Source of the DNA: Bdellovibrionales bacterium
GTDB lineage: Bacteria; Bdellovibrionota; Bacteriovoracia; Bacteriovoracales; Bacteriovoracaceae
NCBI GenBank assembly: GCA_018646675.1
Contig: JABGUH010000044.1
Coordinates: 62,001 to 126,000, forward strand
Length of the DNA: 64,000 bases
Direction: 5' to 3'
Numbering within the stretch: the stretch's first letter is position 1; each line of letters opens with the position of its first letter. Shown piece after piece: positions 1 to 64,000 of the stretch. Under the pieces are notes generated by a model. That model saw only the letters and a list, made by a program, of their open reading frames with translations, had not been told where the DNA came from and made no database searches. The position numbers and the translations under genes are program-made.

Positions 1-1018
1 TTTTTCGATGAGGTGACTTTACCCCTTGGGCCACAAGGGTCTTTCGATATTCAGCATAGATCTTTTTGGGTGAGAGCAGCATCGAGTCACAGGCGACCAT
101 TTCACAAACTCCGCACTGGCTACATAGAAAGGCGGAGGTGATGTGCTCAGTCGGATCGGCCAGGTTATAATCGATAGTTCGCATGGTGCGATGGGGATAG
201 ATATCATGTCCCAAAAGATTGCGCGGGCAGAGATCGGTACATCTAAAACATTGGCAACATGCTGCCTTGGAAAGTTTTACCATTTGGGTGATTGATTTAG
301 TCTTCATATTGACCACAAAATGGTCGTTGGGCAGGACTAAAATACCACTGGTGGTTTTAGCAATACCGCGGTCAATATCTTCGACAATCGACCCCATCAT
401 CGGGCCACCATCAAGGACGGTATAGTTGTCAATCGTTGTGCCACCGCAAGCACTAATTAACTGGCGGTAGCTGGCACCGATCGGAGCCTTTAATACTTGT
501 GGTTTTTCTATTTCACCATTGATAGTTACAACTCGATTGGTAACTACCTTCCCTGCAATCGCATCGGAAATTTGTGATAGGGTAAGGGCATTACAAACGA
601 CCACCCCAACGTCCAGCGGTAGCCCACCTTCCGGAATAAGTTTTTTTGTTACATCATAGACTGTTAGGAATTCATCGCCGGCCGGATAGTAGTTTTCTAG
701 TTGGTGGATATGAATATCATAGATGCCAGCAAGTGCTGCCTCTACCTTTTTAATAACATTCTGATAATGGCCCTTAATGGCGATGATTCCCTCTTTTGCG
801 CCCGTGGCCTTCATCGCAACTTTGATACCATCAATTACTCTATCGGCGTTTTGATAGAGGATCGCTTTGTCGGTCGCCAGTAGTGGTTCACACTCACTCC
901 CATTACAGATAATGGTCTCGACTTGGGACTGCATCTTTATAAATGTGGGGAAGCCACCTCCGCCCGCACCAACAATGCCGGCAGTTTTAATTGCTTCAAT
1001 CGCCCTCTTTCGCTCCAC
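1..1018 (-). CDS. pduS: PduS/RnfC-like microcompartment electron-transfer protein (partial)
   Basis: Translation of the minus strand from 1018 is open to the window edge (about 339 codons; the C-terminus lies outside). It starts with the glycine-rich GAGGGGFPTFIKM nucleotide-binding loop typical of the NADH/FMN-binding RnfC/NuoF fold. It later carries two ferredoxin-like clusters, CCQCFRCTDLCP and CSQCGVCEMVAC, which fit two 4Fe-4S sites. This layout matches PduS, the flavin/iron-sulfur protein that in Pdu compartments reduces cobalamin and may pass electrons across the shell. The GTG start overlaps the upstream aldehyde dehydrogenase stop by one base (TAGTG), implying translational coupling. 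PduS is usually about 450 residues, so roughly 100 are missing. RnfC of an Rnf complex is the alternative, but the neighbouring shell genes favour PduS. Confidence 0.85.
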   Translation of the reverse strand, partial: MERKRAIEAIKTAGIVGAGGGGFPTFIKMQSQVETIICNGSECEPLLATDKAILYQNADRVIDGIKVAMKATGAKEGIIAIKGHYQNVIKKVEAALAGIYDIHIHQLENYYPAGDEFLTVYDVTKKLIPEGGLPLDVGVVVCNALTLSQISDAIAGKVVTNRVVTINGEIEKPQVLKAPIGASYRQLISACGGTTIDNYTVLDGGPMMGSIVEDIDRGIAKTTSGILVLPNDHFVVNMKTKSITQMVKLSKAACCQCFRCTDLCPRNLLGHDIYPHRTMRTIDYNLADPTEHITSAFLCSQCGVCEMVACDSMLLSPKKIYAEYRKTLVAQGVKSPHRK

Positions 1019-2502
1019 TAATTTATCCTAAAGTGTCCACTGATGACACAACGTCTGGTGCGGGTGAAGTGTCTGGCACTGGTCACTCCCTCACCGGTAG
1101 GGGAGGCGATGGTAAAGGATGCAGGTGCATCTCCATTCAGCCCCAGCCCCTCTAATGCCATGCCATTTTTAACAAAAATTGAGGTGTTCATTCTTTTTGC
1201 CATCTGATGCATATGATCGATATTTTTGGAGTGAATAACCGCAGTATGGAAGCAGCCACCCTCCAGTTGGTAGGCGACTTCAATCGCCTGATCAATATCT
1301 TTTACCCGAATAAATGGGAGCACCGGTAATAGCATCTCCACTGTGGCAAAGGGGTGATCTGGGCCAGTCTCAGTGATGGCAATTCTTTTACTTTGATCGA
1401 TATCCAATCCGATCTCTTTCAGTATTAGTTGAATATCCTTTCCCACCCATTTTTTATTGGGGTGATCTCCATCCAAGATAATACTTTCCAACCGTTTGGC
1501 TTGGTATGAACTAAGCTCATACGCCCCATGCTTGACTAGTGCTTTTTTCAGGGCACTGGCCGCTTTTTCGGTAACGATAATCTCTTTTTCAATTACGCAG
1601 ATGATGTTGTTATCTGTTCCGGCGCTGGTAACAATATCTTTCGCCGCCTTTTCAATATCAGCAGTCTCATCTACCACTACTGGCGGGTTACCAGGGCCTG
1701 CACCGATCACTCTTTTTCCTGTTTTCATCGCCGCTGCGACTACTGCTGGCCCACCGGTCACCACTAGTAACTTGATATCGGGATGGTTCATCAAAATTCC
1801 GGCAGAGGCGATAGTTGGTTGATCCACCGTGGCCAGTAGGTTGGCCGGCCCTCCCTCGGACATTATCGCCTGGTTCAACAGGTCAATGGTATAAACGGAG
1901 GTCCTCTTCGCCGATGGGTGAGGATTGAAGACCACACTATTGCCGGCCGCCAACATTCCAATGCTATTGCTGATAATGGTTTCACTTGGGTTGGTACAGG
2001 GAGTGATACTGCCAATTACTCCCCAAGGGGCACGCTCTAAGATGGTTAAACCGTTATCACCGGTAAATGCGGTGGGTTCCAAATCTTCAACTCCAGGAGT
2101 GTCAAAGATGGCAACTCGATTCTTAACCAGCTTATCTTCGTAGCGGCCAAGTCCGGTCTCCACATGTCCCATGTTGGCAATGGTTTTAATGTTATCTTGG
2201 CAGATTTTACGCATTGCCTGGATAAACTTTTTTCTGGTCTCAACTGGAACTGCTGAAAACTCTGCAAAGGCTCTTTTGGAAGCAACAATCGCATCTTCGA
2301 TAGTCGAAAAGGAGCCGCGTCTGCCGTAGTTCCGTGCCTGTTCCTGTTCCCGTTTGTCCCCCTCGCCTCCTGCTTGGTGGCCCTGGGGGCGCCCATGGCG
2401 ACTTGATCGGCTATCCTGCCGATCAATCCGTTCCCGATCCTGCCCCAGATTGCTCACCACCCTACTAACGATTGAGTCAATCTGATTATCATTCAAATTC
2501 AT
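1018..2502 (-). CDS. pduP: CoA-acylating aldehyde dehydrogenase (PduP/EutE type), microcompartment cargo
   Basis: It oxidises an aldehyde to acyl-CoA with NAD+ and CoA inside a microcompartment. The family core is clear: APWGVIGSITPCTNP, GGPAVVAAAMKTGKR, GAGPGNPPVVVD and TDNNIICVIEKE, whose cysteine (residue 302) is the expected catalytic nucleophile. The N-terminus (LNDNQIDSIVSRVVSNLG) is an amphipathic helix like the encapsulation peptides of PduP/EutE. A very hydrophilic Arg/Gln/Gly linker of about 40 residues follows, before the catalytic domain. A GTG at 2511 is in frame, but the AGAG ribosome site sits too close to it, so the ATG at 2502 is preferred. The gene lies between the vertex protein and pduS with almost no spacing. 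The substrate (propionaldehyde, acetaldehyde, lactaldehyde) cannot be read from sequence. Confidence 0.92.
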   Translation of the reverse strand: MNLNDNQIDSIVSRVVSNLGQDRERIDRQDSRSSRHGRPQGHQAGGEGDKREQEQARNYGRRGSFSTIEDAIVASKRAFAEFSAVPVETRKKFIQAMRKICQDNIKTIANMGHVETGLGRYEDKLVKNRVAIFDTPGVEDLEPTAFTGDNGLTILERAPWGVIGSITPCTNPSETIISNSIGMLAAGNSVVFNPHPSAKRTSVYTIDLLNQAIMSEGGPANLLATVDQPTIASAGILMNHPDIKLLVVTGGPAVVAAAMKTGKRVIGAGPGNPPVVVDETADIEKAAKDIVTSAGTDNNIICVIEKEIIVTEKAASALKKALVKHGAYELSSYQAKRLESIILDGDHPNKKWVGKDIQLILKEIGLDIDQSKRIAITETGPDHPFATVEMLLPVLPFIRVKDIDQAIEVAYQLEGGCFHTAVIHSKNIDHMHQMAKRMNTSIFVKNGMALEGLGLNGDAPASFTIASPTGEGVTSARHFTRTRRCVISGHFRIN

Positions 2503-2518
2503 CACACCCACTCTCTAG

Positions 2519-2806
2519 TTACTTGGTATATATTGTCTCGCCTTCAATCTCTAGCTGGTCAACAATGGCCATAATGATTGCATCTACAGGCTTACCATCA
2601 GTGATATGAGTAAGCCGGGCACTGCTGCCACTGGCGACCAAAACGATCTCTCCCGTTCCGGCCCCAACTGAGTCAACCGCAACTACCATTCCGCCAGTTG
2701 GAGCTCCGTTAGCATCAACATACTTCACTAACAGAAATTTAAGACCTTCTAATTTGTCATCTTTTTCTGTAGACACCACTGTGCCTACAATACGACCTAT
2801 TTGCAT
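2519..2806 (-). CDS. eutN: Microcompartment vertex protein, EutN/CcmL/PduN family
   Basis: A 95-residue protein of the pentameric shell-vertex family that caps the twelve corners of bacterial microcompartments. Family features are the start MQIGRIVGTVVSTEK, the middle LLVKYVDANG and VAVDSVGAGTGEIVLVASG, and the end DAIIMAIVDQLEI. Length is normal. A GAGGAG ribosome-binding sequence lies 7 bases before the ATG. The stop is separated by only a few bases from the aldehyde dehydrogenase start, and the shell hexamer gene lies 34 bases upstream, so all four minus-strand genes look like one transcript. Within the family it cannot be assigned to Eut, Pdu or another type. Confidence 0.95.
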   Translation of the reverse strand: MQIGRIVGTVVSTEKDDKLEGLKFLLVKYVDANGAPTGGMVVAVDSVGAGTGEIVLVASGSSARLTHITDGKPVDAIIMAIVDQLEIEGETIYTK

Positions 2807-2840
2807 CTCTCACTCCTCGCTATTCTGCGGCCCTGGTGAC

Positions 2841-3134
2841 TTACTTCTTCTTGCTGGTAGTACGTCCAAGGGGTAGGGCAATATCAACATTTTCGTGTGG
2901 TCTTGGAATTACGTGAATAGAGACTAGCTCCCCCACTTTTTCTGCTGCTCTGGCACCAGCTTCGGTCGCTGCCTTAACTGCGGCCACATCTCCGCGGACG
3001 ATCGCAGTGGTGAAGCCACCTCCAATTTTCTCATAACCGACTAGTTCGACTTTGGCGGCCTTGACCATCGCATCAGCGGCCTCCACCATTCCAACAAAAC
3101 CCTTCGTCTCAATCATTCCTAGTGCATCAGACAT
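2841..3134 (-). CDS. Microcompartment hexameric shell protein (BMC-H)
   Basis: A single BMC-domain protein of about 97 residues that forms the hexagonal tiles of the shell facets. It matches the family closely: [20 protein letters not shown], then a pore-loop region [15 protein letters not shown], then [17 protein letters not shown]. The C-terminus ends in a basic TTSKKK tail. An ATG at 3146 is in frame but overlaps the strong GGAGGT ribosome site, which is correctly placed for the ATG at 3134, so the shorter start is used. It is the first gene of the operon. Only one shell hexamer gene is visible; trimer (BMC-T) and further enzymes would be expected beyond the left edge or elsewhere. Confidence 0.96.
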
Positions 3135-3191
3135 CGTGACCTCCATTTTTTTTATTTATATAGCTATCTTAAGCAACAAATCGTGGACGAC

Positions 3192-3221
3192 ATAATTCCC
3201 TATATCCTCTCTCTCTGTCAA
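3192..3221 (-). promoter_or_regulatory. Candidate sigma-70-type promoter of the microcompartment operon
   Basis: On the minus strand, TTGACA (3221-3216) is followed 18 bases later by AATTAT (3197-3192). This puts the transcript start near 3185 and gives a 5' leader of about 50 bases before the BMC-H gene. The -35 box is a perfect consensus match; the -10 is moderate. Confidence 0.5.
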
Positions 3222-3252
3222 ATTTTTGTAGCTAATTGCACATCTGTCTCGT

Positions 3253-3270
3253 TAATGGTAGTTAAGGGTA
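3253..3270 (+). promoter_or_regulatory. Direct repeat copy 1, candidate operator
   Basis: The 18-mer taatggtagttaagggta matches copy 2 at 3364-3381 in 16 of 18 positions, in the same orientation and 111 bp away. It lies about 30 bp upstream of the -35 box of the candidate BMC promoter, a typical activator position. No protein binding is shown by sequence alone. Confidence 0.45.
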
Positions 3271-3355
3271 ATTGATAGTAGGTATTACCATCTTAGTGTT
3301 ATTAGCTGATAGTTTTGATAAATTATCGATAGCAATGATATCAAAATTGAAATGG

Positions 3356-3381
3356 TATAACTTTAATGGTAGTTGAGTGTA
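3356..3381 (+). promoter_or_regulatory. Candidate -10 box and direct repeat copy 2 before the small regulator
   Basis: TATAAC at 3356-3361 is a plausible -10 element for the divergent HTH gene. The second repeat, taatggtagttgagtgta (3364-3381), covers the expected transcript start. That position suggests autoregulation by whatever binds the repeat. An inverted 8-base half (taccatta, 3603-3610) lies just after the HTH gene. Confidence 0.4.
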
Positions 3382-3407
3382 TCAATCAACAACTTGGGGA
3401 TATTTAA

Positions 3408-3599
3408 ATGAAATCATATCCAGAGGTAATGACCACCGATGATGTCTTAGAGTATCTTAAGATATCTAGAAAAACTTTGATGAAGCTGATTAGAGAGGGG
3501 ATGGTTCCGGCCCGCAAGGTTGGGAAAAACTACCGCTATCTAAAAAGTGAGTTGGAGAAGTACCTTAAGGGAGACCTACAACAGAACTACTTTAAGTAG
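3408..3599 (+). CDS. Small helix-turn-helix DNA-binding protein (excisionase/BldC type)
   Basis: A 63-residue protein made almost only of a winged helix-turn-helix of the excisionase/MerR-like type. MTTDDVLEYLKISRKTLMKL is the recognition helix-turn-helix, and MVPARKVGKNYRYLKSELEKYL is the wing plus closing helix. Stand-alone versions include phage excisionases and the BldC regulators. The GGGGA ribosome site is 8 bases before the ATG. It is divergent from the BMC operon, with the repeat pair described at 3253 and 3364 in the shared control region. Its role as regulator of the microcompartment genes is an inference from that position; there is no phage or integrase gene nearby that would favour an excisionase. 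Confidence 0.8.
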   Translation: MKSYPEVMTTDDVLEYLKISRKTLMKLIREGMVPARKVGKNYRYLKSELEKYLKGDLQQNYFK

Positions 3600-3732
3600 T
3601 CTCTACCATTAGGTGCCACGCTCTTTCTGGTAGCGGGGGTGCGTCAAAACAGGGTGGTTAGCTGCCCTTATTATATGTTCGTTTTAGGAATTCGCTGGTC
3701 AGGTTTAGAAATTTGAGTGCCATAGTTCGAAA

Positions 3733-5796
3733 CTATAGGTACTCAGTATCATAGATACATCCACGGTCACTTTTGGTGCCATCTCCACTGCGAGGAATAC
3801 GGTTAACTAATCCTGAAGGATGACTCTCTCGTGAGAGGATACTGATCATTATACTTTTCTGGCATTGACTAATATTTCCTTTGGATAGAGGAGTGTCGAT
3901 ATACTCATTTAGTCCTGCCTCTTGTAATGCGCGTTCAATATTTGTTGCAGATACATTGTAGTGCTTTGCTGCTGTTGCAATCTCTTCTGTCGTTCGCAGG
4001 GGGATGGTGATGGAGGGTTTAGTCGCTCTCTTTTTGTCTAACAGGTCTGATAGGTGCATTTTTCTAGCAATAGCATTACGACGAGCAATTAGTTTATAGC
4101 TGGCCGCCTGCTGTACAAAGTCCGGCCAGTTGCTATGGGCAACGATCTCTTTTATATTACTCTCGGATAGTAAGCTTATCTTACGGGCCATCCATAGAGC
4201 ATCAGCAAAAGTGATCTTCTTCCAAGCTTTAGGGCGATAGAGGATTAGTTGAGTAAAGTAGAGATTTTTTCTTGTAATACTTCTTCGCAAAAAGAAGTAG
4301 CCTGTTCGAAGGTTGTTTATCTCTCCACTAACAACATTTCCTAGTGTGGCCCCCATGTCGTGTTGAAACTCGAGAAAAGAGTTACCCTCTTGATTGAGAT
4401 AATCTTTGACTAAAACTGAACGGTTGTTATCATCCTTAGCGTCACGGTTGGCAATCCACATATTGAAGATCATTAGCCCTCTACCGACGCGGTCCATTTT
4501 GGCACTGGCACTACTGAATGCCGCGGGGCCACCACGCAAGGCGGCTTTTTTAATTTTTAGTTCGACTAGTGACTCTTTGAAACTAAGATACTCCCGTCCG
4601 AGTAGCTCTTTTTTGGAGTATCGCTTCTTACCATCTCGGGGTAGCTCTTTTAGAACCCGGTCAATGTTCTCTTTAGTAATGGTTCCAGCGAAAGTGATAT
4701 AGGGCGACAAGTTAAATTTATAACTTGAATCCCTCAGGCATGATGTTAACTCTTTGACTGTGACAGGGTGGTCGCAAGTACTCTGGCGCTCTTTTTGGGG
4801 ATCACCTAAGATTAGAACTAGATGTTCCATCCCTTTGGGGTTGCTATAGACTAAATCAGTATATTTGCCTCCCAGCTTCATCCATAGCCGGTTATTTATC
4901 ACTTCAGGCTGTACCTCATCTCCCCATTTAACCTTCCATCTTACGCCATAAGCATCTCTAGTGTTAATCTTAGGAGAGGTGGCACTTATCTTAATTTTAT
5001 CAAAGAAGAGGACTCGACGGGCCCGATCAATGGAGTATTTAATTGAATGATCAGACTTTTTGCTAAGTTTTTTACTGATCCGTTTTTCGGCCCATCTCTC
5101 CTGATCGTTCCAACCATTGGAGTTTGCCTTGCTGTAAGCGGTGGTATGCCAGACGGGATGACTGCTACTAATATCCAACTTACTGATCTCTTCATGATTC
5201 ATCTGGGCCAAATCACTACGAGATATATACTTTGATCTATTGTTGGGATCCATTAAAAACTTGGCCTCATTTTCCGCCTGAACAGCTCCGACGGGGAGTT
5301 TCATCTTGCTGGCACTACGATACGGAACTTTGAGCAAAATGCCATTGAGCAGTAGGTTTTTTAGTAACCAGTACTTACTGGTGATCAGTTTCAGCGGTGG
5401 TGTCTTATTGATGTTCTGATCCTCACTAAGGATGGTGTATAGCACCTGCTGGGCCAGGTGGTAGTTACCCTCTTGGGAGGCAGTGCCATACTTAACACTA
5501 AGTGATCGAGCGATATTTGTTCTTGCCTGCTGTAGAAATTTTTTAACTCTTTTTAGATCTTTGTGCTCATCTTTTAGCTGATTATTACTCAAAGCTTGAT
5601 TGACCTGCTCCACTCTTTCGTCAATTAGGTTGGAGAGATTGATAGCACTTTGGGGGGAGTAATCCTTGGCAATTCCATGTCGCTTTAGAAATTTTTCAAA
5701 GCGAGGAAATGCGATCTCTGTGTTGGCATAGACGGTGCAAATCATCAGTTGGGAAATTACAACTGCTGTCATTAGAGTGGTGATTACTTTTAGCAT
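3733..5796 (-). CDS. Exported 687-aa protein with kinase-like motif pair, function unknown
   Basis: The N-terminus has a signal peptide (hydrophobic residues 5-24, cleavage probably after VYA). The first 200 residues look helical. Around residues 440-485 a motif pair stands out: IANRDAKDDNN followed by FQHDMGATLG. It resembles the N-x-x-D-x-x-x-x-N ... D-x-G pair of atypical kinase folds and a similar WxNxxD...DfGxtLG pattern remembered from uncharacterised exported bacterial proteins. The similarity is by eye only. The C-terminal 150 residues are basic, with several arginine-rich helices. AAGAGAG precedes the ATG by 7 bases. It is monocistronic with no recognisable partner. Phosphotransfer in the periplasm is not implied; the fold could be reused for binding. 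Confidence 0.6.
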   Translation of the reverse strand: MLKVITTLMTAVVISQLMICTVYANTEIAFPRFEKFLKRHGIAKDYSPQSAINLSNLIDERVEQVNQALSNNQLKDEHKDLKRVKKFLQQARTNIARSLSVKYGTASQEGNYHLAQQVLYTILSEDQNINKTPPLKLITSKYWLLKNLLLNGILLKVPYRSASKMKLPVGAVQAENEAKFLMDPNNRSKYISRSDLAQMNHEEISKLDISSSHPVWHTTAYSKANSNGWNDQERWAEKRISKKLSKKSDHSIKYSIDRARRVLFFDKIKISATSPKINTRDAYGVRWKVKWGDEVQPEVINNRLWMKLGGKYTDLVYSNPKGMEHLVLILGDPQKERQSTCDHPVTVKELTSCLRDSSYKFNLSPYITFAGTITKENIDRVLKELPRDGKKRYSKKELLGREYLSFKESLVELKIKKAALRGGPAAFSSASAKMDRVGRGLMIFNMWIANRDAKDDNNRSVLVKDYLNQEGNSFLEFQHDMGATLGNVVSGEINNLRTGYFFLRRSITRKNLYFTQLILYRPKAWKKITFADALWMARKISLLSESNIKEIVAHSNWPDFVQQAASYKLIARRNAIARKMHLSDLLDKKRATKPSITIPLRTTEEIATAAKHYNVSATNIERALQEAGLNEYIDTPLSKGNISQCQKSIMISILSRESHPSGLVNRIPRSGDGTKSDRGCIYDTEYL

Positions 5797-5847
5797 TATT
5801 AACTCTCTTTTAAGTTAGAGTGTGGTCAAAAAAAAGCGCATTGACGC

Positions 5848-5856
5848 ACTATAGCA
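5848..5856 (-). promoter_or_regulatory. Candidate extended -10 promoter for the 687-aa exported protein
   Basis: On the minus strand TGCTATAGT forms an extended -10 element about 50 bases before the start codon. There is no good -35 box, but extended -10 promoters often lack one. The surrounding CTATAG...CTATAG inverted repeat could be an operator. Confidence 0.3.
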
Positions 5857-5964
5857 AAATGTAGCGCTATAGACAGTTTTTGGGTCAAAGTATGAAAAGA
5901 TTACAGCCACTTATAGGTGCTACCTAGTTGGAATCTGGGGCCGTAGGAGGGTCAGTTCGACTTA

Positions 5965-6044
5965 TGCAGCGTTACGCAAAAAGGTACCGGTTACCTTTTG
6001 GTTTGTGCAGCGTTACGCAAAAAGGTACCGGTTACCTTTTGGTT
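5965..6044 (-). terminator. Tandem duplicated intrinsic terminator
   Basis: Two perfect 39-bp copies (5965-6003 and 6006-6044) each contain an 8-bp stem, AAAAGGTA pairing with TACCTTTT around a 5-base loop, flanked by A and T runs. Read on the minus strand, each hairpin ends in a T run, as expected for rho-independent termination of the gene ending at 6043. The copy nearer the gene overlaps its stop codon. The A and T runs on both sides make the hairpins potentially bidirectional. Each copy also carries the near-palindrome GCGTTACGC. Confidence 0.75.
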
Positions 6045-9000
6045 ATTGCATTAGCGTGTTAAGGTGTTTTTCCCAGCCTCCGCCTTGAGATTCATCCAAC
6101 ACATCTTCTTCCCCCCAGCGGCCAGCATTGCTCTGTCCAGAGCAGTCTAGTCCTGGAATCTCCCCTAATGCGGAGGTTGGAGGGTTAACTTTTAGCTCAT
6201 TTAGCTTATGCATTACTGAAAGATAGTTGTTTATCTTTTCCTTTGCTTCTTTATATTTGTCTACATCGCTGAGATTTTTTTTTGCTTCTGCTACTGCTAT
6301 TGTTGTTTCACCTGTTATATTTTCCACTTCTGCTACTTGAGCTTTTTCTAACAATATCTCCGCTGCCTTTACTATTGGTTCTTGTTCCTCAATACTCTTG
6401 CAAGACATTTCTTTATAAAGATTATTTCCTTTTATTGTCTCTTTAAGAGGTCCTATTTTCTTTAAAAACTCTTCTGCAATTTTAACGGAGGCAAATTTTC
6501 CGATCTCATCTATTGTGGGAATTTTATCATTCGTAAAATCCAACCAACCATCAATCTTATCGTCATCAATATCATCAATTGACTTGGCAATTGCTTTAAG
6601 CTTTCTCTTCGCTTCGTCGCTATCGATCTTCTTTATGATAGGGGAGGAATTACTGATTTCTTTACAGAGTTCATCAATGTCCTTGGGCCCGCTAACTTTA
6701 ATTGCGCTGTCGTCTTGTGCATTTTTACAGATCTCCTGCGCTTGTGTTAGTGTCGACACGGCCCCCTCTGTATGTTCAAATTGATGTAAATTAAATTTGA
6801 TAGCATCTTCTGTAAGCTGTGATGCTCCAAATCCCCCATTGCAAAGAGGGTGTGGATTGGAGTTTTGCGCCCAAATTTTATAGCGGTTACACCATCCCTG
6901 CCTCTTACCCAACTGCTCCTGCTGCTCTTTCTGCTGCTCTGCCATCTTCTCTTGACGTTTCTCCTCCTGACGTTTGAAATTATTTAGTGCGCTACGTGCA
7001 GTACTCTTACACTGGCGGGCAAAGGTATCCCACTTACTCTTATTTTTTCCGATAAGCCCTTTTTGATCGCCAATATACTTTTTAACCGTTTTACTGATCT
7101 GCCCCTGTTGACCCTTTAACATCTTTTGGAGTTGGGCAATTGCGTTGGGCAGGTTCTGATGGAATTCAAACTTGCCACCACCTAATAGTTTAATATCATC
7201 CACTTCGCCGCGCACGCCTTTAAATGTCGGTGAGGCGAGTTTGGGATCGGCGATTGCCAGCCCGCCCTTGCTGTCTGCTGGTACTGTAAATTGGGAGCCG
7301 GGAAAATTTTGTTGGAAAAAGTTGGCATCGGCCATCACCATATTCAACTTTTGTTGAAAGAAGGTTTTTTGCCAATTACTGTAGGATCGCACCGCTTGGT
7401 TATATTTTGTTGCCGCGATTTTTCGTATGTTTTTACGTTGTTTGATCTCATTGTTAATTTTGGCCAGACAGCTCTTAACATTAGTTGCGCAGTTTTTGGC
7501 CTTGGAGATACAGAAATTTGGTAGTTCAGGTTTAAAGCTAGCAGCGTTACAGCTGCCGGCATCGGTCACTCCACCATTACAGTTTAACACTCTTTCTAGA
7601 ATCTGCTCTTCCAGCTCTTGGTTAAAGCGCGTACCGATCTCTTTGGCTTCATTAATGTACTCTATCGCCTTAGCGACGTTAGCACTTTGCCCACTGTCTT
7701 CATAATTCTGCTGACAGTTGCCAACAATTGTTTGGTAGAGTTCATAAGGGGAGTAGTCATAGCTGGAACTTTTTCCACTATACTCACGGTTTAACCTTAG
7801 GGTAATGTTCTTCGGCCTCTGACTATCGGGAAGTGCTTTACACTTAGCGCGATTTTTAATCCCGGCAAATCGACACTCTAAAAACTTTACCTCTGCTAGC
7901 TTCTCATCCAGTGAACGACCACTGGCCATAATCTCTTTGAATAGCTGCTGATAACTTGAGACTGAGTTACCAACTCCCTTGTTGCCTCTCTGCTCTAACC
8001 GACCGGCCATATCGCCGCCACTCATGCCCACCATCCCCTCTTTGTTGCTGGTGACACAACTATCAACATAACTTTGACGTAGTGAATTTTCAGCACTCTT
8101 GGTAAAGTCTGAAACTTGAGAGTTAAAATGAGAATCAAGGGGAGGTAGCTTGTAATAGTCACCAATCAGACTACTAACTTGCGTTTTGATTCGTGCCATA
8201 TTTGTGTTTACCCCTTGACTATAGTTAACAATGGTTTTCTCAAGGTCGACAAATTTTTGTCCACCTTTTTGCCACGGTGCAGATTGTGAGCTGGCCTGCC
8301 ACCCCTTAATCCCCTTGTTATTCACCCCAGCACGGATACGGGCGATCTGATCTTTAAGGTCTTGCTCCAACCGCTTGGCCTTTCCTCCGAGCATATCGCT
8401 ACTTGACGCTTGTAAGGTGGCGCCACCTCTGCCATCACCAGTAATTGCCTGCTGAATACGGGTTAGTCCGGCCCCGGGAGTGATTGCTCCGCTAGGTAGA
8501 ACTGCGGGACAGCCATTCCCTTTAAATGCTTGGGAGTGGTCGACTAATTTTGGATCTCCACCATCCAACTCTTGGGTCAGTTTTTTCATAGCATCCAGCA
8601 AGGGCTTGGCATCGTTTTCAAATTTCTGTTTTTGAGCGGCGATGGTTCCTTCGAACATTTTGAGTTGGTTGAGCTTATTCTGGATCGCATCGAGCTGTTT
8701 TTTAAGACCGTTATTTAGACAGGTAATACCATGTGGATAGGGGTCGGAGACTCCTTTGGCCATTAGTTTTTCATGAAAGTCCGCATGCGCCTTGGCCTGA
8801 CCGGCCATATGTTTCATCATATTGGCGTGGCCGGGAGAGGAAGCCTCATCACACTGACCGTTAGGAACTTGGGCCGACTGGGGAGGTAGCTTACAGTGGG
8901 GGAAGTACTTGGCGCTGGCGCCAAATTGGGGCGCAGGTAGGTTGCTACCCTGGGCCATTGATGCTCCCTGCATGCGAATCTGGTGCATCTGGTTTTGGTG

Positions 9001-9201
9001 CTGCATATATTCACCAGTAAATCCCTTTAACATTTTCAAGCTACTGCCCACCCAGTCGCTCTCGGGATTTGCCGCTGGCTTGGCCTGAGCATTGGCCAGC
9101 AGTGGAAGTGGAGATATCATCAACAGGGCCCAGACACTTAGGTAGCAGGTCAGCCGCTTTAGTAAGCTAGGGGTCACTGGCTGGAGGCTTCTTGTTTTCA
9201 T
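6043..9201 (-). CDS. Large exported coiled-coil protein, about 1050 residues, function unknown
   Basis: The reading frame is open further upstream (to 9372), but the ATG at 9201 is preferred. It is preceded by GGAGAG at 8 bases and opens a typical signal peptide with hydrophobic core CYLSVWALLMISPLPLLANA. The mature protein is rich in Gln, Lys and Ala, with many predicted helices and coiled coils (for example residues around 780-830, very rich in Q, E, K and R). It has about 25 scattered cysteines, suggesting disulfides in the periplasm or outside. No catalytic motif was recognised. It ends at the tandem terminator and is separated from uppP by a divergent control region. A structural or surface role is possible but not shown. 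Confidence 0.65.
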   Translation of the reverse strand: MKTRSLQPVTPSLLKRLTCYLSVWALLMISPLPLLANAQAKPAANPESDWVGSSLKMLKGFTGEYMQHQNQMHQIRMQGASMAQGSNLPAPQFGASAKYFPHCKLPPQSAQVPNGQCDEASSPGHANMMKHMAGQAKAHADFHEKLMAKGVSDPYPHGITCLNNGLKKQLDAIQNKLNQLKMFEGTIAAQKQKFENDAKPLLDAMKKLTQELDGGDPKLVDHSQAFKGNGCPAVLPSGAITPGAGLTRIQQAITGDGRGGATLQASSSDMLGGKAKRLEQDLKDQIARIRAGVNNKGIKGWQASSQSAPWQKGGQKFVDLEKTIVNYSQGVNTNMARIKTQVSSLIGDYYKLPPLDSHFNSQVSDFTKSAENSLRQSYVDSCVTSNKEGMVGMSGGDMAGRLEQRGNKGVGNSVSSYQQLFKEIMASGRSLDEKLAEVKFLECRFAGIKNRAKCKALPDSQRPKNITLRLNREYSGKSSSYDYSPYELYQTIVGNCQQNYEDSGQSANVAKAIEYINEAKEIGTRFNQELEEQILERVLNCNGGVTDAGSCNAASFKPELPNFCISKAKNCATNVKSCLAKINNEIKQRKNIRKIAATKYNQAVRSYSNWQKTFFQQKLNMVMADANFFQQNFPGSQFTVPADSKGGLAIADPKLASPTFKGVRGEVDDIKLLGGGKFEFHQNLPNAIAQLQKMLKGQQGQISKTVKKYIGDQKGLIGKNKSKWDTFARQCKSTARSALNNFKRQEEKRQEKMAEQQKEQQEQLGKRQGWCNRYKIWAQNSNPHPLCNGGFGASQLTEDAIKFNLHQFEHTEGAVSTLTQAQEICKNAQDDSAIKVSGPKDIDELCKEISNSSPIIKKIDSDEAKRKLKAIAKSIDDIDDDKIDGWLDFTNDKIPTIDEIGKFASVKIAEEFLKKIGPLKETIKGNNLYKEMSCKSIEEQEPIVKAAEILLEKAQVAEVENITGETTIAVAEAKKNLSDVDKYKEAKEKINNYLSVMHKLNELKVNPPTSALGEIPGLDCSGQSNAGRWGEEDVLDESQGGGWEKHLNTLMQ

Positions 9202-9448
9202 AGCAATTCTCTCCGTTAAACAAACCGGAACCAAAGTAAAAAGAGGGTTTGTTTGGTAAAACGCAAATATTTCCCTTCTTTTTCGGCTATTTGGCCCTAA
9301 ATCATTAACTCTACTGACTATTCTATGGCATATTGGGTAGATGGTAGGGGGATCTGCTATCATACTGGCCAAAACCCCATGATTTTAATAGGATAACTGA
9401 TAGTGATGATGATCAGTTGGGCAATAGTGGTGCCAATTATTTGTGGGA

Positions 9449-10282
9449 ATGGAGATTGAACAGGCCGTGGACTATCTAAATGCAACGATCTATGGAGTAG
9501 TGCAGGGATTGGCAGAGTTTCTACCCATTAGTAGCTCTGGCCACCTAGCGTTGCTGCCAAAGTATCTGGGGATCATCGATCCGGGTGTCGCTTTTGATTT
9601 GGCGATGCATGTGGGAACTGCCTTAGCGGTTGTAATCTACTTTCACCGGGAAGTTGGCTCACTGCTGGTCAGTACTTTTCAGTTACTTCATCCCGGCCGT
9701 AAGAGGGATGCCAACTCCTTTTTTGCACTCAATTTGATCATTGCCACCATCACCACCATTGTTATCGCTCTAGCAGTCAAGGATCTGGCCGCAAGTTGGG
9801 GGCGGGGAGTGGAGATTATCGCCATCAACCTAATGATCTTTGCAGTTTTAATGTCGCTGGCCGATCTCTTTGCGCCAGTTCGGGCGATCACCGGTAAGTT
9901 GACCATGGAGCGCCAGCTGATGTGGAAAAATGCATTGCTGATTGGGCTATTTCAAGGGATGGCAGTCTTTCCTGGAGTCAGTCGTAGCGGGGCAACGCTA
10001 ACTATCTCTCGTTGGTTGGGGCTAACTCGTAGTGAGGCCACCCGCTTCTCCTTTGTGCTATCACTACCGATTATCTTAGGGGGATTTATTACCAAACTTC
10101 CTGAGCTGTCAGGTGAGCAAGCGGGGCTCTCCTTCTACCCACTACTGTGGGGGGTGGTTATCTCGCTGGTGGTGGGGATACTGACTATTATTTTCTTTTT
10201 GAAATTTATTGAGCGGGTAGGTTTACTTCCCTTTGCACTCTATCGGATTTTTTTGGCCGCTGCCATTTTAGGGGGTCTCTAG
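9449..10282 (+). CDS. uppP: Undecaprenyl-diphosphatase UppP (BacA)
   Basis: This inner-membrane phosphatase recycles undecaprenyl pyrophosphate to the monophosphate carrier used for peptidoglycan and O-antigen synthesis. Both signature motifs are present: QGLAEFLPISSSGHL near the N-terminus (the E-rich P-loop-like region) and PGVSRSGATLTISR in the second half, with about eight hydrophobic segments between and after them. Length is about 277 residues, normal for the family. An in-frame GTG lies 6 bases upstream; neither start has a clear ribosome site, so the ATG was chosen for its usual distance to the first motif. The 3' end overlaps the convergent repeat lipoprotein gene by 15 bases. Confidence 0.95.
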   Translation: MEIEQAVDYLNATIYGVVQGLAEFLPISSSGHLALLPKYLGIIDPGVAFDLAMHVGTALAVVIYFHREVGSLLVSTFQLLHPGRKRDANSFFALNLIIATITTIVIALAVKDLAASWGRGVEIIAINLMIFAVLMSLADLFAPVRAITGKLTMERQLMWKNALLIGLFQGMAVFPGVSRSGATLTISRWLGLTRSEATRFSFVLSLPIILGGFITKLPELSGEQAGLSFYPLLWGVVISLVVGILTIIFFLKFIERVGLLPFALYRIFLAAAILGGL

Positions 10283-13200
10283 GCCGGTAGTCTGATCTTC
10301 TAACTCAGATAACTCAGATTTTTTTGCTCGCTTGCGCTTTTCATCAGTTACTAAATATCTCAATAGCGCAGCAATATTTAGTCGCTTGGCGTAGACCTTC
10401 TTGCTCATCCAGGGATTGTAGTGGAAGTTGATCAGCTGGGTCTTACTGGGAATTTCCATATACTTGATCATATAAAGGAAAACCGATTTGGTAAAAGCGC
10501 TGTCTGGCTCTAGGTCGGCAATCTTGATAATGGAGTTTCGATAGACTTGGAAGGCCCGCTCAAGCTCGATCGGATCAAGAATGTTGTCGTGGTTGTGATC
10601 AAAAGAGATAAAGACCGACTCAATATTGAACATACTCCCTAACAGGGTGTAGAGATCCTTCTTACTAAGAGGAACCTCCTCTCCCGGTTGCTCCTTGGCA
10701 AAACGCTCTACATTGATAATGAAGTCCATTAGATCACTAGGAGATTCAGTTAGAGTAAAACGGTAGAGTTTGGAGAAGTAGGGGGCCATATCTAACTTGT
10801 TAAAAAGGATATCAAATAGGTGCTGGCGGTAACAGCTGATTTCAAAAGAGACACTATCAGTCGATAGATTCGCACAGCGCTTCTTCATGATGGGGATGAG
10901 TTGATCACCGACGGTTACGGCGGTTAGGATTAAAGAGATATACTCACTCTCTTCCACTTTGTCGATCAACCCGTCACCATTAGAGTTTATCTGGAAGAGG
11001 TCACTTAACAAAATGGTATTGCTTGAAAAGTAGGGGTAGGAGATGGGTGACATCTCAGCATAGACCAGAAAGGATCGCATATCCTCCATAAACAGCAATA
11101 GCTCCTCTTGATTGGCGACATAGTAACCTCCGCCGGCAGAGAGGTGGCCATAGCTGCGGAAGACCTTTTGCAGGGCAAAAGTTAAGAGTGATCGCTCTTG
11201 AAGGCCATACTTTAGGCGCACATTGTCTTGGGTCAGGTACTGTAGCCCATCCTTAGTACGATAGGTTCGGTTCTCTTCTAGCTGGGTAGCAAAATCTTGC
11301 TTTAGCTGGTTGAGGCGATCAGTGGTAATCAGTTCATATCCATCCAGTATCAGTTGGTCTAACCCCAACTCGGAGCTAGTAATTGGAGTAGGATCTTCCA
11401 TCCGCTCTCGAAAGTGCTCAAAGGTGATATCATTAAAGTAGAGTAGTTCTGCTCCCTCTTTAACCATCGCCACAATCTGCTTAATGTTATCTAAAGTATA
11501 GTTCTCACTCTCTCCGCCGATCAGCCTTATCTTCAGGGCGTTGATCGTAGGTATAATCGCCTTTATTCTTGCCGCACCGGCCGGGTCCAGGATAACTTCC
11601 GCTGCTAGGGTAAGCTCGTTGGCGGTCAGAAGCTGTAGCTCACCATCGGTCTGGTAGAAGAGAGAGAGGATAGTATCAAGATGCAATAGGTATCTTCCCA
11701 TCTTTTGGCCAATCTCATCCAGCTTGAGAATTGTGGGGGTGCCATAGATATCTCGGTAGATATCATAGAGCTCCACTCCCTTATCCAGCAGCATGGGAAG
11801 CTCTTGAAAAGAGATACTCTCTTTTTTTCCTCCCAAAAAGAGGGACTTAATAAAGAGTAGCGGCTTCCAGCGTTCCGGTCGCAAAGAGAGGCGAGAGATG
11901 GTATCTACCCGCGCTAAAAAGGGAATGATTGATAACTCTTGCTGAATATCACGCAAAAAGATTTCGGTAATGTAGAGTAGATCCTTGACCTCTTGAAAGG
12001 TTAGTTGATCTCGATCACCACCCAGTAGACTCTTTTTGAGTTGATGAATGCTCTCTTTTAACTCATCATTAATAATATCTGGAGTAGAGCTATCACCATT
12101 AATTGTTGCTACTACATCACTGATAGTTGTTGCTACCTGCTCTTTGGGGCCGTCGAAAATGAGTGGTGTTAGATCCTCAATCACTTTAAGGAAGTAGATA
12201 AAGGATTTACGATCATCAATCGACAGTGGTGGCCGGTTGGCCAAGCGGTTGGTAAGTCGCTCTAAAGGTTTGCGATGCTCTAGTAGTAGCTTGATCTCAT
12301 CAACTGTAATCACCCCACTCTCTCCACCGGCCAACACCCGCTTATAGGTGTTTAACATCTCAAGAAATTCTAGGTCGATACTGCGATTAATTACTAGGGT
12401 GGGGTAGTCACTGATTAGCTGTGATAGGTTCATCCCATCAGGAAGGGTGGTGACCAAATATTTAGTGACGTTAATTGCGTTATGAAAGTCGCTGACACTG
12501 ATACTCTCTCTTTCGCCCCCTAAAAAAGTTACCTTGAGAGTTTTTAACTCCTCTAGCTTCTCCATTAATTGATACTCACCATGAGTCAAATCATCAGCAA
12601 ATTGTAGTAGGCTTTTAACGGTAGTCAGCATCGCCTCGGCAGGCAGTGGGACTAGCAACGGTTGCAATTGAGTTAGTGCTTGTTGGGCCAAGGCCATCTT
12701 TTTGCGAGTATCTGGTGCCTGACGCATTTGAGAAGTTAGATTGAAAATTTTGAGTAGTTGAGGTGATTTGGTTAGGAGGGTATTGACCTCTTTGAGGGTA
12801 ATTAACTCCCGAGATCCTCCGAGCACCAACTGTTTTAAGAAGAGGGCAGACTCTGCCATTTTAAAGTTGATGGTACTTTCATCAAAGATGTTCTTCAGAC
12901 TACGCAGTAGAACTACGATATTTAGATTATCCGGCAGACTACGGAGTAGCAGCCGAGTAACACTGAGTAGCTCCTCTAAATCATCCATCAAAAATATATC
13001 AGCAGGGGGCCCAAACATCCGCTCTTTGACTAGTAGCAGATTCTCTCGATAGTCTCCAAGGCGGAACTCATCGGAGGCAAAAATATCTGAAGCAGTGATA
13101 AACTCTTCCATGGTGAACAGCGGGGAGTTACCCGGTCTTTTATAGTAGATGGTACGGAACTCATCCACCTTATCGGCCATAAAACGGAAGTACTCAGCTT

Positions 13201-14002
13201 CGCTATCAAAGTTTTGTGAGGTGAGGTAGAATAGGTCAAATGCCATTGTGAGAATCTTCGGAGCATTGCCAACCAAAGTTTGGATCTCAGTGGAGGTAAT
13301 CACCTCGCGATCCCCTCCTAGTAAAATATTTTTAACAAAGAGGAAGGACTCTACCCGCTCCACATCAAAGGAGATGGAGGAGAGTCGCTGTTTGATCTTT
13401 CTTAAAAAGGGTCGGATCTGAATTTGGGTGGGCAATCTTCCCTCTAGGGAGATGATATTCAGCGTCGCTTGGGAGAAGCGATTAATCGACTGCTTAAAGC
13501 GGTGACGATTTTGCCAGAAGTTTTTATGATTGATCTTAGTCAGAATATTGCTAATGACCACCGCCTCTCGATTAACAGTCAGTAACAGTTCAAATAGGGG
13601 GTCAATGTTATCTTGAGAGACTCCTTGGGTGTGATCGCTTAAAAAGAGCATGTTAAATTCAAACATCAGGTTTAAGGCTTGGAGAATGGTCTCACTATTG
13701 TTAACAAAAAATTTACGGATAAAGCGGGAGATCTCTCCTTGGTGGATGGAGTCTTGATGTTCCCGCTTTACATAGCGGGTAAAGTGGATAAAGTTCTTCT
13801 CTAGACATTCAATCTGCTTGGTTAGATCTCGCTGTAAAATGTGAGTGAAGCTATCAGGGTCGAGCTGGCATCCAGTTAATGAGGTAGAGTCAACAATCTG
13901 TTGGTCACTTTTGGCTTGATCAGATAGGTAGCCGCAACTACTATTACCAAGTAGTAGCAAAGCAAGCAAAACTGTAGGTATTAGGCGAGCTATTTTTATC
14001 AT
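10268..14002 (-). CDS. Giant exported lipoprotein-like protein with LGG...E repeats and two EF-hands
   Basis: 1244 residues. The N-terminus (LLALLLLGNSSC) looks like a lipoprotein signal with Cys23 as a weak lipobox. Between about residues 225 and 830 a short motif recurs at least seven times: LGGDREVITSTE, LGGSRELITLKE, LGGERESISVSD, AGGESGVITVDE, LGGDRDQLTFQE, LGGKKESISFQE and IGGESENYTLDN, each followed by a leucine-rich helix. Spacing varies from 60 to 165 residues, so this is a diverged helical repeat protein. Near the C-terminus two EF-hand loops fit calcium binding: NSNGDGLIDKVE (about residue 1004) and DHNHDNILDPIE (about 1134). The repeats themselves resemble the exit half of an EF-hand (G...I...E), so the whole protein may be a degenerate EF-hand array. 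Function is unknown; a surface or periplasmic calcium-dependent role is an inference. Confidence 0.75.
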   Translation of the reverse strand: MIKIARLIPTVLLALLLLGNSSCGYLSDQAKSDQQIVDSTSLTGCQLDPDSFTHILQRDLTKQIECLEKNFIHFTRYVKREHQDSIHQGEISRFIRKFFVNNSETILQALNLMFEFNMLFLSDHTQGVSQDNIDPLFELLLTVNREAVVISNILTKINHKNFWQNRHRFKQSINRFSQATLNIISLEGRLPTQIQIRPFLRKIKQRLSSISFDVERVESFLFVKNILLGGDREVITSTEIQTLVGNAPKILTMAFDLFYLTSQNFDSEAEYFRFMADKVDEFRTIYYKRPGNSPLFTMEEFITASDIFASDEFRLGDYRENLLLVKERMFGPPADIFLMDDLEELLSVTRLLLRSLPDNLNIVVLLRSLKNIFDESTINFKMAESALFLKQLVLGGSRELITLKEVNTLLTKSPQLLKIFNLTSQMRQAPDTRKKMALAQQALTQLQPLLVPLPAEAMLTTVKSLLQFADDLTHGEYQLMEKLEELKTLKVTFLGGERESISVSDFHNAINVTKYLVTTLPDGMNLSQLISDYPTLVINRSIDLEFLEMLNTYKRVLAGGESGVITVDEIKLLLEHRKPLERLTNRLANRPPLSIDDRKSFIYFLKVIEDLTPLIFDGPKEQVATTISDVVATINGDSSTPDIINDELKESIHQLKKSLLGGDRDQLTFQEVKDLLYITEIFLRDIQQELSIIPFLARVDTISRLSLRPERWKPLLFIKSLFLGGKKESISFQELPMLLDKGVELYDIYRDIYGTPTILKLDEIGQKMGRYLLHLDTILSLFYQTDGELQLLTANELTLAAEVILDPAGAARIKAIIPTINALKIRLIGGESENYTLDNIKQIVAMVKEGAELLYFNDITFEHFRERMEDPTPITSSELGLDQLILDGYELITTDRLNQLKQDFATQLEENRTYRTKDGLQYLTQDNVRLKYGLQERSLLTFALQKVFRSYGHLSAGGGYYVANQEELLLFMEDMRSFLVYAEMSPISYPYFSSNTILLSDLFQINSNGDGLIDKVEESEYISLILTAVTVGDQLIPIMKKRCANLSTDSVSFEISCYRQHLFDILFNKLDMAPYFSKLYRFTLTESPSDLMDFIINVERFAKEQPGEEVPLSKKDLYTLLGSMFNIESVFISFDHNHDNILDPIELERAFQVYRNSIIKIADLEPDSAFTKSVFLYMIKYMEIPSKTQLINFHYNPWMSKKVYAKRLNIAALLRYLVTDEKRKRAKKSELSELEDQTTGLETP

Positions 14003-14176
14003 CTGATACCTGTTTTAACTCATTTAGCGCCTAAATGGAAAGGGTTTGTTGCGACGTGTTATTAATTACACGGTTTTGTGGTCTTTAGGAGGTTAGCAAT
14101 AAATAGCGGCATTTTTTCATGAAGTCAGCTTTTGGGTGGCCATCGCTGACGCGCTGTATTATAGTGGTGACCAATT

Positions 14177-15565
14177 ATGAGTAATTTAAGAGCGCAAGAT
14201 GCGCTAACTACATTGATTAGGGCAACCGCCATCCTGTTTTTGGTCGTGACAACGATTGGGAGGGCCGCCACCAACTCTATTAGCTATGAGAGTTCTCAAC
14301 TGATTAATCAGAGTGAGAGAGAGCAACCGATAGCTAGTGATGAAGTGGGAAGTCCAGTTAGTAACTGGATGATCTGGACGATGGGGTATCGTAACCACTC
14401 TGGGCCTGTGCTTAGGCAGTTCAGTGGCCAACTTCAGTATAATCAGTATACCGGTGACTTGGTCTATGCCGTTCCGGAGCTGTTTATTCAATATAATGAT
14501 AATAAGAAGATCGATCTGGTGGTGGGACGTAAGGAGTTAAATTGGAACCCCTTAGAAAAATTCTGGCTGCTAGGAGAGATTGATCCCTTGCAGGGAATTT
14601 ATTTGCAGGACTCTGCCCATGAGGGATTGACAGGACTACAACTGAACTATCCGGTTGGCCCCTTTAAACTCTCCCTCTTTCTCTCCTACCTCTACATACC
14701 ACAGATGAATCCTGGCCACTCGATTGAAGATGGCAAAGTTACCACTAACTCAAGATGGAGTTCGTTACCACCATCGGCCACCATGATAAATGATAACTTG
14801 GTACCCATCTACTATGCTCTTGGGCCAACCTCGGTTAGTGATATAATTTGGCAGCAATCTTTAGGGATTAAGCTGGACTACCGTTGGGCCAGTGGCCATA
14901 TTCGTGGTTTTGGACTCTATAAGCCGGAAAACCGTTTGCGGATGCGCGGAGATGCTTACTACGATCAGCAACAAGAGAGCGTAATTGTTGAGGTGGAGCC
15001 ATTGGTTAACCATCAACTGATCTATGGGTTGCATGGTGAACAACGTGTTGGGAAATTTACTGCTCAGGGGGCAGTGATGGTGGTAGATCCTAACGCCAAA
15101 GTTTCAGCTGATCTATTAGTGATTGACCCAATTAGACTGGAACGTAATGATCGAACCTTTAATCCCCAATTTTTTACTATCGCTCACAAATATCTTAAAC
15201 AGCGTTTTGTGATGGCCGATCTGAGCTGGCAACACCGTCGGTGGCAGGTAGGAGCAAGCTTGATTAAGCAGTTAGAGCAGCAACCGGCCACCGGTGATGA
15301 CTTCTATGGTGAGCGCTCTCGCTGGCAGAGCGCAGTGGGAGGACATCTCTCCTATCAGCGACAAGCGGCAACTGTCACAATGGATTGGCGCTACGATTTC
15401 GACTATCAGGCCAGCCTGTTGGCGGCCAAGGCAGACTATCAGTTGATCAAACAGCTCAAGCTCTCCCTCTCTTTGGAGATGATTGAGGCCAAAAGTGATG
15501 ACTCTTACTGGAGTGCATATCGCACTAATGATGTTGTCTATTCACGCATCTCCTATCAGTTCTAA
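14177..15565 (+). CDS. Outer-membrane beta-barrel protein (porin-like)
   Basis: 462 residues with an N-terminal signal peptide (hydrophobic stretch LIRATAILFLVVTTIGRAA). The remainder is dominated by alternating polar/hydrophobic strands with aromatic girdle residues (for example LVYAVPELFIQYN, FKLSLFLSYLYIP, VTMDWRYDFDY). It ends in SRISYQF, a terminal phenylalanine as recognised by the Bam machinery. It probably forms a barrel of 14 or more strands. GGTGA lies a few bases before the ATG. No substrate can be proposed. The neighbouring gene downstream encodes a second, smaller barrel, so the two may be co-expressed, although a separate -10 box precedes the second. Confidence 0.75.
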   Translation: MSNLRAQDALTTLIRATAILFLVVTTIGRAATNSISYESSQLINQSEREQPIASDEVGSPVSNWMIWTMGYRNHSGPVLRQFSGQLQYNQYTGDLVYAVPELFIQYNDNKKIDLVVGRKELNWNPLEKFWLLGEIDPLQGIYLQDSAHEGLTGLQLNYPVGPFKLSLFLSYLYIPQMNPGHSIEDGKVTTNSRWSSLPPSATMINDNLVPIYYALGPTSVSDIIWQQSLGIKLDYRWASGHIRGFGLYKPENRLRMRGDAYYDQQQESVIVEVEPLVNHQLIYGLHGEQRVGKFTAQGAVMVVDPNAKVSADLLVIDPIRLERNDRTFNPQFFTIAHKYLKQRFVMADLSWQHRRWQVGASLIKQLEQQPATGDDFYGERSRWQSAVGGHLSYQRQAATVTMDWRYDFDYQASLLAAKADYQLIKQLKLSLSLEMIEAKSDDSYWSAYRTNDVVYSRISYQF

Positions 15566-15647
15566 CTGATTTTCACCAAATTTTTTGCATGTTTATATAG
15601 GTAGGGGCATCTTTATCCCCCGGATAGCGTGCCTCAAAGGAATATCG

Positions 15648-15653
15648 TATAAT
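15648..15653 (+). promoter_or_regulatory. Candidate -10 box before the small barrel gene
   Basis: TATAAT lies 24 bases before the GTG start at 15677, followed by a strong AGGGGAGG ribosome site. No convincing -35 sequence is present at 16-18 bases upstream, so an activator or weak promoter is possible. Confidence 0.3.
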
Positions 15654-15676
15654 TCTAGTTAGGGGAGGGCCCTTAC

Positions 15677-16363
15677 GTGAATACACTGTATTCTCTACTA
15701 AATAGAGTAGTTCTGACTTGGATTGTCGCTGGTTATTTGGTGGTGGCGCAAGGGGCCGGAGTATTACTGGAGCCCTATCTAGGTCTTGAGAAGGGGAGCT
15801 GGTCTACCTCTTACGAGAGTTCAACCGCTAGTTACGATTTTATCACCGGTGGCACTTTTGACTTTGGAGTCGGGTTTCGCACCATTATTCCCTTTGATCA
15901 TATATTTTTTGGACTGGACTACTACAAAGGGATGAGTAGTTTTGAATACAGTGAAGCGAGTGGAACTACATTGGATGATAGTTGGCAGGACGTTAAGGCG
16001 GATAAGACTAGTATTGGCTTGCACTTTGGGGCAAAAAATCTCAGTGGCAAGTATGCCTTTTGGGCATCCTATCTGCTCTCTGATACTCTGACGCTCAAGC
16101 AGTCCCACATTCCCGGAGATGGAGCAATAACTTATAGTGGATCTGGAATTCAGCTGGGGATTGGTTTGCAGTTTCGTAAGTATATGCGTTTGAACCTGCT
16201 CTATTCGATCCATAGCTACTCCGAGCGTACCCAGAGTGGAACCACCACTGAGCTACCTGGTAGCAGTGGGGGAGTTACTTATCAGAAATACTCTCATAGC
16301 TCATTTTTTGTGGGATTAAGTGTACCGATATTTTGGAAGTGGTGGACGACGGTTCCGTTTTAG
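15677..16363 (+). CDS. Small outer-membrane beta-barrel protein
   Basis: 228 residues starting at GTG, chosen because GGGGAGG lies at proper distance and the next residues form a signal peptide (LLNRVVLTWIVAGYLVVAQG). The mature part alternates polar and hydrophobic residues with many Gly, Tyr and Ser, as in eight-stranded barrels of the OmpA/OmpW/OprF-N kind (FDFGVGFRTIIPF, IQLGIGLQFRKYMRLNLLYS). It ends with WWTTVPF, a C-terminal phenylalanine as in Bam substrates. It ends 1 base before the convergent lipoprotein gene. Role unknown. Confidence 0.7.
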   Translation: MNTLYSLLNRVVLTWIVAGYLVVAQGAGVLLEPYLGLEKGSWSTSYESSTASYDFITGGTFDFGVGFRTIIPFDHIFFGLDYYKGMSSFEYSEASGTTLDDSWQDVKADKTSIGLHFGAKNLSGKYAFWASYLLSDTLTLKQSHIPGDGAITYSGSGIQLGIGLQFRKYMRLNLLYSIHSYSERTQSGTTTELPGSSGGVTYQKYSHSSFFVGLSVPIFWKWWTTVPF

Positions 16364-16364
16364 A

Positions 16365-17345
16365 TTAGGTACCATCACTATCAACTGGTTGATCTCCAAT
16401 CGCACTCATCGAGCAGTCCCAAGTGCCATTATCCATATCGCAGACATGCCACCATAGTCCAGTGCTGACAAAGGAGCTCGGGACAGGTACTGTCTCTATT
16501 AGGGTACCCTCATTATAGATTTTAATAACAGCGCCACTGCCAGCTAGTACACTACTGTCATTCCCCCCGTCTGGGTCAGCACTATTGTTATGGACTGAGA
16601 GGCGATAGGTATTATTGGACTTTGGTACACTGGAACCGGAACCATCATGCCAGATCGCGATGGTTTCAGGTCCATACCCACTCGCTTCATCATTGTCTAG
16701 ACCAGCAAACGGCTGGTTATTTAATGTTCCGTCATTATCACCCTTATTGGGATCGTAGCGGATATGGCAGGTGTTACCAGAGACTCCAGCGGTATTAAAT
16801 AAGCAACTATCATATGGAGTACCACTATCATCAGTTACATCAGGAATGTAGAGATGAAGATCTAAATCGAGTGGGGTGCTTCCCCACTCAAGTGTTATAA
16901 TAAACTTTCCGGTTGCATAGCTGTTCTCGACTAGTGCCAAATCCACTCCGCTAGTAGTCGTAGCATCCGTTACCGTGGCATCTCGCCTACCGTTGGCATA
17001 GTTAGTTTTACTGGCGAGAACAGTTACTGATCCAGGAGTGATCTGGTTTAAAGTATAATTTCCACTACCATCAGTTGTTGCAGAGGTTGCAACTGCTCCT
17101 TGAATCCAGACTAGCACTCCACTAATCACACTACCGTCTTGGGCATTTCGTACTGTACCAGTAATAGTTCCAGAAGCTACTGCCACAGGAGCAGGATCAG
17201 AATCAGCTGCGGCGACTGGTTTGGGAGCAATCGAGGACTCACTGACGCAGGATACGAAAGTTATAACACCAAGGGTAATCAAGCAGATTACTAGTAGCTC
17301 TCTAGCAACGTTTGTAATGGTTATTTTTGTCTTTCGTTTCATCAT
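16365..17345 (-). CDS. Lipoprotein with carboxypeptidase-regulatory-like and YfaP/DUF2135-like domains
   Basis: 326 residues. The N-terminal hydrophobic segment ends in TFVSC, a plausible lipobox. Residues about 58-135 form a CarboxypepD_reg-like beta-sandwich (GTITGTVRNAQDGSVISGV, TTDGSGNYTLNQITPGSVTV). The second half begins LEWGSTPLDLDLHLYIP and contains Asp/Asn/Gly-rich loops plus WWHVCDMDNGTW. The DLDLH pattern resembles the YfaP/DUF2135 family of secreted proteins. Together they suggest a surface-exposed binding protein with possible metal-binding loops. A GGAGG sequence is present but unusually far (over 20 bases) from the ATG, with a tiny ATG-ATA-CTC-TAA reading frame between, so the start is uncertain by a codon (two successive ATGs). 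Confidence 0.7.
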   Translation of the reverse strand: MMKRKTKITITNVARELLVICLITLGVITFVSCVSESSIAPKPVAAADSDPAPVAVASGTITGTVRNAQDGSVISGVLVWIQGAVATSATTDGSGNYTLNQITPGSVTVLASKTNYANGRRDATVTDATTTSGVDLALVENSYATGKFIITLEWGSTPLDLDLHLYIPDVTDDSGTPYDSCLFNTAGVSGNTCHIRYDPNKGDNDGTLNNQPFAGLDNDEASGYGPETIAIWHDGSGSSVPKSNNTYRLSVHNNSADPDGGNDSSVLAGSGAVIKIYNEGTLIETVPVPSSFVSTGLWWHVCDMDNGTWDCSMSAIGDQPVDSDGT

Positions 17346-17570
17346 TAGAGTATCATTTTAACTTGAATCCTCCTCTCCAAGCTAATCGGTTAAATATAGT
17401 AGAACTTTACGGTGATAACTAGCTGAATTAACAGTTAGTGGCCAAGCTCTGCACTATTTGCAGATTAGCCTCTGGTGCAAAAAATTTATGGCACTTGGAT
17501 AACTACTAGATTTTTGATTACGGTCGATTAGTTGAGTGGTTAGAAGCTTAAATGTATTCTAACTACCTGA

Positions 17571-18068
17571 TTATTTTCGCTGGCGACAGATAGATTTTAT
17601 CTTTAGTCCGGTAGTGATTGCGCTCCGACGCCACAGCGATGGCCACACCACTCGATTGACCGCTCTTTTATCATCACGACTAAGATCACAATATCCACTC
17701 TCGACATAACAGAGGATGTGGCTTTTAAAGGAGGCTTTTTTGACGAAAGAGCAACTATTGGGTTGGTCAAATTTAGCAAATGTTTCCGTTAAGCACTCTC
17801 TTGTTTTTTGTATCCACTCCTTGCCAGCATCACTAAAGCGGTAAGCAAAATTCTCAAAGCGCTGACAGTACTTAAGTGCGAACCCTAGAGGGTAACCACG
17901 CTTACCGCATGTTAGCTCATCTTCGACGCACTCATAAAAGGAGCACTCAGTTGTTAGATGGCCGCACTGGTTGCTAAAAGTATTCCCACGAAGCTCTAGA
18001 TTAGCTAGTGCCATTGAGAGGAATAAAATTAGAATCAAGAGTCGAGGTGTAAGCTTCATCGTAGTCAC
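17571..18068 (-). CDS. Small exported cysteine-rich protein, unknown function
   Basis: 165 residues with a signal peptide (LLILILFLSMALA) and ten cysteines in the mature part, in CGHLTTECSFYECVEDELTC, YCQRF, ECLTE, SCSFV, LCYVESGYC and ICRQ. The even cysteine count fits disulfide pairing in the periplasm. The GTG start overlaps the upstream MBL hydrolase stop as GTGA; an ATG three codons later is an alternative but neither has a strong ribosome site, and coupling favours the GTG. No family was recognised. The overlap with the hydrolase gene indicates co-expression but the two products work in different compartments. Confidence 0.65.
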   Translation of the reverse strand: MTTMKLTPRLLILILFLSMALANLELRGNTFSNQCGHLTTECSFYECVEDELTCGKRGYPLGFALKYCQRFENFAYRFSDAGKEWIQKTRECLTETFAKFDQPNSCSFVKKASFKSHILCYVESGYCDLSRDDKRAVNRVVWPSLWRRSAITTGLKIKSICRQRK

Positions 18069-18742
18069 TGTTGCTTCACAAACGGGTTATGAGATTTTTC
18101 ATCTTTGATAGTGGTAGTAGGTCCATGGCCAGGTAGCACTACGGTCTCATCTGGTAGGCAGAATAAGTGCTCTTTAATTGAGTTGATAATTGTTCTATAG
18201 TCACCACCTGGCAGGTCGGTGCGGCCAATCGAGAGGCGAAAGAGGGTGTCCCCGGTAATTACCAGTGGTGGGTCAAAGGAGTCTAGGTAGAATGAACATC
18301 CTCCTCTAGTATGGCCGGGAGTATGGAGGGTCTTCATAATCTCCCTCGCTACTAATTTAATTGTAGAGTTGTGAGTGATGGTGTCATCCACAACTCCCGG
18401 CCCTTCGACGTTCATGCCAAACATCGCTCCCTGCTGCTCGATCTCTGAGTAGAGTTGAATCTCCTCTTGGTGCATGACAATCTTGCTACCACTCTGCTCT
18501 TTTAACCTCTTTGTACAGCCAATATGGTCAAAGTGGGCATGGGTGTGAAGTAGGGTAATAACCTTTAGTTGATAGTGGTTAATCAGCTCCAGAATAAAGT
18601 TGAGATCATCACCTGGGTCAACTAGAATCGCCTCTTTTGTCGTCTCGTCATAGATCAAGGTGCAGTTGCTCTGCAGTGGACCAACTGGGTAGAGTTTAAC
18701 ATTTAGGCCATCATGCAGTTGTTGAAAAAGCGGTGAGATCAC
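18065..18742 (-). CDS. MBL-fold hydrolase, glyoxalase II-like (YcbL type)
   Basis: 225 residues with the full metallo-beta-lactamase fold signature: THAHFDHIG (HxHxDH), a metal histidine in TPGHTRGG, the bridging aspartate in GDTLFRLSIGR, and the final histidine in PGHGPTT. The short C-terminus, lacking the long glyoxalase II substrate domain, and the GDTLF...GR...GG segment match the YcbL/hydroxyacylglutathione hydrolase-like subgroup of cytoplasmic thioesterases. The natural substrate of this subgroup is not settled. It overlaps the cysteine-rich gene downstream by 4 bases. Confidence 0.9.
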   Translation of the reverse strand: MISPLFQQLHDGLNVKLYPVGPLQSNCTLIYDETTKEAILVDPGDDLNFILELINHYQLKVITLLHTHAHFDHIGCTKRLKEQSGSKIVMHQEEIQLYSEIEQQGAMFGMNVEGPGVVDDTITHNSTIKLVAREIMKTLHTPGHTRGGCSFYLDSFDPPLVITGDTLFRLSIGRTDLPGGDYRTIINSIKEHLFCLPDETVVLPGHGPTTTIKDEKSHNPFVKQQ

Positions 18743-18777
18743 AATTATTTCCTATCAGAATAAGATATATAAATTAA

Positions 18778-19710
18778 CTAGTTTAGATTCTTATACTGAT
18801 CTAGGGCATCAAGCAAGATCTCCTTGGCAATATTACAGGATGAAAGCGTCTCCATCTGCTCAAAACCAGGCACTAGGTTGATCTCCAGCAGGTAGTACTG
18901 ATCACCGTACTGTAGCAGATCACACGCTCCATAGAGCGCATTGGTCCGGGCAAAGGCAGCAAGAGATTTGGTGACCATTTCGGCCGGAAGAGTTGATTTT
19001 GGGGCATTGGCAGTGGCCCCAGAACGCCCCATATTGTTGCGAAAATCTTTACCATTGCACTGCTTGACGAGTGCTGCTACTAGACGGTTTCTAACAAAAA
19101 AGAGACGGTACTCTTTTTGGGCAGGTAGATAGGGTTGAATCAAAAAACGTTGATCTTTAATCGCCCAGATTGTCTGTAAAAAAGAGTAGAGGGAGTTGCG
19201 ACCATGAAGTAGGTTTACTCCGATTCCTCGGCAGCCACGGACACTTTTCACTACATAGGATAGCTGATCAGGGGGAGAGTCGAGAAAGTTGGCACAGTTT
19301 GATTCTAGTTGGTCAAGTCGTTCGGGGGCAACGGCCCCCCTAAGCGCAAAAGTGGGAACAATCTTCATCTCATCGTTCGCCAATTGGGCCAGCTGCATCC
19401 CTTTATCTCTCCACATGGTCAGAGTTTGTGGCGAGTTGAAGATAAAATCCCCTTGTTGCTGCCGCATGATGGAGTAGGCCAGGTCATTCTGATCAAAGTA
19501 GATTCCAGTTATTCTATGGGCCACCATTCCGGGTGCCTGATCTCTAATGGTAAAGGGGGTAAGAGCATCAAGTGGGTTGTGGAGCTTGGTGGCCAAGCCT
19601 AGTTGATTCGCCTCGTGGCCGAGGCGATTTGCGGAGTAGCGTTGGCCGTTTTCAGTTAATATCGTTAGTTTGATCATGACAAAGTAGTTAACATTATTAC
19701 ACTTATCCAT
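18778..19710 (-). CDS. RimK-like ATP-grasp ligase
   Basis: 310 residues. ATP-grasp features are the glycine-rich lid YVVKSVRGCRGIGVNLL (about residue 155), the strand FLIQPYLPAQKEYRLFFVRN, and the metal-binding end of the site, YYLLEINLVPGFEQME (about residue 273), close to the EVN-SPG-E pattern of RimK. Such enzymes join an amino acid to a carboxylate using ATP via an acyl phosphate; RimK adds glutamate to ribosomal protein S6. The target here is unknown. An in-frame ATG 11 codons downstream is possible, but a weak GGTTGAG site favours the first. The start is only 42 bases from the divergent carboxypeptidase with a Glu-Gln repeat tract, an arrangement worth attention since ligase-peptidase pairs often act on the same peptide. 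Confidence 0.8.
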   Translation of the reverse strand: MDKCNNVNYFVMIKLTILTENGQRYSANRLGHEANQLGLATKLHNPLDALTPFTIRDQAPGMVAHRITGIYFDQNDLAYSIMRQQQGDFIFNSPQTLTMWRDKGMQLAQLANDEMKIVPTFALRGAVAPERLDQLESNCANFLDSPPDQLSYVVKSVRGCRGIGVNLLHGRNSLYSFLQTIWAIKDQRFLIQPYLPAQKEYRLFFVRNRLVAALVKQCNGKDFRNNMGRSGATANAPKSTLPAEMVTKSLAAFARTNALYGACDLLQYGDQYYLLEINLVPGFEQMETLSSCNIAKEILLDALDQYKNLN

Positions 19711-19752
19711 TAAAATTATCTCAACCTGAAATTGCGGAGAGTTTCTATTTTA

Positions 19753-20973
<1,221 letters not shown>

Positions 20974-20978
20974 CTACC

Positions 20979-23900
20979 TTAGAGTGGGAAGAGTCCTGTC
21001 GGTAGCCCCAGAGCATCTTGTTTCTCTCGGTCAGACCTCTGTAGATGTCCAGGGAGTTTCGCTCGATCCAGTTGGTCGCTGGCAAATTGATCAATTAGCT
21101 GATCAAACTGCTGCTCTCGATAGATCTCATTACGATGCTGTTGGCGCATTTTTAATAGACTGCGAAGGTGAGCGGTGAAGCGACGGCCAGCCTGGTCCTC
21201 CTCCTCTAGCAAATCCTGATTTCCAGTCAGATAGACTCGTAAAAATTTATGACCATATTTCTTTTTAATCAATTTTCGTAAAGAGCGGTCAAATTCACCA
21301 TCTGGTTGTCCAGTCGGAGGTACTGGCAGGTGAACTAGATCATAGGTCTGGTTTAGATTGGAGCGCATGATCTGAACAAAATATCCCACGGTGGAGCTGC
21401 CAGTGGTGACAATTGTTCCCGCCCCACCTAATGCAATCACTCGTTTCAGCTTGACCATACCTGGATCAAGATAACCTCCCAGATGTTTCTCCGCGGTAGA
21501 GAGTTTCTCAATAAACTCCTTCCCCTTATAGTTGCGTACGCCCTGGACAAATGCTTTTGCCTCATCTTTAAACTCTTGATGGGCCAGTTTGAAGCGGTAA
21601 CGGGAGGGGGCGAGATAGGGGGACTCTTTTGCTAACAGGGTCGATAGCTCATCCATCTGTGCTCTTAATTTAGGGTCAAAACTACTTCCAAGATTTGCGG
21701 CCTGGTCTTTTAACTCACCGTTGACTACTTTCAGTCTGGCCTCAAGCAGTGCTTGCCGTTCATAGTGTTTTCCAAGTTTGCCAGGGGAGAGAATTCCTCC
21801 TAAAATACTATCTGATTTATGATCAAACTCACGCGCTAGGGTTGCCAACTCCTTACGACTGGCAACATGGAAGCTACGGGTCTGATCAACGCCATCTTGC
21901 AGATAGTTGACCTTGATGGTGGTGGGGAAGTTGCTAACACTTCTACTCTGGTGGCGCAATCTACTGGCCGCCAGTTGGTAAGAGAGTCCTTCTTTATACA
22001 GTGCATCTGCTGGCTCTGCGAATTTTTTAAACTCAGCAACCCATCCCTCTACTTTCTGCCGGGCCCTTAAGCTGGGATCACTCTTTTGGCCATTTTTGAG
22101 AACCCCTCTACCTTTGGTAATACCAGCGTCTTTGGACATTTGGACTTCTTTTTCTACCACCTTTTTGATCTTTAGTTTGGGCTTGGTTGTCTTGCTGGCA
22201 TAGTGGGTGGCAATGGCATGGGTCTGATCATCATAGTAGCGGACTGGATAGTGATTAATATTATATACCATCATCCGCTCCTTTGCCTCTCGTTTGAGTG
22301 CATGCAGCCCTTTAGTGGCGAATAGGCGGTAGTCCTTTCCTCTTTGTACCTGCTCTCTGCTCGCCATCATCTTATAGTAGTGAGGAGTGCCAGCAAATGC
22401 TGCTTCAGGAGCGTCTAATACTGCTTTCCCACTACTATTTAAGTGTAAAGAGGCGACACCCTTGTTTTTAAGTTGGCCAATCAAATCTTTCGCTTTCTTG
22501 CTTGTGATTGAGCCCTTTTTTAATCCCTGGTTAATAGAGTCGGCCAGTGCCTGGTTAATTAGTGGTGACTCTCCTCGCAGTTTGGCAATCTTTGAAAGTA
22601 GATTGACTCGCATGGAGTTAGAGAGCATTGAGAGAGAGTGTAGTAGGGAGGCAAAGCGTTTGCTGCCCAATTTTTTCTTGATACGTCTCATTGCGCTGGT
22701 CAACTTTTTGCTGGCCCAGATCTCTTCAAACAGTTGATTGATTCTTCCCAACTCTTTTTTACGGCCAAAATTTGCCGCTGCAGCGGTGCCATCAACCACC
22801 ACACGACGACTGAGGTGGACGACGTGGATAGCATTTTTAAGTGCCGCCAGATCTAGTGCGGAGAAGGCGAGGGCCATTGAGGCGATAGTTACGTTAGAGT
22901 TAAATTTTTCCAACTCCTCCTCGATCTCCTCCACCTGTTTGGGATCACCGGTGCCGGCCAGCATGGAGTTTTTAAAGCGCTCTTGTTCCAGATAGTTTTG
23001 ATAGGCACTATTGCCATAGTAGGTAGTGTCTGCCACACCTAATGCTAAGCCTCCGACGGCCGCGACTACTGCTGTTGTTCCCAAGGCGCCAGCAGTAACA
23101 CTGCCGCCAATTAGCCAGGCCGCTACACCACTGCCGATACCGGTCAGCATTAAGCCGCCGCCTACAACCATGCCGCCCCAAAAAAAAGTCTGATCCCAGA
23201 ACTCCTTATCATCAATATCTTCTCCCAAGGAGTTGATACTTTCACACATCTGCCAAGCATATTCAGGATTATTGATTAATAGCTCTCCGGCAGCTGCTGG
23301 GTTACTGGTAATCAACCGCTTGATATCATTTTTGGCATCGGCCTGGGGTTGACGTTCCATCTTGGCCAGTGCTTGGATCTGTTGCTGCATTCTCCCTTTG
23401 GCTTCTTTGATTCCTGATTTAACAAGTTTCGTATCAACCGGTTGATGGGGAGGATAGGTATAGGTGGTCTCTTGCCCCAAAGTAGAGTGCTCATCAAGTT
23501 CCTCTTGGGCACGTAGAGTTCCAGCCTGTTCACGTAGAATATCTGTATTAAGTAGCAGACCGGGCCCACTTGATGCTTCTTGTGCAAAGAGAGTGCGATA
23601 CTGATTGTAGGCAGCATGGCTCTCATCCAGTACTGGGTCAGAGGAGTCCCAAAAGCCGAGATTTATTCTTCCTGGATCTTCATAGATGTAGTCATTGGCT
23701 TCCTCTAGTGCTTGGTTTAACCGGTGGATTTTTTTGTTGATTATCTCAGTCAGGGCAGCTTGACTGTATTGGGGCGGGGCCCTCTTTACCAGCTGCTTAA
23801 GCTCATGTTGTAGATTGGTAATAACTACTTGTTGCTGGGTAGGGGTACAGTCTGGGCAGAGATCTTTTTTCTCATGCTCTGGCAGTTGCTTCTTACTCTC

Positions 23901-24437
23901 AAATTGGTAGAGAAAGTGAGCATAGGTTTTCAATGTATTTTTACTAGAGAGTTGATTTAATTTTTTTGCCAAAACTTGGTCATTAATAAAGCGGGATTTG
24001 CCCATAATTAGTTTGGCAAAATCTTTGAGCCCTTGGAAGCGCTCTTTGACCCCCTTACATTTGATTGTGGTGTAGCGCTGGCGGGCAGCACTGTCGAGTA
24101 GGCGTAGGTGGATTTTTTTATCTTGATGCTCCTGATCAACACAGCTGTCAAAAATATCGGAAATAGTTAGAAAGTTAGTTAGGTTGGAGTAGCGAGTAAG
24201 AAAATTGCTACCATGGGGAGTTTCTAGAATCTTCTCCACTCCGTGTTGATCTACAAACTGCTCCAGCCGCCGCTGTTGCTCTTGCATTAGCATAATACTC
24301 TCAGGCTTGCCATCATACGTTAGCAGATCAAAGGCGTGAATTGGTACCTCCAGTGGGCTGGCCATCGCGGCAGTTGCACTAAGAAGTAGTAGGGAGAGGA
24401 GAAGTAGCTGTAGAGTGGTGTAAATGGTAGTTTTCAT
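20979..24437 (-). CDS. 1152-aa exported, membrane-associated protein of unknown function
   Basis: A signal peptide (LQLLLLSLLLLSATAAMA) is followed by a helical region of about 380 residues. A glycine-rich double hydrophobic segment comes at about 415-470 (MVVGGGLMLTGIGSGVAAWL and TTAVVAAVGGLALGVAD), and another single one at about 997-1020 (VIALGGAGTIVTTGSSTVGYFV). The segment after 470 is basic and helical (KKELGRINQLFEEIWASKKL). The whole design, exported with glycine-zipper-like hairpins, recalls large secreted membrane-active proteins, but no known family was recognised. Its start has AAGAG close upstream. It ends 5 bases after the convergent carboxypeptidase gene. Confidence 0.6.
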   Translation of the reverse strand: MKTTIYTTLQLLLLSLLLLSATAAMASPLEVPIHAFDLLTYDGKPESIMLMQEQQRRLEQFVDQHGVEKILETPHGSNFLTRYSNLTNFLTISDIFDSCVDQEHQDKKIHLRLLDSAARQRYTTIKCKGVKERFQGLKDFAKLIMGKSRFINDQVLAKKLNQLSSKNTLKTYAHFLYQFESKKQLPEHEKKDLCPDCTPTQQQVVITNLQHELKQLVKRAPPQYSQAALTEIINKKIHRLNQALEEANDYIYEDPGRINLGFWDSSDPVLDESHAAYNQYRTLFAQEASSGPGLLLNTDILREQAGTLRAQEELDEHSTLGQETTYTYPPHQPVDTKLVKSGIKEAKGRMQQQIQALAKMERQPQADAKNDIKRLITSNPAAAGELLINNPEYAWQMCESINSLGEDIDDKEFWDQTFFWGGMVVGGGLMLTGIGSGVAAWLIGGSVTAGALGTTAVVAAVGGLALGVADTTYYGNSAYQNYLEQERFKNSMLAGTGDPKQVEEIEEELEKFNSNVTIASMALAFSALDLAALKNAIHVVHLSRRVVVDGTAAAANFGRKKELGRINQLFEEIWASKKLTSAMRRIKKKLGSKRFASLLHSLSMLSNSMRVNLLSKIAKLRGESPLINQALADSINQGLKKGSITSKKAKDLIGQLKNKGVASLHLNSSGKAVLDAPEAAFAGTPHYYKMMASREQVQRGKDYRLFATKGLHALKREAKERMMVYNINHYPVRYYDDQTHAIATHYASKTTKPKLKIKKVVEKEVQMSKDAGITKGRGVLKNGQKSDPSLRARQKVEGWVAEFKKFAEPADALYKEGLSYQLAASRLRHQSRSVSNFPTTIKVNYLQDGVDQTRSFHVASRKELATLAREFDHKSDSILGGILSPGKLGKHYERQALLEARLKVVNGELKDQAANLGSSFDPKLRAQMDELSTLLAKESPYLAPSRYRFKLAHQEFKDEAKAFVQGVRNYKGKEFIEKLSTAEKHLGGYLDPGMVKLKRVIALGGAGTIVTTGSSTVGYFVQIMRSNLNQTYDLVHLPVPPTGQPDGEFDRSLRKLIKKKYGHKFLRVYLTGNQDLLEEEDQAGRRFTAHLRSLLKMRQQHRNEIYREQQFDQLIDQFASDQLDRAKLPGHLQRSDREKQDALGLPTGLFPL

Positions 24438-24656
24438 GCAGCTCTTATCGGCAATTTTGATTAAAATAGTTATGATTAAATATGGTTGCAGTAACCGATT
24501 GATCTGGGTGCGGCAGGGGGAGTGTTAACTGCTCGTAAGTACTTGATTTGATTGATATGAATTTTAAGATAAGTTGCTGTCACAAAAAATATTTTAGCTC
24601 GTAATAAAGTGCAAAGGTACTTAATATCTATCAGTGACTAATTTGGGGGAGTTTCC

Positions 24657-25226
24657 ATGTCTATTATCAATACTATTAACCTATTTGCAGTAACCGCTCT
24701 ATTGACCACTACACTCACAAGTCGTGTTTGGGGGATGGAGGGGCATAATCAACATGCTGGGATGAAGATGGATCAGAAGAAGCACTCCACGGCGACCAGT
24801 GGGAGGGAGAGGTTGGACAAGAAGACCGCCCAGGAGATTATTGCAGTTTTAAAGGCCAATGAGGGATTACACTGGTCATTTTTTAAATATGATGGGGCCA
24901 AGGTGGAGATGGCGGCCAAGGCGGTAAAGCAGAATATTAGTCAGATTGGCGATCCTAAAATTGCAGGTCGATTAGAATTTTCAGGAAAGAAACTAGATGA
25001 GATTAAGCTGGCGAATGGACGTAAGCACAATAACCAGCTCTATCACCTGGTCTCGATGGCACTAATTCATCTAGTCAAAAAATATGATCTGGGCAGTAAC
25101 TATAATGTCTACTCCTGTCCAATGGTTAAAAAGCAGTGGATACAAAACAGCTCTAAACTATCTAGAGTGAACAATCCATATAGCTCTGCCATGCCTCACT
25201 GTGGTGTCCAAGAGTCTAAATTCTAG
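24657..25226 (+). CDS. Exported DUF3347-like protein with His/Met-rich N-terminus
   Basis: 189 residues with a signal peptide, then a His/Met-rich stretch (GMEGHNQHAGMKMDQKKH) suited to copper or another soft metal. The C-terminus has CPMVKKQWIQNS ... NPYSSAMPHCG, matching the CPM...W.Q...NPY...M..CG signature of DUF3347 domains, which are found in periplasmic metal-efflux-associated proteins. The domain before it is helical. GGGGGAG lies 7 bases upstream of the ATG. There is no efflux pump gene nearby, so a role in copper handling is inferred only from these motifs. Confidence 0.75.
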   Translation: MSIINTINLFAVTALLTTTLTSRVWGMEGHNQHAGMKMDQKKHSTATSGRERLDKKTAQEIIAVLKANEGLHWSFFKYDGAKVEMAAKAVKQNISQIGDPKIAGRLEFSGKKLDEIKLANGRKHNNQLYHLVSMALIHLVKKYDLGSNYNVYSCPMVKKQWIQNSSKLSRVNNPYSSAMPHCGVQESKF

Positions 25227-25285
25227 TATCAACAGTTTGATTGTTCTAAATAGCCTCCTGGAATACTCTAGTATCCTTAAATTAC

Positions 25286-25305
25286 CCGATGGAAGTTTTC
25301 ATCGG
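25286..25305 (+). promoter_or_regulatory. Inverted repeat upstream of the DUF4139 gene pair
   Basis: CCGATG and CATCGG form a perfect 6-bp inverted repeat, extendable inward by a G-T pair and an A-T pair. It lies about where a -35 box would be relative to TATAAA at 25316-25321. There is no T run, so an operator is more likely than a terminator. Confidence 0.35.
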
Positions 25306-25356
25306 ATCTAGCTACTATAAATTAGGATAGTAACTAGATATTTTAAGAGGTTTTTG

Positions 25357-27351
25357 ATGATACGATATCGTTTGCTTGGGGCCCTCTCTCTCCTTTTATT
25401 TGCTCTGTTGGCCGACTCTGGACAGGGGGCAGTTAGGGACTACCTAAAACAGGGCAAGGTGGTAGATAGTCAAGTAGACCAGGTAACTCTTTACGCTCAA
25501 CAAGCAAAAATTATCCGCCTTTTAGATCTTAAAGTAGTTAAGGCAGAGCAGGGTAGCACTTGGGTACATATTAAGGAGATCACTGGTAAGATCAAAAAGG
25601 ACTCCATTCGAGTACGAGTGATCGGTGGAGGCAAGGGCCGCATCTCACAGGTGGTAATTGAGGATCTATATGATTTTGCTCCCTACACTCCAGAGGTTAA
25701 ATCATTAAAAGATAAGTTACTTACACTCTATGGGCAAAAATTAGATCTTATTCAACAGTCCCAGCTGGCCTACAAAGAGATGAGTTTTTATGATCAATTA
25801 AACTATTTTCACCTGCCAGCCTCTATTGAGAACTTCCCGTCATTTACAGCAACTCCAGCTATCCTAAATAGTGCCATGACTAAAATAGGTGTGATTCGCA
25901 AACAGCAGTTCTCGATAGTTCAAAAAATTAAAACAAAGATAGAGGATAATAAGCAGGAGATTAAACTGATCCAAAAGAGACTACAAAACTATACGGATTT
26001 GAGACAGGCCAAGTGGATGACTCATCTCTTTGTTTTAGTTGAGCATCCGTCTAAATGGAAGAGTTTACAAGGGAAGTTGGAGGTAAGTTATCTGATCAAA
26101 GGGGCCAGCTGGAAGCCGGTTTATGATATTAGAGCACGGTTGGATCGTAAACGGGGAAAGGCGAAAATCTCCTTGGTGACTGCCGGATTGGTCGCTCAAA
26201 AAAGTGATGAATTATGGAAGAGTGTTGCCCTTAGCTTTTCGACCACCTCGCCGGCACCGCTATTCACTAGAAAATTGGATAGGTGGATTTTTCAAGAGCG
26301 AAGAGTTGAGGTGAAGAGTAAATCAAGAAGAGATAAGTCGCTCGGTGGGTTTGCCGGCCCTCCGATGGGAGTGATGAGTGAGTCGATGGAGATGGAGCAG
26401 ACGGACTCCATGATGCAAAAGTCGAACTTTATGATGCAAAAAAAGGAGCGAGTTTCGACCCAGAGACGGGGACGAAAAAAAATGGCCAGAGCTAGAAAAG
26501 CGGAGCTGGCCAGACGACGAAGTGCACCGACTCCGTCACCACGAGAGCAAGTTACTCGTCACCGCCAAGAGTCTAAAGTTGACTTTTTACCACTGGCTTC
26601 CCTCGCAAAAATATTTCCACTTTTGCGACAGACGGAGGAGAAGATCTATCGCTTAAAGCGCAGCAAGGTTCAGGGCCGACCCTATATTGGCGGCGATGAT
26701 AGTGTTGTCAATTATAGTAGCTTTCCTGAAACGAAAGGGCGCAATATAACTTTTAAGTCACCATTAAGAGTGATGATTGAACACCACCAGGCACCAGTGA
26801 AGATTCCTATTGCCACCAGCTCACTTGAGGCCAAATTAAAATATTTTGCAATTCCCAAGCGGGATAAAAAGGTCTATCTCCAGGCCCACACCCGCAATGC
26901 TAGTAATAAGCCGCTGTTAAATGGTGAGGCGCAGATTTTTATGAATGGAGATCTGGTCGGCCGTACATTCTTACGTAACATCACAGAAAATAGCAGTTTT
27001 TCCATTGATCTTGGAGAGGACCCCAACGTGGAAACTGACCGGGTGGTTACCAAGAAGTCAAATAGTACCGGGATAATAGTCAAAGGTCACAGTACAACCG
27101 TCAAAGTTGAGATATCTGTTAGCAATCATAATCGCTTTCCTATCCGACTAGCACTAAAGGATCAATACCCTCTTAGTCCTCACCGCGATTTGAAAATAAA
27201 GTTGCTGCAAGTATCGCCCCAACCAAGCAGCACTACTAAAGGGGTGATGAGTTGGAAGATGATCAAAATAGAGGGGAAGGGGAAGCAAAAGATTAATTTT
27301 AGCTACCAAGTAGAGCACCCCAAAGATTGGATCGTCTCGGAGTTTAATTAG
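25357..27351 (+). CDS. Exported DUF4140/DUF4139 (MuiA-like) protein, paralogue 1
   Basis: 664 residues from ATG 25357 (AGAGG 6 bases upstream; a TTG one codon earlier is also open). Signal peptide, then the DUF4140-type N-terminal strand region (QVDQVTLYAQQAKIIRLLDL), a coiled coil at about 110-220, and the DUF4139 core beginning VSYLIKGASWKPVYDIRARL, which is the family hallmark. Unusual is a basic, methionine- and serine-rich insert at about residues 320-405 (SESMEMEQTDSMMQKSNF, then many Arg and Lys) inside the DUF4139 region. The family is known as mucoidy inhibitor A-like but its biochemical role is unknown. The second paralogue starts 39 bases downstream. Confidence 0.8.
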   Translation: MIRYRLLGALSLLLFALLADSGQGAVRDYLKQGKVVDSQVDQVTLYAQQAKIIRLLDLKVVKAEQGSTWVHIKEITGKIKKDSIRVRVIGGGKGRISQVVIEDLYDFAPYTPEVKSLKDKLLTLYGQKLDLIQQSQLAYKEMSFYDQLNYFHLPASIENFPSFTATPAILNSAMTKIGVIRKQQFSIVQKIKTKIEDNKQEIKLIQKRLQNYTDLRQAKWMTHLFVLVEHPSKWKSLQGKLEVSYLIKGASWKPVYDIRARLDRKRGKAKISLVTAGLVAQKSDELWKSVALSFSTTSPAPLFTRKLDRWIFQERRVEVKSKSRRDKSLGGFAGPPMGVMSESMEMEQTDSMMQKSNFMMQKKERVSTQRRGRKKMARARKAELARRRSAPTPSPREQVTRHRQESKVDFLPLASLAKIFPLLRQTEEKIYRLKRSKVQGRPYIGGDDSVVNYSSFPETKGRNITFKSPLRVMIEHHQAPVKIPIATSSLEAKLKYFAIPKRDKKVYLQAHTRNASNKPLLNGEAQIFMNGDLVGRTFLRNITENSSFSIDLGEDPNVETDRVVTKKSNSTGIIVKGHSTTVKVEISVSNHNRFPIRLALKDQYPLSPHRDLKIKLLQVSPQPSSTTKGVMSWKMIKIEGKGKQKINFSYQVEHPKDWIVSEFN

Positions 27352-27390
27352 TTTATTTATATTTGAAGTTTTAATTAAGGAGCATATCAG

Positions 27391-28974
27391 ATGAGACTAA
27401 CTATTTTGATCTACTTGTTAGTGGGTATGATAACTGTTGATCTAGCTGCCAGTTCGCCTCCCATTAAGAGTGTTACAATTTTTAAGGGACGGGCCTATGT
27501 ATTACGTGAATTTAGCGGAAAGTTGGTGGCCAAAGAGCAGAAAATAATCTTTGAAAATTTGCCGGTTACGTTAGATGCTGCCTCTTTCAAGGTGCAGGTC
27601 TCTAATGACAAGGTGGTTGAAGTGCTAGGGGTTCGACACCAACAGATCTTTAATCAGAGTTATAAAAGTGAAAAATTGAATCGTCTAACTGAGCAACAGG
27701 AGCAACTTAGGCAGAAGTTGGAGCTGATTCAGCGCAGTGGTCAGGAGCTACATCGTAATCATCGTGATTTACGGGATATTCAAAAATATTATCGTGAGTC
27801 CTTTGCCCTAAATATTAACGCTAAACGCTGGAGCGCCAAAAAATTTGCCGGTTTTGTTAAATTTCTAAAGTCGAGAAATCATACACTTTATAATCAGTGG
27901 AGCAAGCTATTCGCACGTTTTATTAAAGTAGATCAACAGCTTGGTCTGGTCAGGGCCCGACTACAGGAGCTAGGAGGTAACCGACAGAAGGCACATATCA
28001 ATGTCGAGGTAGATATCAAAGTGCTGACCGCTGGTCGTTACCAAGTAGGATTGCAATATTTGGTTCCGGGAGCATCGTGGACCCCGGTCTATGACATACG
28101 AATTCAGGGTAGAAAGGCGGTGGTTGAGCAGTACGCTCTAGTTGATCAGAACTCCGGAGAGAGCTGGGATAGATGTGAGATTCTATTAAGTAATAACCGG
28201 GCGAAACTAAATACTAAATTGCCGGTACTTGGCCCAACTACATTAAGTTATCGAGTGGTAAGTAAAGTAAAGGTGCAGGTAAAGTCCAGACAAAAAAGGG
28301 GTAAGCGTCTAGAGGTTGATCAGCAAAAGAGTGGCGCCAGTCAGGTGGCCCCCAAACAGGAGGGGATTACTAAGGTTTTCAAGGTTAAAGGTCGGCAGAC
28401 TATTTTGGATGGGAGTCACAAGGTTAAACTATTTATCGCTAAAAAAAGCACCCGCTACCAAGAGGAACTTGAGATTATTGCCCCTAAGTATAAACTGGCC
28501 TATCGGCGAGGTGATATTTTAAATCCTTTTAACTGGGCATTAGTGCCAGGCAAGGTGAATATCTTTTATCAGGGCCAGTTCATGCAGCAGATGGATTTAG
28601 ATTTAGTTCCTAAAAAGGGGCGATTTCATCTCAATGCTGGCATTGACTATGATATCAAATTTGAGCGTTGGGTAAACTCTGTCCAGAAGAGTGAAGGAGT
28701 AATTAATAAGGAGCAGGTCTACTTTCGAAACATCACTTCAGTGGTAACTAACTATACAAATAAGAAGAAGGTGATCAAGGTACTTGAGCAGGTTCCGATT
28801 TCCGAGATGAAAAGTTTGGTTGTCAAAATGGCCACAGGTAGTGATCAGTTTGAACCCCTAAAGGGATATCCTAGTTGGTACTATCGGAATATTACCCTAA
28901 CGGCTGACCAATCTAAAAAGATCCAGTTGAAACTTGTGGCACGAGCGCCAGCCGAGATGGGATTTTCATGGTAG
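27391..28974 (+). CDS. Exported DUF4140/DUF4139 (MuiA-like) protein, paralogue 2
   Basis: 527 residues with a signal peptide. The N-terminus KSVTIFKGRAYVLREFSGKL and the core LQYLVPGASWTPVYDIRIQ are standard for the family, and a coiled coil (about 85-190) separates them. The GESW and ILLSNNRA residues after the core also match. It is shorter than paralogue 1, mainly because the basic insert is smaller. AAGGAG precedes the ATG. The two copies form an operon and probably a heteromeric surface or periplasmic assembly, an inference from tandem arrangement. It ends 15 bases from the convergent OB-fold gene. Confidence 0.82.
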   Translation: MRLTILIYLLVGMITVDLAASSPPIKSVTIFKGRAYVLREFSGKLVAKEQKIIFENLPVTLDAASFKVQVSNDKVVEVLGVRHQQIFNQSYKSEKLNRLTEQQEQLRQKLELIQRSGQELHRNHRDLRDIQKYYRESFALNINAKRWSAKKFAGFVKFLKSRNHTLYNQWSKLFARFIKVDQQLGLVRARLQELGGNRQKAHINVEVDIKVLTAGRYQVGLQYLVPGASWTPVYDIRIQGRKAVVEQYALVDQNSGESWDRCEILLSNNRAKLNTKLPVLGPTTLSYRVVSKVKVQVKSRQKRGKRLEVDQQKSGASQVAPKQEGITKVFKVKGRQTILDGSHKVKLFIAKKSTRYQEELEIIAPKYKLAYRRGDILNPFNWALVPGKVNIFYQGQFMQQMDLDLVPKKGRFHLNAGIDYDIKFERWVNSVQKSEGVINKEQVYFRNITSVVTNYTNKKKVIKVLEQVPISEMKSLVVKMATGSDQFEPLKGYPSWYYRNITLTADQSKKIQLKLVARAPAEMGFSW

Positions 28975-28989
28975 AGAGGAGAGGTTAAT

Positions 28990-29670
28990 TTACTCCACTT
29001 CTACTTTAGCATCTTCCAAAATTAGTGGGTAGAAGTAGCCGGAGCCAAAATCCTTATTGGTCGTTACTTTGGCAGTTATTAAAACCTGGTCCCCGACCTT
29101 AGCAGTGCTGTTAGTGGTTACTGTCAGATCAAAAGATTTTTTAGTGCCGCTGCCATCTTGAATATGTATCCAGTTTTTCTTCATGATACCGGGATTAAAT
29201 TTGACTACTTTCCCTCGTACCTTGATTGTCTTTCCCTTAAGTTTATCTTTTTGGGCAAAAATTTCTCCGACTAAGTATTGTGCTTTTTGGAAGCTTCCTA
29301 GCTTGATTTCACTTGCTCTTTTTCGGCGGTCGCCCTGAATGCGCATAAACTTGGTAAAGTAGATGGTCTTAAAGGTACGTTTTAGAGTTTTACTCTTAAA
29401 GTCCTTCATGGGGGTACCACGAATGAATTCAACTTGATCACCAACTGCAATTTTTATCTTTTTAGTGGCGGCCCAGTGAGTATCTTTTTTACCCTTAACT
29501 TGTACGTAGGTGTAACCGCCAGAGTTCATCGTCTGAATAACTTTCCCTTGATGTAGCTTAGTTGGATCAGCTTTTACTTTGCCAGCCTTGCGGGCACCGC
29601 CGGGACCAAACCCACTGGCCATTTGAAAAATAGTCATCGATAGAATAATGGTGAGAATAATTGCTTTCAT
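28990..29670 (-). CDS. Exported protein with NrfJ-like and OB-fold domains
   Basis: 226 residues with a signal peptide (ILTIILSMTIFQMASG). Residues about 40-110 (GKVIQTMNSGGYTYVQVKGK, then THWAATKKIKIAVGDQVEF) look like the small NrfJ-type beta domain. Residues about 125-226 (GKTIKVRGKVVKFNPGIMKK, WIHIQDGSGT, KVGDQVLITAKVTTNKDFG) look like an exported OB-fold domain of the kind often annotated as a DNA-binding protein-like domain. Similar two-domain exported proteins occur in anaerobes and deltaproteobacteria. Function unknown. The ribosome site is weak. Confidence 0.7.
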   Translation of the reverse strand: MKAIILTIILSMTIFQMASGFGPGGARKAGKVKADPTKLHQGKVIQTMNSGGYTYVQVKGKKDTHWAATKKIKIAVGDQVEFIRGTPMKDFKSKTLKRTFKTIYFTKFMRIQGDRRKRASEIKLGSFQKAQYLVGEIFAQKDKLKGKTIKVRGKVVKFNPGIMKKNWIHIQDGSGTKKSFDLTVTTNSTAKVGDQVLITAKVTTNKDFGSGYFYPLILEDAKVEVE

Positions 29671-29830
29671 TTAGAGATACCCTTGCCTTAGCAGTTAAGA
29701 TAGATTGTCACTTTTGTTGGCCCGGATATTAGCTAAGATTGGATAGAATTTCACCTTGCGGCGCACAGTAATATTAACCATCCTGTGGTTCTCAAGCAGG
29801 ATCTGCTCTTGGCACCTCTACCTACATCGA

Positions 29831-30988
29831 TTAAAACAGTGGTAGAGTGGTAAGGTTACGTGGGAGTGGGGTATTTTCATCTCGGGTAGGTAGTTGATCT
29901 TCAAATATCTCTAGAGGAATAATCATATTCATCAATTCATATAGAGCAGTTCCCTCTTCATCTCCACTCTCTTGGGCGTGGGTTAAAGCTGAGATAAAAA
30001 TCTTGCCATAGTTACTGAGTTGCATGACATCAGCATCACTATCCAGATCTACCATCTCAATCATCAACTCTCCGAGTAGGGCATTGGCCGGGTTCTCGGA
30101 ATTACGGTTAGGCATATCATCATGATCGTAGAGATCAATGACACTGCTCGCCATTCCCTTAATCATGGCGTAGTTAAAGAGGTACGCTTGTTTGGGGTGG
30201 TGAAGGTTGTAGACAAACTCAGCCGGCCGCTGACCCAGTAGAACAAAATTTAGTAGTTGAGAGCGAACACTTTTATCCACTCGGTTATTGATAATTTTAA
30301 CAAAGTGAGCTGCGCTATCAATATCGGAGAAAACTGCTTGCAAAAAGCGTTCATTAGAAATTTCGCTGCCATCATTAAAGCTATCTTCATGTCCTAAGTA
30401 GAAGAAGATGTTCCAAAATGGTGTACCACTATGAAGTACATACTCTGCATGTTGATCCAGCAAACGCATCATCTTCTTAGTCAAAGATGGCGACTTAGAC
30501 ATCGCATAGCTTAATGCGTGGTAGAGTGATGGATTAAGACGGGCAAAGAGGAAGGGGGCCACACCTCGGTAGATTAGTGCTAGATCAATCAACCCTTCGG
30601 CCAGTGTGGGGGAGCGGTATATTAGTGAGGTAATCTGGTTGAGCAGACCATTAGAGGATCGCAACATCTTCATCATGATGCCAACCATCTGGGGATCTCT
30701 GATGGCACAAAAGACCATATCATGGGCCATTTGCGGGTTGTTTAACATTTGAGAAGCCATCATACTTCCCATCCGCCTGACTCCGCCGCCAAAAAATGGC
30801 ATGCCAGACATCATATTAAACATCCCCATTCCCATATTGCTCATTGGGTTGGAGAAGATGGAGCAGTTTGGATAGTATCGCTGCTGCTCATAACTGGGGG
30901 CCGGTCTGTCATCTATGGCGTAGGCACCAGGTAGTAGTAGGACGATAGTTATTAGTAAGATGATTTTATTTAGTTGACTGTTTTTCAT
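29831..30988 (-). CDS. Exported methionine-rich helical protein, unknown function
   Basis: 385 residues from ATG 30988, which opens a signal peptide (LNKIILLITIVLLLPGAYA); the frame is open 14 codons further upstream but that would bury the signal. Residues after the signal are rich in Met and Gly (MSNMGMGMFNMMSGMPFFGG). The rest is a string of short leucine-rich helices with an acidic tail. No ribosome site is obvious for either start. No family was recognised. The gene stands alone between an OB-fold gene and a divergent L,D-transpeptidase gene. Confidence 0.55.
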   Translation of the reverse strand: MKNSQLNKIILLITIVLLLPGAYAIDDRPAPSYEQQRYYPNCSIFSNPMSNMGMGMFNMMSGMPFFGGGVRRMGSMMASQMLNNPQMAHDMVFCAIRDPQMVGIMMKMLRSSNGLLNQITSLIYRSPTLAEGLIDLALIYRGVAPFLFARLNPSLYHALSYAMSKSPSLTKKMMRLLDQHAEYVLHSGTPFWNIFFYLGHEDSFNDGSEISNERFLQAVFSDIDSAAHFVKIINNRVDKSVRSQLLNFVLLGQRPAEFVYNLHHPKQAYLFNYAMIKGMASSVIDLYDHDDMPNRNSENPANALLGELMIEMVDLDSDADVMQLSNYGKIFISALTHAQESGDEEGTALYELMNMIIPLEIFEDQLPTRDENTPLPRNLTTLPLF

Positions 30989-31131
30989 GGGTAATCTAAA
31001 CCCGAAAGGGGGTTTTTGGCAACTCCCCATGGAAAAATAACATGTTCTATTTCAAATAGTTAAGCTAAATTGCGCATTGCGCATATGGATGGTCGAAATT
31101 GTGTGACCTGAGTCATGTATTTATTTGATCT

Positions 31132-31164
31132 GCACCACCTGACAGTGTGTTGGTGGGATGGTGC
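31132..31164. promoter_or_regulatory. Stem-loop in the divergent control region before the L,D-transpeptidase gene
   Basis: GCACCA (31132-31137) and TGGTGC (31159-31164) are a perfect inverted repeat, with extra CC/GG pairing inside. A TATAAA at 31197-31202 is a candidate -10 box for the gene at 31268. The 279-base interval also contains a tandem ATTGCGC repeat near 31070. The arrangement suits a regulated divergent promoter, but no regulator can be named. Confidence 0.3.
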
Positions 31165-31267
31165 GTAACAATTACAGTGGTGGTTTTCAATCAAGCTATA
31201 AAATAAGTATCGTTCGCTACTAATTTTTTGGATCAAAAATTAATCTCATATTTTTAGGAGGAGTACA

Positions 31268-33055
31268 GTGTTTCTAGTTCGTTGGTATAAATATAGAGAA
31301 AAATCAATTACTCGGTGGTCACTTTTGTTGGTAGTCGCGTTGAGCATTACCGGAAATTTAAAGGCAGAAGTAACGACAGTTGAGGAGTTTGACCAGCAAC
31401 TGCTAGAGCGTGGTGTGGCCTGGAAGGGGAGAATTGTTCCCAGCTTCTATGTCGGGTTTGCCCCAAGAGTGGAGAATCATCAAAACATTCTCTTTCAGGT
31501 GGCCCGTGGAAATCAGGCAAGATTAACTGCGATTTTAGATGAGCAGGCGGTGTTGACCTATCTCTACCAACTTAAGAAGCGATATGATGTCTATCACCGT
31601 CTAATGGGTAGCAAGTTTCGGCCGGTACATCAGAATCAACTACAACTATTCTACAATATTATTGAGTCCGATCGTTATAACATTCTGGGGACGATTGAAC
31701 AGTTCGAAGCTGGTCAGTTGACCCGCCAGCAGCTCTACTCCCGCTCACTGCAGATAATGAAAGAGCTCAACCGGTGGCGAATTTTTCAACAAGACTTTGA
31801 TCTGAATAAAATTTTTGTCAGTTGGGAGCAACGTGTGGAGCACTTTATCTCCATTAGTGGCTTAAGTCATGGGGCAACAATTGAAGATACCCTGACTGCG
31901 TTGGAGCAGAACCCACAGGATAGCATGGTGCTGGTTAACGAAATAATGCGGGGACGTATTATTACAACAGCTCTCAGTCGTGCCCAGCAAGAGAGTCTGG
32001 CGGAGTTACTTTGGCGTAAGGTAAATGGAGAGCTTGGTCGGGATAGTTATCTTGCTTTAGTTCAGCAGTTGTTTAAACAGTTAGCAGATGGGTTGTACAA
32101 CTTTAGAGCGGTGGTCGACGGTAAATTGGTGAATGCCTTACGTTGTGATCAGACCGAGCAGTGCCGGCTGAGTTATCCAGAGTTTAACGGGATCTATCCT
32201 GTCGGCTCTTTGCGGGGAACTACTACCGATCGGCTCGGCAATAAGATTAACCGTTTTGCCACCTATGGGTATCGCCATTTTGTGGGGAGTACGCGTAGTG
32301 GGATTGATCGGATTAGAGGTAAGAAGTATTATGGGTGGATTCCGAAGATGGATTATGAAAAAATTGGTAATGGCATTCATAATCCGGCGGTAATTACTAA
32401 ACTTCGAGAGCGTAAGCACCGCTGGCTTCATCAAAAATTGGGTATCCCCACTGAGTTTGATACTCTCTGGGCCGTCTCACGGGGACGAGTCTCACATGGT
32501 TGCATTCGGATGGCAGCCGGCCATATCTGGGAGGTTCGTCACATCTTTCCTGCTGAATCAGAGGCAACCACCAAGTTACGCTGGTTAGGCAGTGACTCGC
32601 GTGATTATGATGTCTTTGATATCGATGGTGATGGCAAAGATGAGGTGATGGGAGTGGACTATCTGATTGGTTACTCCTTTAAAGATCGGGTCGGTACCGG
32701 TCTGATCGGTGCCAGCTTTGATCGTCAGCTATTCTACCGTAGCCTCTATGGTGAAAATGGTCAGGTCTATCTAGATCAGAGTAGTGGTCGCTATATGGTT
32801 AATCGTCCTTTTATCTCCTACTTCCTTCCTCCGAAGGGTGAGGAGAAGGTTCGTCCGTTTAGTCGTCAAGTGGCTGAAGATCTGCCGCTATATCAGCAGC
32901 CATATGAAAAAGATAAAATCCAGTTTTTCTTGACCAGGCGAGGGGGGAGACCTTCTGCTAGCTGGATTAGAGGACTGGGGCGAATTGTTGGGTGTGGCCC
33001 ATTTCAAGAGGAGTTTCCCACCTGTTACGAAGCTCGTTTTGACCGCAATTTTTAA
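31268..33055 (+). CDS. Exported L,D-transpeptidase (YkuD family)
   Basis: 595 residues. GTG start confirmed by a strong AGGAGG 6 bases upstream and the following hydrophobic segment (WSLLLVVALSITGNLKA). The catalytic motif GRVSHGCIRM places the nucleophilic Cys at residue 412, with the preceding NGIHN as the conserved upstream histidine region. These enzymes form 3-3 crosslinks or attach proteins and D-amino acids to peptidoglycan from outside the membrane. The N-terminal 270 residues are helical and unlike the usual LysM or PG-binding modules. A D-x-D-x-D-G loop, DVFDIDGDGKDEV (about 455), is inserted within or just after the catalytic domain and may bind calcium. Long for the family (most are 200-400 aa). 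The next gene is 42 bases downstream. Confidence 0.88.
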   Translation: MFLVRWYKYREKSITRWSLLLVVALSITGNLKAEVTTVEEFDQQLLERGVAWKGRIVPSFYVGFAPRVENHQNILFQVARGNQARLTAILDEQAVLTYLYQLKKRYDVYHRLMGSKFRPVHQNQLQLFYNIIESDRYNILGTIEQFEAGQLTRQQLYSRSLQIMKELNRWRIFQQDFDLNKIFVSWEQRVEHFISISGLSHGATIEDTLTALEQNPQDSMVLVNEIMRGRIITTALSRAQQESLAELLWRKVNGELGRDSYLALVQQLFKQLADGLYNFRAVVDGKLVNALRCDQTEQCRLSYPEFNGIYPVGSLRGTTTDRLGNKINRFATYGYRHFVGSTRSGIDRIRGKKYYGWIPKMDYEKIGNGIHNPAVITKLRERKHRWLHQKLGIPTEFDTLWAVSRGRVSHGCIRMAAGHIWEVRHIFPAESEATTKLRWLGSDSRDYDVFDIDGDGKDEVMGVDYLIGYSFKDRVGTGLIGASFDRQLFYRSLYGENGQVYLDQSSGRYMVNRPFISYFLPPKGEEKVRPFSRQVAEDLPLYQQPYEKDKIQFFLTRRGGRPSASWIRGLGRIVGCGPFQEEFPTCYEARFDRNF

Positions 33056-33097
33056 GTTTAGATGTAATAATAATTATTAGTTATTTAGGAGTGCTTG

Positions 33098-35914
33098 ATG
33101 ACCGCACATAATCGTTTAATGACCCTTTGGCCTACTCTGTTAACTGGAGTGATGGTATTTTTATTATTATCTTCCCTAATTGCGGGGGAGCGCAGTGACT
33201 TGATCAAAGCAAATTTTTCCAAATTGACCACTAGTAGTCGTGGCCCATTTGGACCAATTGTACTCCAGCATGCTACTCGGCGGGTACCGCCACGAAGAAA
33301 TCGTATTGGTGCTGGCTTTCAATTTCAAGCTGCCTTTAGAAATAGTACTGCGACCAAATTGTTACAAAACAGTTTTTATGCAGGGAATATCTTCACCACC
33401 AATTACTTTCATCTCTATGCCAAGTATGTGATGCAGGATGAGAATCTTAAATTTTTCTCGATTGATGATCAGCAACTTTTGCAGAGTGGAGTTGCTGCGG
33501 TCAACGAAGCAGCATTGATTGCCAAGCATATGTTAGTAGAAAAATTCTATCTGGATCGCCATGCAGGATCTCGCTACAGTGCCAGCTTTGCCCGGCGCGG
33601 AGTTTCCGGCACCGAGTATGAGACAAAATATTATGATAAGTATATCCGTTTTCTCGGTCAGAAAATGCCCAGTGAGTCTGGACGTCTATTAAACTTCCTG
33701 ATTCAGAAAAGATGGAATTTGATGGGTAATATGGGGGGAGTCTCATTGCGCCGTTTACGGACCGAGATTGATAAGATCTATAAAAAGTGTAAGTGGGGTT
33801 GTAGTTCACAGGCCAAGTCTAAGATCTTTGCTATTCGTGGCGTAATTCATAATGCCATGTCGGTTGAGGTGGTGGAGATGATTGATCGCTTTTTGGCTGA
33901 GCATAAAAATGAGCGGATGGATAAATTACGAGCTGATATTGTCCGTTACTATACTGTTAATATATCCACAATTGTTAAATTTGCTCGCGATCAAAAACGT
34001 ATGATTCCTGCGGAGCTAGTAGCGTTACTGCGGGCGGAGAGTCAGCAGTTAACGCTCGAGCAGCTAGAGAGGTTGGGCACAATCATGGAGTTGGCGGTCG
34101 ATCACCTACGTCGCTCTTTTAATCCTGAGATCAACCATCTAATTATTTTGCTCTCAAACTATCTGCACACATCTGTAGAGCAGCTCTATCGACAAAATCA
34201 GCAGATGGCAGGCCGATTAATTCCAGTACTGATTGATGCTATCTATGCCCAGGGGATGCTCCCAGTAGGAGAGTATAAAAAAATGCGACAGCAGCTAAAA
34301 AGAGCTAGTAGTAACAAAGAGAGTGTTGCCGCTACCTCAACTCTTCCTCGCATGGTCTACCAACGACTGGATCACCTATTAAAACCGGCAATTGTGGATT
34401 GGTCATTGGTCTATGCGGAAGCGGAAGGAGTGGTTGATGATATCCTGAAATCTTCTCCCATCTCCCTACTAGATTTGATGATTACCGATGTTAAGCGGGC
34501 GGAGACCTCAACTCAAAAATATATAGTGCAGACTTCTGGGATTACTTATGGTTACCTGAAGTTCATCTCTCGAGATGATATTATATCAAAGAGCGATCGT
34601 TTTATCGCCTTGGAGCGTCGGGATATTCCAATCTTTGAAGCTTTGCCACTCTATCTGGCAGTTACCGCGGGTATTATTACCGAAGAGTACCAGACGGAAC
34701 TTTCACACGTTAAGTTGAAGAGTGATGCGCGTGGAACTCCTAATATCTACTATCCCAAAATTCGCGACGATGCCACTTTAGCTCAACTGATTTCAAGTGA
34801 GGCTTTGGTAAAAATGGAGCTGACCACAGACGGGACCATTTCAATCGTAGTTGCATCTTCCGAGGAAGCAGAACTTTTTTGGGAGCAAAAACGGCCGTCG
34901 GCAATCGGGGAGCTACCCCTCAATCTGGCTGAAAAACGGATTAGAAGTACCCAAGATGTTGGTTTTTCTAACTCCGACTCGGTTGGGGCCAAGGCGGCAA
35001 ACTATGCAGAGTTAAGTCATCTACTGGGAGGGCGAGTGGTACTTGAAGGGTTAACTATTCCTTTCTTTTATTACCATGATTTTTTAGAGCGCAATCCCAC
35101 TATAAAAAATGAGATTATCTCAACGTTAAAAAATAGGCAGGGTAAATTTTTTAGTGACCGCATCTACCGCAATCAGGTATTGAGTAGCTGGCGCAAAAAA
35201 ATGCGGGACTCAAGTAGTAAGCTTAATCCCCAGTTGGTGTCCAAGGTGAAAGAGTGGATCATTGCAAATTATTCCGCCAAATCTGTTCGCTTTCGCAGCT
35301 CCACCAACGCGGAGGATTTAGTTAACTTTAATGGCGCTGGCCTCTACTCATCTACCTCCTACCGGCCAGATAACCCTAAAAAGACCGTCGAACGAGCACT
35401 TAAAAAGGTGTGGGCATCAATCTGGAATTTGCGGGCATTTGATGAGCGCCAGCTCTACCGGATCGACCATCTAAAGGTAGCGATGGGCATTTTAGTCTCT
35501 CCCGGTTTCCCTAATCAAGAGGGGGAGGGAGTTGCAGTTTCCCGTAATATTAAGCGTCCTGAGCAGGGGCCAGCAGTCTATTTTAATATTTTGGCCGGCG
35601 AGGAGCATAGTGTAACCAACCCGACTAACGGTGTCACTCCTGATGAGATCTTGGTTTACTATCAAGATGAAATGCGTGTTGATTACTTAAATATTTCAAA
35701 CCAATCAGTGGATAATACACCGGTATTAGTAGTTGACCAGCTCGTGGAGTTGACTCAAATGATGGTTCGGGCAAACCGACATTTTGCAAAGCTTTACCAC
35801 ATGGTTGGTGATGACAGTTTTGCTCTGGACTTTGAGTTTAAAATTGATGATGAGTATAGTGATGATGGTGAATTTCTAGTTCAGCTTAAGCAGGCCCGTC
35901 CATATATTCACTAA
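33098..35914 (+). CDS. Exported protein with PPDK/PEP-synthase N-terminal-like nucleotide-binding domain
   Basis: 939 residues including a signal peptide (LLTGVMVFLLLSSLIAG); AGGAG precedes ATG 33098. The C-terminal third matches the pyruvate, phosphate dikinase/PEP synthase ATP-grasp half: SVGAKAANYAELSHLL (about 628), then SVRFRSSTNAEDLVNFNGAG with the phosphate-binding Arg (733), then ALKKVWASIWNLRAFDER and FLVQLKQARPY near the end. There is no histidine phosphocarrier or PEP-binding half. The N-terminal 600 residues are helical and unassigned. A secreted ATP-grasp-type domain is odd because the periplasm has no ATP; it may act in another cell after delivery, or have lost catalysis. It follows the L,D-transpeptidase gene closely, so the two are probably one transcript. 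Confidence 0.75.
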   Translation: MTAHNRLMTLWPTLLTGVMVFLLLSSLIAGERSDLIKANFSKLTTSSRGPFGPIVLQHATRRVPPRRNRIGAGFQFQAAFRNSTATKLLQNSFYAGNIFTTNYFHLYAKYVMQDENLKFFSIDDQQLLQSGVAAVNEAALIAKHMLVEKFYLDRHAGSRYSASFARRGVSGTEYETKYYDKYIRFLGQKMPSESGRLLNFLIQKRWNLMGNMGGVSLRRLRTEIDKIYKKCKWGCSSQAKSKIFAIRGVIHNAMSVEVVEMIDRFLAEHKNERMDKLRADIVRYYTVNISTIVKFARDQKRMIPAELVALLRAESQQLTLEQLERLGTIMELAVDHLRRSFNPEINHLIILLSNYLHTSVEQLYRQNQQMAGRLIPVLIDAIYAQGMLPVGEYKKMRQQLKRASSNKESVAATSTLPRMVYQRLDHLLKPAIVDWSLVYAEAEGVVDDILKSSPISLLDLMITDVKRAETSTQKYIVQTSGITYGYLKFISRDDIISKSDRFIALERRDIPIFEALPLYLAVTAGIITEEYQTELSHVKLKSDARGTPNIYYPKIRDDATLAQLISSEALVKMELTTDGTISIVVASSEEAELFWEQKRPSAIGELPLNLAEKRIRSTQDVGFSNSDSVGAKAANYAELSHLLGGRVVLEGLTIPFFYYHDFLERNPTIKNEIISTLKNRQGKFFSDRIYRNQVLSSWRKKMRDSSSKLNPQLVSKVKEWIIANYSAKSVRFRSSTNAEDLVNFNGAGLYSSTSYRPDNPKKTVERALKKVWASIWNLRAFDERQLYRIDHLKVAMGILVSPGFPNQEGEGVAVSRNIKRPEQGPAVYFNILAGEEHSVTNPTNGVTPDEILVYYQDEMRVDYLNISNQSVDNTPVLVVDQLVELTQMMVRANRHFAKLYHMVGDDSFALDFEFKIDDEYSDDGEFLVQLKQARPYIH

Positions 35915-35920
35915 ATCTAA

Positions 35921-36388
35921 CTATTGAATAACGAAGCGTGAGAAGTAGATATTTTTAATCGCTGGGTATCCCAACTTGTCATGTACCTGTTGTTTAATTC
36001 TATTTTCCAGCAGAATTTTACCGGTTAACTTGTTTAGTTGATGGGGATACATTCTGCTGACAGTATCAATGATAATATCCTGGATGGTGTGTCGATTGCG
36101 CGCAAGTACATCCAAATCTCTACGACCAAAGGGCATTAAGTTAATTTTAACATCTAAAAATCGCAGCCGGTTTTTGCGTGACTGCAAATTTACGATCATC
36201 TTTTTAATGGGAAACGTGCCCGAGTCCATATCACTGCGCTCTTGTTGTAGCAGCGCTTCCAAAGCCTGAGGGTCGGGGAGATTTTTTTTAAAGATAAACA
36301 TGCGGAAGGCCATGATCCCTACCACTGCCAAAGAGGTTACTAAGGAGAGAATCATGATCGCAAGGTCCGCTTTCTTGTTTCCAGTCAT
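35921..36388 (-). CDS. fliL: FliL-family protein, stand-alone paralogue
   Basis: 155 residues with a single N-terminal membrane helix (LAIMILSLVTSLAVVGIMAF) and a periplasmic domain fitting FliL: FPIKKMIVNLQSRKNRLRFL, LARNRHTIQDIIIDTVSRM and a final FSRFVIQ, as in FliL proteins ending in F..F..Q. FliL supports stator function in the flagellar motor. A second fliL (45880) heads the flagellar operon, so this is a paralogue outside it, possibly specialised for another motor-like complex. It is divergent from the receiver-like protein gene and convergent with the exported PPDK-like gene, ending 6 bases from it. Confidence 0.8.
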   Translation of the reverse strand: MTGNKKADLAIMILSLVTSLAVVGIMAFRMFIFKKNLPDPQALEALLQQERSDMDSGTFPIKKMIVNLQSRKNRLRFLDVKINLMPFGRRDLDVLARNRHTIQDIIIDTVSRMYPHQLNKLTGKILLENRIKQQVHDKLGYPAIKNIYFSRFVIQ

Positions 36389-36518
36389 GAGTAGATTGTA
36401 GCATGTAGATTAATTTTGGTATATATGGTGCTTTTTATTGGTCTCTTAGTGTCTATTTAGTATTATGATTGCTGAAATTATTCACTTAATGAGAGCACTA
36501 TCCTGAGCGAAATGGTCA

Positions 36519-38591
36519 ATGATAGGCTTAAGTAGAGGGGGAGTTATTACTGCCGAGGAAGAGGGCACAGCAGAGGAGAAGAGAGAAGATCCCATTGTTC
36601 GGATTGGATATATTGGGCAAGATAATCGCTACTGGCGAGTGATTAATACCAAGCTGAGTGATGCCTACCCACCAATGCGCTTCTTATTTTTTGATTATGA
36701 CTTAAGAGACCGTCGACCTGATCGGGGGGTAATTCATCGCTTAAGAAAAAATAGAGTAACAATCCTCTACGTTGATCTCTCATTGGATACGGAAGAGGGG
36801 GTCTACCTGCTACGCAAGTTATCGTCAATTCGGGCGACCAAAAATATTATGTTGATTGCTCTCTGCTCTTTTAAGCAGCGAGATCAGTTAATTGATCAGG
36901 TGATCGGTGCTGGTGCCAAAGCGTTACACTTGAAAAGTGGTGAGTTTTTTGATGCTTATCACTCTGCTGCGGCCCTGGGGTTTACCCAACAAGCAAATGA
37001 AGTTCCCTATATTTCCGTTGAGATAGAACATAATGATAAGGTCGGTGAACTGTTACAGCTAAGTAGTATCTACAAGCTGGGTTTGGCCGTCGAGGGCAAT
37101 ATAGAGTTCCAGGTCGGAGCGAGTGGTGAGTTTTTACATAATATTCCAACAAAAGTTTTCTCTTCTCGTACTTTTAAAGTGGTGGGCGACAAGATAGATA
37201 ACCACTTCTATAACTATTCCCATGGTTACAAATTAGAACCTCTCTATGTTGATTCCACCCATTGGGAGAGTGTTGAGGTGGTTAAGGATGAGAAGGGGAG
37301 TGAAGTTGAGATCACAACGTTAGACCCCGAAAAAATAAAAGGGAAAAAAGTCTACACCACCATGGTGGAGCGTGAGTACAGTGATGATGATTTAAAGTTA
37401 CATCGTCAGCAGTCAGCTAATAATTTTAAGACTTGGATTAAACACCAAGAACAGCAGAGTTTGAAAGTCGGAGTAAAAGTTCTGGTTCTGGATCGTGGAC
37501 TCTCTCTCCTACAACATGTACCTCAGAGTGATCTCTATGAAAATCCAACGCTATTTCGTTTCCAGGCACTACTAGAGGATCCACAAGAGGAGCTGGTAAG
37601 GTATCGGCCCTCGTTGATCATCGTTCGTTTTGAGGAGGCTCCCCGCCCTAGTAATCGTCAGGCAGATGTGAAGGACGGAGCAGTAGAAGAGGAACGGCCA
37701 CAAATATTGGTTAATGATCAAGCGGCAGTTGAGGCATTAATTGTGGAGGTAAAAAAGATAGAAAATTATCGCCCAGTTATCTTGCTGTTTAATATGTTTG
37801 ACTATACATCAGTGGATTTACAAAAAGAGTATAACTATCCTAAAATGATGGCGATGCCGGTTCAGATCGCTTTGGATCCGATCCTAAAATTGGCTGAACG
37901 TTTTCGTCTCCAAAAAAGCCAGGATGATTATAGTGATTGCCCCGCTCCTTTGCTGCGTCCGGATCGTAGCGAGAGCTGGATAAAGTATCGTCACATGGTA
38001 ACGATTATCTCACTTTCAGAATCGGATATTCACTTTGTCTGTGAAGAGAAAATGGAGAACTTCAGTGTACTCTTTTTTGAGTTTCCAGTTAAAATGCTAG
38101 TGACAACCACCCCTTTTCAGGATGGGTCCCCCTTTATCAATACCCCCAACTGCTACCATGGTGTTATCAGTGGGGTCGTAACGAAAGAGAAACAGCTATT
38201 ACGGCGTTACATCAATTCAATCTGTTTTAAGGATGTGGATGAAAAAAATATGGAGTTTGTCCTGCAGCAAGGGGAGGTTAACCAGAAGTTTCTGGACGAT
38301 CTGAAGAAAAAACAGGAGGAAGATCGGATTGCTGAGCTGGAGGATAAGCGTAATAAGTGGATTGAGAAGCTTGACTCTCAAATAGAAGAGAATCGAAAGA
38401 GGATAGAGCTGTTTAACGAGCAAGCTTTGGAAGAGAAAATGAGTGAGGAGGAGCAGGATGCTCATAATACTCTGGTAGAGAGTAATAATACATTATCGGA
38501 GTTGAAGCTTCAGATCTCCAATGGAGAGATGGACAGTCAGCTGGACAAGTCAGAGAGCAGCAAAAAACAGGAGGGTGATAAGAAGGAATAA
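36519..38591 (+). CDS. Large cytoplasmic protein with receiver-like segments and coiled-coil tail
   Basis: 690 residues, no signal peptide. Residues 27-145 have the alternating strand-helix pattern of a response-regulator receiver (VRIGYIGQDNRYWRVINTKL, VTILYVDLSLDTEEGVYLL, NIMLIALCSFKQRDQLID, GAKALHLKSGEFFDAY). The phosphorylation site is not clear; D in YVDLSLD is a candidate. A second similar segment starts around residue 320 (VGVKVLVLDRGLSLLQHV, RPSLIIVRFEE, YRPVILLFNMFDYTS) without the acidic pocket. The middle has beta-rich segments that could be a PilZ-like domain. The C-terminal 95 residues are a charged coiled coil. The ATG has no strong ribosome site; a GAGGGGGAG lies inside the frame just after it, so the true start could be later. 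Role probably signalling, by resemblance only. Confidence 0.55.
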   Translation: MIGLSRGGVITAEEEGTAEEKREDPIVRIGYIGQDNRYWRVINTKLSDAYPPMRFLFFDYDLRDRRPDRGVIHRLRKNRVTILYVDLSLDTEEGVYLLRKLSSIRATKNIMLIALCSFKQRDQLIDQVIGAGAKALHLKSGEFFDAYHSAAALGFTQQANEVPYISVEIEHNDKVGELLQLSSIYKLGLAVEGNIEFQVGASGEFLHNIPTKVFSSRTFKVVGDKIDNHFYNYSHGYKLEPLYVDSTHWESVEVVKDEKGSEVEITTLDPEKIKGKKVYTTMVEREYSDDDLKLHRQQSANNFKTWIKHQEQQSLKVGVKVLVLDRGLSLLQHVPQSDLYENPTLFRFQALLEDPQEELVRYRPSLIIVRFEEAPRPSNRQADVKDGAVEEERPQILVNDQAAVEALIVEVKKIENYRPVILLFNMFDYTSVDLQKEYNYPKMMAMPVQIALDPILKLAERFRLQKSQDDYSDCPAPLLRPDRSESWIKYRHMVTIISLSESDIHFVCEEKMENFSVLFFEFPVKMLVTTTPFQDGSPFINTPNCYHGVISGVVTKEKQLLRRYINSICFKDVDEKNMEFVLQQGEVNQKFLDDLKKKQEEDRIAELEDKRNKWIEKLDSQIEENRKRIELFNEQALEEKMSEEEQDAHNTLVESNNTLSELKLQISNGEMDSQLDKSESSKKQEGDKKE

Positions 38592-38755
38592 AAATCGTGG
38601 TATTGTGTTACTCCTGTTCCAGCTCCCGCTAAATAGGGTTGCATGGCCTATAATATGTCATTTTTACCCTTTTTCATCATCAAATTGACAGATTTACCCC
38701 CTCTGTCTACTGTGTCTCTTCTTGAAATTAATAGTTGGTGTAGGAGTTAAGAACT

Positions 38756-39124
38756 ATGAAAGTACAATTGAAGATTCTAGTTGGATTGTCTCTATTGCTG
38801 TTAGCATTTGCCAGTTGGGGTAATGACTCCGACTATATTAGGTTGCATAATCAATATGTTGCTCCTCACACTGCGCTGAACTACAGTTTAGAGGTTCCCG
38901 CAGGAGTAGAATTTTTGACCGCCAAGATTACCTGGAATAGCAACCCCTCAATCTACGATCTATTTTTAACTTTGCGGGGAGTGGGATTTCAAATCAGCGA
39001 TTGTAGACTGGTGGTGGGATATAGCGCTCAATGTGTAGTTCATTTTCCCCCCGCCGGAAGCTGGGAAGTTATCATTGAGAGCAATCGCTCACGAAATTTC
39101 GGTTTGGAGTTTTACTACCAATAA
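38756..39124 (+). CDS. Small exported beta-sandwich protein (pre-peptidase C-terminal-like)
   Basis: 122 residues with a signal peptide (ILVGLSLLLLAFASWG); the mature 100 residues are all beta: YSLEVPAGVEFLTAKITWNS, PSIYDLFLTLRG and WEVIIESN. The pattern (strand, N-S-N-P, D-L-F-L, C...C, W-E-V) resembles single PPC domains found in secreted peptidases and as free proteins. Two cysteines could form a disulfide. AGGAG lies 9 bases before the ATG. Ends 6 bases from the convergent alanine dehydrogenase gene. Confidence 0.55.
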   Translation: MKVQLKILVGLSLLLLAFASWGNDSDYIRLHNQYVAPHTALNYSLEVPAGVEFLTAKITWNSNPSIYDLFLTLRGVGFQISDCRLVVGYSAQCVVHFPPAGSWEVIIESNRSRNFGLEFYYQ

Positions 39125-39130
39125 TTTTTT

Positions 39131-40255
39131 TTACGACCTACGATCTAGCTCTGCTTCTAGCTCACTGTAGGGCAGGTCAAGATCTCGTGCCACCTGTCGG
39201 TAGACTAATTTTCCCTTGAAGGTGTTGATCCCCAACATTAATGTATGATCTTGTCTCGCCGCGGAGACAATCCCTTTGTCTGCAATCATGCGGGCATGAC
39301 GTAGTGTCGCATTGGTCAGAGCGTAGGCGGAGGTCTGCGCAACCGCACCAGGCATGTTGGCAACACAGTAGTGAACGACGCCATCCACTTCGAAGGTGGG
39401 ATTTTCATGGGTGGTGGGATGGCAGGTTTCGATACAGCCCCCCTGATCAACGGCAATATCAACCACGACAGACCCTTTTTCCATTTGGGAGATCATCTGG
39501 CGGGTAACAAGTTTGGGAGCACGTGCTCCAGCAACTAGGACCGCACCGATCACCAAGTCAGAGTTTTTGACACTCTCCTCTATGTTGTAGTGGTTGGAGT
39601 AGAGAGTGGTTATTCTATTATCAAAGAGATCATCAATCTCTGCCAAACGGGTAAGTGAGATATCGATGGCGGTAACGTCTGCACCTAGGCCAACGGCCAT
39701 CTTCATAGCGTTAGTTCCGGCAACGCCACAACCAATTACTGTTACCTTGGAGCGACGGACACCAGGAACGCCTCCTAACAGTACTCCTTTGCCCCCTTTA
39801 TCTAGTTGGAGGTAGGCGGCACCAACTTGGGTCGCCATACGGCCTGCTACTTCAGACATGGGAGTAAGTAGGGGGAGGGAGCCGTCATCTAGTTGGATTG
39901 TCTCATAGGCAACACTGGTGGCACCGCTCTCCATTAGCCCCATGGTCAACTCTCGATCTGCTGCCAGGTGGAGATAGGTGTAGAGGGTGTGGTGGGGGCG
40001 CAGTAGTGCTAGCTCTCGTGGTTGAGGCTCTTTAACCTTGATAATCATCTCACTCTGCTCGAAGATATCTTCCAATGATGAGAGAATAGTTGCACCTGCA
40101 GCGATAAACTGCTGGTCACTAATACCAATTCCCAGACCAGCACTTCTCTCCACCATCACTTGGTGGCCATCTTGAACCAGCTGCTTTACCCCACTTGGTA
40201 CCATACCAACACGATTCTCATTATTCTTAATCTCTTTGGGAATTCCAATCTTCAT
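39131..40255 (-). CDS. ald: Alanine dehydrogenase
   Basis: Interconverts L-alanine with pyruvate and ammonia using NAD+/NADH in the cytoplasm. The 374-residue length is typical. The sequence runs [20 protein letters not shown] at the start (substrate-binding Arg and Lys), [11 protein letters not shown], the Rossmann loop [37 protein letters not shown], and [20 protein letters not shown] in the middle, all hallmarks of Ald. GGAGG lies 6 bases before the ATG. Monocistronic. In a cell living on amino acids it would feed alanine carbon into central metabolism; this is inference. Confidence 0.97.
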
Positions 40256-40375
40256 TTTTGGCCTCCAATACTGAGTAAATATTGAAATAAAAAGGTCTAA
40301 AGTGAAGCTCTTTATAGTGCAAACTAGATGACCTTGGAAGTAAAAAAGTAGTTTGTTAGCAGGAAATTGCGCGAC

Positions 40376-41212
40376 TTAATATTTTAAAATCTGTCCATCG
40401 TAGGTGGGAAAGACCTCCACTCCATCAACCTGTTGGGCGCGCTTGGTAAGTTGATCATGATCTAGATCATGGTTCATATGGATTAGCCCGGCCCGGCGTG
40501 GAGCGATCTTTTGAATATATTTGAAAGCGGTGGGAACATCAAGATGGGTGGGGTGGGGGCGATCTCGCACACAGTCGATAATCAACAGGTCCAACTTAAG
40601 TGATTTAAGGTAGTTAACTGTGGCTGGGTTAATATGACTTATATCGGTTAGGTAGGCAAATGCACCGTGGATTGAGGCCATACTCTCCCCATATGGGCCA
40701 TGGGGAATAGGGAGGTGCCAGAACTTCTCCCCCAAAATAGTACTTTTAACTGGTCGCTCTGGTTTCAACTCGATCTGATGGAGCTCAATTAGTGGGATAC
40801 CACCACCGAGCTGCTGGGGAGGTGGTTCACTCAATAGTTGTGGAAAGATATAGGGGAAGCGAGAGATGATGGTCTTAGCGTTATGCTGTGAGGTCCACAG
40901 CGGGATGGGGTGTAGCGGAGGGCCAAAACAGAAGGGCCGCAGATCATCGATTCCATGGATATGATCGGCATGGTCGTGAGTTATCACTACTCCATCAATT
41001 TTTTCTACCTGATTGATTAGAACCTGACTGCGCAGGTCAGGTGTAGTGTCGATTAAAATATTGCTACCCTGGGCGGTTTGGAGCAGTAGTGAAGTACGGA
41101 AGCGGTGATCCTTGGGGTTACTTGAGGTGCAGGTGGAGCAGCTACATCTAGGAATTGGTATACCGGTGCTGGTGCCCGACCCCAAGATCAATATGCTATT
41201 TTCCTTGCCCAT
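40376..41212 (-). CDS. MBL-fold hydrolase, PhnP-like
   Basis: 278 residues with MBL signatures ITHDHADHIHGIDDLRPF, IDTTPDLRSQ, and late histidines HLDVPTAF and IHMNHDLDHDQL. The N-terminal GSGTSTGIPIPRCSCSTC contains the cysteine cluster seen in PhnP-type enzymes, which holds a structural zinc. PhnP itself hydrolyses cyclic phosphodiesters, but there are no phosphonate genes here, so the substrate is unknown. GAAGGGTGA is just before the ATG. Stands alone between ald and the M16 pair. Confidence 0.85.
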   Translation of the reverse strand: MGKENSILILGSGTSTGIPIPRCSCSTCTSSNPKDHRFRTSLLLQTAQGSNILIDTTPDLRSQVLINQVEKIDGVVITHDHADHIHGIDDLRPFCFGPPLHPIPLWTSQHNAKTIISRFPYIFPQLLSEPPPQQLGGGIPLIELHQIELKPERPVKSTILGEKFWHLPIPHGPYGESMASIHGAFAYLTDISHINPATVNYLKSLKLDLLIIDCVRDRPHPTHLDVPTAFKYIQKIAPRRAGLIHMNHDLDHDQLTKRAQQVDGVEVFPTYDGQILKY

Positions 41213-41308
41213 TCACCCTTCGCCTCTTAGCCTATTACCCTGATTAAAGGTGGCATCTATCTGATCGGTTTTATGCCATGTTAGTTTAGCTGAGATGAAT
41301 GTAACATT

Positions 41309-42790
41309 ATGAAGCAGGGTAGGGGCCAGATGAAGCAGGGCAAGTTTTTATGGTTGTTGGTTACTCTTTTAGTCGGAGTCGTCTCATGTTCCCATCTACC
41401 GGGAACATCGAAAGATCAGGCCAGAGAGGGTAATGAAAATGGCACGATGGATGGTGTGGCGGAGATCAAGGGAGATCTAGGCCCGGTTGGCAACAAGGGG
41501 CAGTCAGTTCCTGATATTCCAGTTAAAAAATTTCGTCTGAAAAATGGTTTAACCGTTTTAATTTCAGAGAACCATCAACTACCCATCACCTCCTATTATA
41601 CTTTTTTTGATATTGGGGGCAGACATGAGAAGCCAGGTATTACTGGTGCCACCCACTTTTTAGAGCACCTGATGTTTAAGGGGGCGAAAAAATATGGGCC
41701 AGGGGTGTTTGATACTACGATTGAAAAAAATGGTGGCTCAACAAATGCCTATACCAGTATGGACTCTACCGTTTATCATCAGAAGTTTCCATCTCACTTA
41801 ACGAAGAAGATCATTGAGATGGAGGCGGATCGGATGGTTAACCTGCTGTTAGAGCCAGCCGCTTTTGAAAAAGAGCGTCAGGTGATTTTGGAAGAGCGCA
41901 AAATGCGCTACGAAAACCGCCCTTCCGGCAAGCTCTACCTGGCGATGATGCAGGAGGTTTTTAAAGATACTCCTTATGGTGGCTCAGTAATTGGTGATAT
42001 TCCTGATCTGAAGGGAGTTACCCGGGAGCAGATCTGGGATCACTTTCGTCGCTATTACGCTCCCAATAATGCTGTAATTGTAATTGTCGGGGATGTCGAT
42101 AGTCAGCAGGTTATTCGTTGGATTAACCACAACTATGGAGCAATTGCTCCGTCAAAAAACTTGGCGGAGTATAAGCAGGAACGGGATGATCCGACTCTTT
42201 ATACTCATCGTGCTCGCTTTGGTCGTTCCGTCAATATTCATGGTGGAAGTCCTTCTCCGATGTTTATGTTGGCGTATAAGGGAGAGGCGTATGGTACTCG
42301 TAACTCTTATGTGATGGATCTGATCTCCTCAATTCTTGGTAGTGGCACTAGCTCCTACCTCAACCAGCGATATGTTCAAGGTAAAAAACCTCGTTTGGCG
42401 TCGGTCTATTCCGGTAACTATACTTTGAAGCATAGTGGAGTCTTTTATATCGGTGGGCGCTTGCTCCCCAGAACCAATTTGAAAAGTTTAAAGCGTTCTT
42501 TATTACGAGATGTAAAGAGAAGTTGTACCAAGATGATTACTGATCGTAACCACCATAAAATTCTTAATCAGTTTTTACACTCACTCTATCATGGGTTGGG
42601 TAGTAATTCAGGAGTGGCCAGCTTCCTGGGGAATTATGAATTTTTGAAGGGGGACTACGCCCACTACCGTCAAGAGCTTGCGATCTACTCTTCGATAACA
42701 TTGGAGGAGATGCGACAGGGGTGTCGCACCCTTTTTAATCCTGGACAATATATCTTCGTATCACTTTGGAATAAACACCCTGCTAAATAG
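41309..42790 (+). CDS. M16-family zinc metalloprotease, catalytic subunit, lipoprotein
   Basis: 493 residues. The inverted zinc motif HFLEH (residues 116-120) follows GATHF, and the third ligand lies in ERQVILEERKMR about 75 residues later, so the active site is intact. The signal sequence ends LVGVVSC, a fair lipobox, placing it on a membrane. The start region repeats ATGAAGCAGGG, giving two candidate ATGs (41309 and 41330); the second has AGGGG at 6 bases. It is followed 11 bases later by an M16 gene without the zinc motif, the usual two-subunit M16B arrangement in which both halves enclose a peptide substrate. Confidence 0.92.
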   Translation: MKQGRGQMKQGKFLWLLVTLLVGVVSCSHLPGTSKDQAREGNENGTMDGVAEIKGDLGPVGNKGQSVPDIPVKKFRLKNGLTVLISENHQLPITSYYTFFDIGGRHEKPGITGATHFLEHLMFKGAKKYGPGVFDTTIEKNGGSTNAYTSMDSTVYHQKFPSHLTKKIIEMEADRMVNLLLEPAAFEKERQVILEERKMRYENRPSGKLYLAMMQEVFKDTPYGGSVIGDIPDLKGVTREQIWDHFRRYYAPNNAVIVIVGDVDSQQVIRWINHNYGAIAPSKNLAEYKQERDDPTLYTHRARFGRSVNIHGGSPSPMFMLAYKGEAYGTRNSYVMDLISSILGSGTSSYLNQRYVQGKKPRLASVYSGNYTLKHSGVFYIGGRLLPRTNLKSLKRSLLRDVKRSCTKMITDRNHHKILNQFLHSLYHGLGSNSGVASFLGNYEFLKGDYAHYRQELAIYSSITLEEMRQGCRTLFNPGQYIFVSLWNKHPAK

Positions 42791-42801
42791 AGGTAGCTAG
42801 T

Positions 42802-44199
42802 ATGACAATTAATTTGAAGAGTTTGCGATCACTATTTCTGCTCTGGGGGTTACTATTACTATCTGGCCCCTCTCTTTTTGCAACCAATGTAATAGATACT
42901 ATCTCACATCTCGATTGGGATGGGGTAGAGGTACGTTGGGTAGAGGATCAGCGTTTGCCTGTCTATACTATTGCAATCTATTTTGCTGATGGTGCAATCA
43001 GTGATGCCAGCAATCGCAAAGGAGAGACTTCAACCATGTTTGATCTTTTGGAGAGTGGAACCCGACGCTACTCCCAGCAGGAGATCAGTGACCACTTGGA
43101 CTTCTATGCTGCGGCTCGCAGCGGAAACGTAAATCATGAATACGCTAGTTACACTGTCTCCGGATTGATTAAAGATTTGGTTCCAACCATGAAAAAGGTC
43201 TGTCATCTCTTTGCGGACTCAATCTTTCCGAAGCATGAAGTAAAGAAAGTTATCAAAAAGCAAGTGGCAAACCTTAGAAGTATGATCAACTCAAAGGGGG
43301 CGCTGGCCAATCGGGCATTTCGCCAGCTCTCTTTGAAAGGCTCTCCTTTTGATTATCCCGCTGAAGGGAAAATTGGTGACCTCCCACGAATTAATCAACG
43401 AGGTTTGAAAAAGAGACTGGACTACTTCAACCGTTCGGTAAAGAAAAGGATCTATCTTTTTGGCCCCAAAAAAGTACTCGCTTTTAAAGATATTGTTAAA
43501 CATGATTGTCGCTGGAAAGGGGAGGGGGCCAACTTTGTTCGGCAGATTGATTACTCTCCAGTTAAGGCATCGGGCAAGGGGGCCCCAATCTATCTGATCA
43601 CGGTACCAGACGCTAATCAGGCCCAAGTGCGGGTTGGTCGCTTCTTAAACCGTAATCAGGATGCAAATCGCCCACTAATGTCTCTGGCCAGTGGATTTCT
43701 GGGGGGGGGATTTACCTCCAAGTTAAATCGAGAGGTGCGAGTAAAAAGAGGGCTGACCTACTCGATTAGCTCTTTTGCCTCAATGCAAAAGGAGTATGGT
43801 CGAGCAGCAATTATGACCTCCACTCGTAACGATCGAGTGGTAGAACTACTACAGGTGGTGCGGGATGTAATTAAGCAGGTCGGGCAGGGAGAGTATCCAG
43901 CGGAAGAGTTTCTAAAGGCTCAAGGCCATCTGGCCGGAGGCAATGCGTTTCGCTTCGAACAAGGTGAGGGGCTAGTGTCTCAGCTACTCTTTTTTGATCA
44001 TGTTGGTACTCCCTATCGTCATTTGGTGGAGTTTCCGGCCAAGGTGGAGGGGCTTAATGCTCAGCAGATGAATCAGACGATAAAAGATCTTTTTGCTTGG
44101 TCAAAACAGACGATCGTTGTTCTAGGCAGTGCAGCTCTGCGTAAAGAGTTGAAAAAGTTGGGAAATGTTAAGGTTATCCCATATAAGCGCTTCCTTTAG
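42802..44199 (+). CDS. M16-family protein lacking zinc motif, partner subunit
   Basis: 465 residues with a signal peptide (LFLLWGLLLLSGPSLFA). The fold follows M16 (LPVYTIAIYFADGAISDASN, LASGFLGGGFTSKLNREVRV, RGLTYSISSFASMQKEYG with the R-x-x-x-x-Y-S substrate-binding residues), but where HxxEH should stand it has TSTMFDLLESG, so it is catalytically silent. This division of labour is standard in M16B heterodimers. AGAGG precedes the ATG by 8 bases and the gene is certainly co-transcribed with the catalytic subunit. No other processing factor is nearby, so the substrate is not evident. Confidence 0.9.
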   Translation: MTINLKSLRSLFLLWGLLLLSGPSLFATNVIDTISHLDWDGVEVRWVEDQRLPVYTIAIYFADGAISDASNRKGETSTMFDLLESGTRRYSQQEISDHLDFYAAARSGNVNHEYASYTVSGLIKDLVPTMKKVCHLFADSIFPKHEVKKVIKKQVANLRSMINSKGALANRAFRQLSLKGSPFDYPAEGKIGDLPRINQRGLKKRLDYFNRSVKKRIYLFGPKKVLAFKDIVKHDCRWKGEGANFVRQIDYSPVKASGKGAPIYLITVPDANQAQVRVGRFLNRNQDANRPLMSLASGFLGGGFTSKLNREVRVKRGLTYSISSFASMQKEYGRAAIMTSTRNDRVVELLQVVRDVIKQVGQGEYPAEEFLKAQGHLAGGNAFRFEQGEGLVSQLLFFDHVGTPYRHLVEFPAKVEGLNAQQMNQTIKDLFAWSKQTIVVLGSAALRKELKKLGNVKVIPYKRFL

Positions 44200-44299
44200 C
44201 ACTCTAGTATTCGCTAAGTAGGAATTGTCAACTGTGGCCAATTGGGTTACGCTTTCTCTAATTAACTAATAACTAACTATCTATTATAAGGAAGGTCGG

Positions 44300-45094
44300 A
44301 TGAAATTTATGAGATCACTATTGTTATTTATTATGTCGGTATTGGTGTTAGCTGGGTGCCAAACTAATATGAAGGACGAGGTTAGCAAGGTAATTGAGGA
44401 GAATCCTGAAATTTTGATTAAGGCAATCGAGGCAAAACCAGCTGAGTTTGTTATGGCCTTCCAAAAGGCAGTCAAAAATGCTCAGGGTGCTTTGGCAGAG
44501 AAGAAGCGTAAAGAAGAGGAGAAGCAGCTAGAAGAGCGTTATGACAATCCTCTCAAGCCAGTTATTCGCTCTGACGAGTCGATTCGCGGTACTAAAGGGG
44601 CGCCTCTAGTACTGATTGAATACTCAGATTTTGAGTGTCCATTTTGTTCTCGTGGCTTTGATACCGTTCGTACTCTGTTAGAGAAGTATGATGGGAAATT
44701 ACAATTTGTCTATAAGCACCTTCCTTTAAGTTTTCACCCTTCAGCGATGATTGCGGCCCAATACTACGAAGCAATTAGACTGCAGAGTGAAGATAAGGCG
44801 TTTAAGTTTCATGACGCAATTTTTGCTAATCAGCGGAAGCTAAAAAATGGTGAGAAATTTTTAAAGAAGACTGCAAAAAAACTCAAGCTTAACATGAAGA
44901 AGTTGGCGACCGATATTAAGTCGAAGAAGGTAATGGATCGGATTAAAAGTGATCAACAAGAAGCGAGTAAGTTTGGCATGCAAGGGACGCCAGGTTTTAT
45001 CTTAAACGGTATTCCAGTCAAGGGAGCCTATCCTCCAGATTATTTTGTAGGTATTGTTGATCAATTGGTAAAACGAGGAAAGGTTAAACTTTAG
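44300..45094 (+). CDS. DsbA-family thiol-disulfide lipoprotein
   Basis: 264 residues. LVLAGC is a clean lipobox. A charged helical linker (about 25-80) precedes a DsbA-like thioredoxin domain: APLVLIEYSDFECPFC with active-site Cys113 and Cys116 (CPFC), a helical insertion, then the cis-proline loop MQGTPGFILNG. The CPFC pair and GTPGF loop fit the DsbA/Com1-like group that makes or isomerises disulfides outside the inner membrane. This suits the many cysteine-rich exported proteins in the window. AAGGAAGG precedes the ATG. The next gene follows after two bases. Confidence 0.9.
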   Translation: MKFMRSLLLFIMSVLVLAGCQTNMKDEVSKVIEENPEILIKAIEAKPAEFVMAFQKAVKNAQGALAEKKRKEEEKQLEERYDNPLKPVIRSDESIRGTKGAPLVLIEYSDFECPFCSRGFDTVRTLLEKYDGKLQFVYKHLPLSFHPSAMIAAQYYEAIRLQSEDKAFKFHDAIFANQRKLKNGEKFLKKTAKKLKLNMKKLATDIKSKKVMDRIKSDQQEASKFGMQGTPGFILNGIPVKGAYPPDYFVGIVDQLVKRGKVKL

Positions 45095-45096
45095 TT

Positions 45097-45570
45097 ATGA
45101 CAGAAGATCTGCCTATCTATTCTAGAGGAATGTTTCGACCTAGGGGGGAGGCAACTCTCCCTCAGTCGTTTAGTTCCAGAGGCCCTCTAGGATCAGTAGA
45201 TCTTTTTTTGGGTGAGATATTAAAGGCCGGTGCAGAAAACTATAGTATCTCTCAGATTAAGACTGCTTTGGCCCATGACCTAAAGGAGGTCTTGGCGCTA
45301 GATGATCTAGATACTATGATTAGGTCAATTTTTCATATTGAGCAGCAGTTAAATCACTTAGCAGGTCAGTTGGGAGAAGAGGATGAGTTTGATCGTAAAC
45401 AATTCCCCAATCTGACTTCACTTTTTGCCCAATTGGCCCCACTTCTATTGAGGGTCATTTTAGACAACTCCGCAACGCGCACTTCCCGGGGGGAGATACC
45501 TCGGGATAGTTCTATCTTTCATGAGTGTAAAGAGGCAGTGAGAATTGCTTTGGAACGCGAAATTTTTTAG
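45097..45570 (+). CDS. Small cytoplasmic protein of unknown function
   Basis: 157 residues without a signal or membrane segment. Mostly helical with acidic and leucine-rich helices (QIKTALAHDLKEVLALDDLD, SIFHIEQQLNHLAGQLGEED). Its ATG is two bases after the DsbA-family stop, suggesting co-translation, but no family was recognised. It precedes the flagellar promoter region and may belong functionally to the flagellar genes, which would need co-occurrence evidence. Confidence 0.6.
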   Translation: MTEDLPIYSRGMFRPRGEATLPQSFSSRGPLGSVDLFLGEILKAGAENYSISQIKTALAHDLKEVLALDDLDTMIRSIFHIEQQLNHLAGQLGEEDEFDRKQFPNLTSLFAQLAPLLLRVILDNSATRTSRGEIPRDSSIFHECKEAVRIALEREIF

Positions 45571-45879
45571 TTTTTTTTCTTAAGGTTTTTCTTGGGGGAG
45601 GAGGGAGTGATTTCCCGTTTGTTAATCCCTCTGATACCCGAGCAAAAAAGATTATTAATATTTTAACCATTGGCCAAAAATGTCACCATCTTGACACTTC
45701 TTCTGATTGGGCCAGGCAATAACTGCCTCATTTTTGGTTGCATGAGGAAGTTTTTTCCCATTAAGGGGGGGGACTCTTGTAACAATTGGCTTCTATAGGT
45801 ATAATTTTGACAGGGCCGACATTAAATAGAGAGATTGGCCTCTGTTGAGCGGAATTTTTTTACCATGGAAGGATGAAAG
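45571..45879. other. 309-base interval before the flagellar operon
   Basis: Contains T-rich sequence right after the upstream stop, a GGGGGAGGAGG purine run, and the fliL promoter (45777-45805). A TTGACA at about 45690 has no convincing -10 partner. No open frame with a ribosome site and no RNA-like structure was recognised. Confidence 0.5.
45777..45805 (+). promoter_or_regulatory. Promoter of the fliL-led flagellar operon
   Basis: TTGTAA (45777-45782), a 17-base spacer and a perfect TATAAT (45800-45805), giving a transcript start near 45812 and a leader of about 68 bases before fliL. This is a housekeeping sigma-70-type promoter rather than a sigma-54 or sigma-28 one, so the operon encoding FliA itself would be transcribed by the main polymerase. 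Confidence 0.65.
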
Positions 45880-46440
45880 ATGGCCGACGAAGAAGAAGTC
45901 ACACCAGAGAGTACCCCTGCAGCACCAGCCGGCAAAGGTAAGAATATTATTATGCTAGCGCTGATGGGCACCAACATTTTATTAATGGCTGGAGTCGCTG
46001 CATTACAGTTCCTCGCCTACCAACAGGAAGCCGGTACTGATACAGTTAAAGATCTAATCAAGGCAGAGATGCGGCTTCAGCTTGCGAAGCAAGAGGAAGC
46101 GCAGATGGATGGTAGTGGAGTTGCCCAGGAGGAAGAGGGAATTCTTTTTCCGCTAGAGGGCTTTACTGCTAACTTAGCACAAGGAGATGGGCCGAGACGT
46201 TTCTTGCGTTTAAGCAGTGTCCTAAAGTTTAGTAAGACCTCTAATGAAGAGGAGTTCAAAGCACGAAAACCTCAAATTCGTGATTCCATTATTACAATAA
46301 TTAACTCCAAGCGACCAGAAGATCTGATCAAAATGGAGGGAAAGTCTTATCTCAAGGAGGAGATTAAGGCAGCGATAAACTCATTCTTAGTAGATGGAAA
46401 GGTAATTGATATTTACTACGTTGGGTTTCAAATCAACTGA
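45880..46440 (+). CDS. fliL: Flagellar basal-body protein FliL
   Basis: 186 residues: an acidic N-terminus, a membrane helix (IIMLALMGTNILLMAGVAAL), and a periplasmic FliL domain (LFPLEGFTANLAQGDGPRRF, RDSIITIINSKRPEDLIKME, DGKVIDIYYVGFQIN). FliL forms rings around stator units and supports torque. AAGGA lies 6 bases before the ATG. It is the first gene of the flagellar switch/export operon and is followed 50 bases later by fliM. A second family member lies at 35921. Confidence 0.93.
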   Translation: MADEEEVTPESTPAAPAGKGKNIIMLALMGTNILLMAGVAALQFLAYQQEAGTDTVKDLIKAEMRLQLAKQEEAQMDGSGVAQEEEGILFPLEGFTANLAQGDGPRRFLRLSSVLKFSKTSNEEEFKARKPQIRDSIITIINSKRPEDLIKMEGKSYLKEEIKAAINSFLVDGKVIDIYYVGFQIN

Positions 46441-46490
46441 TAAGCGGTCAAAAATGACCGTGAGGTGAGATATCCCAGGAGGGGATTGCC

Positions 46491-47495
46491 ATGTCACAGC
46501 AGGTTCTAAGTCAAGATGAATTTGATGCCCTACTAAATGCGGTTAACGATGGAGACAATACTGATTTTCTCGATGGTGGTGGCGGATTTGAGATCGATGA
46601 TGGTGAAGAGGAGAATATACACAAATATGATCTCACCAATCAGGACCGGGTTATCCGGGGGCGAATGCCTATCCTGGAGATCATCTATGAGCGTTTCATT
46701 CGTTCCTTTCGAGTCTCTCTTTCCAACTCGCTAAGAAAAATTTCTACCATCTCAATGATCTCGACCGACCTTTTAAAGTTCGGTGAGTTTGTTAATACTC
46801 TGCCGATTCCCTCCTGTATGTGTATCATGCGTTTTAATGAGCTACGCGGGCCGGCAGTTTTGGTGTTCGAATCTAAATTAGCCTACGCCATTATAGACTC
46901 CTACTTCGGTGGAACTGATCGTCCTTTTAGTAAAGTAGAGGGAAAAGAATTTACCCAGATTGAGCTCTCCTTTATGAAAAAAGTGATGGATATGGCGATC
47001 ACTGACATGGAGGAAGCATGGGCACCGGTTCATCGGATTGATGCACAATACTTAAGAACTGAAATCAATCCACAGTTTGTCGGTGTGGTTCCCCCTTCGG
47101 ATGTTATCATCACTACTACCTTGGAAGTCGAGTTTGAATCGGCTTCGGGTACAATTATGATGGTGGTTCCGTACTCCACGATTGAGCCAATCAAGCAGAA
47201 ACTAAGTTCTACCTTCCAGACTGATAACGATATGGCTGACACAATCTGGACGAAGGCGATGAATGAGCACATTCAGGATACAGAGACATCGATGGTCGTC
47301 AACCTAGGGCAGACCCGAATGACGATTGGCGAGCTAGTAACAATGGAAGTCGGCGACATCATTCCCCTCGACCAAGAGGCATCTGGTGAAGTGTCAATTA
47401 CCATTGGTGGTGTAAAAAAGATGAAGTGCTTGATTGGCACTCATAAGGGAAACCGTGCAGTCCAAGTTACCAAAGTTGATAGAAAAGGGGCTTAG
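46491..47495 (+). CDS. fliM: Flagellar motor switch protein FliM
   Basis: 334 residues, normal length. The N-terminal VLSQDEFDALLNAV is the CheY-P-binding peptide, indicating chemotactic control of switching. The middle domain contains GEFVNTLPIPSCMCIMRFNEL and the conserved GGTDRPF, and the C-terminal SPOA domain ends the protein (LGQTRMTIGELVTMEVGDII, CLIGTHKGNRAVQV). It forms the upper C-ring at the cytoplasmic face of the motor. AGGAGG precedes the ATG. fliN follows. Confidence 0.97.
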   Translation: MSQQVLSQDEFDALLNAVNDGDNTDFLDGGGGFEIDDGEEENIHKYDLTNQDRVIRGRMPILEIIYERFIRSFRVSLSNSLRKISTISMISTDLLKFGEFVNTLPIPSCMCIMRFNELRGPAVLVFESKLAYAIIDSYFGGTDRPFSKVEGKEFTQIELSFMKKVMDMAITDMEEAWAPVHRIDAQYLRTEINPQFVGVVPPSDVIITTTLEVEFESASGTIMMVVPYSTIEPIKQKLSSTFQTDNDMADTIWTKAMNEHIQDTETSMVVNLGQTRMTIGELVTMEVGDIIPLDQEASGEVSITIGGVKKMKCLIGTHKGNRAVQVTKVDRKGA

Positions 47496-47543
47496 GCCCT
47501 TTGAGATAGATAAAATTTATAAGCCTTAAGAGAGGATAAGAAG

Positions 47544-47975
47544 ATGGTAGACGAGACGGAAGTAAAAGAAGGGCAAGGACAAGAGGGAGCAGCAGATGAG
47601 GCGACAGCTAATCCACAGGTAGCAGAAGGAGTTGCTGAGAGTCTACGTAATATTAATGTCGCAGAGGTCTCTGATAATCTTCAAGCCGGGGATGATTCAC
47701 TAAATAAACTGCAAGTTCAGAGCATGGACTTTATTTTGGATATTCCACTACAGGTGACAGTGGAGTTGGGCCGAACCAACGTTATCATTAAGGATCTGCT
47801 ACAGCTCGGCCAAGGATCGGTTCTGGAACTTGATAAACTGGCCGGTGAGCCCTTGGAGATTCTTGTTAATGGCAAGTTGGTGGCCAAGGGTGAAGTAGTT
47901 GTTGTTAACGAAAAATTTGGTATTCGATTGACTGATATTATTAGTCCAATCGAGAGGATTGAGACTCTTAAGTAG
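47544..47975 (+). CDS. fliN: Flagellar motor switch protein FliN
   Basis: 143 residues: an acidic, low-complexity N-terminus of about 60 residues, then a canonical SPOA domain ([60 protein letters not shown]). It forms the lower C-ring and docks the export ATPase complex. GAGAGG precedes the ATG. Between fliM and fliO in the usual order. Confidence 0.97.
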
Positions 47976-47994
47976 TTAGAGCGGAGAACTAAAG

Positions 47995-49125
47995 ATGCAA
48001 TTACGATCACTTCTAATCATAATGTTAACTATTTCACTTAGCTGGGCGAATATTGCTACTGCAGCGGTCAAAGTTAAAGATGTGAGTCTGGCAAAGCTAT
48101 CAGACTCCAATCGGATGACCATCAGCTTTAGTGGTAAGTTCAGCGGTGCACCTGAGATGATCGTTCGCGATCAGATGTTACAAGTGGTTATTCCCGGGGC
48201 GATAGTTTGGCCAAGAATTGAAAAACGTGCAGCAGCAGCAGGGAAAAAGTTTGATACAACATTGATGGCCTATCAGTACAACAAACAGATGGTGCGAGTT
48301 AGGGCGATGCTTCCGTACTCCTTAAAGTATCGGGCAGGCGATGTTGATATCAGAGTGAAACAAGGAAAAGTTGAAGTGACCTTTCCTCGTATTAATAGCA
48401 GTCGCAATAAAATAGGCAGTGGCGCGGGTCAGTATGACGAAAGCTATCTGGCAGGATTACTAAAAGATAAAAAGGAGCACCCGACTAAAGCAAGTAATGA
48501 CTCTGCGGCCCTTTCGTTATTGAAGCAGGATCTCAAAAATGCAGGGAATAAAGGTACGCACCCTGTTCGTGATGAAGTGAAAGTCACTCAATTTAGTTTA
48601 GACAAAGGGGACAACAAGGGAGCAACTAAAGTGGGAGATTCCGGTTTTCTTCTAGAGTATGTTGCAAAGTTTGTCATTTTTCTTGGAGTTGTATTAGGGA
48701 TTTTTTATGGGGTGATGCACCTGTTTAAAAAGGGAGTATTGAAACGGGGAAATTTTAATTTTCTTGATAATACTAAGCTGGTAACAGTCCTTAACACTAC
48801 TTATCTTGGTCCCAAACGCAGTTTAATGTTAGTAAAGGTTAATCAACAGATATTTCTACTCGGCTCCTCCGAGTCTGGTATTAATATGTTATCAGAAATC
48901 GACTCACCGTCAGCGTTGCTAAAAGAGGGTGAGCAGGTGCTCTCGGGTTCTAATTTTGATAATGTTTTTGACCGAGCAGAGATCAGTGATAAAAGTGTTA
49001 AGTTAAAGGATTCGCCAGTACAAGAGAGTCGCGAGGATAGTGCTGGAGTCAAAAAGAGTTTAGGTAGCCATAGAGCAAAACAGAAGATTAAAAATAGGTT
49101 GAAAAACATTAAATCCTTACAGTAG
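47995..49125 (+). CDS. fliO: FliO-family export protein with AMIN-like N-terminal domain
   Basis: 376 residues, much longer than typical FliO (100-200). A signal peptide is followed by an exported domain (about 22-135: VKDVSLAKLSDSNRMTISFS, MIVRDQMLQVVIPGAIVWP) that looks like an AMIN domain, known for binding peptidoglycan or secretin-type partners. A membrane helix (about 220-242, FVIFLGVVLGIFYGVMHLF) leads to the cytoplasmic FliO domain (LVTVLNTTYLGPKRSLMLVK, QQIFLLGSSESGINML) and a basic tail. FliO helps assemble the FliP ring of the flagellar export gate. GGAG precedes the ATG. Confidence 0.85.
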   Translation: MQLRSLLIIMLTISLSWANIATAAVKVKDVSLAKLSDSNRMTISFSGKFSGAPEMIVRDQMLQVVIPGAIVWPRIEKRAAAAGKKFDTTLMAYQYNKQMVRVRAMLPYSLKYRAGDVDIRVKQGKVEVTFPRINSSRNKIGSGAGQYDESYLAGLLKDKKEHPTKASNDSAALSLLKQDLKNAGNKGTHPVRDEVKVTQFSLDKGDNKGATKVGDSGFLLEYVAKFVIFLGVVLGIFYGVMHLFKKGVLKRGNFNFLDNTKLVTVLNTTYLGPKRSLMLVKVNQQIFLLGSSESGINMLSEIDSPSALLKEGEQVLSGSNFDNVFDRAEISDKSVKLKDSPVQESREDSAGVKKSLGSHRAKQKIKNRLKNIKSLQ

Positions 49126-49133
49126 GTGAGTGG

Positions 49134-49895
49134 ATGCTTAGATCCAGAATTTTAAATACTCTTTTTCCTGCGATCCTCCTGTTGATCAACTGGAGCAATG
49201 GCTTTGCCCAAGCTAAATCCACTGCGGTTGGGTTGCCAGGAATATCTCTGAATTTTGGACAAGGGGTAGACCTAGTTGATTCCTTGGAGGTGCTGATCCT
49301 CTTTACCATTCTCTCTTTGGCCCCAGCAGTTCTAATCCTATGTACCTCATTTACCCGCATTGTTGTTATTCTATCTTTTATGCGTCAGGCAATTGGTACA
49401 CAAAATATGCCACCCAACCAACTGTTGATCGGGTTTGCTCTATTCTTGTCAGTCTTTGTGATGCAGCCAGTAGGAACTTCTATCTATCAAAATGCAATAG
49501 ACCCATATTTAAAGAAGAAAATCACCACGGTAGCTGCACTGGATGTAATTGAGCACAATCTGCGTGGCTTTATGAGCAAGCAGACTCGGAAAGAGGATAT
49601 TGCACTTTTTTATGATGTCACTAAACGTCCGGCGCCACAGTCAGTAGCGGATGTCCCAATTCATTTTTTAATTCCAAGCTTTATTATTTCAGAGCTGAAA
49701 ACGGCATTTCAAATTGGTTTTCTGCTCTACATTCCATTTTTGATTTTAGATATGGTAGTGGCATCAGTTTTGATGGCAATGGGAATGATGATGTTGCCAC
49801 CCATTGTTGTATCGCTACCATTTAAATTGCTACTTTTTGTTCTAGTTGATGGATGGCACCTAGTAACTGGTTCAATTTTAAAGTCATTTAATTAG
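49134..49895 (+). CDS. fliP: Flagellar export gate protein FliP
   Basis: 253 residues. A cleavable signal peptide (ILNTLFPAILLLINWSNGFA) is followed by the conserved FliP core: ILFTILSLAPAVLILCTSFT, RIVVILSFMRQAIGTQNMPP, and LIPSFIISELKTAFQIGFLL, then the last membrane segments. Five FliP with FliQ and FliR form the export gate at the centre of the MS-ring. AGGTGAG precedes the ATG, 8 bases after fliO. Confidence 0.98.
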   Translation: MLRSRILNTLFPAILLLINWSNGFAQAKSTAVGLPGISLNFGQGVDLVDSLEVLILFTILSLAPAVLILCTSFTRIVVILSFMRQAIGTQNMPPNQLLIGFALFLSVFVMQPVGTSIYQNAIDPYLKKKITTVAALDVIEHNLRGFMSKQTRKEDIALFYDVTKRPAPQSVADVPIHFLIPSFIISELKTAFQIGFLLYIPFLILDMVVASVLMAMGMMMLPPIVVSLPFKLLLFVLVDGWHLVTGSILKSFN

Positions 49896-49909
49896 TAAGG
49901 AGAGCATTT

Positions 49910-50185
49910 ATGGGAACCGACTTTGTCCATGACTTGACCAATCAAGCAGTCAGGGTGACGCTGATGATTGCCTCTCCGATGTTGATCGGAGCACTGGTAA
50001 TGGGTATTTTGGTCTCTATTTTTCAAGCGGTCACCCAGATCAATGAGCAGACACTAGCCTTTATCCCTAAAATTATGATTATTGTTGGGGCATTAGTAAT
50101 TTTTAGCCCCTGGATGTTAGATACGCTAACAACTTTTACTGAGGAGTTATATATTAGTATTCCCAAGGTGGTAATGAATAGATGA
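49910..50185 (+). CDS. fliQ: Flagellar export gate protein FliQ
   Basis: 91 residues with two membrane helices. It is canonical: MIASPMLIGALVMGILVSIF, QAVTQINEQTLAFIPKIMII. Four copies pack around FliP/FliR in the export gate. AAGGAG precedes the ATG. Its stop overlaps the fliR start (ATGA). Confidence 0.98.
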   Translation: MGTDFVHDLTNQAVRVTLMIASPMLIGALVMGILVSIFQAVTQINEQTLAFIPKIMIIVGALVIFSPWMLDTLTTFTEELYISIPKVVMNR

Positions 50186-50961
50186 TATCGATTCAACTGA
50201 CTGATATGGCAATGTTAACCGCATTCTGGCTTGCTTTTACCAGATGGCTAACAATTATTATTCAGTTGCCACTGTTTGATAACACAACAGTACCTCCAAT
50301 GGTAAAGGTCTTGTCATCTCTAGTTATTACCTATGCGTTTTTTCCATACATCTCGGCCACAATCCTAAAAGATATTCACTATATTGGGGTAGATAACTTT
50401 TGGTATTTAACCATCTTCTATTCGGTAGTGGGATTGGTGATCGGTTTTTTGGTCAAATCCATTATGAATATCTTTATCGCTTCTGGTTCAGTTATTACTC
50501 AGCAGGTAGGCTTTGGGGCAGTTCGTTACTTTGACCCCTCCTCCTCTTCTCAAATTGGACCGTTTGAAAAGTTGATTCAGTGGACAGTGCTCGTTTTAAT
50601 TCTGACATCAGGTGCACTTTTCCCGATGTTTAATGGGGTATTTAACTCTTTTTTCTCAATTCATACTTATGATTTGGGTAATATGTCACAAATCACAACT
50701 TTTTTTACCGGATTTTTTAAGTCGATCTTTATTTCAGCGGTGATGCTGGCCTCCCCTCTGATCTTTATCAATGTTTTGATTATGTCGGTGCTAGGGGTTA
50801 TCGCTCGGACAGTTCCACAGATGAACATCATCATGGTTAGTTTTGTGGTTAATATTGGGATGGGGCTACTAGTCTTCATCTCCACTTCCAATGAATTTTT
50901 TACTGTTGCATATGGAATGTATGTTGAAAAACTGGGAGATTGGTTCCAGTTTATAATTTAG
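50182..50961 (+). CDS. fliR: Flagellar export gate protein FliR
   Basis: 259 residues, very hydrophobic, six or so membrane helices (for example FWLAFTRWLTIIIQLPLFDN at the start and VGLVIGFLVKSIMNIFIASG with the Q-Q-V-G-F-G loop after it). It forms the single FliR subunit closing the FliP5-FliR1 core. Translationally coupled to fliQ by a 4-base overlap. flhB follows after 20 bases. Confidence 0.96.
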   Translation: MISIQLTDMAMLTAFWLAFTRWLTIIIQLPLFDNTTVPPMVKVLSSLVITYAFFPYISATILKDIHYIGVDNFWYLTIFYSVVGLVIGFLVKSIMNIFIASGSVITQQVGFGAVRYFDPSSSSQIGPFEKLIQWTVLVLILTSGALFPMFNGVFNSFFSIHTYDLGNMSQITTFFTGFFKSIFISAVMLASPLIFINVLIMSVLGVIARTVPQMNIIMVSFVVNIGMGLLVFISTSNEFFTVAYGMYVEKLGDWFQFII

Positions 50962-50981
50962 TCTACTGATAGGGACTATCG

Positions 50982-52070
50982 ATGGCGGAGAACAAAGAAG
51001 ATTTTGGCGAAAAGACGGAAGAACCGTCCCTGTACCGAATTGAAGAATTTCGGCGTAAAGGGGAGGTTGCATCCTCTAAAGAGTTGATTAATGTCTTGGT
51101 ACTATCTGCCACTGTCTTCACATTGGGCTTATCAATTGTCTTTATTTTTGAGACTCTCCATGAATATGTCACCTATCTATACTCGTTGGAGCCGACCAAG
51201 TCATATTCAGAGAGTGCATTAAAAGCGATTCTTTCACGCACAGTCTCGACTGCTTTATATTGTGTGGCACCTATTTTTATAGTCTCAGCTTGTGTTGGTG
51301 TGCTCAGTAATGTGATGCAGATTGGTTTTCTCTTCTCTCCGGAGGTATTGGAGTTGAAGTGGGAGCGTCTTAACCCGATTGCTGGTGCTAAACGTCTGAT
51401 CTCGATTCGCTCCTTGGTAGAAGCACTAAAGGGGATCTTTAAATTCACAATCGTCATCTCGATAGTTTACTACTTTATCTCAGATCAACTTGGCAGTTAT
51501 CAGGGTTTTTTACATATGACCACCATGGGCGCTTTTATTCATGGAAGAAATATTCTTATGCAGATGGCACTCTCCTTAGTCCTTGGAATGGTCCTGGTGG
51601 CGCTGGGTGACTTTGCCTATCAGAAAATGAGCTATCGCAAGAAACTAATGATGACCAAAGATGAAGTGAAGCGAGAGACCAAAGAGAAAGAGGGGAACCC
51701 AGAGGTTAAGCAGCGGATTCGTACAATTCAGCGAGAGATGGCACAACGAAGAATGATGGCCGATGTTCCTACTGCTGACGCGATCATTACCAACCCCACT
51801 CACTTGAGTGTTGCTATTCGCTACAACGCTGAAAATATGGTCTCTCCCCAGGTAATTGCCAAAGGTGGAGACCATATGGCGATGCGCATTCGGGAGATTG
51901 CTCGTCAGCACCATATTCCTATTGTTGAGAATATTCCGCTGGCCAGAAGTCTCTATAAAACAGTGAAGTTAGGAGAGTCTGTGCCTACTGCAATGTATAA
52001 GGCGGTAGCAGAAATATTGGCATTTGCCTATAAGTTAAAGAGAAAAGAGCAGGCAGTAAGTTTAGGTTAA
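50982..52070 (+). CDS. flhB: Flagellar export switch protein FlhB
   Basis: 362 residues. An N-terminal GEKTEEPSLYRIEEFRRKGE matches the family (usually EKTE.PT..R...AR..G), though SLYRIEEFRRK departs from the common PTPKKLREAR. Four membrane helices follow. The cytoplasmic domain has the autocleavage NPTH at 271-274 (ADAIITNPTHLSVAIRY) and GGDHMAMRIREIARQHHIPI. Cleavage between Asn and Pro switches export from rod/hook to filament substrates. All needed residues are present. Confidence 0.97.
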   Translation: MAENKEDFGEKTEEPSLYRIEEFRRKGEVASSKELINVLVLSATVFTLGLSIVFIFETLHEYVTYLYSLEPTKSYSESALKAILSRTVSTALYCVAPIFIVSACVGVLSNVMQIGFLFSPEVLELKWERLNPIAGAKRLISIRSLVEALKGIFKFTIVISIVYYFISDQLGSYQGFLHMTTMGAFIHGRNILMQMALSLVLGMVLVALGDFAYQKMSYRKKLMMTKDEVKRETKEKEGNPEVKQRIRTIQREMAQRRMMADVPTADAIITNPTHLSVAIRYNAENMVSPQVIAKGGDHMAMRIREIARQHHIPIVENIPLARSLYKTVKLGESVPTAMYKAVAEILAFAYKLKRKEQAVSLG

Positions 52071-52090
52071 CTGGGATTTAGGAAGGATTG

Positions 52091-54166
52091 ATGAGCGGAT
52101 TTAGTGCAAAAATTAAAGCATTGACCAACAATTCAGATTTGGCGACAGCCATTCTCATCCTTCTGATTTTAAGTGTCATGATTGTGCCGATCCATCCGAC
52201 CGTTTTGGATCTGCTATTAGCACTGACTCTCTCTCTCTCTGTTGTGATTCTCTTAATCTCTATTTATAGTACTAGACCACTAGACTTCTCAACCTTCCCT
52301 TCCGTACTCCTCGTGACGACACTATTTCGTCTCTCACTAAACGTTGCTTCTACTCGAAATATTCTGTTACGGGGAGGAGTCGATGGTACTAGCGCTGCGG
52401 GAGAGATTATTCGTTCGTTTGGAGAGTTTGTTGTTGAGGGTAACTATGTTGTGGGGATTATCATCTTCTCAATTTTGGTAATTATCAACTTTTTGGTAAT
52501 TACCAAAGGTGCTGGACGAGTAGCTGAAGTTGCAGCACGTTTTACCTTGGATGCGATGCCTGGAAAGCAGATGGCAATTGATGCTGATCTAAATGCTGGT
52601 CTGATTGATGAGAGTGAAGCCAAGCAGCGGCGACAAGATATTGCTACCGAGGCAGATTTTTATGGGTCAATGGATGGTGCTTCCAAATTTGTTCGTGGAG
52701 ATGCTATTGCCGGTATTCTAATTACGATCATCAACGTTATTGGTGGAATTGTTGTAGGTATGGTGCAGAATGATATGACTGGCACCCAAGCAACTGAAAT
52801 TTTCACACTTTTGACGGTGGGTGATGGTCTGGTGACTCAGATTCCAGCACTAATTATCTCAACTGCAGCAGGTATCATTGCTACTCGAAATACCAGTGAG
52901 ACATCACTAGGGGATCAGGTTGGTAAACAGTTTCGGCTTCATCCCAAAGCAGTCTATATCACCTCTGGGGTTCTGTTTACTTTTGCCGTTATTCCAGGGT
53001 TGCCGAAACTGCCCTTTATCTCTGTCGGGTTGATGCTGATATTTTTTGCCCGCAGGATGGAGCAGGCAAATGTTAAAGATGAGTTGTTGGCGGCAGAGGC
53101 CAATGTGATTGATAAAAAGGTAACGACAGAGACTCTAGAGGATCTACTCAACCTAGAGATGGTTGAACTTGAAGTTGGTTATGGACTAGTCAGTCTAGTT
53201 GATTCAGAACAAAATGGTGATCTGCTAGAGAGAATTACCCATATTCGTAAACAGTTTGTGTTGGATTGGGGTGTTATTATTCCATCGGTTAGTATTAAAG
53301 ATAACCTAGAGTTAACTGCCGGTGGATACTCACTTAGGATTAATGGATCAGAGGTTGCCAAGGGTGAGTTGCTAGTAGATCACTTTATGGCGATGGACCC
53401 CGGTGGGGCGATTGAGAAAATTGATGGCATTGAGACTCAAGAGCCAGTATTTAAGCTACCCGCAATTTGGATCACCGAAGAGATGAAGGATGATGCTCAG
53501 TACAGCGGCTATACCGTGGTTGATCTCTCGACGATCATTGCTACTCACATCACTGAGATTCTAAAAAAGAGTATGCATGAGCTATTTGGACGGCAGGAGT
53601 TGGTCCGAGTGCTGGATAATTTTAAAGAGGGACACCCTAAGATTGTCTCCGACCTGATTCCCGATATTCTACCTTTAGGGACAGTGTTGAAGGTAATGCA
53701 GAATTTGTTGCGTGAAGGTGTATCGATTCGTGATCTACGGACAATTTTAGAGCGTTTGGCAGAGATGGGAGTGCACAATAAGGACATCGCACTATTAACC
53801 GAGTTTGTGCGTCAAGGATTATGCCGGACGATCACCTTAAGTATTAGAAGCGAAAAGGGTGATATTCCTATCTATACCTTAGATCGGGATATTGAGGAGG
53901 CTTTGGCATCTAATCTAATACAGACCGAGCAAGGGCAACAACTCTCCTTGGATCCCAAGGTTACTCAGAGTATTTTTGGCAGTGTTAATGAGAAAGTGGA
54001 GGAGGCAACCAATTTAGGAGAGAAGATGGTGATTCTATGTTCTCCCTCCATCCGCAGTCATTTTAAGCAATTAACGGAAAAGTTTATTCCCAATTTGATT
54101 GTGGTTAGTCACAATGAGATTAGTTCAGATGCGATCATCAGATCGCTGGGAACAGTGAGGTTATAA
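52091..54166 (+). CDS. flhA: Flagellar export protein FlhA
   Basis: 691 residues, normal length. Eight membrane helices in the first half, the FHIPEP-type conserved loop (RFTLDAMPGKQMAIDADLNA, then GLIDESEAKQRRQD, EADFYGSMDGASKFVRGDAI), and a large cytoplasmic ring-forming domain (LEVGYGLVSLVDSEQNGDLL, RTILERLAEMG). FlhA forms a nonameric ring receiving chaperone-substrate complexes. A TTG one codon earlier is in frame; the ATG is preferred for AGGAAGG spacing. The stop is one base from flhF. Confidence 0.98.
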   Translation: MSGFSAKIKALTNNSDLATAILILLILSVMIVPIHPTVLDLLLALTLSLSVVILLISIYSTRPLDFSTFPSVLLVTTLFRLSLNVASTRNILLRGGVDGTSAAGEIIRSFGEFVVEGNYVVGIIIFSILVIINFLVITKGAGRVAEVAARFTLDAMPGKQMAIDADLNAGLIDESEAKQRRQDIATEADFYGSMDGASKFVRGDAIAGILITIINVIGGIVVGMVQNDMTGTQATEIFTLLTVGDGLVTQIPALIISTAAGIIATRNTSETSLGDQVGKQFRLHPKAVYITSGVLFTFAVIPGLPKLPFISVGLMLIFFARRMEQANVKDELLAAEANVIDKKVTTETLEDLLNLEMVELEVGYGLVSLVDSEQNGDLLERITHIRKQFVLDWGVIIPSVSIKDNLELTAGGYSLRINGSEVAKGELLVDHFMAMDPGGAIEKIDGIETQEPVFKLPAIWITEEMKDDAQYSGYTVVDLSTIIATHITEILKKSMHELFGRQELVRVLDNFKEGHPKIVSDLIPDILPLGTVLKVMQNLLREGVSIRDLRTILERLAEMGVHNKDIALLTEFVRQGLCRTITLSIRSEKGDIPIYTLDRDIEEALASNLIQTEQGQQLSLDPKVTQSIFGSVNEKVEEATNLGEKMVILCSPSIRSHFKQLTEKFIPNLIVVSHNEISSDAIIRSLGTVRL

Positions 54167-54167
54167 T

Positions 54168-55622
54168 ATGTATGTGAGAACTTTTGAAGCCGACACCCTT
54201 GATGATGCTTTGAAGAGTATTAAGCAAGAGTTGGGCCCAGACGCCATTATTCTCAAAACAGTCACCAATAAGGGACTCAAGGGGGCGTTTAAAAAGAGCA
54301 AAATTGAGATCACTGCGGCGATATCAGAGAAAAATTATAAAGATAAGATGGAGGTGGACCAGGTATTAACTGATGATCAACGTCAGCAGTTCTACCAAGG
54401 GCCATCATCTTATGTCTCTAACATGATTGATCAACATGCGGGTAATCGAGGTAGTGGGCCGGAAAGCCCCAGTGGTTATGGCAAGTTGGGTTTAAATCGC
54501 ACTGTAACTGACGTTGGAAACCAGGGGGCAGTAGAGGTTCGCTCTAGTGCAACGCCTTCCTTGGAGGATTTTTTGCAAGGAAGTGATGTTCCTGTTGCGC
54601 ATACGAATAGGGAGAGCAATCCCCAGAATGTGCAGGATGAGAAGGTAGATATTCTGGATCGTGAGCTAGGTTTTCAAACTGCAATGCCGATGAACTCTAC
54701 CTCCATGCTTGATTCAGAGGAGAGAGTGATAACAGAAAGAGTAGATGATCAACTGTTGGATGGGGAGAGAAGAAGAATTGATCAGTTGGAGCAGAAGCTA
54801 CTTTGTCTGCAGCAAGGACTATCTGAAGTAGAGCAGCGAGCTCCTATGGGGATCTATCAGTTGCAAACTACTTTGCGCAGCCTTGATATCACTGAGCGAT
54901 ATATCAAAATTTTAACTGATAAAATGTTATTTAATCTAAGCGAAGATGAAGTTGCAGATGCGGAAGTGACTTTTGAGTACGCCTTAACGGATATGGCTGA
55001 GCAGATTAAAGTAGCAATGCCACTTTTCTCATCGGTTAACTTAGAGCAGGATAGTTGTGTCACCATGCTGCTTTCAGGAGTCGGAGCCGGTCAGAGCAGT
55101 ACCTTGATGAAGTTGGGGGCACTTAAGCGAGAGGAGTCGGTAGTAATCAAATACTCTACGCAGCCTAGTGAGACACAGAAGAATTTTGCCGCCAAACTAT
55201 TCGATATTAAGGTGATAAATGTTACTGGCCAGGCAGAGGTGATGTTGGAGTGCCGTAAAGCAGTGGATAGTGGTAAGTCAGTATTTATCGACTATGAGAA
55301 TGGTAACTCGGAATACAATGATGTTAAGAAGTTTGTTAATGGGTTGAAGCGGTCATTTGATCAAGTAGAAGTTTTGATCTGCCTGTCGGCAATACACTCA
55401 GAATTATATAATCGTCAGGTGGTTGCAAACCATCGCTCGTTAGCAGATGGAATGGTGGTCTCTCACCTTGATCTCTGTTTGAATTTTGGATCACTATTTA
55501 ACTTGGCTTACGAGAATAGTTCCTTGCCATTTAAGTTTTATGGGACTGGAACAGTGGTGCCTGATGATTTAGAAGCAGCATCTAATGAGAGGATTTTAGC
55601 GGGAATTTTTAATATTAACTAA
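54168..55622 (+). CDS. flhF: FlhF-like protein with degenerate GTPase domain
   Basis: 484 residues. The N-terminus MYVRTFEADTLDDALKSIKQ, LGPDAIILKT and a variable linker match FlhF, the SRP-type GTPase that places polar flagella. The end (LDLCLNFGSLFNLAYENSSL, FKFYGTGTVVPDDLEAA) also aligns with the family. Yet the nucleotide motifs are gone: the P-loop position reads SGVGAGQSST (303-312) with Gln309 where Lys is needed; DTAGR is replaced by DYENG (375-379); TKLDE by SHLDL. There is no frameshift or stop, the gene is tightly packed between flhA and flhG, and codon use looks normal, so this is a conserved pseudo-GTPase rather than a decaying gene. It may still act as a location marker without a GTP cycle. 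Confidence 0.88.
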   Translation: MYVRTFEADTLDDALKSIKQELGPDAIILKTVTNKGLKGAFKKSKIEITAAISEKNYKDKMEVDQVLTDDQRQQFYQGPSSYVSNMIDQHAGNRGSGPESPSGYGKLGLNRTVTDVGNQGAVEVRSSATPSLEDFLQGSDVPVAHTNRESNPQNVQDEKVDILDRELGFQTAMPMNSTSMLDSEERVITERVDDQLLDGERRRIDQLEQKLLCLQQGLSEVEQRAPMGIYQLQTTLRSLDITERYIKILTDKMLFNLSEDEVADAEVTFEYALTDMAEQIKVAMPLFSSVNLEQDSCVTMLLSGVGAGQSSTLMKLGALKREESVVIKYSTQPSETQKNFAAKLFDIKVINVTGQAEVMLECRKAVDSGKSVFIDYENGNSEYNDVKKFVNGLKRSFDQVEVLICLSAIHSELYNRQVVANHRSLADGMVVSHLDLCLNFGSLFNLAYENSSLPFKFYGTGTVVPDDLEAASNERILAGIFNIN

Positions 55623-55667
55623 CCTTAAGCACTCTTTTAATTCCAGGATGGAAAATAAGGAGACATG

Positions 55668-56576
55668 ATGTCTAAACCGTGTGCGAGTGAGTGGCTTTTA
55701 TCTCAAAATAAATATACAACTGATCTAAGTGGTGACCCACAACTTTCAGGGGCGACGACATCAGGGGTAACCATCTCTGTAAGTAGTGGCAAGGGAGGAG
55801 TTGGTAAAACCTCCGTCGCAGTAAAACTTGCCAAAATGATGGTCGCAAATGGTCGTCGGGTCTTGTTGATCGACTGTGACTATAATCTATCGAATACTCT
55901 ATTAAAGCTAAATCTACCTGTCAGTAATAACTTTTTCTCATTAATCTCAGCTGAAAAAGAGTTTGATGACTGTCTCTATAAAGAGGGCAACTTTCATCTG
56001 CTATCTGGCTGTAATGGTAATCTTGAACTATTTGATAATGGATTGGAGTATGACTATCTGGTGATAGATATTATCAACCAACATCGAGATAAATATGATT
56101 TCGTTATCTTGGACTGTCCAGCCGGCATCAGTCGCGCGACACTCAATTTAAATGCCTATAGTGATTATCGCTTTATTGTGGTCACTCCAGATAAATCTTC
56201 TGTCACTGATTCCTACTCATTAATGAAGATCCTCTCCATTCGTCATAACATAAAGCAGAATCATCTTCTTTTAAATAAGGTGTCATCGGTTGGCCAGTTT
56301 AAAAGAATTGTTAAGACCATGAGTGAGACTGTAGGGAACTATCTAAATTGCCAGCTTAGTCTTTTGGGAGGTATCCAGCTGGCGACGGAGGCGGTGGACA
56401 AATTTGATCAGGTACTTTTTCAAGAGGGAAAATCTGGCCTGCACAAAAATTTTCTTAATGTTTTAAAAAGGTTTGACGAAGAGCACTCAAACCGCATGTC
56501 GCGTCACTTCCCTCTGCGGGGTAAGCGAATGTTCGATATGGATGGCATGGAATATGAAGTTCCGCAAATCAGCTAA
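55668..56576 (+). CDS. flhG: FlhG (FleN/YlxH) MinD-like ATPase
   Basis: 302 residues from ATG 55668, preferred to 55665 for spacing from GGAG. It has an intact Walker A SSGKGGVGKTS (deviant Lys and GKT, Lys47), VLLIDCDYNLSNTL, and DFVILDCPAGISRATLNL as switch II, so it should bind and hydrolyse ATP like MinD. FlhG controls flagellar number. Unlike most FlhG, its N-terminal extension has no DQAxxLR motif, the element that activates FlhF GTPase; this agrees with the degenerate FlhF next door. The C-terminus ends in basic and aromatic residues and could be a membrane-targeting helix. Confidence 0.92.
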   Translation: MSKPCASEWLLSQNKYTTDLSGDPQLSGATTSGVTISVSSGKGGVGKTSVAVKLAKMMVANGRRVLLIDCDYNLSNTLLKLNLPVSNNFFSLISAEKEFDDCLYKEGNFHLLSGCNGNLELFDNGLEYDYLVIDIINQHRDKYDFVILDCPAGISRATLNLNAYSDYRFIVVTPDKSSVTDSYSLMKILSIRHNIKQNHLLLNKVSSVGQFKRIVKTMSETVGNYLNCQLSLLGGIQLATEAVDKFDQVLFQEGKSGLHKNFLNVLKRFDEEHSNRMSRHFPLRGKRMFDMDGMEYEVPQIS

Positions 56577-56585
56577 GGAGTGCTA

Positions 56586-57371
56586 ATGTCTTCTCTCGCC
56601 AAAAGATTAAAAAACTTACGCGATTACCGTTCAACCGTCGGCCCAGAACTAAAAGATGAAATCATCATAGAGTACGCACCTCTGATCAAGTTTATTGCTC
56701 AGAAAATAGCCTCTCGTCTACCTGCCAATATTGAGTTGGATGATCTGATCTCCTGTGGTGTGATTGGATTGATGGATGCAATTGAAAAATTTGATCCAAA
56801 TAGAGATAATAAATTTAAAACATATGCAGAGTTCCGTATTCGTGGGGCGATCTTGGATGAGCTGCGGGCACAAGATTGGGTACCACGCTCAGTTCGAGAG
56901 AAGGCCAAGCAGATCGAGCGGGTCTATGCTCGTTTAGAGTCCACTCTTGGACGTCCTGCTACAGATGAAGAGATGTGCAAGGAGTTGAAAGTCTCTCAGG
57001 ATGAGTTTTATGACATGCTGAATAAGGCTAAATCCATCTCACTACTGAATATTGATGATTCCACCACTTTTAATCGAGGTGATAAGAAGTTGATGGCCGG
57101 TATTATGGAGAATAGTCGTCGCTCAAATCCATCTTATGCCACTATCTATAAGAACTCTCGCGATAATATCAAAAATGGTATTAAATCACTGCCGGAGAAG
57201 CAGCGTTTAGTACTATCCCTCTATTATTATGAGGATCTAAATCTCAAGGAAATCGGTAAGGTATTAGACGTGACTGAGTCCCGTGTTTCTCAACTACATA
57301 CGCAGGCAATTATCAAATTACGCTCTCGCTTAAAAGATACCTTTGATTCAGCTGAGGATCTAGCAGGGTAG
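56586..57371 (+). CDS. fliA: Flagellar sigma factor FliA (sigma-28)
   Basis: 261 residues from ATG 56586 (AGGAG at 5 bases; a GTG two codons earlier is in frame). Region 2 is IIEYAPLIKFIAQKIASRLP, DLISCGVIGLMDAIEKFDP and TYAEFRIRGAILDELRAQDW; PRSVREKAKQIE is region 3; LPEKQRLVLSLYYYEDLNLK with the helix-turn-helix DVTESRVSQLHTQAIIKL is region 4. All fit FliA. It directs late flagellar and chemotaxis genes. It closes the operon with flhF and flhG, an order common outside enterics. Confidence 0.96.
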   Translation: MSSLAKRLKNLRDYRSTVGPELKDEIIIEYAPLIKFIAQKIASRLPANIELDDLISCGVIGLMDAIEKFDPNRDNKFKTYAEFRIRGAILDELRAQDWVPRSVREKAKQIERVYARLESTLGRPATDEEMCKELKVSQDEFYDMLNKAKSISLLNIDDSTTFNRGDKKLMAGIMENSRRSNPSYATIYKNSRDNIKNGIKSLPEKQRLVLSLYYYEDLNLKEIGKVLDVTESRVSQLHTQAIIKLRSRLKDTFDSAEDLAG

Positions 57372-57419
57372 TTAGTTGTCACTAATAAAATTATAATACA
57401 CCCTGCAAAATTCGCCCTC

Positions 57420-57448
57420 TTGGGGATAAACCCATCGCACCTTATAAT
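57420..57448 (+). promoter_or_regulatory. Candidate promoter after fliA
   Basis: TTGGGG (57420-57425), a 17-base spacer and a perfect TATAAT (57443-57448), about 43 bases before the GTG at 57492. The -35 box is weak (three of six matches). It suggests the following two genes can be transcribed apart from the flagellar operon. Confidence 0.45.
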
Positions 57449-57491
57449 TATAGTTGAATCAAGGTGACTGTTTATTGAAGAGGTGCAGTAG

Positions 57492-58469
57492 GTGCTAAAT
57501 TCAGAGCTTGAGAAAAATTACCAAGCTGGAGTTGAGACTCTTTGGGACATCCAGGCATTGGCCAGCGAGGACATCGCTACGCCCATTAATAGAGCCTATT
57601 TTCATCTCTCTGAGGTAAAGCGAGCTTCGATTCAGGCCAGTCAGAACAGTGATCTACTGTCTTCGCTACCAGGAATTAAAAATTTTTTGCAACAAGCGAT
57701 CGCACTGTTGATCGAGGAACAATTGGCAAAATCGCCGATAATTACTCAGATCAATTATGGGCATAAATTTGATAATATCACCTCTCCCTCCTTAGATCGT
57801 ATGCTTGCTGGTATTCCTCATCTTTTTTGTGTAATTAAGCGCTTGGGACTTAGTGGCCGTTTAAATATTCAGATGGGAGCAGAGTTAACCACTGTTACTG
57901 GCGAGATAAAGAATCAGGTAGATCTAGAGCAAGCCAGAGTTGATGTCTACGCAGCAACCAGGTCACTACTGAAGTTAGGTATTTTTCTTACATTCAAAGT
58001 GACCGGCCAGTCTGTAAAGCGTAACTTATCACAAGTTGAGCTAAAACTTGATTACGGCCATGCAAACAATTTAGGATATGCAGTAGCGATCAAGAGGGCA
58101 GACCGCCAACAGATTATGGTATTTTCAGATCGTTTTGCCTGTTATCTTCTTCCGGCCGCCCAAAGGGCCAGTTTAGGGCATCATCACTGTGTAGAGATTA
58201 CTTCCGATCTTAGGGTTAAGACCACACCGGCGATACCTGACCATTGTGTTCGGGAAAGCGTGCAGCAAGAAATTATCCATTTTAACTTTTTATTTCGTCC
58301 TATATCTCTCATAATACCTAATAGGGGGAAGATAATTCCCATTGTTCCGACCAATAATGTCGGAACTCTCACAGGAAGTGGGGAGAGTTGTGTTGAGATT
58401 CAGGATGAGACTTGTCGGGGGCCAGAGACCGCCCTATACATTGACATCTTTAAGCTTCTTTCGAAGTAG
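57492..58469 (+). CDS. Protein of unknown function downstream of fliA
   Basis: 325 residues starting at GTG; GAGGTG upstream supports it. No signal or membrane segment. The first 85 residues are helical, the rest mixed strands (LNIQMGAELTTVTGEIKNQV, LGIFLTFKVTGQSVKRNL, QIMVFSDRFACYLLPAAQRA). The middle could be a regulatory CheA-like or CheW-like fold by its pattern, but no conserved residue supports it, so no function is claimed. It is followed by the PAS membrane protein 81 bases later, and the pair may act together near the flagellum. Confidence 0.55.
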   Translation: MLNSELEKNYQAGVETLWDIQALASEDIATPINRAYFHLSEVKRASIQASQNSDLLSSLPGIKNFLQQAIALLIEEQLAKSPIITQINYGHKFDNITSPSLDRMLAGIPHLFCVIKRLGLSGRLNIQMGAELTTVTGEIKNQVDLEQARVDVYAATRSLLKLGIFLTFKVTGQSVKRNLSQVELKLDYGHANNLGYAVAIKRADRQQIMVFSDRFACYLLPAAQRASLGHHHCVEITSDLRVKTTPAIPDHCVRESVQQEIIHFNFLFRPISLIIPNRGKIIPIVPTNNVGTLTGSGESCVEIQDETCRGPETALYIDIFKLLSK

Positions 58470-58550
58470 TCTCTTTTCAGCATCCATTTTCTCCACACAT
58501 ACTAACATCGCAGGCAGCTCCTCTGCGTGTCCAAAAAGGTGTAATATACT

Positions 58551-60953
58551 ATGACCCGAGTTAATTTGGCCGGTGGCCCACAGATCTACTATATCTCAGT
58601 CTTAACTCTTTTGATGACTCTATTCTCCTACGGTGCCTACTATTTTTGGGATCATGGAGTGATCAACGTCAGCAATATTGTGGCGGTCTTTGATAGTGAA
58701 GCAACTTTGGAAAAGCTAAATGGGGGGAGTGAGCTAAAACAGATTCATACCTTGGTGAATAGTGATCGTGTTCGTGAGAGTGTGCCTTTGGTGACCTCCT
58801 TATTGCAAACCAGTAGTAAACTTAATGTTGCAGTGATCGGAAATTCTCAGGCGTTCACCCAGTTTAAGACAGATTTAGCTGCAACGAGAAAGAGGGTCGA
58901 TCGCTTAATCTCCTATCCGAATACAGCTTCAATCTTTCGTGTTTTAGGTAGTAAGGTCAAAGGGTTTGAGAATTTTGTCGTTACCAATAAGTGGCGTACC
59001 TTGACTAGAATTTCTCGGCGCCTAAATGTGCGGATCGCTTCACTTTTACGAAGTGCGGATCAGATGATTCACTACCAGACCTTTAAACGTTCAGTGGCGA
59101 CGATTAAAAAAGATGTTAAGTTGATGCGTGCAGTGACGCTCTCTTCAATCCTATCTGATCAGGAGAAAAGCGTCATCACGTTAAAAGTAGATACTTTGAA
59201 AACTGAGTTAGCCATGCTGGATAACTATCTAACTGCTTTATCCAGTTTTAATCGTGAATTCCAAAAGGTTAATAGCAGTTATCTGCATTGGTTAAAATAT
59301 ATTACACCTTTAGTTAAAGCTAGTGTTGAAAAGCTGGAAGGACTCTCTCATCAATTATTGATCTCGTTGGGAGGATTTATCCTACTGCTATTTACCTCAA
59401 TTTTGGGAGGAGTTGCTGTATATCATCGAACCAAGTCAAATTTGAAAGCCAGTTATGAGGGATTAATTGTTCAGGCCCTATCGGATGGGATTATCGCACC
59501 GGAGAATAGCTTTGATCATGGTTTAACTCCATCATTTGATCTGGAAATTAATCGTTTACGAGACTATGTACACAAGCGGATGAATTTTGGTGCTGTTTTT
59601 CAAGACGCTCTCCCTTTTTCATCTATTATGTTAGATTCCAATCTAAAGGTCGTCTGGGCCAACCCACTATTCTATGAAAGCTGGGACTTAAAGGATTACC
59701 AGTTTAGTGAACAGACATTAAGCTGGGACTATCTACAGCGCTTTACCAACTTAGGTGAGAATGATCCACTGGTGGAGGCCCTTAACCAAGGGGTGGCCGG
59801 GATCTATCAAATTCAGGTAAAGACCTCACTTCATCAGGAGAGTTATCCCTACGAGATGTATGTCTCACCTGTTACCAGCCAGGGACAGGATCGAATTATG
59901 ATTTTCTTTTATCCTCTAAGTTCGGTGGAGCAAAGCTTGGCCAACCAGACGAAGTCGTTGGTTGGGCCGGTGGCCAGAACATTAGATGCCCTAACTAATA
60001 AACATTTTGATCTGGAGTTTATGGAGGGGATAAAAAAGGATTTTGAGATCGCTGGTATTAGTGAGATCTTTAATAAGTTTAAGGTTCACCAAGAGATGAT
60101 CGCTCAGCAGGAGGAGGCTCAACAGGAGGAGCACCGCCGGTTACTTGAACACCTACAAGAGGAGTTGGATCGTCTGGCCCAAGCGGAAAAAAATCTGATT
60201 GGTCAGTTTGATGGTGCTCAGAGAATGGGTGAGGGGTTTAAATCGCTAGGCAGTGAGGTGGTCTCCTTGATTGAATTACGTCAGCAAATTGCCAATCTCT
60301 ACTCCCAATCGGTTACGCGGATGGAGCAGATCATGAATAACAATAGTGATCTACTACTTAAGGCGGCAGAGCTTAAGTGTTGTCTGAATGATGGACAGCG
60401 GTCAGTTGAGAGTGTCATTGCAGTTAAGGATAAATTTAAAGGGATGCGCTTACGAATTGATGACTTTAAGTATCGAATTAATCAAACTTTGGATCAGATT
60501 TTACTGCTGCAGAAGAGTGACCAGTTGGATAGCTTTAAGATGGAGCAGGCTTTTGAGCGTGTCAAAATTGAGATTAAGGAGTTTGAAAAAGTACTACAGG
60601 GCTTTAACCAAGTTGTGACATCCTTGGATGTCTCTCTTTCCAAAATGGAGATGGTCGTTGGCGAGGGTGATAAAATAGTTATTGATCAGACCAAAGAACA
60701 GACTGAGCGCTTAAGTGGACAGGTGACACAAGATATGGGCAGCTATCGGGAGTTGAAGAAGGGGATGCCACAACAAGATGAACTACTGATTGAAATTATC
60801 AAGCAGGTTTATGGTGATTATCAACAGGGAGTAAAGCAGCTTAAGGAGCTATCTCTTACCGTTGAAGGGCGTCGAGAGATCGATCTGGATTTGACCATGC
60901 CACCACATCTAAGTGCCCCTAGTGATCCAGAGGTTGTTAACAGTCTTCAGTGA
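58551..60953 (+). CDS. Transmembrane sensor-like protein with PAS-type domain and coiled coil
   Basis: 800 residues. Membrane helix 1 (about 13-33), a periplasmic helical domain of about 230 residues, membrane helix 2 (about 268-290, LISLGGFILLLFTSILGGVA), a short linker, a PAS-like domain (about 345-450: LPFSSIMLDSNLKVVWANPL and YPYEMYVSPVTSQGQDRIMI), then about 300 residues of coiled coil with long heptad runs. The plan is that of a chemoreceptor or sensor kinase. But no MCP hairpin signature (E-x-x-x-QT...GFAVVA) and no histidine-kinase boxes are visible, so the output is unknown. A partner for the flagellar or signalling machinery is an inference from position. The 3' end overlaps coaE by 17 bases. 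Confidence 0.7.
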   Translation: MTRVNLAGGPQIYYISVLTLLMTLFSYGAYYFWDHGVINVSNIVAVFDSEATLEKLNGGSELKQIHTLVNSDRVRESVPLVTSLLQTSSKLNVAVIGNSQAFTQFKTDLAATRKRVDRLISYPNTASIFRVLGSKVKGFENFVVTNKWRTLTRISRRLNVRIASLLRSADQMIHYQTFKRSVATIKKDVKLMRAVTLSSILSDQEKSVITLKVDTLKTELAMLDNYLTALSSFNREFQKVNSSYLHWLKYITPLVKASVEKLEGLSHQLLISLGGFILLLFTSILGGVAVYHRTKSNLKASYEGLIVQALSDGIIAPENSFDHGLTPSFDLEINRLRDYVHKRMNFGAVFQDALPFSSIMLDSNLKVVWANPLFYESWDLKDYQFSEQTLSWDYLQRFTNLGENDPLVEALNQGVAGIYQIQVKTSLHQESYPYEMYVSPVTSQGQDRIMIFFYPLSSVEQSLANQTKSLVGPVARTLDALTNKHFDLEFMEGIKKDFEIAGISEIFNKFKVHQEMIAQQEEAQQEEHRRLLEHLQEELDRLAQAEKNLIGQFDGAQRMGEGFKSLGSEVVSLIELRQQIANLYSQSVTRMEQIMNNNSDLLLKAAELKCCLNDGQRSVESVIAVKDKFKGMRLRIDDFKYRINQTLDQILLLQKSDQLDSFKMEQAFERVKIEIKEFEKVLQGFNQVVTSLDVSLSKMEMVVGEGDKIVIDQTKEQTERLSGQVTQDMGSYRELKKGMPQQDELLIEIIKQVYGDYQQGVKQLKELSLTVEGRREIDLDLTMPPHLSAPSDPEVVNSLQ

Positions 60954-61587
60954 TCTGACTAAATAGTTCTTCCAGTTGTGGCCTTAGCTCTGCTGGGTCT
61001 CGGCCATTATCTATGGCATAATCTGCTAGCTGACATTTTTTTTCAATCCGATCTTGTCGGGCCAACATCTGCTCGGCTTGCTGCTTGGAGATAGAGTCTC
61101 GCTCCATCAAGCGTTCCAACTGCTGCTGATAAGTGGTATAGATGCAGATAGTGAGATCAAAAAGTGGAGTAAGCCCCTTTTCGAATAGCAGCGGGACATC
61201 ATAGATGATCAAAGGAGGTGTATTAATTGCTTGGTACTCTAATCTGAATTGCCGGCCCATTTGTGGGTAGATGGCATCTTCTAACTTTTGAAGTGTTTGA
61301 GGGTGGTTAAAGGCAATTAAGCGCAGTTTGGCAAAATCAATCTTTTGACCATTAATAACAGATGGAAGATTCTCCTCTAAATAGTTCCTAGTTTGCTCCG
61401 TTTGATATACTTTTTTTACCAGTTGGTCAGCACAGATAATTGATAGATTGAATGACTGTAGGATTTTGCTGGCCGTTGACTTACCGGTAGCAATTCCTCC
61501 CGTCAGGCCAATCACTGGTACTGCCAGTTGATGTAGCCGATCTTTAGCTGTAAGTTTGATCAACTCTTTTTTTAATCTTTTTGGCAC
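60937..61587 (-). CDS. coaE: Dephospho-CoA kinase
   Basis: 216 residues. The P-loop VIGLTGGIATGKSTASKIL, the DQLVKKVYQ segment, YDVPLLFEKGL and ERLMERDSISKQQAEQML are all CoaE hallmarks. It phosphorylates dephospho-CoA at the 3' hydroxyl, the last step of CoA synthesis. The GTG start overlaps the end of mazG by 16 bases; GGATGAG lies just before it. The N-terminus is about 23 residues longer than usual, so a later start is possible. In a cell with a CoA-dependent microcompartment enzyme CoA supply is needed, but coaE is essential everywhere. Confidence 0.95.
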   Translation of the reverse strand: MPKRLKKELIKLTAKDRLHQLAVPVIGLTGGIATGKSTASKILQSFNLSIICADQLVKKVYQTEQTRNYLEENLPSVINGQKIDFAKLRLIAFNHPQTLQKLEDAIYPQMGRQFRLEYQAINTPPLIIYDVPLLFEKGLTPLFDLTICIYTTYQQQLERLMERDSISKQQAEQMLARQDRIEKKCQLADYAIDNGRDPAELRPQLEELFSQITEDC

Positions 61588-62405
61588 TTTTTCTCATCCT
61601 TTTTAACCTGATCCCAGTAAAGATCCATCTGGTTCTGATTAAGGGTGGTAATATCGACCTTCGCCTCTTTGATTAGTTGCTCCATCTGAATAAAGCGACG
61701 GACAAATTTCCGATTGGCATCTCGCAGGGCCGTATCAGGGTCAATTTTTAGGTGGCGTGCAAGCTGAACCAAGGAGAAGAGATGGTCGCCCAACTCTTCT
61801 GTGATCCGGCCAAGATCTGGTTGGTGATGACAGATCTCATCTTGCAGCTCCTGCCATTCACCCTCTACCACTTGGCAGACCTGTTTGGCATTTTCCCAGT
61901 CAAAGGCGATATCTTTGCTCTTTTTCCCAATTTTCATCGCACCAACCATCGGCGGTAGCTTTAGGTCATCCTCAGAAAAGAGTGCTGCCTCTTGCTTGCC
62001 AAGTGCCAACTGCTCCTGTTGCTTGATCTGTCGCCAATTTTTAACCACCTGGTCAGCTTCTATCCTACTACCCTGAAGGTCACCAAAGAGATGGGGATGG
62101 CGTCGGATAATTTTTTGACTTAAGTTGGCCGCCACTGACTCCAGAGAGAGAGTCCCTTGCTCCTCTCCAATGGTGGTATGGAGTAGAATTTGAAGTAGAA
62201 TGTCCCCCAACTCATCTTCGATCTGTCGCTCACCTTTCTTGGGATCTTCTACCGCATCGATAAACTCATAGCACTCTTCGACCATAAATTTTAATAGGGA
62301 GTGGTGATCCTGCTTTAGATCCCACGGACACCCCTTTTGGGGATCACGCAACTGTTTGATAATGCTTATCGCTTCGGCCAGCTTTGGGTTGGTGCTATCA
62401 CTCAT
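61572..62405 (-). CDS. mazG: Nucleoside triphosphate pyrophosphohydrolase MazG
   Basis: 277 residues with two MazG units. The first has the metal motif CPWDLKQDHHSLLKFMVEEC and the EDELGDILLQILLH signature; the second has WENAKQVCQVVEGEWQELQD and EELGDHLFSLVQLARHL. It hydrolyses NTPs to NMP and pyrophosphate and removes damaged nucleotides. Length fits tandem-domain MazG. It overlaps coaE downstream. The start ATG has a distant AAGAGG. Confidence 0.96.
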   Translation of the reverse strand: MSDSTNPKLAEAISIIKQLRDPQKGCPWDLKQDHHSLLKFMVEECYEFIDAVEDPKKGERQIEDELGDILLQILLHTTIGEEQGTLSLESVAANLSQKIIRRHPHLFGDLQGSRIEADQVVKNWRQIKQQEQLALGKQEAALFSEDDLKLPPMVGAMKIGKKSKDIAFDWENAKQVCQVVEGEWQELQDEICHHQPDLGRITEELGDHLFSLVQLARHLKIDPDTALRDANRKFVRRFIQMEQLIKEAKVDITTLNQNQMDLYWDQVKKDEKKCQKD

Positions 62406-62459
62406 ATCTATTGAATTCCTCTTGCTCTTGCTTAATTCTAGCTATACAAAGAGATAGCA

Positions 62460-62990
62460 ATGGTTGAGCAAAGAGTAAATAGCGATCGTATCTTATTGGA
62501 CATTTATGACTCCTCTCGCGGAGGAGGGGGCAGAGGCTTGACTAAAAAGATGCTCTCTCCGCTATTAGCAAGAGTGGAGCAGCTTTTATGGTCCAAGCAA
62601 TATCTAATCGCCCCAATGGGGGCAAACAAGTGTCAGATCTCGATTCACCTTTGTGGTGAGTATAAGATTCGCCGACTGAATCACCTCTATCGCAATAAAG
62701 ATCAAATTACCGATGTTCTCTCATTTCCAGTCCATGAAGATTTGCGATCAATTAAGGGGAATCGGTCAATCGAGATGAGATCTCCTAATCTGCTTTTAGG
62801 GGATATTTTTATTTGTCGCCAAGTCGCTAGTAGGCAAGCAGCCACTTTTGGGATATCGTACTCTTTGGAGCTGATTCATCTGTTGGCCCACGGGATAATT
62901 CATCTATTGGGGCATGATCATCAACGCTCTAAGGTGGAGGCCACGAGATCGCAAAAGCTAGAGGAGCAGCTGATATGGAAGAGTCGCTAA
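62460..62990 (+). CDS. ybeY: Endoribonuclease YbeY
   Basis: 176 residues. The zinc site LLAHGIIHLLGHDHQ (H-G-x-x-H-L-x-G-H-D-H) and the upstream KDQITDVLSFP and LLGDIFIC are the family signature. YbeY is a metal-dependent RNase needed for 16S rRNA maturation and ribosome quality control. The N-terminus is a little long (about 20 extra residues). AGAG is 6 bases before the ATG. The stop lies 16 bases inside prfB, so the two are translationally linked. Confidence 0.96.
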   Translation: MVEQRVNSDRILLDIYDSSRGGGGRGLTKKMLSPLLARVEQLLWSKQYLIAPMGANKCQISIHLCGEYKIRRLNHLYRNKDQITDVLSFPVHEDLRSIKGNRSIEMRSPNLLLGDIFICRQVASRQAATFGISYSLELIHLLAHGIIHLLGHDHQRSKVEATRSQKLEEQLIWKSR

Positions 62991-64000
62991 AGATCCAACT
63001 TGCAGATAAGAAGAGTGAGCTAAGTGGCTTAGGTCAGAAGCTAGACAATCTTCGGGGGTCACTTTGACATTAGTGGCAAGAGTGAACGCATCAGCGAGAT
63101 TGAGCAGTTAGAGGCGGAGGCTGGATTCTGGGAGGACCCAGATCGTGCGGCCAAAATTCAGCAAGAGAGATCAATTTTAGAGGAGATCATTAGCTCGTTT
63201 GCAAATTTGACTGAGCAGTTAGAGGAGTTTGAGCTTTTAGAGGATCTGGCAGTCAGTGAGGATGATACCGATTCGGCCCGCGAAGCATTGGCGATCGCCG
63301 AGATTTTTTTAACCAATTTCAAAAATACCGAACAGAAGCTACTACTCTCGGATGAGGTCGATCCTAACAACGCAATTGTCTCTATCAATGCCGGTGCCGG
63401 CGGAACCGAGTCCTGCGATTGGGCAGAGATGTTGTTGCGAATGGTAACCCGTTGGGCAGAAAATCATCGTTTTAAGTTTGTGATGCTTGAGAGTCAAGAT
63501 GGTGACTCCGCTGGAGTGAAGTCTGTGACGATCACCATCAGCGGCCCCTTCGCCTATGGACTTTTAAAGTCAGAGACGGGAATCCACCGCTTGGTGCGAA
63601 TCTCTCCTTTTGATTCCAATGCCAGGCGCCATACTTCCTTTGCTTCAATCCATGTCTCGCCGGAGATTGATGACACAATTAATATTGAGGTGCTAGATAA
63701 GGATCTACGGATTGATGTCTACCGTTCTGGCGGGGCGGGGGGGCAGTCAGTAAATACTACAGACTCCGCAGTTCGGATGACCCATCTACCAACTGGTATC
63801 GTTGTCACCTGTCAAAATGAACGCTCTCAACTACAAAATCGCGCTCAGGCGATGAAGGTGTTGCGTTCTCGGCTCTATGAACGGGAGCTAGAGAAGCGTC
63901 GCGCCAAGGCAGATGAGAGTAATGCCAACAAGAGAGAGATTGGATGGGGGGCCCAGATTCGCTCCTATGTTTTGCATCCATACAAGATGGTGAAAGATCA
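62975..64000 (+). CDS. prfB: Peptide chain release factor 2 with programmed frameshift (partial)
   Basis: RF2 releases peptides at UGA and UAA. A first frame from ATG 62975 encodes 30 codons and ends in TGA at 63065-63067; the rest continues in the +1 frame. The second part has the SPF stop-codon recognition tripeptide (RISPFDSN) and the catalytic GGQ in SGGAGGQSVNTT, plus AIVSINAGAGGTESCDWAEM, all RF2-specific. The open second frame runs off the window, with about 35 residues probably missing. It overlaps ybeY by 16 bases. Translation of full RF2 depends on the frameshift described in the next entry. Confidence 0.95.
63054..63068 (+). promoter_or_regulatory. Programmed +1 frameshift site of prfB
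   Basis: GGGGG (63054-63058), three bases, then CTT TGA C (63062-63068). This is the classic RF2 site: an internal Shine-Dalgarno-like sequence three bases before CUU-UGA-C, the same spacing as in E. coli. When RF2 is scarce the slow UGA lets the ribosome slip from CUU to UUU and continue as GAC. Confidence 0.93.

Follow-up and report, generated by a model that had tools for sequence, protein, structure and literature searches.

FlhF of the class Bacteriovoracia very probably does not hydrolyse GTP. Judging from its sequence, hydrolysis is very probably impossible: neither the P-loop lysine nor the G2 loop with its catalytic aspartate nor the Thr-Ala-Gly-Arg of G3 is left. We consider it probable that the FlhF of this class, which includes known predators, is an obligate pseudo-GTPase and ties FliG to the cell pole as a fixed tether, the ATPase of FlhG being the only nucleotide switch. 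The analysis started from a stretch of 64,000 nucleotides from a bacterium of the Bacteriovoracaceae, here called the window, and was extended to 129 genomes of the class from 48 genera. All of them carry one family code; NCBI places the Bacteriovoracaceae within the class Bacteriovoracia.

An FlhF without GTPase motifs

The relevant features of the window are the following.

52088..54166, + strand: flhA, the upstream gene and source of the tree
54168..55622, + strand: flhF, encoding the pseudo-GTPase FlhF of 484 aa (open reading frame, profile matches, model)
54168..54344, + strand: N-terminal domain, residues 1-59, counterpart of the FliG-interaction domain of Shewanella FlhF (profile against 9en1, E 9e-4)
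54441..54737, + strand: linker, residues 92-190, variable and probably disordered (pLDDT <50, conservation index 0.25)
55074..55097, + strand: pseudo-P-loop S-G-V-G-A-G-Q-S, residues 303-310 (profile alignment, class alignment)
55092-55094, + strand: invariant Q309, which replaces the P-loop lysine
55290..55304, + strand: former G3, DTAGR changed to DYENG, residues 375-379
55461..55475, + strand: former G4, TKLDE changed to SHLDL, residues 432-436
55539..55550, + strand: retained G5-like loop YGTG, residues 458-461, with invariant G461 (class alignment)

The gene lies where an flhF is expected, between flhA upstream and flhG downstream. As originally predicted, its product is full length and has the N-terminus of the family: the match to TIGR03499 (FlhF, NCBIfam) starts at residue 1, albeit with 59.9 bits, far short of the cut-off of 174, while the Pfam SRP54 GTPase domain matches over the C-terminal part only. 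An AlphaFold2 model has a mean pLDDT of 78 with a low-confidence linker at residues 96-189 (pLDDT <50 at 96-133 and 138-189). It matches Shewanella putrefaciens FlhF 8r9r (E 8e-12), 2px0 and many Ffh/FtsY NG domains, so that the characteristic arrangement of an N-terminal B/FliG-interaction domain and an NG domain is present. Residues 1-59 show the highest conservation in FlhF, with an index of 0.73 in the class alignment. A PDB search with the single FlhF sequence found no match; the family profile gave the matches.

The losses named in the original prediction, namely the P-loop lysine, DTAGR and TKLDE, are real and extend far beyond the window to the whole class. The family profile aligns to Bacillus subtilis FlhF (2px0) with Q309 beneath the P-loop lysine and in unshifted register, and a pattern search for GxxxxGK[ST], DxAG, DTxG and [NTS]KxD has no match anywhere in the window FlhF. 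It locates GQSS, including Q309, at residues 308-311. Shifted motifs, which would have spoken against the prediction, are thus not present. The G2 loop is also gone, a loss beyond those first noticed, and the protein does not carry the G1-G4 set of a GTPase. The aspartates of G3 and G4 (D375 and D435) are retained, as is the YGTG loop, which we take to be G5 from what is known of SRP GTPases. Architecture and synteny make the protein an orthologue of FlhF, but its motifs are not those of an FlhF GTPase.

Spread across the class

Could an intact FlhF be encoded elsewhere? No FlhF scores above the canonical cut-off in the window genome or in any of the 129 class genomes, and the second intact copy that would have overturned the prediction was not found. 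In a sample of 114 genomes from the phylum, 46 have an FlhF above this cut-off, and not one of these belongs to the window's family. PF00448 detects two full SRP-type GTPases in the window genome, encoded by open frames of 398 and 500 aa and presumably FtsY and Ffh, together with a weak match over 40 positions.

With a profile of the window's form, pseudo-FlhF is found in 119 of the 129 class genomes and in 44 of the 48 genera. Its distribution follows flhA closely: 117 genomes have flhA and 116 of these have pseudo-FlhF, the sole exception being one with a partial flhA match (G064). Nine of the 12 genomes without flhA are also without pseudo-FlhF. Three genomes (G008, G026 and G036) have FliG and flagellin matches and neither flhA nor flhF, probably owing to assembly gaps.

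A misassembly, a misalignment or an overlooked intact second FlhF is barely conceivable as the source of this picture. The window genome is a draft of 47 contigs that is 94% complete, which leaves some room for such an error; yet the same losses recur in 46 class members, near-complete genomes among them, and both the in-register alignment to 2px0 and the empty count above the cut-off speak against it.

Fixation and selection

The changes are remarkably uniform. At the position of the P-loop lysine, all 46 class members read have Gln and all 53 FlhF from the phylum's other families have Lys. The G2 loop and the TxGR of G3 are gone in each of the 46, and the G4 lysine in all members read but one (L027, TKLD). 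The G3 and G4 aspartates are retained in the members read, with the exceptions of one Asn at G3 and one residue missing at a contig end. Chance loss is ruled out because the same residues are gone in every class member read. The 35 aligned members all share Q309, D375, E412, D435 and G461 without variation; together with S303 and G308, these belong to the most strongly conserved residues of the G domain within the class. The former pocket is thus among the best conserved parts of this domain.

Between close relatives, pairwise dN/dS lies at 0.06-0.11 in FlhF and at 0.02-0.08 in FlhG. The altered FlhF pocket is under strong purifying selection, not in decay. Class FlhF therefore has both marks of a pseudoenzyme, the absence of catalytic motifs and the retention of the protein by selection, and the proposal of an evolved pseudo-GTPase is borne out by the fixed residues and low dN/dS. 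It is most improbable that FlhF is decaying under relaxed selection once its GTP cycle was no longer needed. The motifs do erode stepwise in the phylum, and Bdellovibrio, with a P-loop beside DYTGL and TSLDE, would fit such a course. Against this stand the dN/dS values, the full-length intact reading frames in 44 genera and a lysine position that is fixed as Gln rather than drifting.

The original prediction also spoke of flagellar placement without a GTP cycle. For hydrolysis, the sequence argues strongly that this is so; the pocket is highly conserved, however, and nucleotide binding may persist. We regard it as a less probable alternative that FlhF still works as a ligand-operated switch, in which a remodelled pocket of Q309, D375, E412, D435 and G461 binds GTP, GDP or another guanine ligand without hydrolysis and changes shape. 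The retained G3 and G4 aspartates and the G5-like GTG loop, as well as the invariance of the five residues, are in its favour; the G4 aspartate serves base recognition in GTPases. But the P-loop lysine, the entire G2 loop and the G4 lysine are gone, from which most nucleotide affinity in P-loop GTPases usually derives, and the retained aspartates may be structural. The former pocket is nevertheless more constrained than a bare scaffold would need, which counts against the reading of FlhF as a fixed tether.

FlhG and its N-terminal helix

Three features describe the partner protein.

55665..56576, + strand: flhG, MinD-type ATPase of 303 aa (Pfam AAA_31, E=4.5e-21)
55683..55706, + strand: N-terminal helix of FlhG, residues 7-14, ASEWLLSQ, with class-invariant W10-L11
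55785..55814, + strand: intact deviant Walker A SGKGGVGKTS of FlhG, residues 41-50

FlhG has the motifs of a MinD-type ATPase and is encoded directly after flhF; that it keeps its ATPase motif without DQAxxLR agrees with the original description. The second half of this description needs refinement, as the DQAxxLR motif is gone but the helix is not simply missing. A helix at residues 7-14 is predicted with low confidence and joined to the ATPase by a flexible stretch. A conserved [AST]xxWL helix stands where other FlhGs have DQAxxLR, and its W10 and L11 are invariant over 26 class sequences. Class FlhG keeps the architecture of the DQAxxLR helix with its residues exchanged. In FlhGs that have the motif, its glutamine serves FlhF as a co-catalyst (PMC12826062). 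At the opposite end of the protein, most class members share a short conserved peptide of the approximate form E[QH][DE]V[QRH], which follows a variable segment (56541-56576 in the window).

FlhF-FlhG pairs and the order of loss

The 16 scored FlhGs with DQAxxLR all adjoin an FlhF that retains G3 (DTxG) and the G4 lysine intact; of the 68 FlhGs without it, only two do so. This association is inflated by relatedness: the FlhA tree holds three independent pairs, with which significance is unreachable. The two exceptions, in families f17 and f23, combine an intact FlhF with an FlhG lacking DQAxxLR. On the FlhA tree, f17 is the sister family to the class (SH-aLRT 82, one genome); a second f17 genome, consulted to settle which loss came first, contains no complete flhF. 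Because f17 and f23 show this combination, the helix motif seems to have been lost before the GTPase of FlhF. For the same reason, and because Pseudomonas FleN is also without the motif, one cannot conclude from a missing DQAxxLR alone that the GTP cycle is gone. The matched loss in both partners that had been proposed therefore holds insofar as both are altered in the class, but it was not one event.

Bdellovibrio bacteriovorus HD100 (G180, L087) is an intermediate with a half degenerate FlhF. This protein keeps its P-loop (GPAGSGKTS) and G2 (DTFKVG), and both G3 (DYTGL) and G4 (TSLDE) are changed; its FlhG is without DQAxxLR.

Other combinations occur in the phylum. Directly after flhF, two loci of family f8 (L070 and L073, - strand) encode a protein of ~190 aa that starts with DQAxxLR and lacks an ATPase motif. 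It looks like an FlhG reduced to its enhancer helix, the converse of the class case. At L078 and L081, DQAxxLR is present and Walker A is broken.

Relation to known systems

Class FlhF shares with the SRP-type GTPase FlhF of B. subtilis (2px0) and S. putrefaciens (8r9r, 9en1) the operon position between flhA and flhG, the N-terminal FliG-type domain, the linker and the NG fold. It differs in that the P-loop lysine, G2, DTAGR and TKxD are exchanged for conserved residues, and it scores far below the family cut-off. Similarly, class FlhG has the intact deviant Walker A, the MinD-like fold, the short N-terminal helix and the flexible linker of FlhG/YlxH ATPases, with an invariant Trp-Leu instead of DQAxxLR. 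FleN of Pseudomonas, an FlhG homologue from a polar flagellate, is a close parallel in having no such motif (PMC12713375) and differs in that the FlhF it pairs with is a functional GTPase. Eukaryotic pseudoGTPases such as the p190RhoGAP domains (PMC5593906) likewise have a GTPase fold without catalytic motifs; unlike class FlhF, these are not SRP-type.

No paper on a bacterial SRP-type pseudoGTPase was found in the literature searched. The accessible parts of the Bdellovibrio and FlhF papers and of a 2025 review on the FlhF/FlhG switch do not describe the pseudo-FlhF form; most subscription papers lay outside the search. The purpose of the FlhF GTP cycle is debated, and mutants differ between species (summarised in PMC12713375). 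Bacteriovoracia thus offer a natural test of what this cycle is needed for. The class with its hydrolysis residues lost, Bdellovibrio as an intermediate and the other families with intact proteins form a natural series that separates tethering from GTP-dependent functions.

A proposed fixed tether and single switch

How might such a system work? In the reading that we favour, the pseudo-NG domain would bind its polar partner in a single fixed conformation and the N-terminal domain would hold FliG at the pole. FliF would then join, and the basal body would begin at that spot. Release and counting would fall to FlhG through its intact ATPase. Its helix, with Trp-Leu in place of the co-catalytic glutamine, probably continues to dock on the pseudo-NG domain, at a site that we can only infer. 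There is precedent for this in Shewanella, where HubP is bound by the NG domain irrespective of nucleotide and FliG by the N-terminus (PMC11236974); in Pseudomonas aeruginosa and Vibrio alginolyticus, localisation does not need GTP hydrolysis (as summarised in PMC12713375). A search for a HubP/FimV landmark found no match in the window genome, which speaks against this reading, though as a weak test given that the model is short and stays below cut-off in all control genomes.

More tentatively, FlhF and FlhG may be a re-engineered switch, in which the Trp-Leu helix would dock in or beside the pseudo-active site of FlhF. The ATP cycle of FlhG alone would then control a nucleotide-independent polar scaffold, general enough to outlast flagella in one genus.

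Pseudo-FlhF in a genus without flagellar markers

That genus is g33, represented by G032, G105 and G107, which are 94-99% complete. FlhA, FliG_C, flagellin and FliMN_C are all without a match in these three genomes, and flhG is not beside flhF, nor does any match elsewhere come near the strength of a true FlhG. The pseudo-FlhF is retained in a shortened form of 346-375 aa, with a dN/dS of 0.05 between two genomes, and is encoded at these loci.

L137:9544-10668, + strand: flhF of g33
L138:7441-8478, + strand: flhF of g33
L139:7612-8736, - strand: flhF of g33

Its persistence points to an FlhF function without need for a flagellum. FliG is not the sole FlhF partner in g33, because the genus keeps FlhF without flagellar genes, a point against the fixed tether. 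From here it is a short step to the idea that the main role of class FlhF is that of a general polar scaffold, its link to flagellar placement being secondary, which we think improbable. The retention of FlhF under selection in g33, in the absence of flagellar matches, speaks for it; elsewhere in the class, by contrast, flhF sits between flhA and flhG and accompanies flhA almost without exception, most of the remaining genomes have neither gene, and the shorter g33 form may be specialised.

The neighbours of flhF in g33 include a sigma-70-type gene and one related to the 800-aa open reading frame at 58551 of the window. The sigma factor gene at L137:10744-11544, which carries sigma-70 regions 2, 3 and 4, resembles the downstream neighbour in the window.

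56580..57371, + strand: fliA-type sigma factor gene (similarity to L137:10744-11544)

A gene of ~170 aa precedes flhF in g33. By eye it seemed FliM-like, for which Pfam, NCBIfam, BLASTP and profile comparison give no support. The window genome (G000), for its part, encodes three extra small FliG_C-type proteins besides its full FliG, at C23:9133-9447, C20:42700-43011 and C25:32433-32738.
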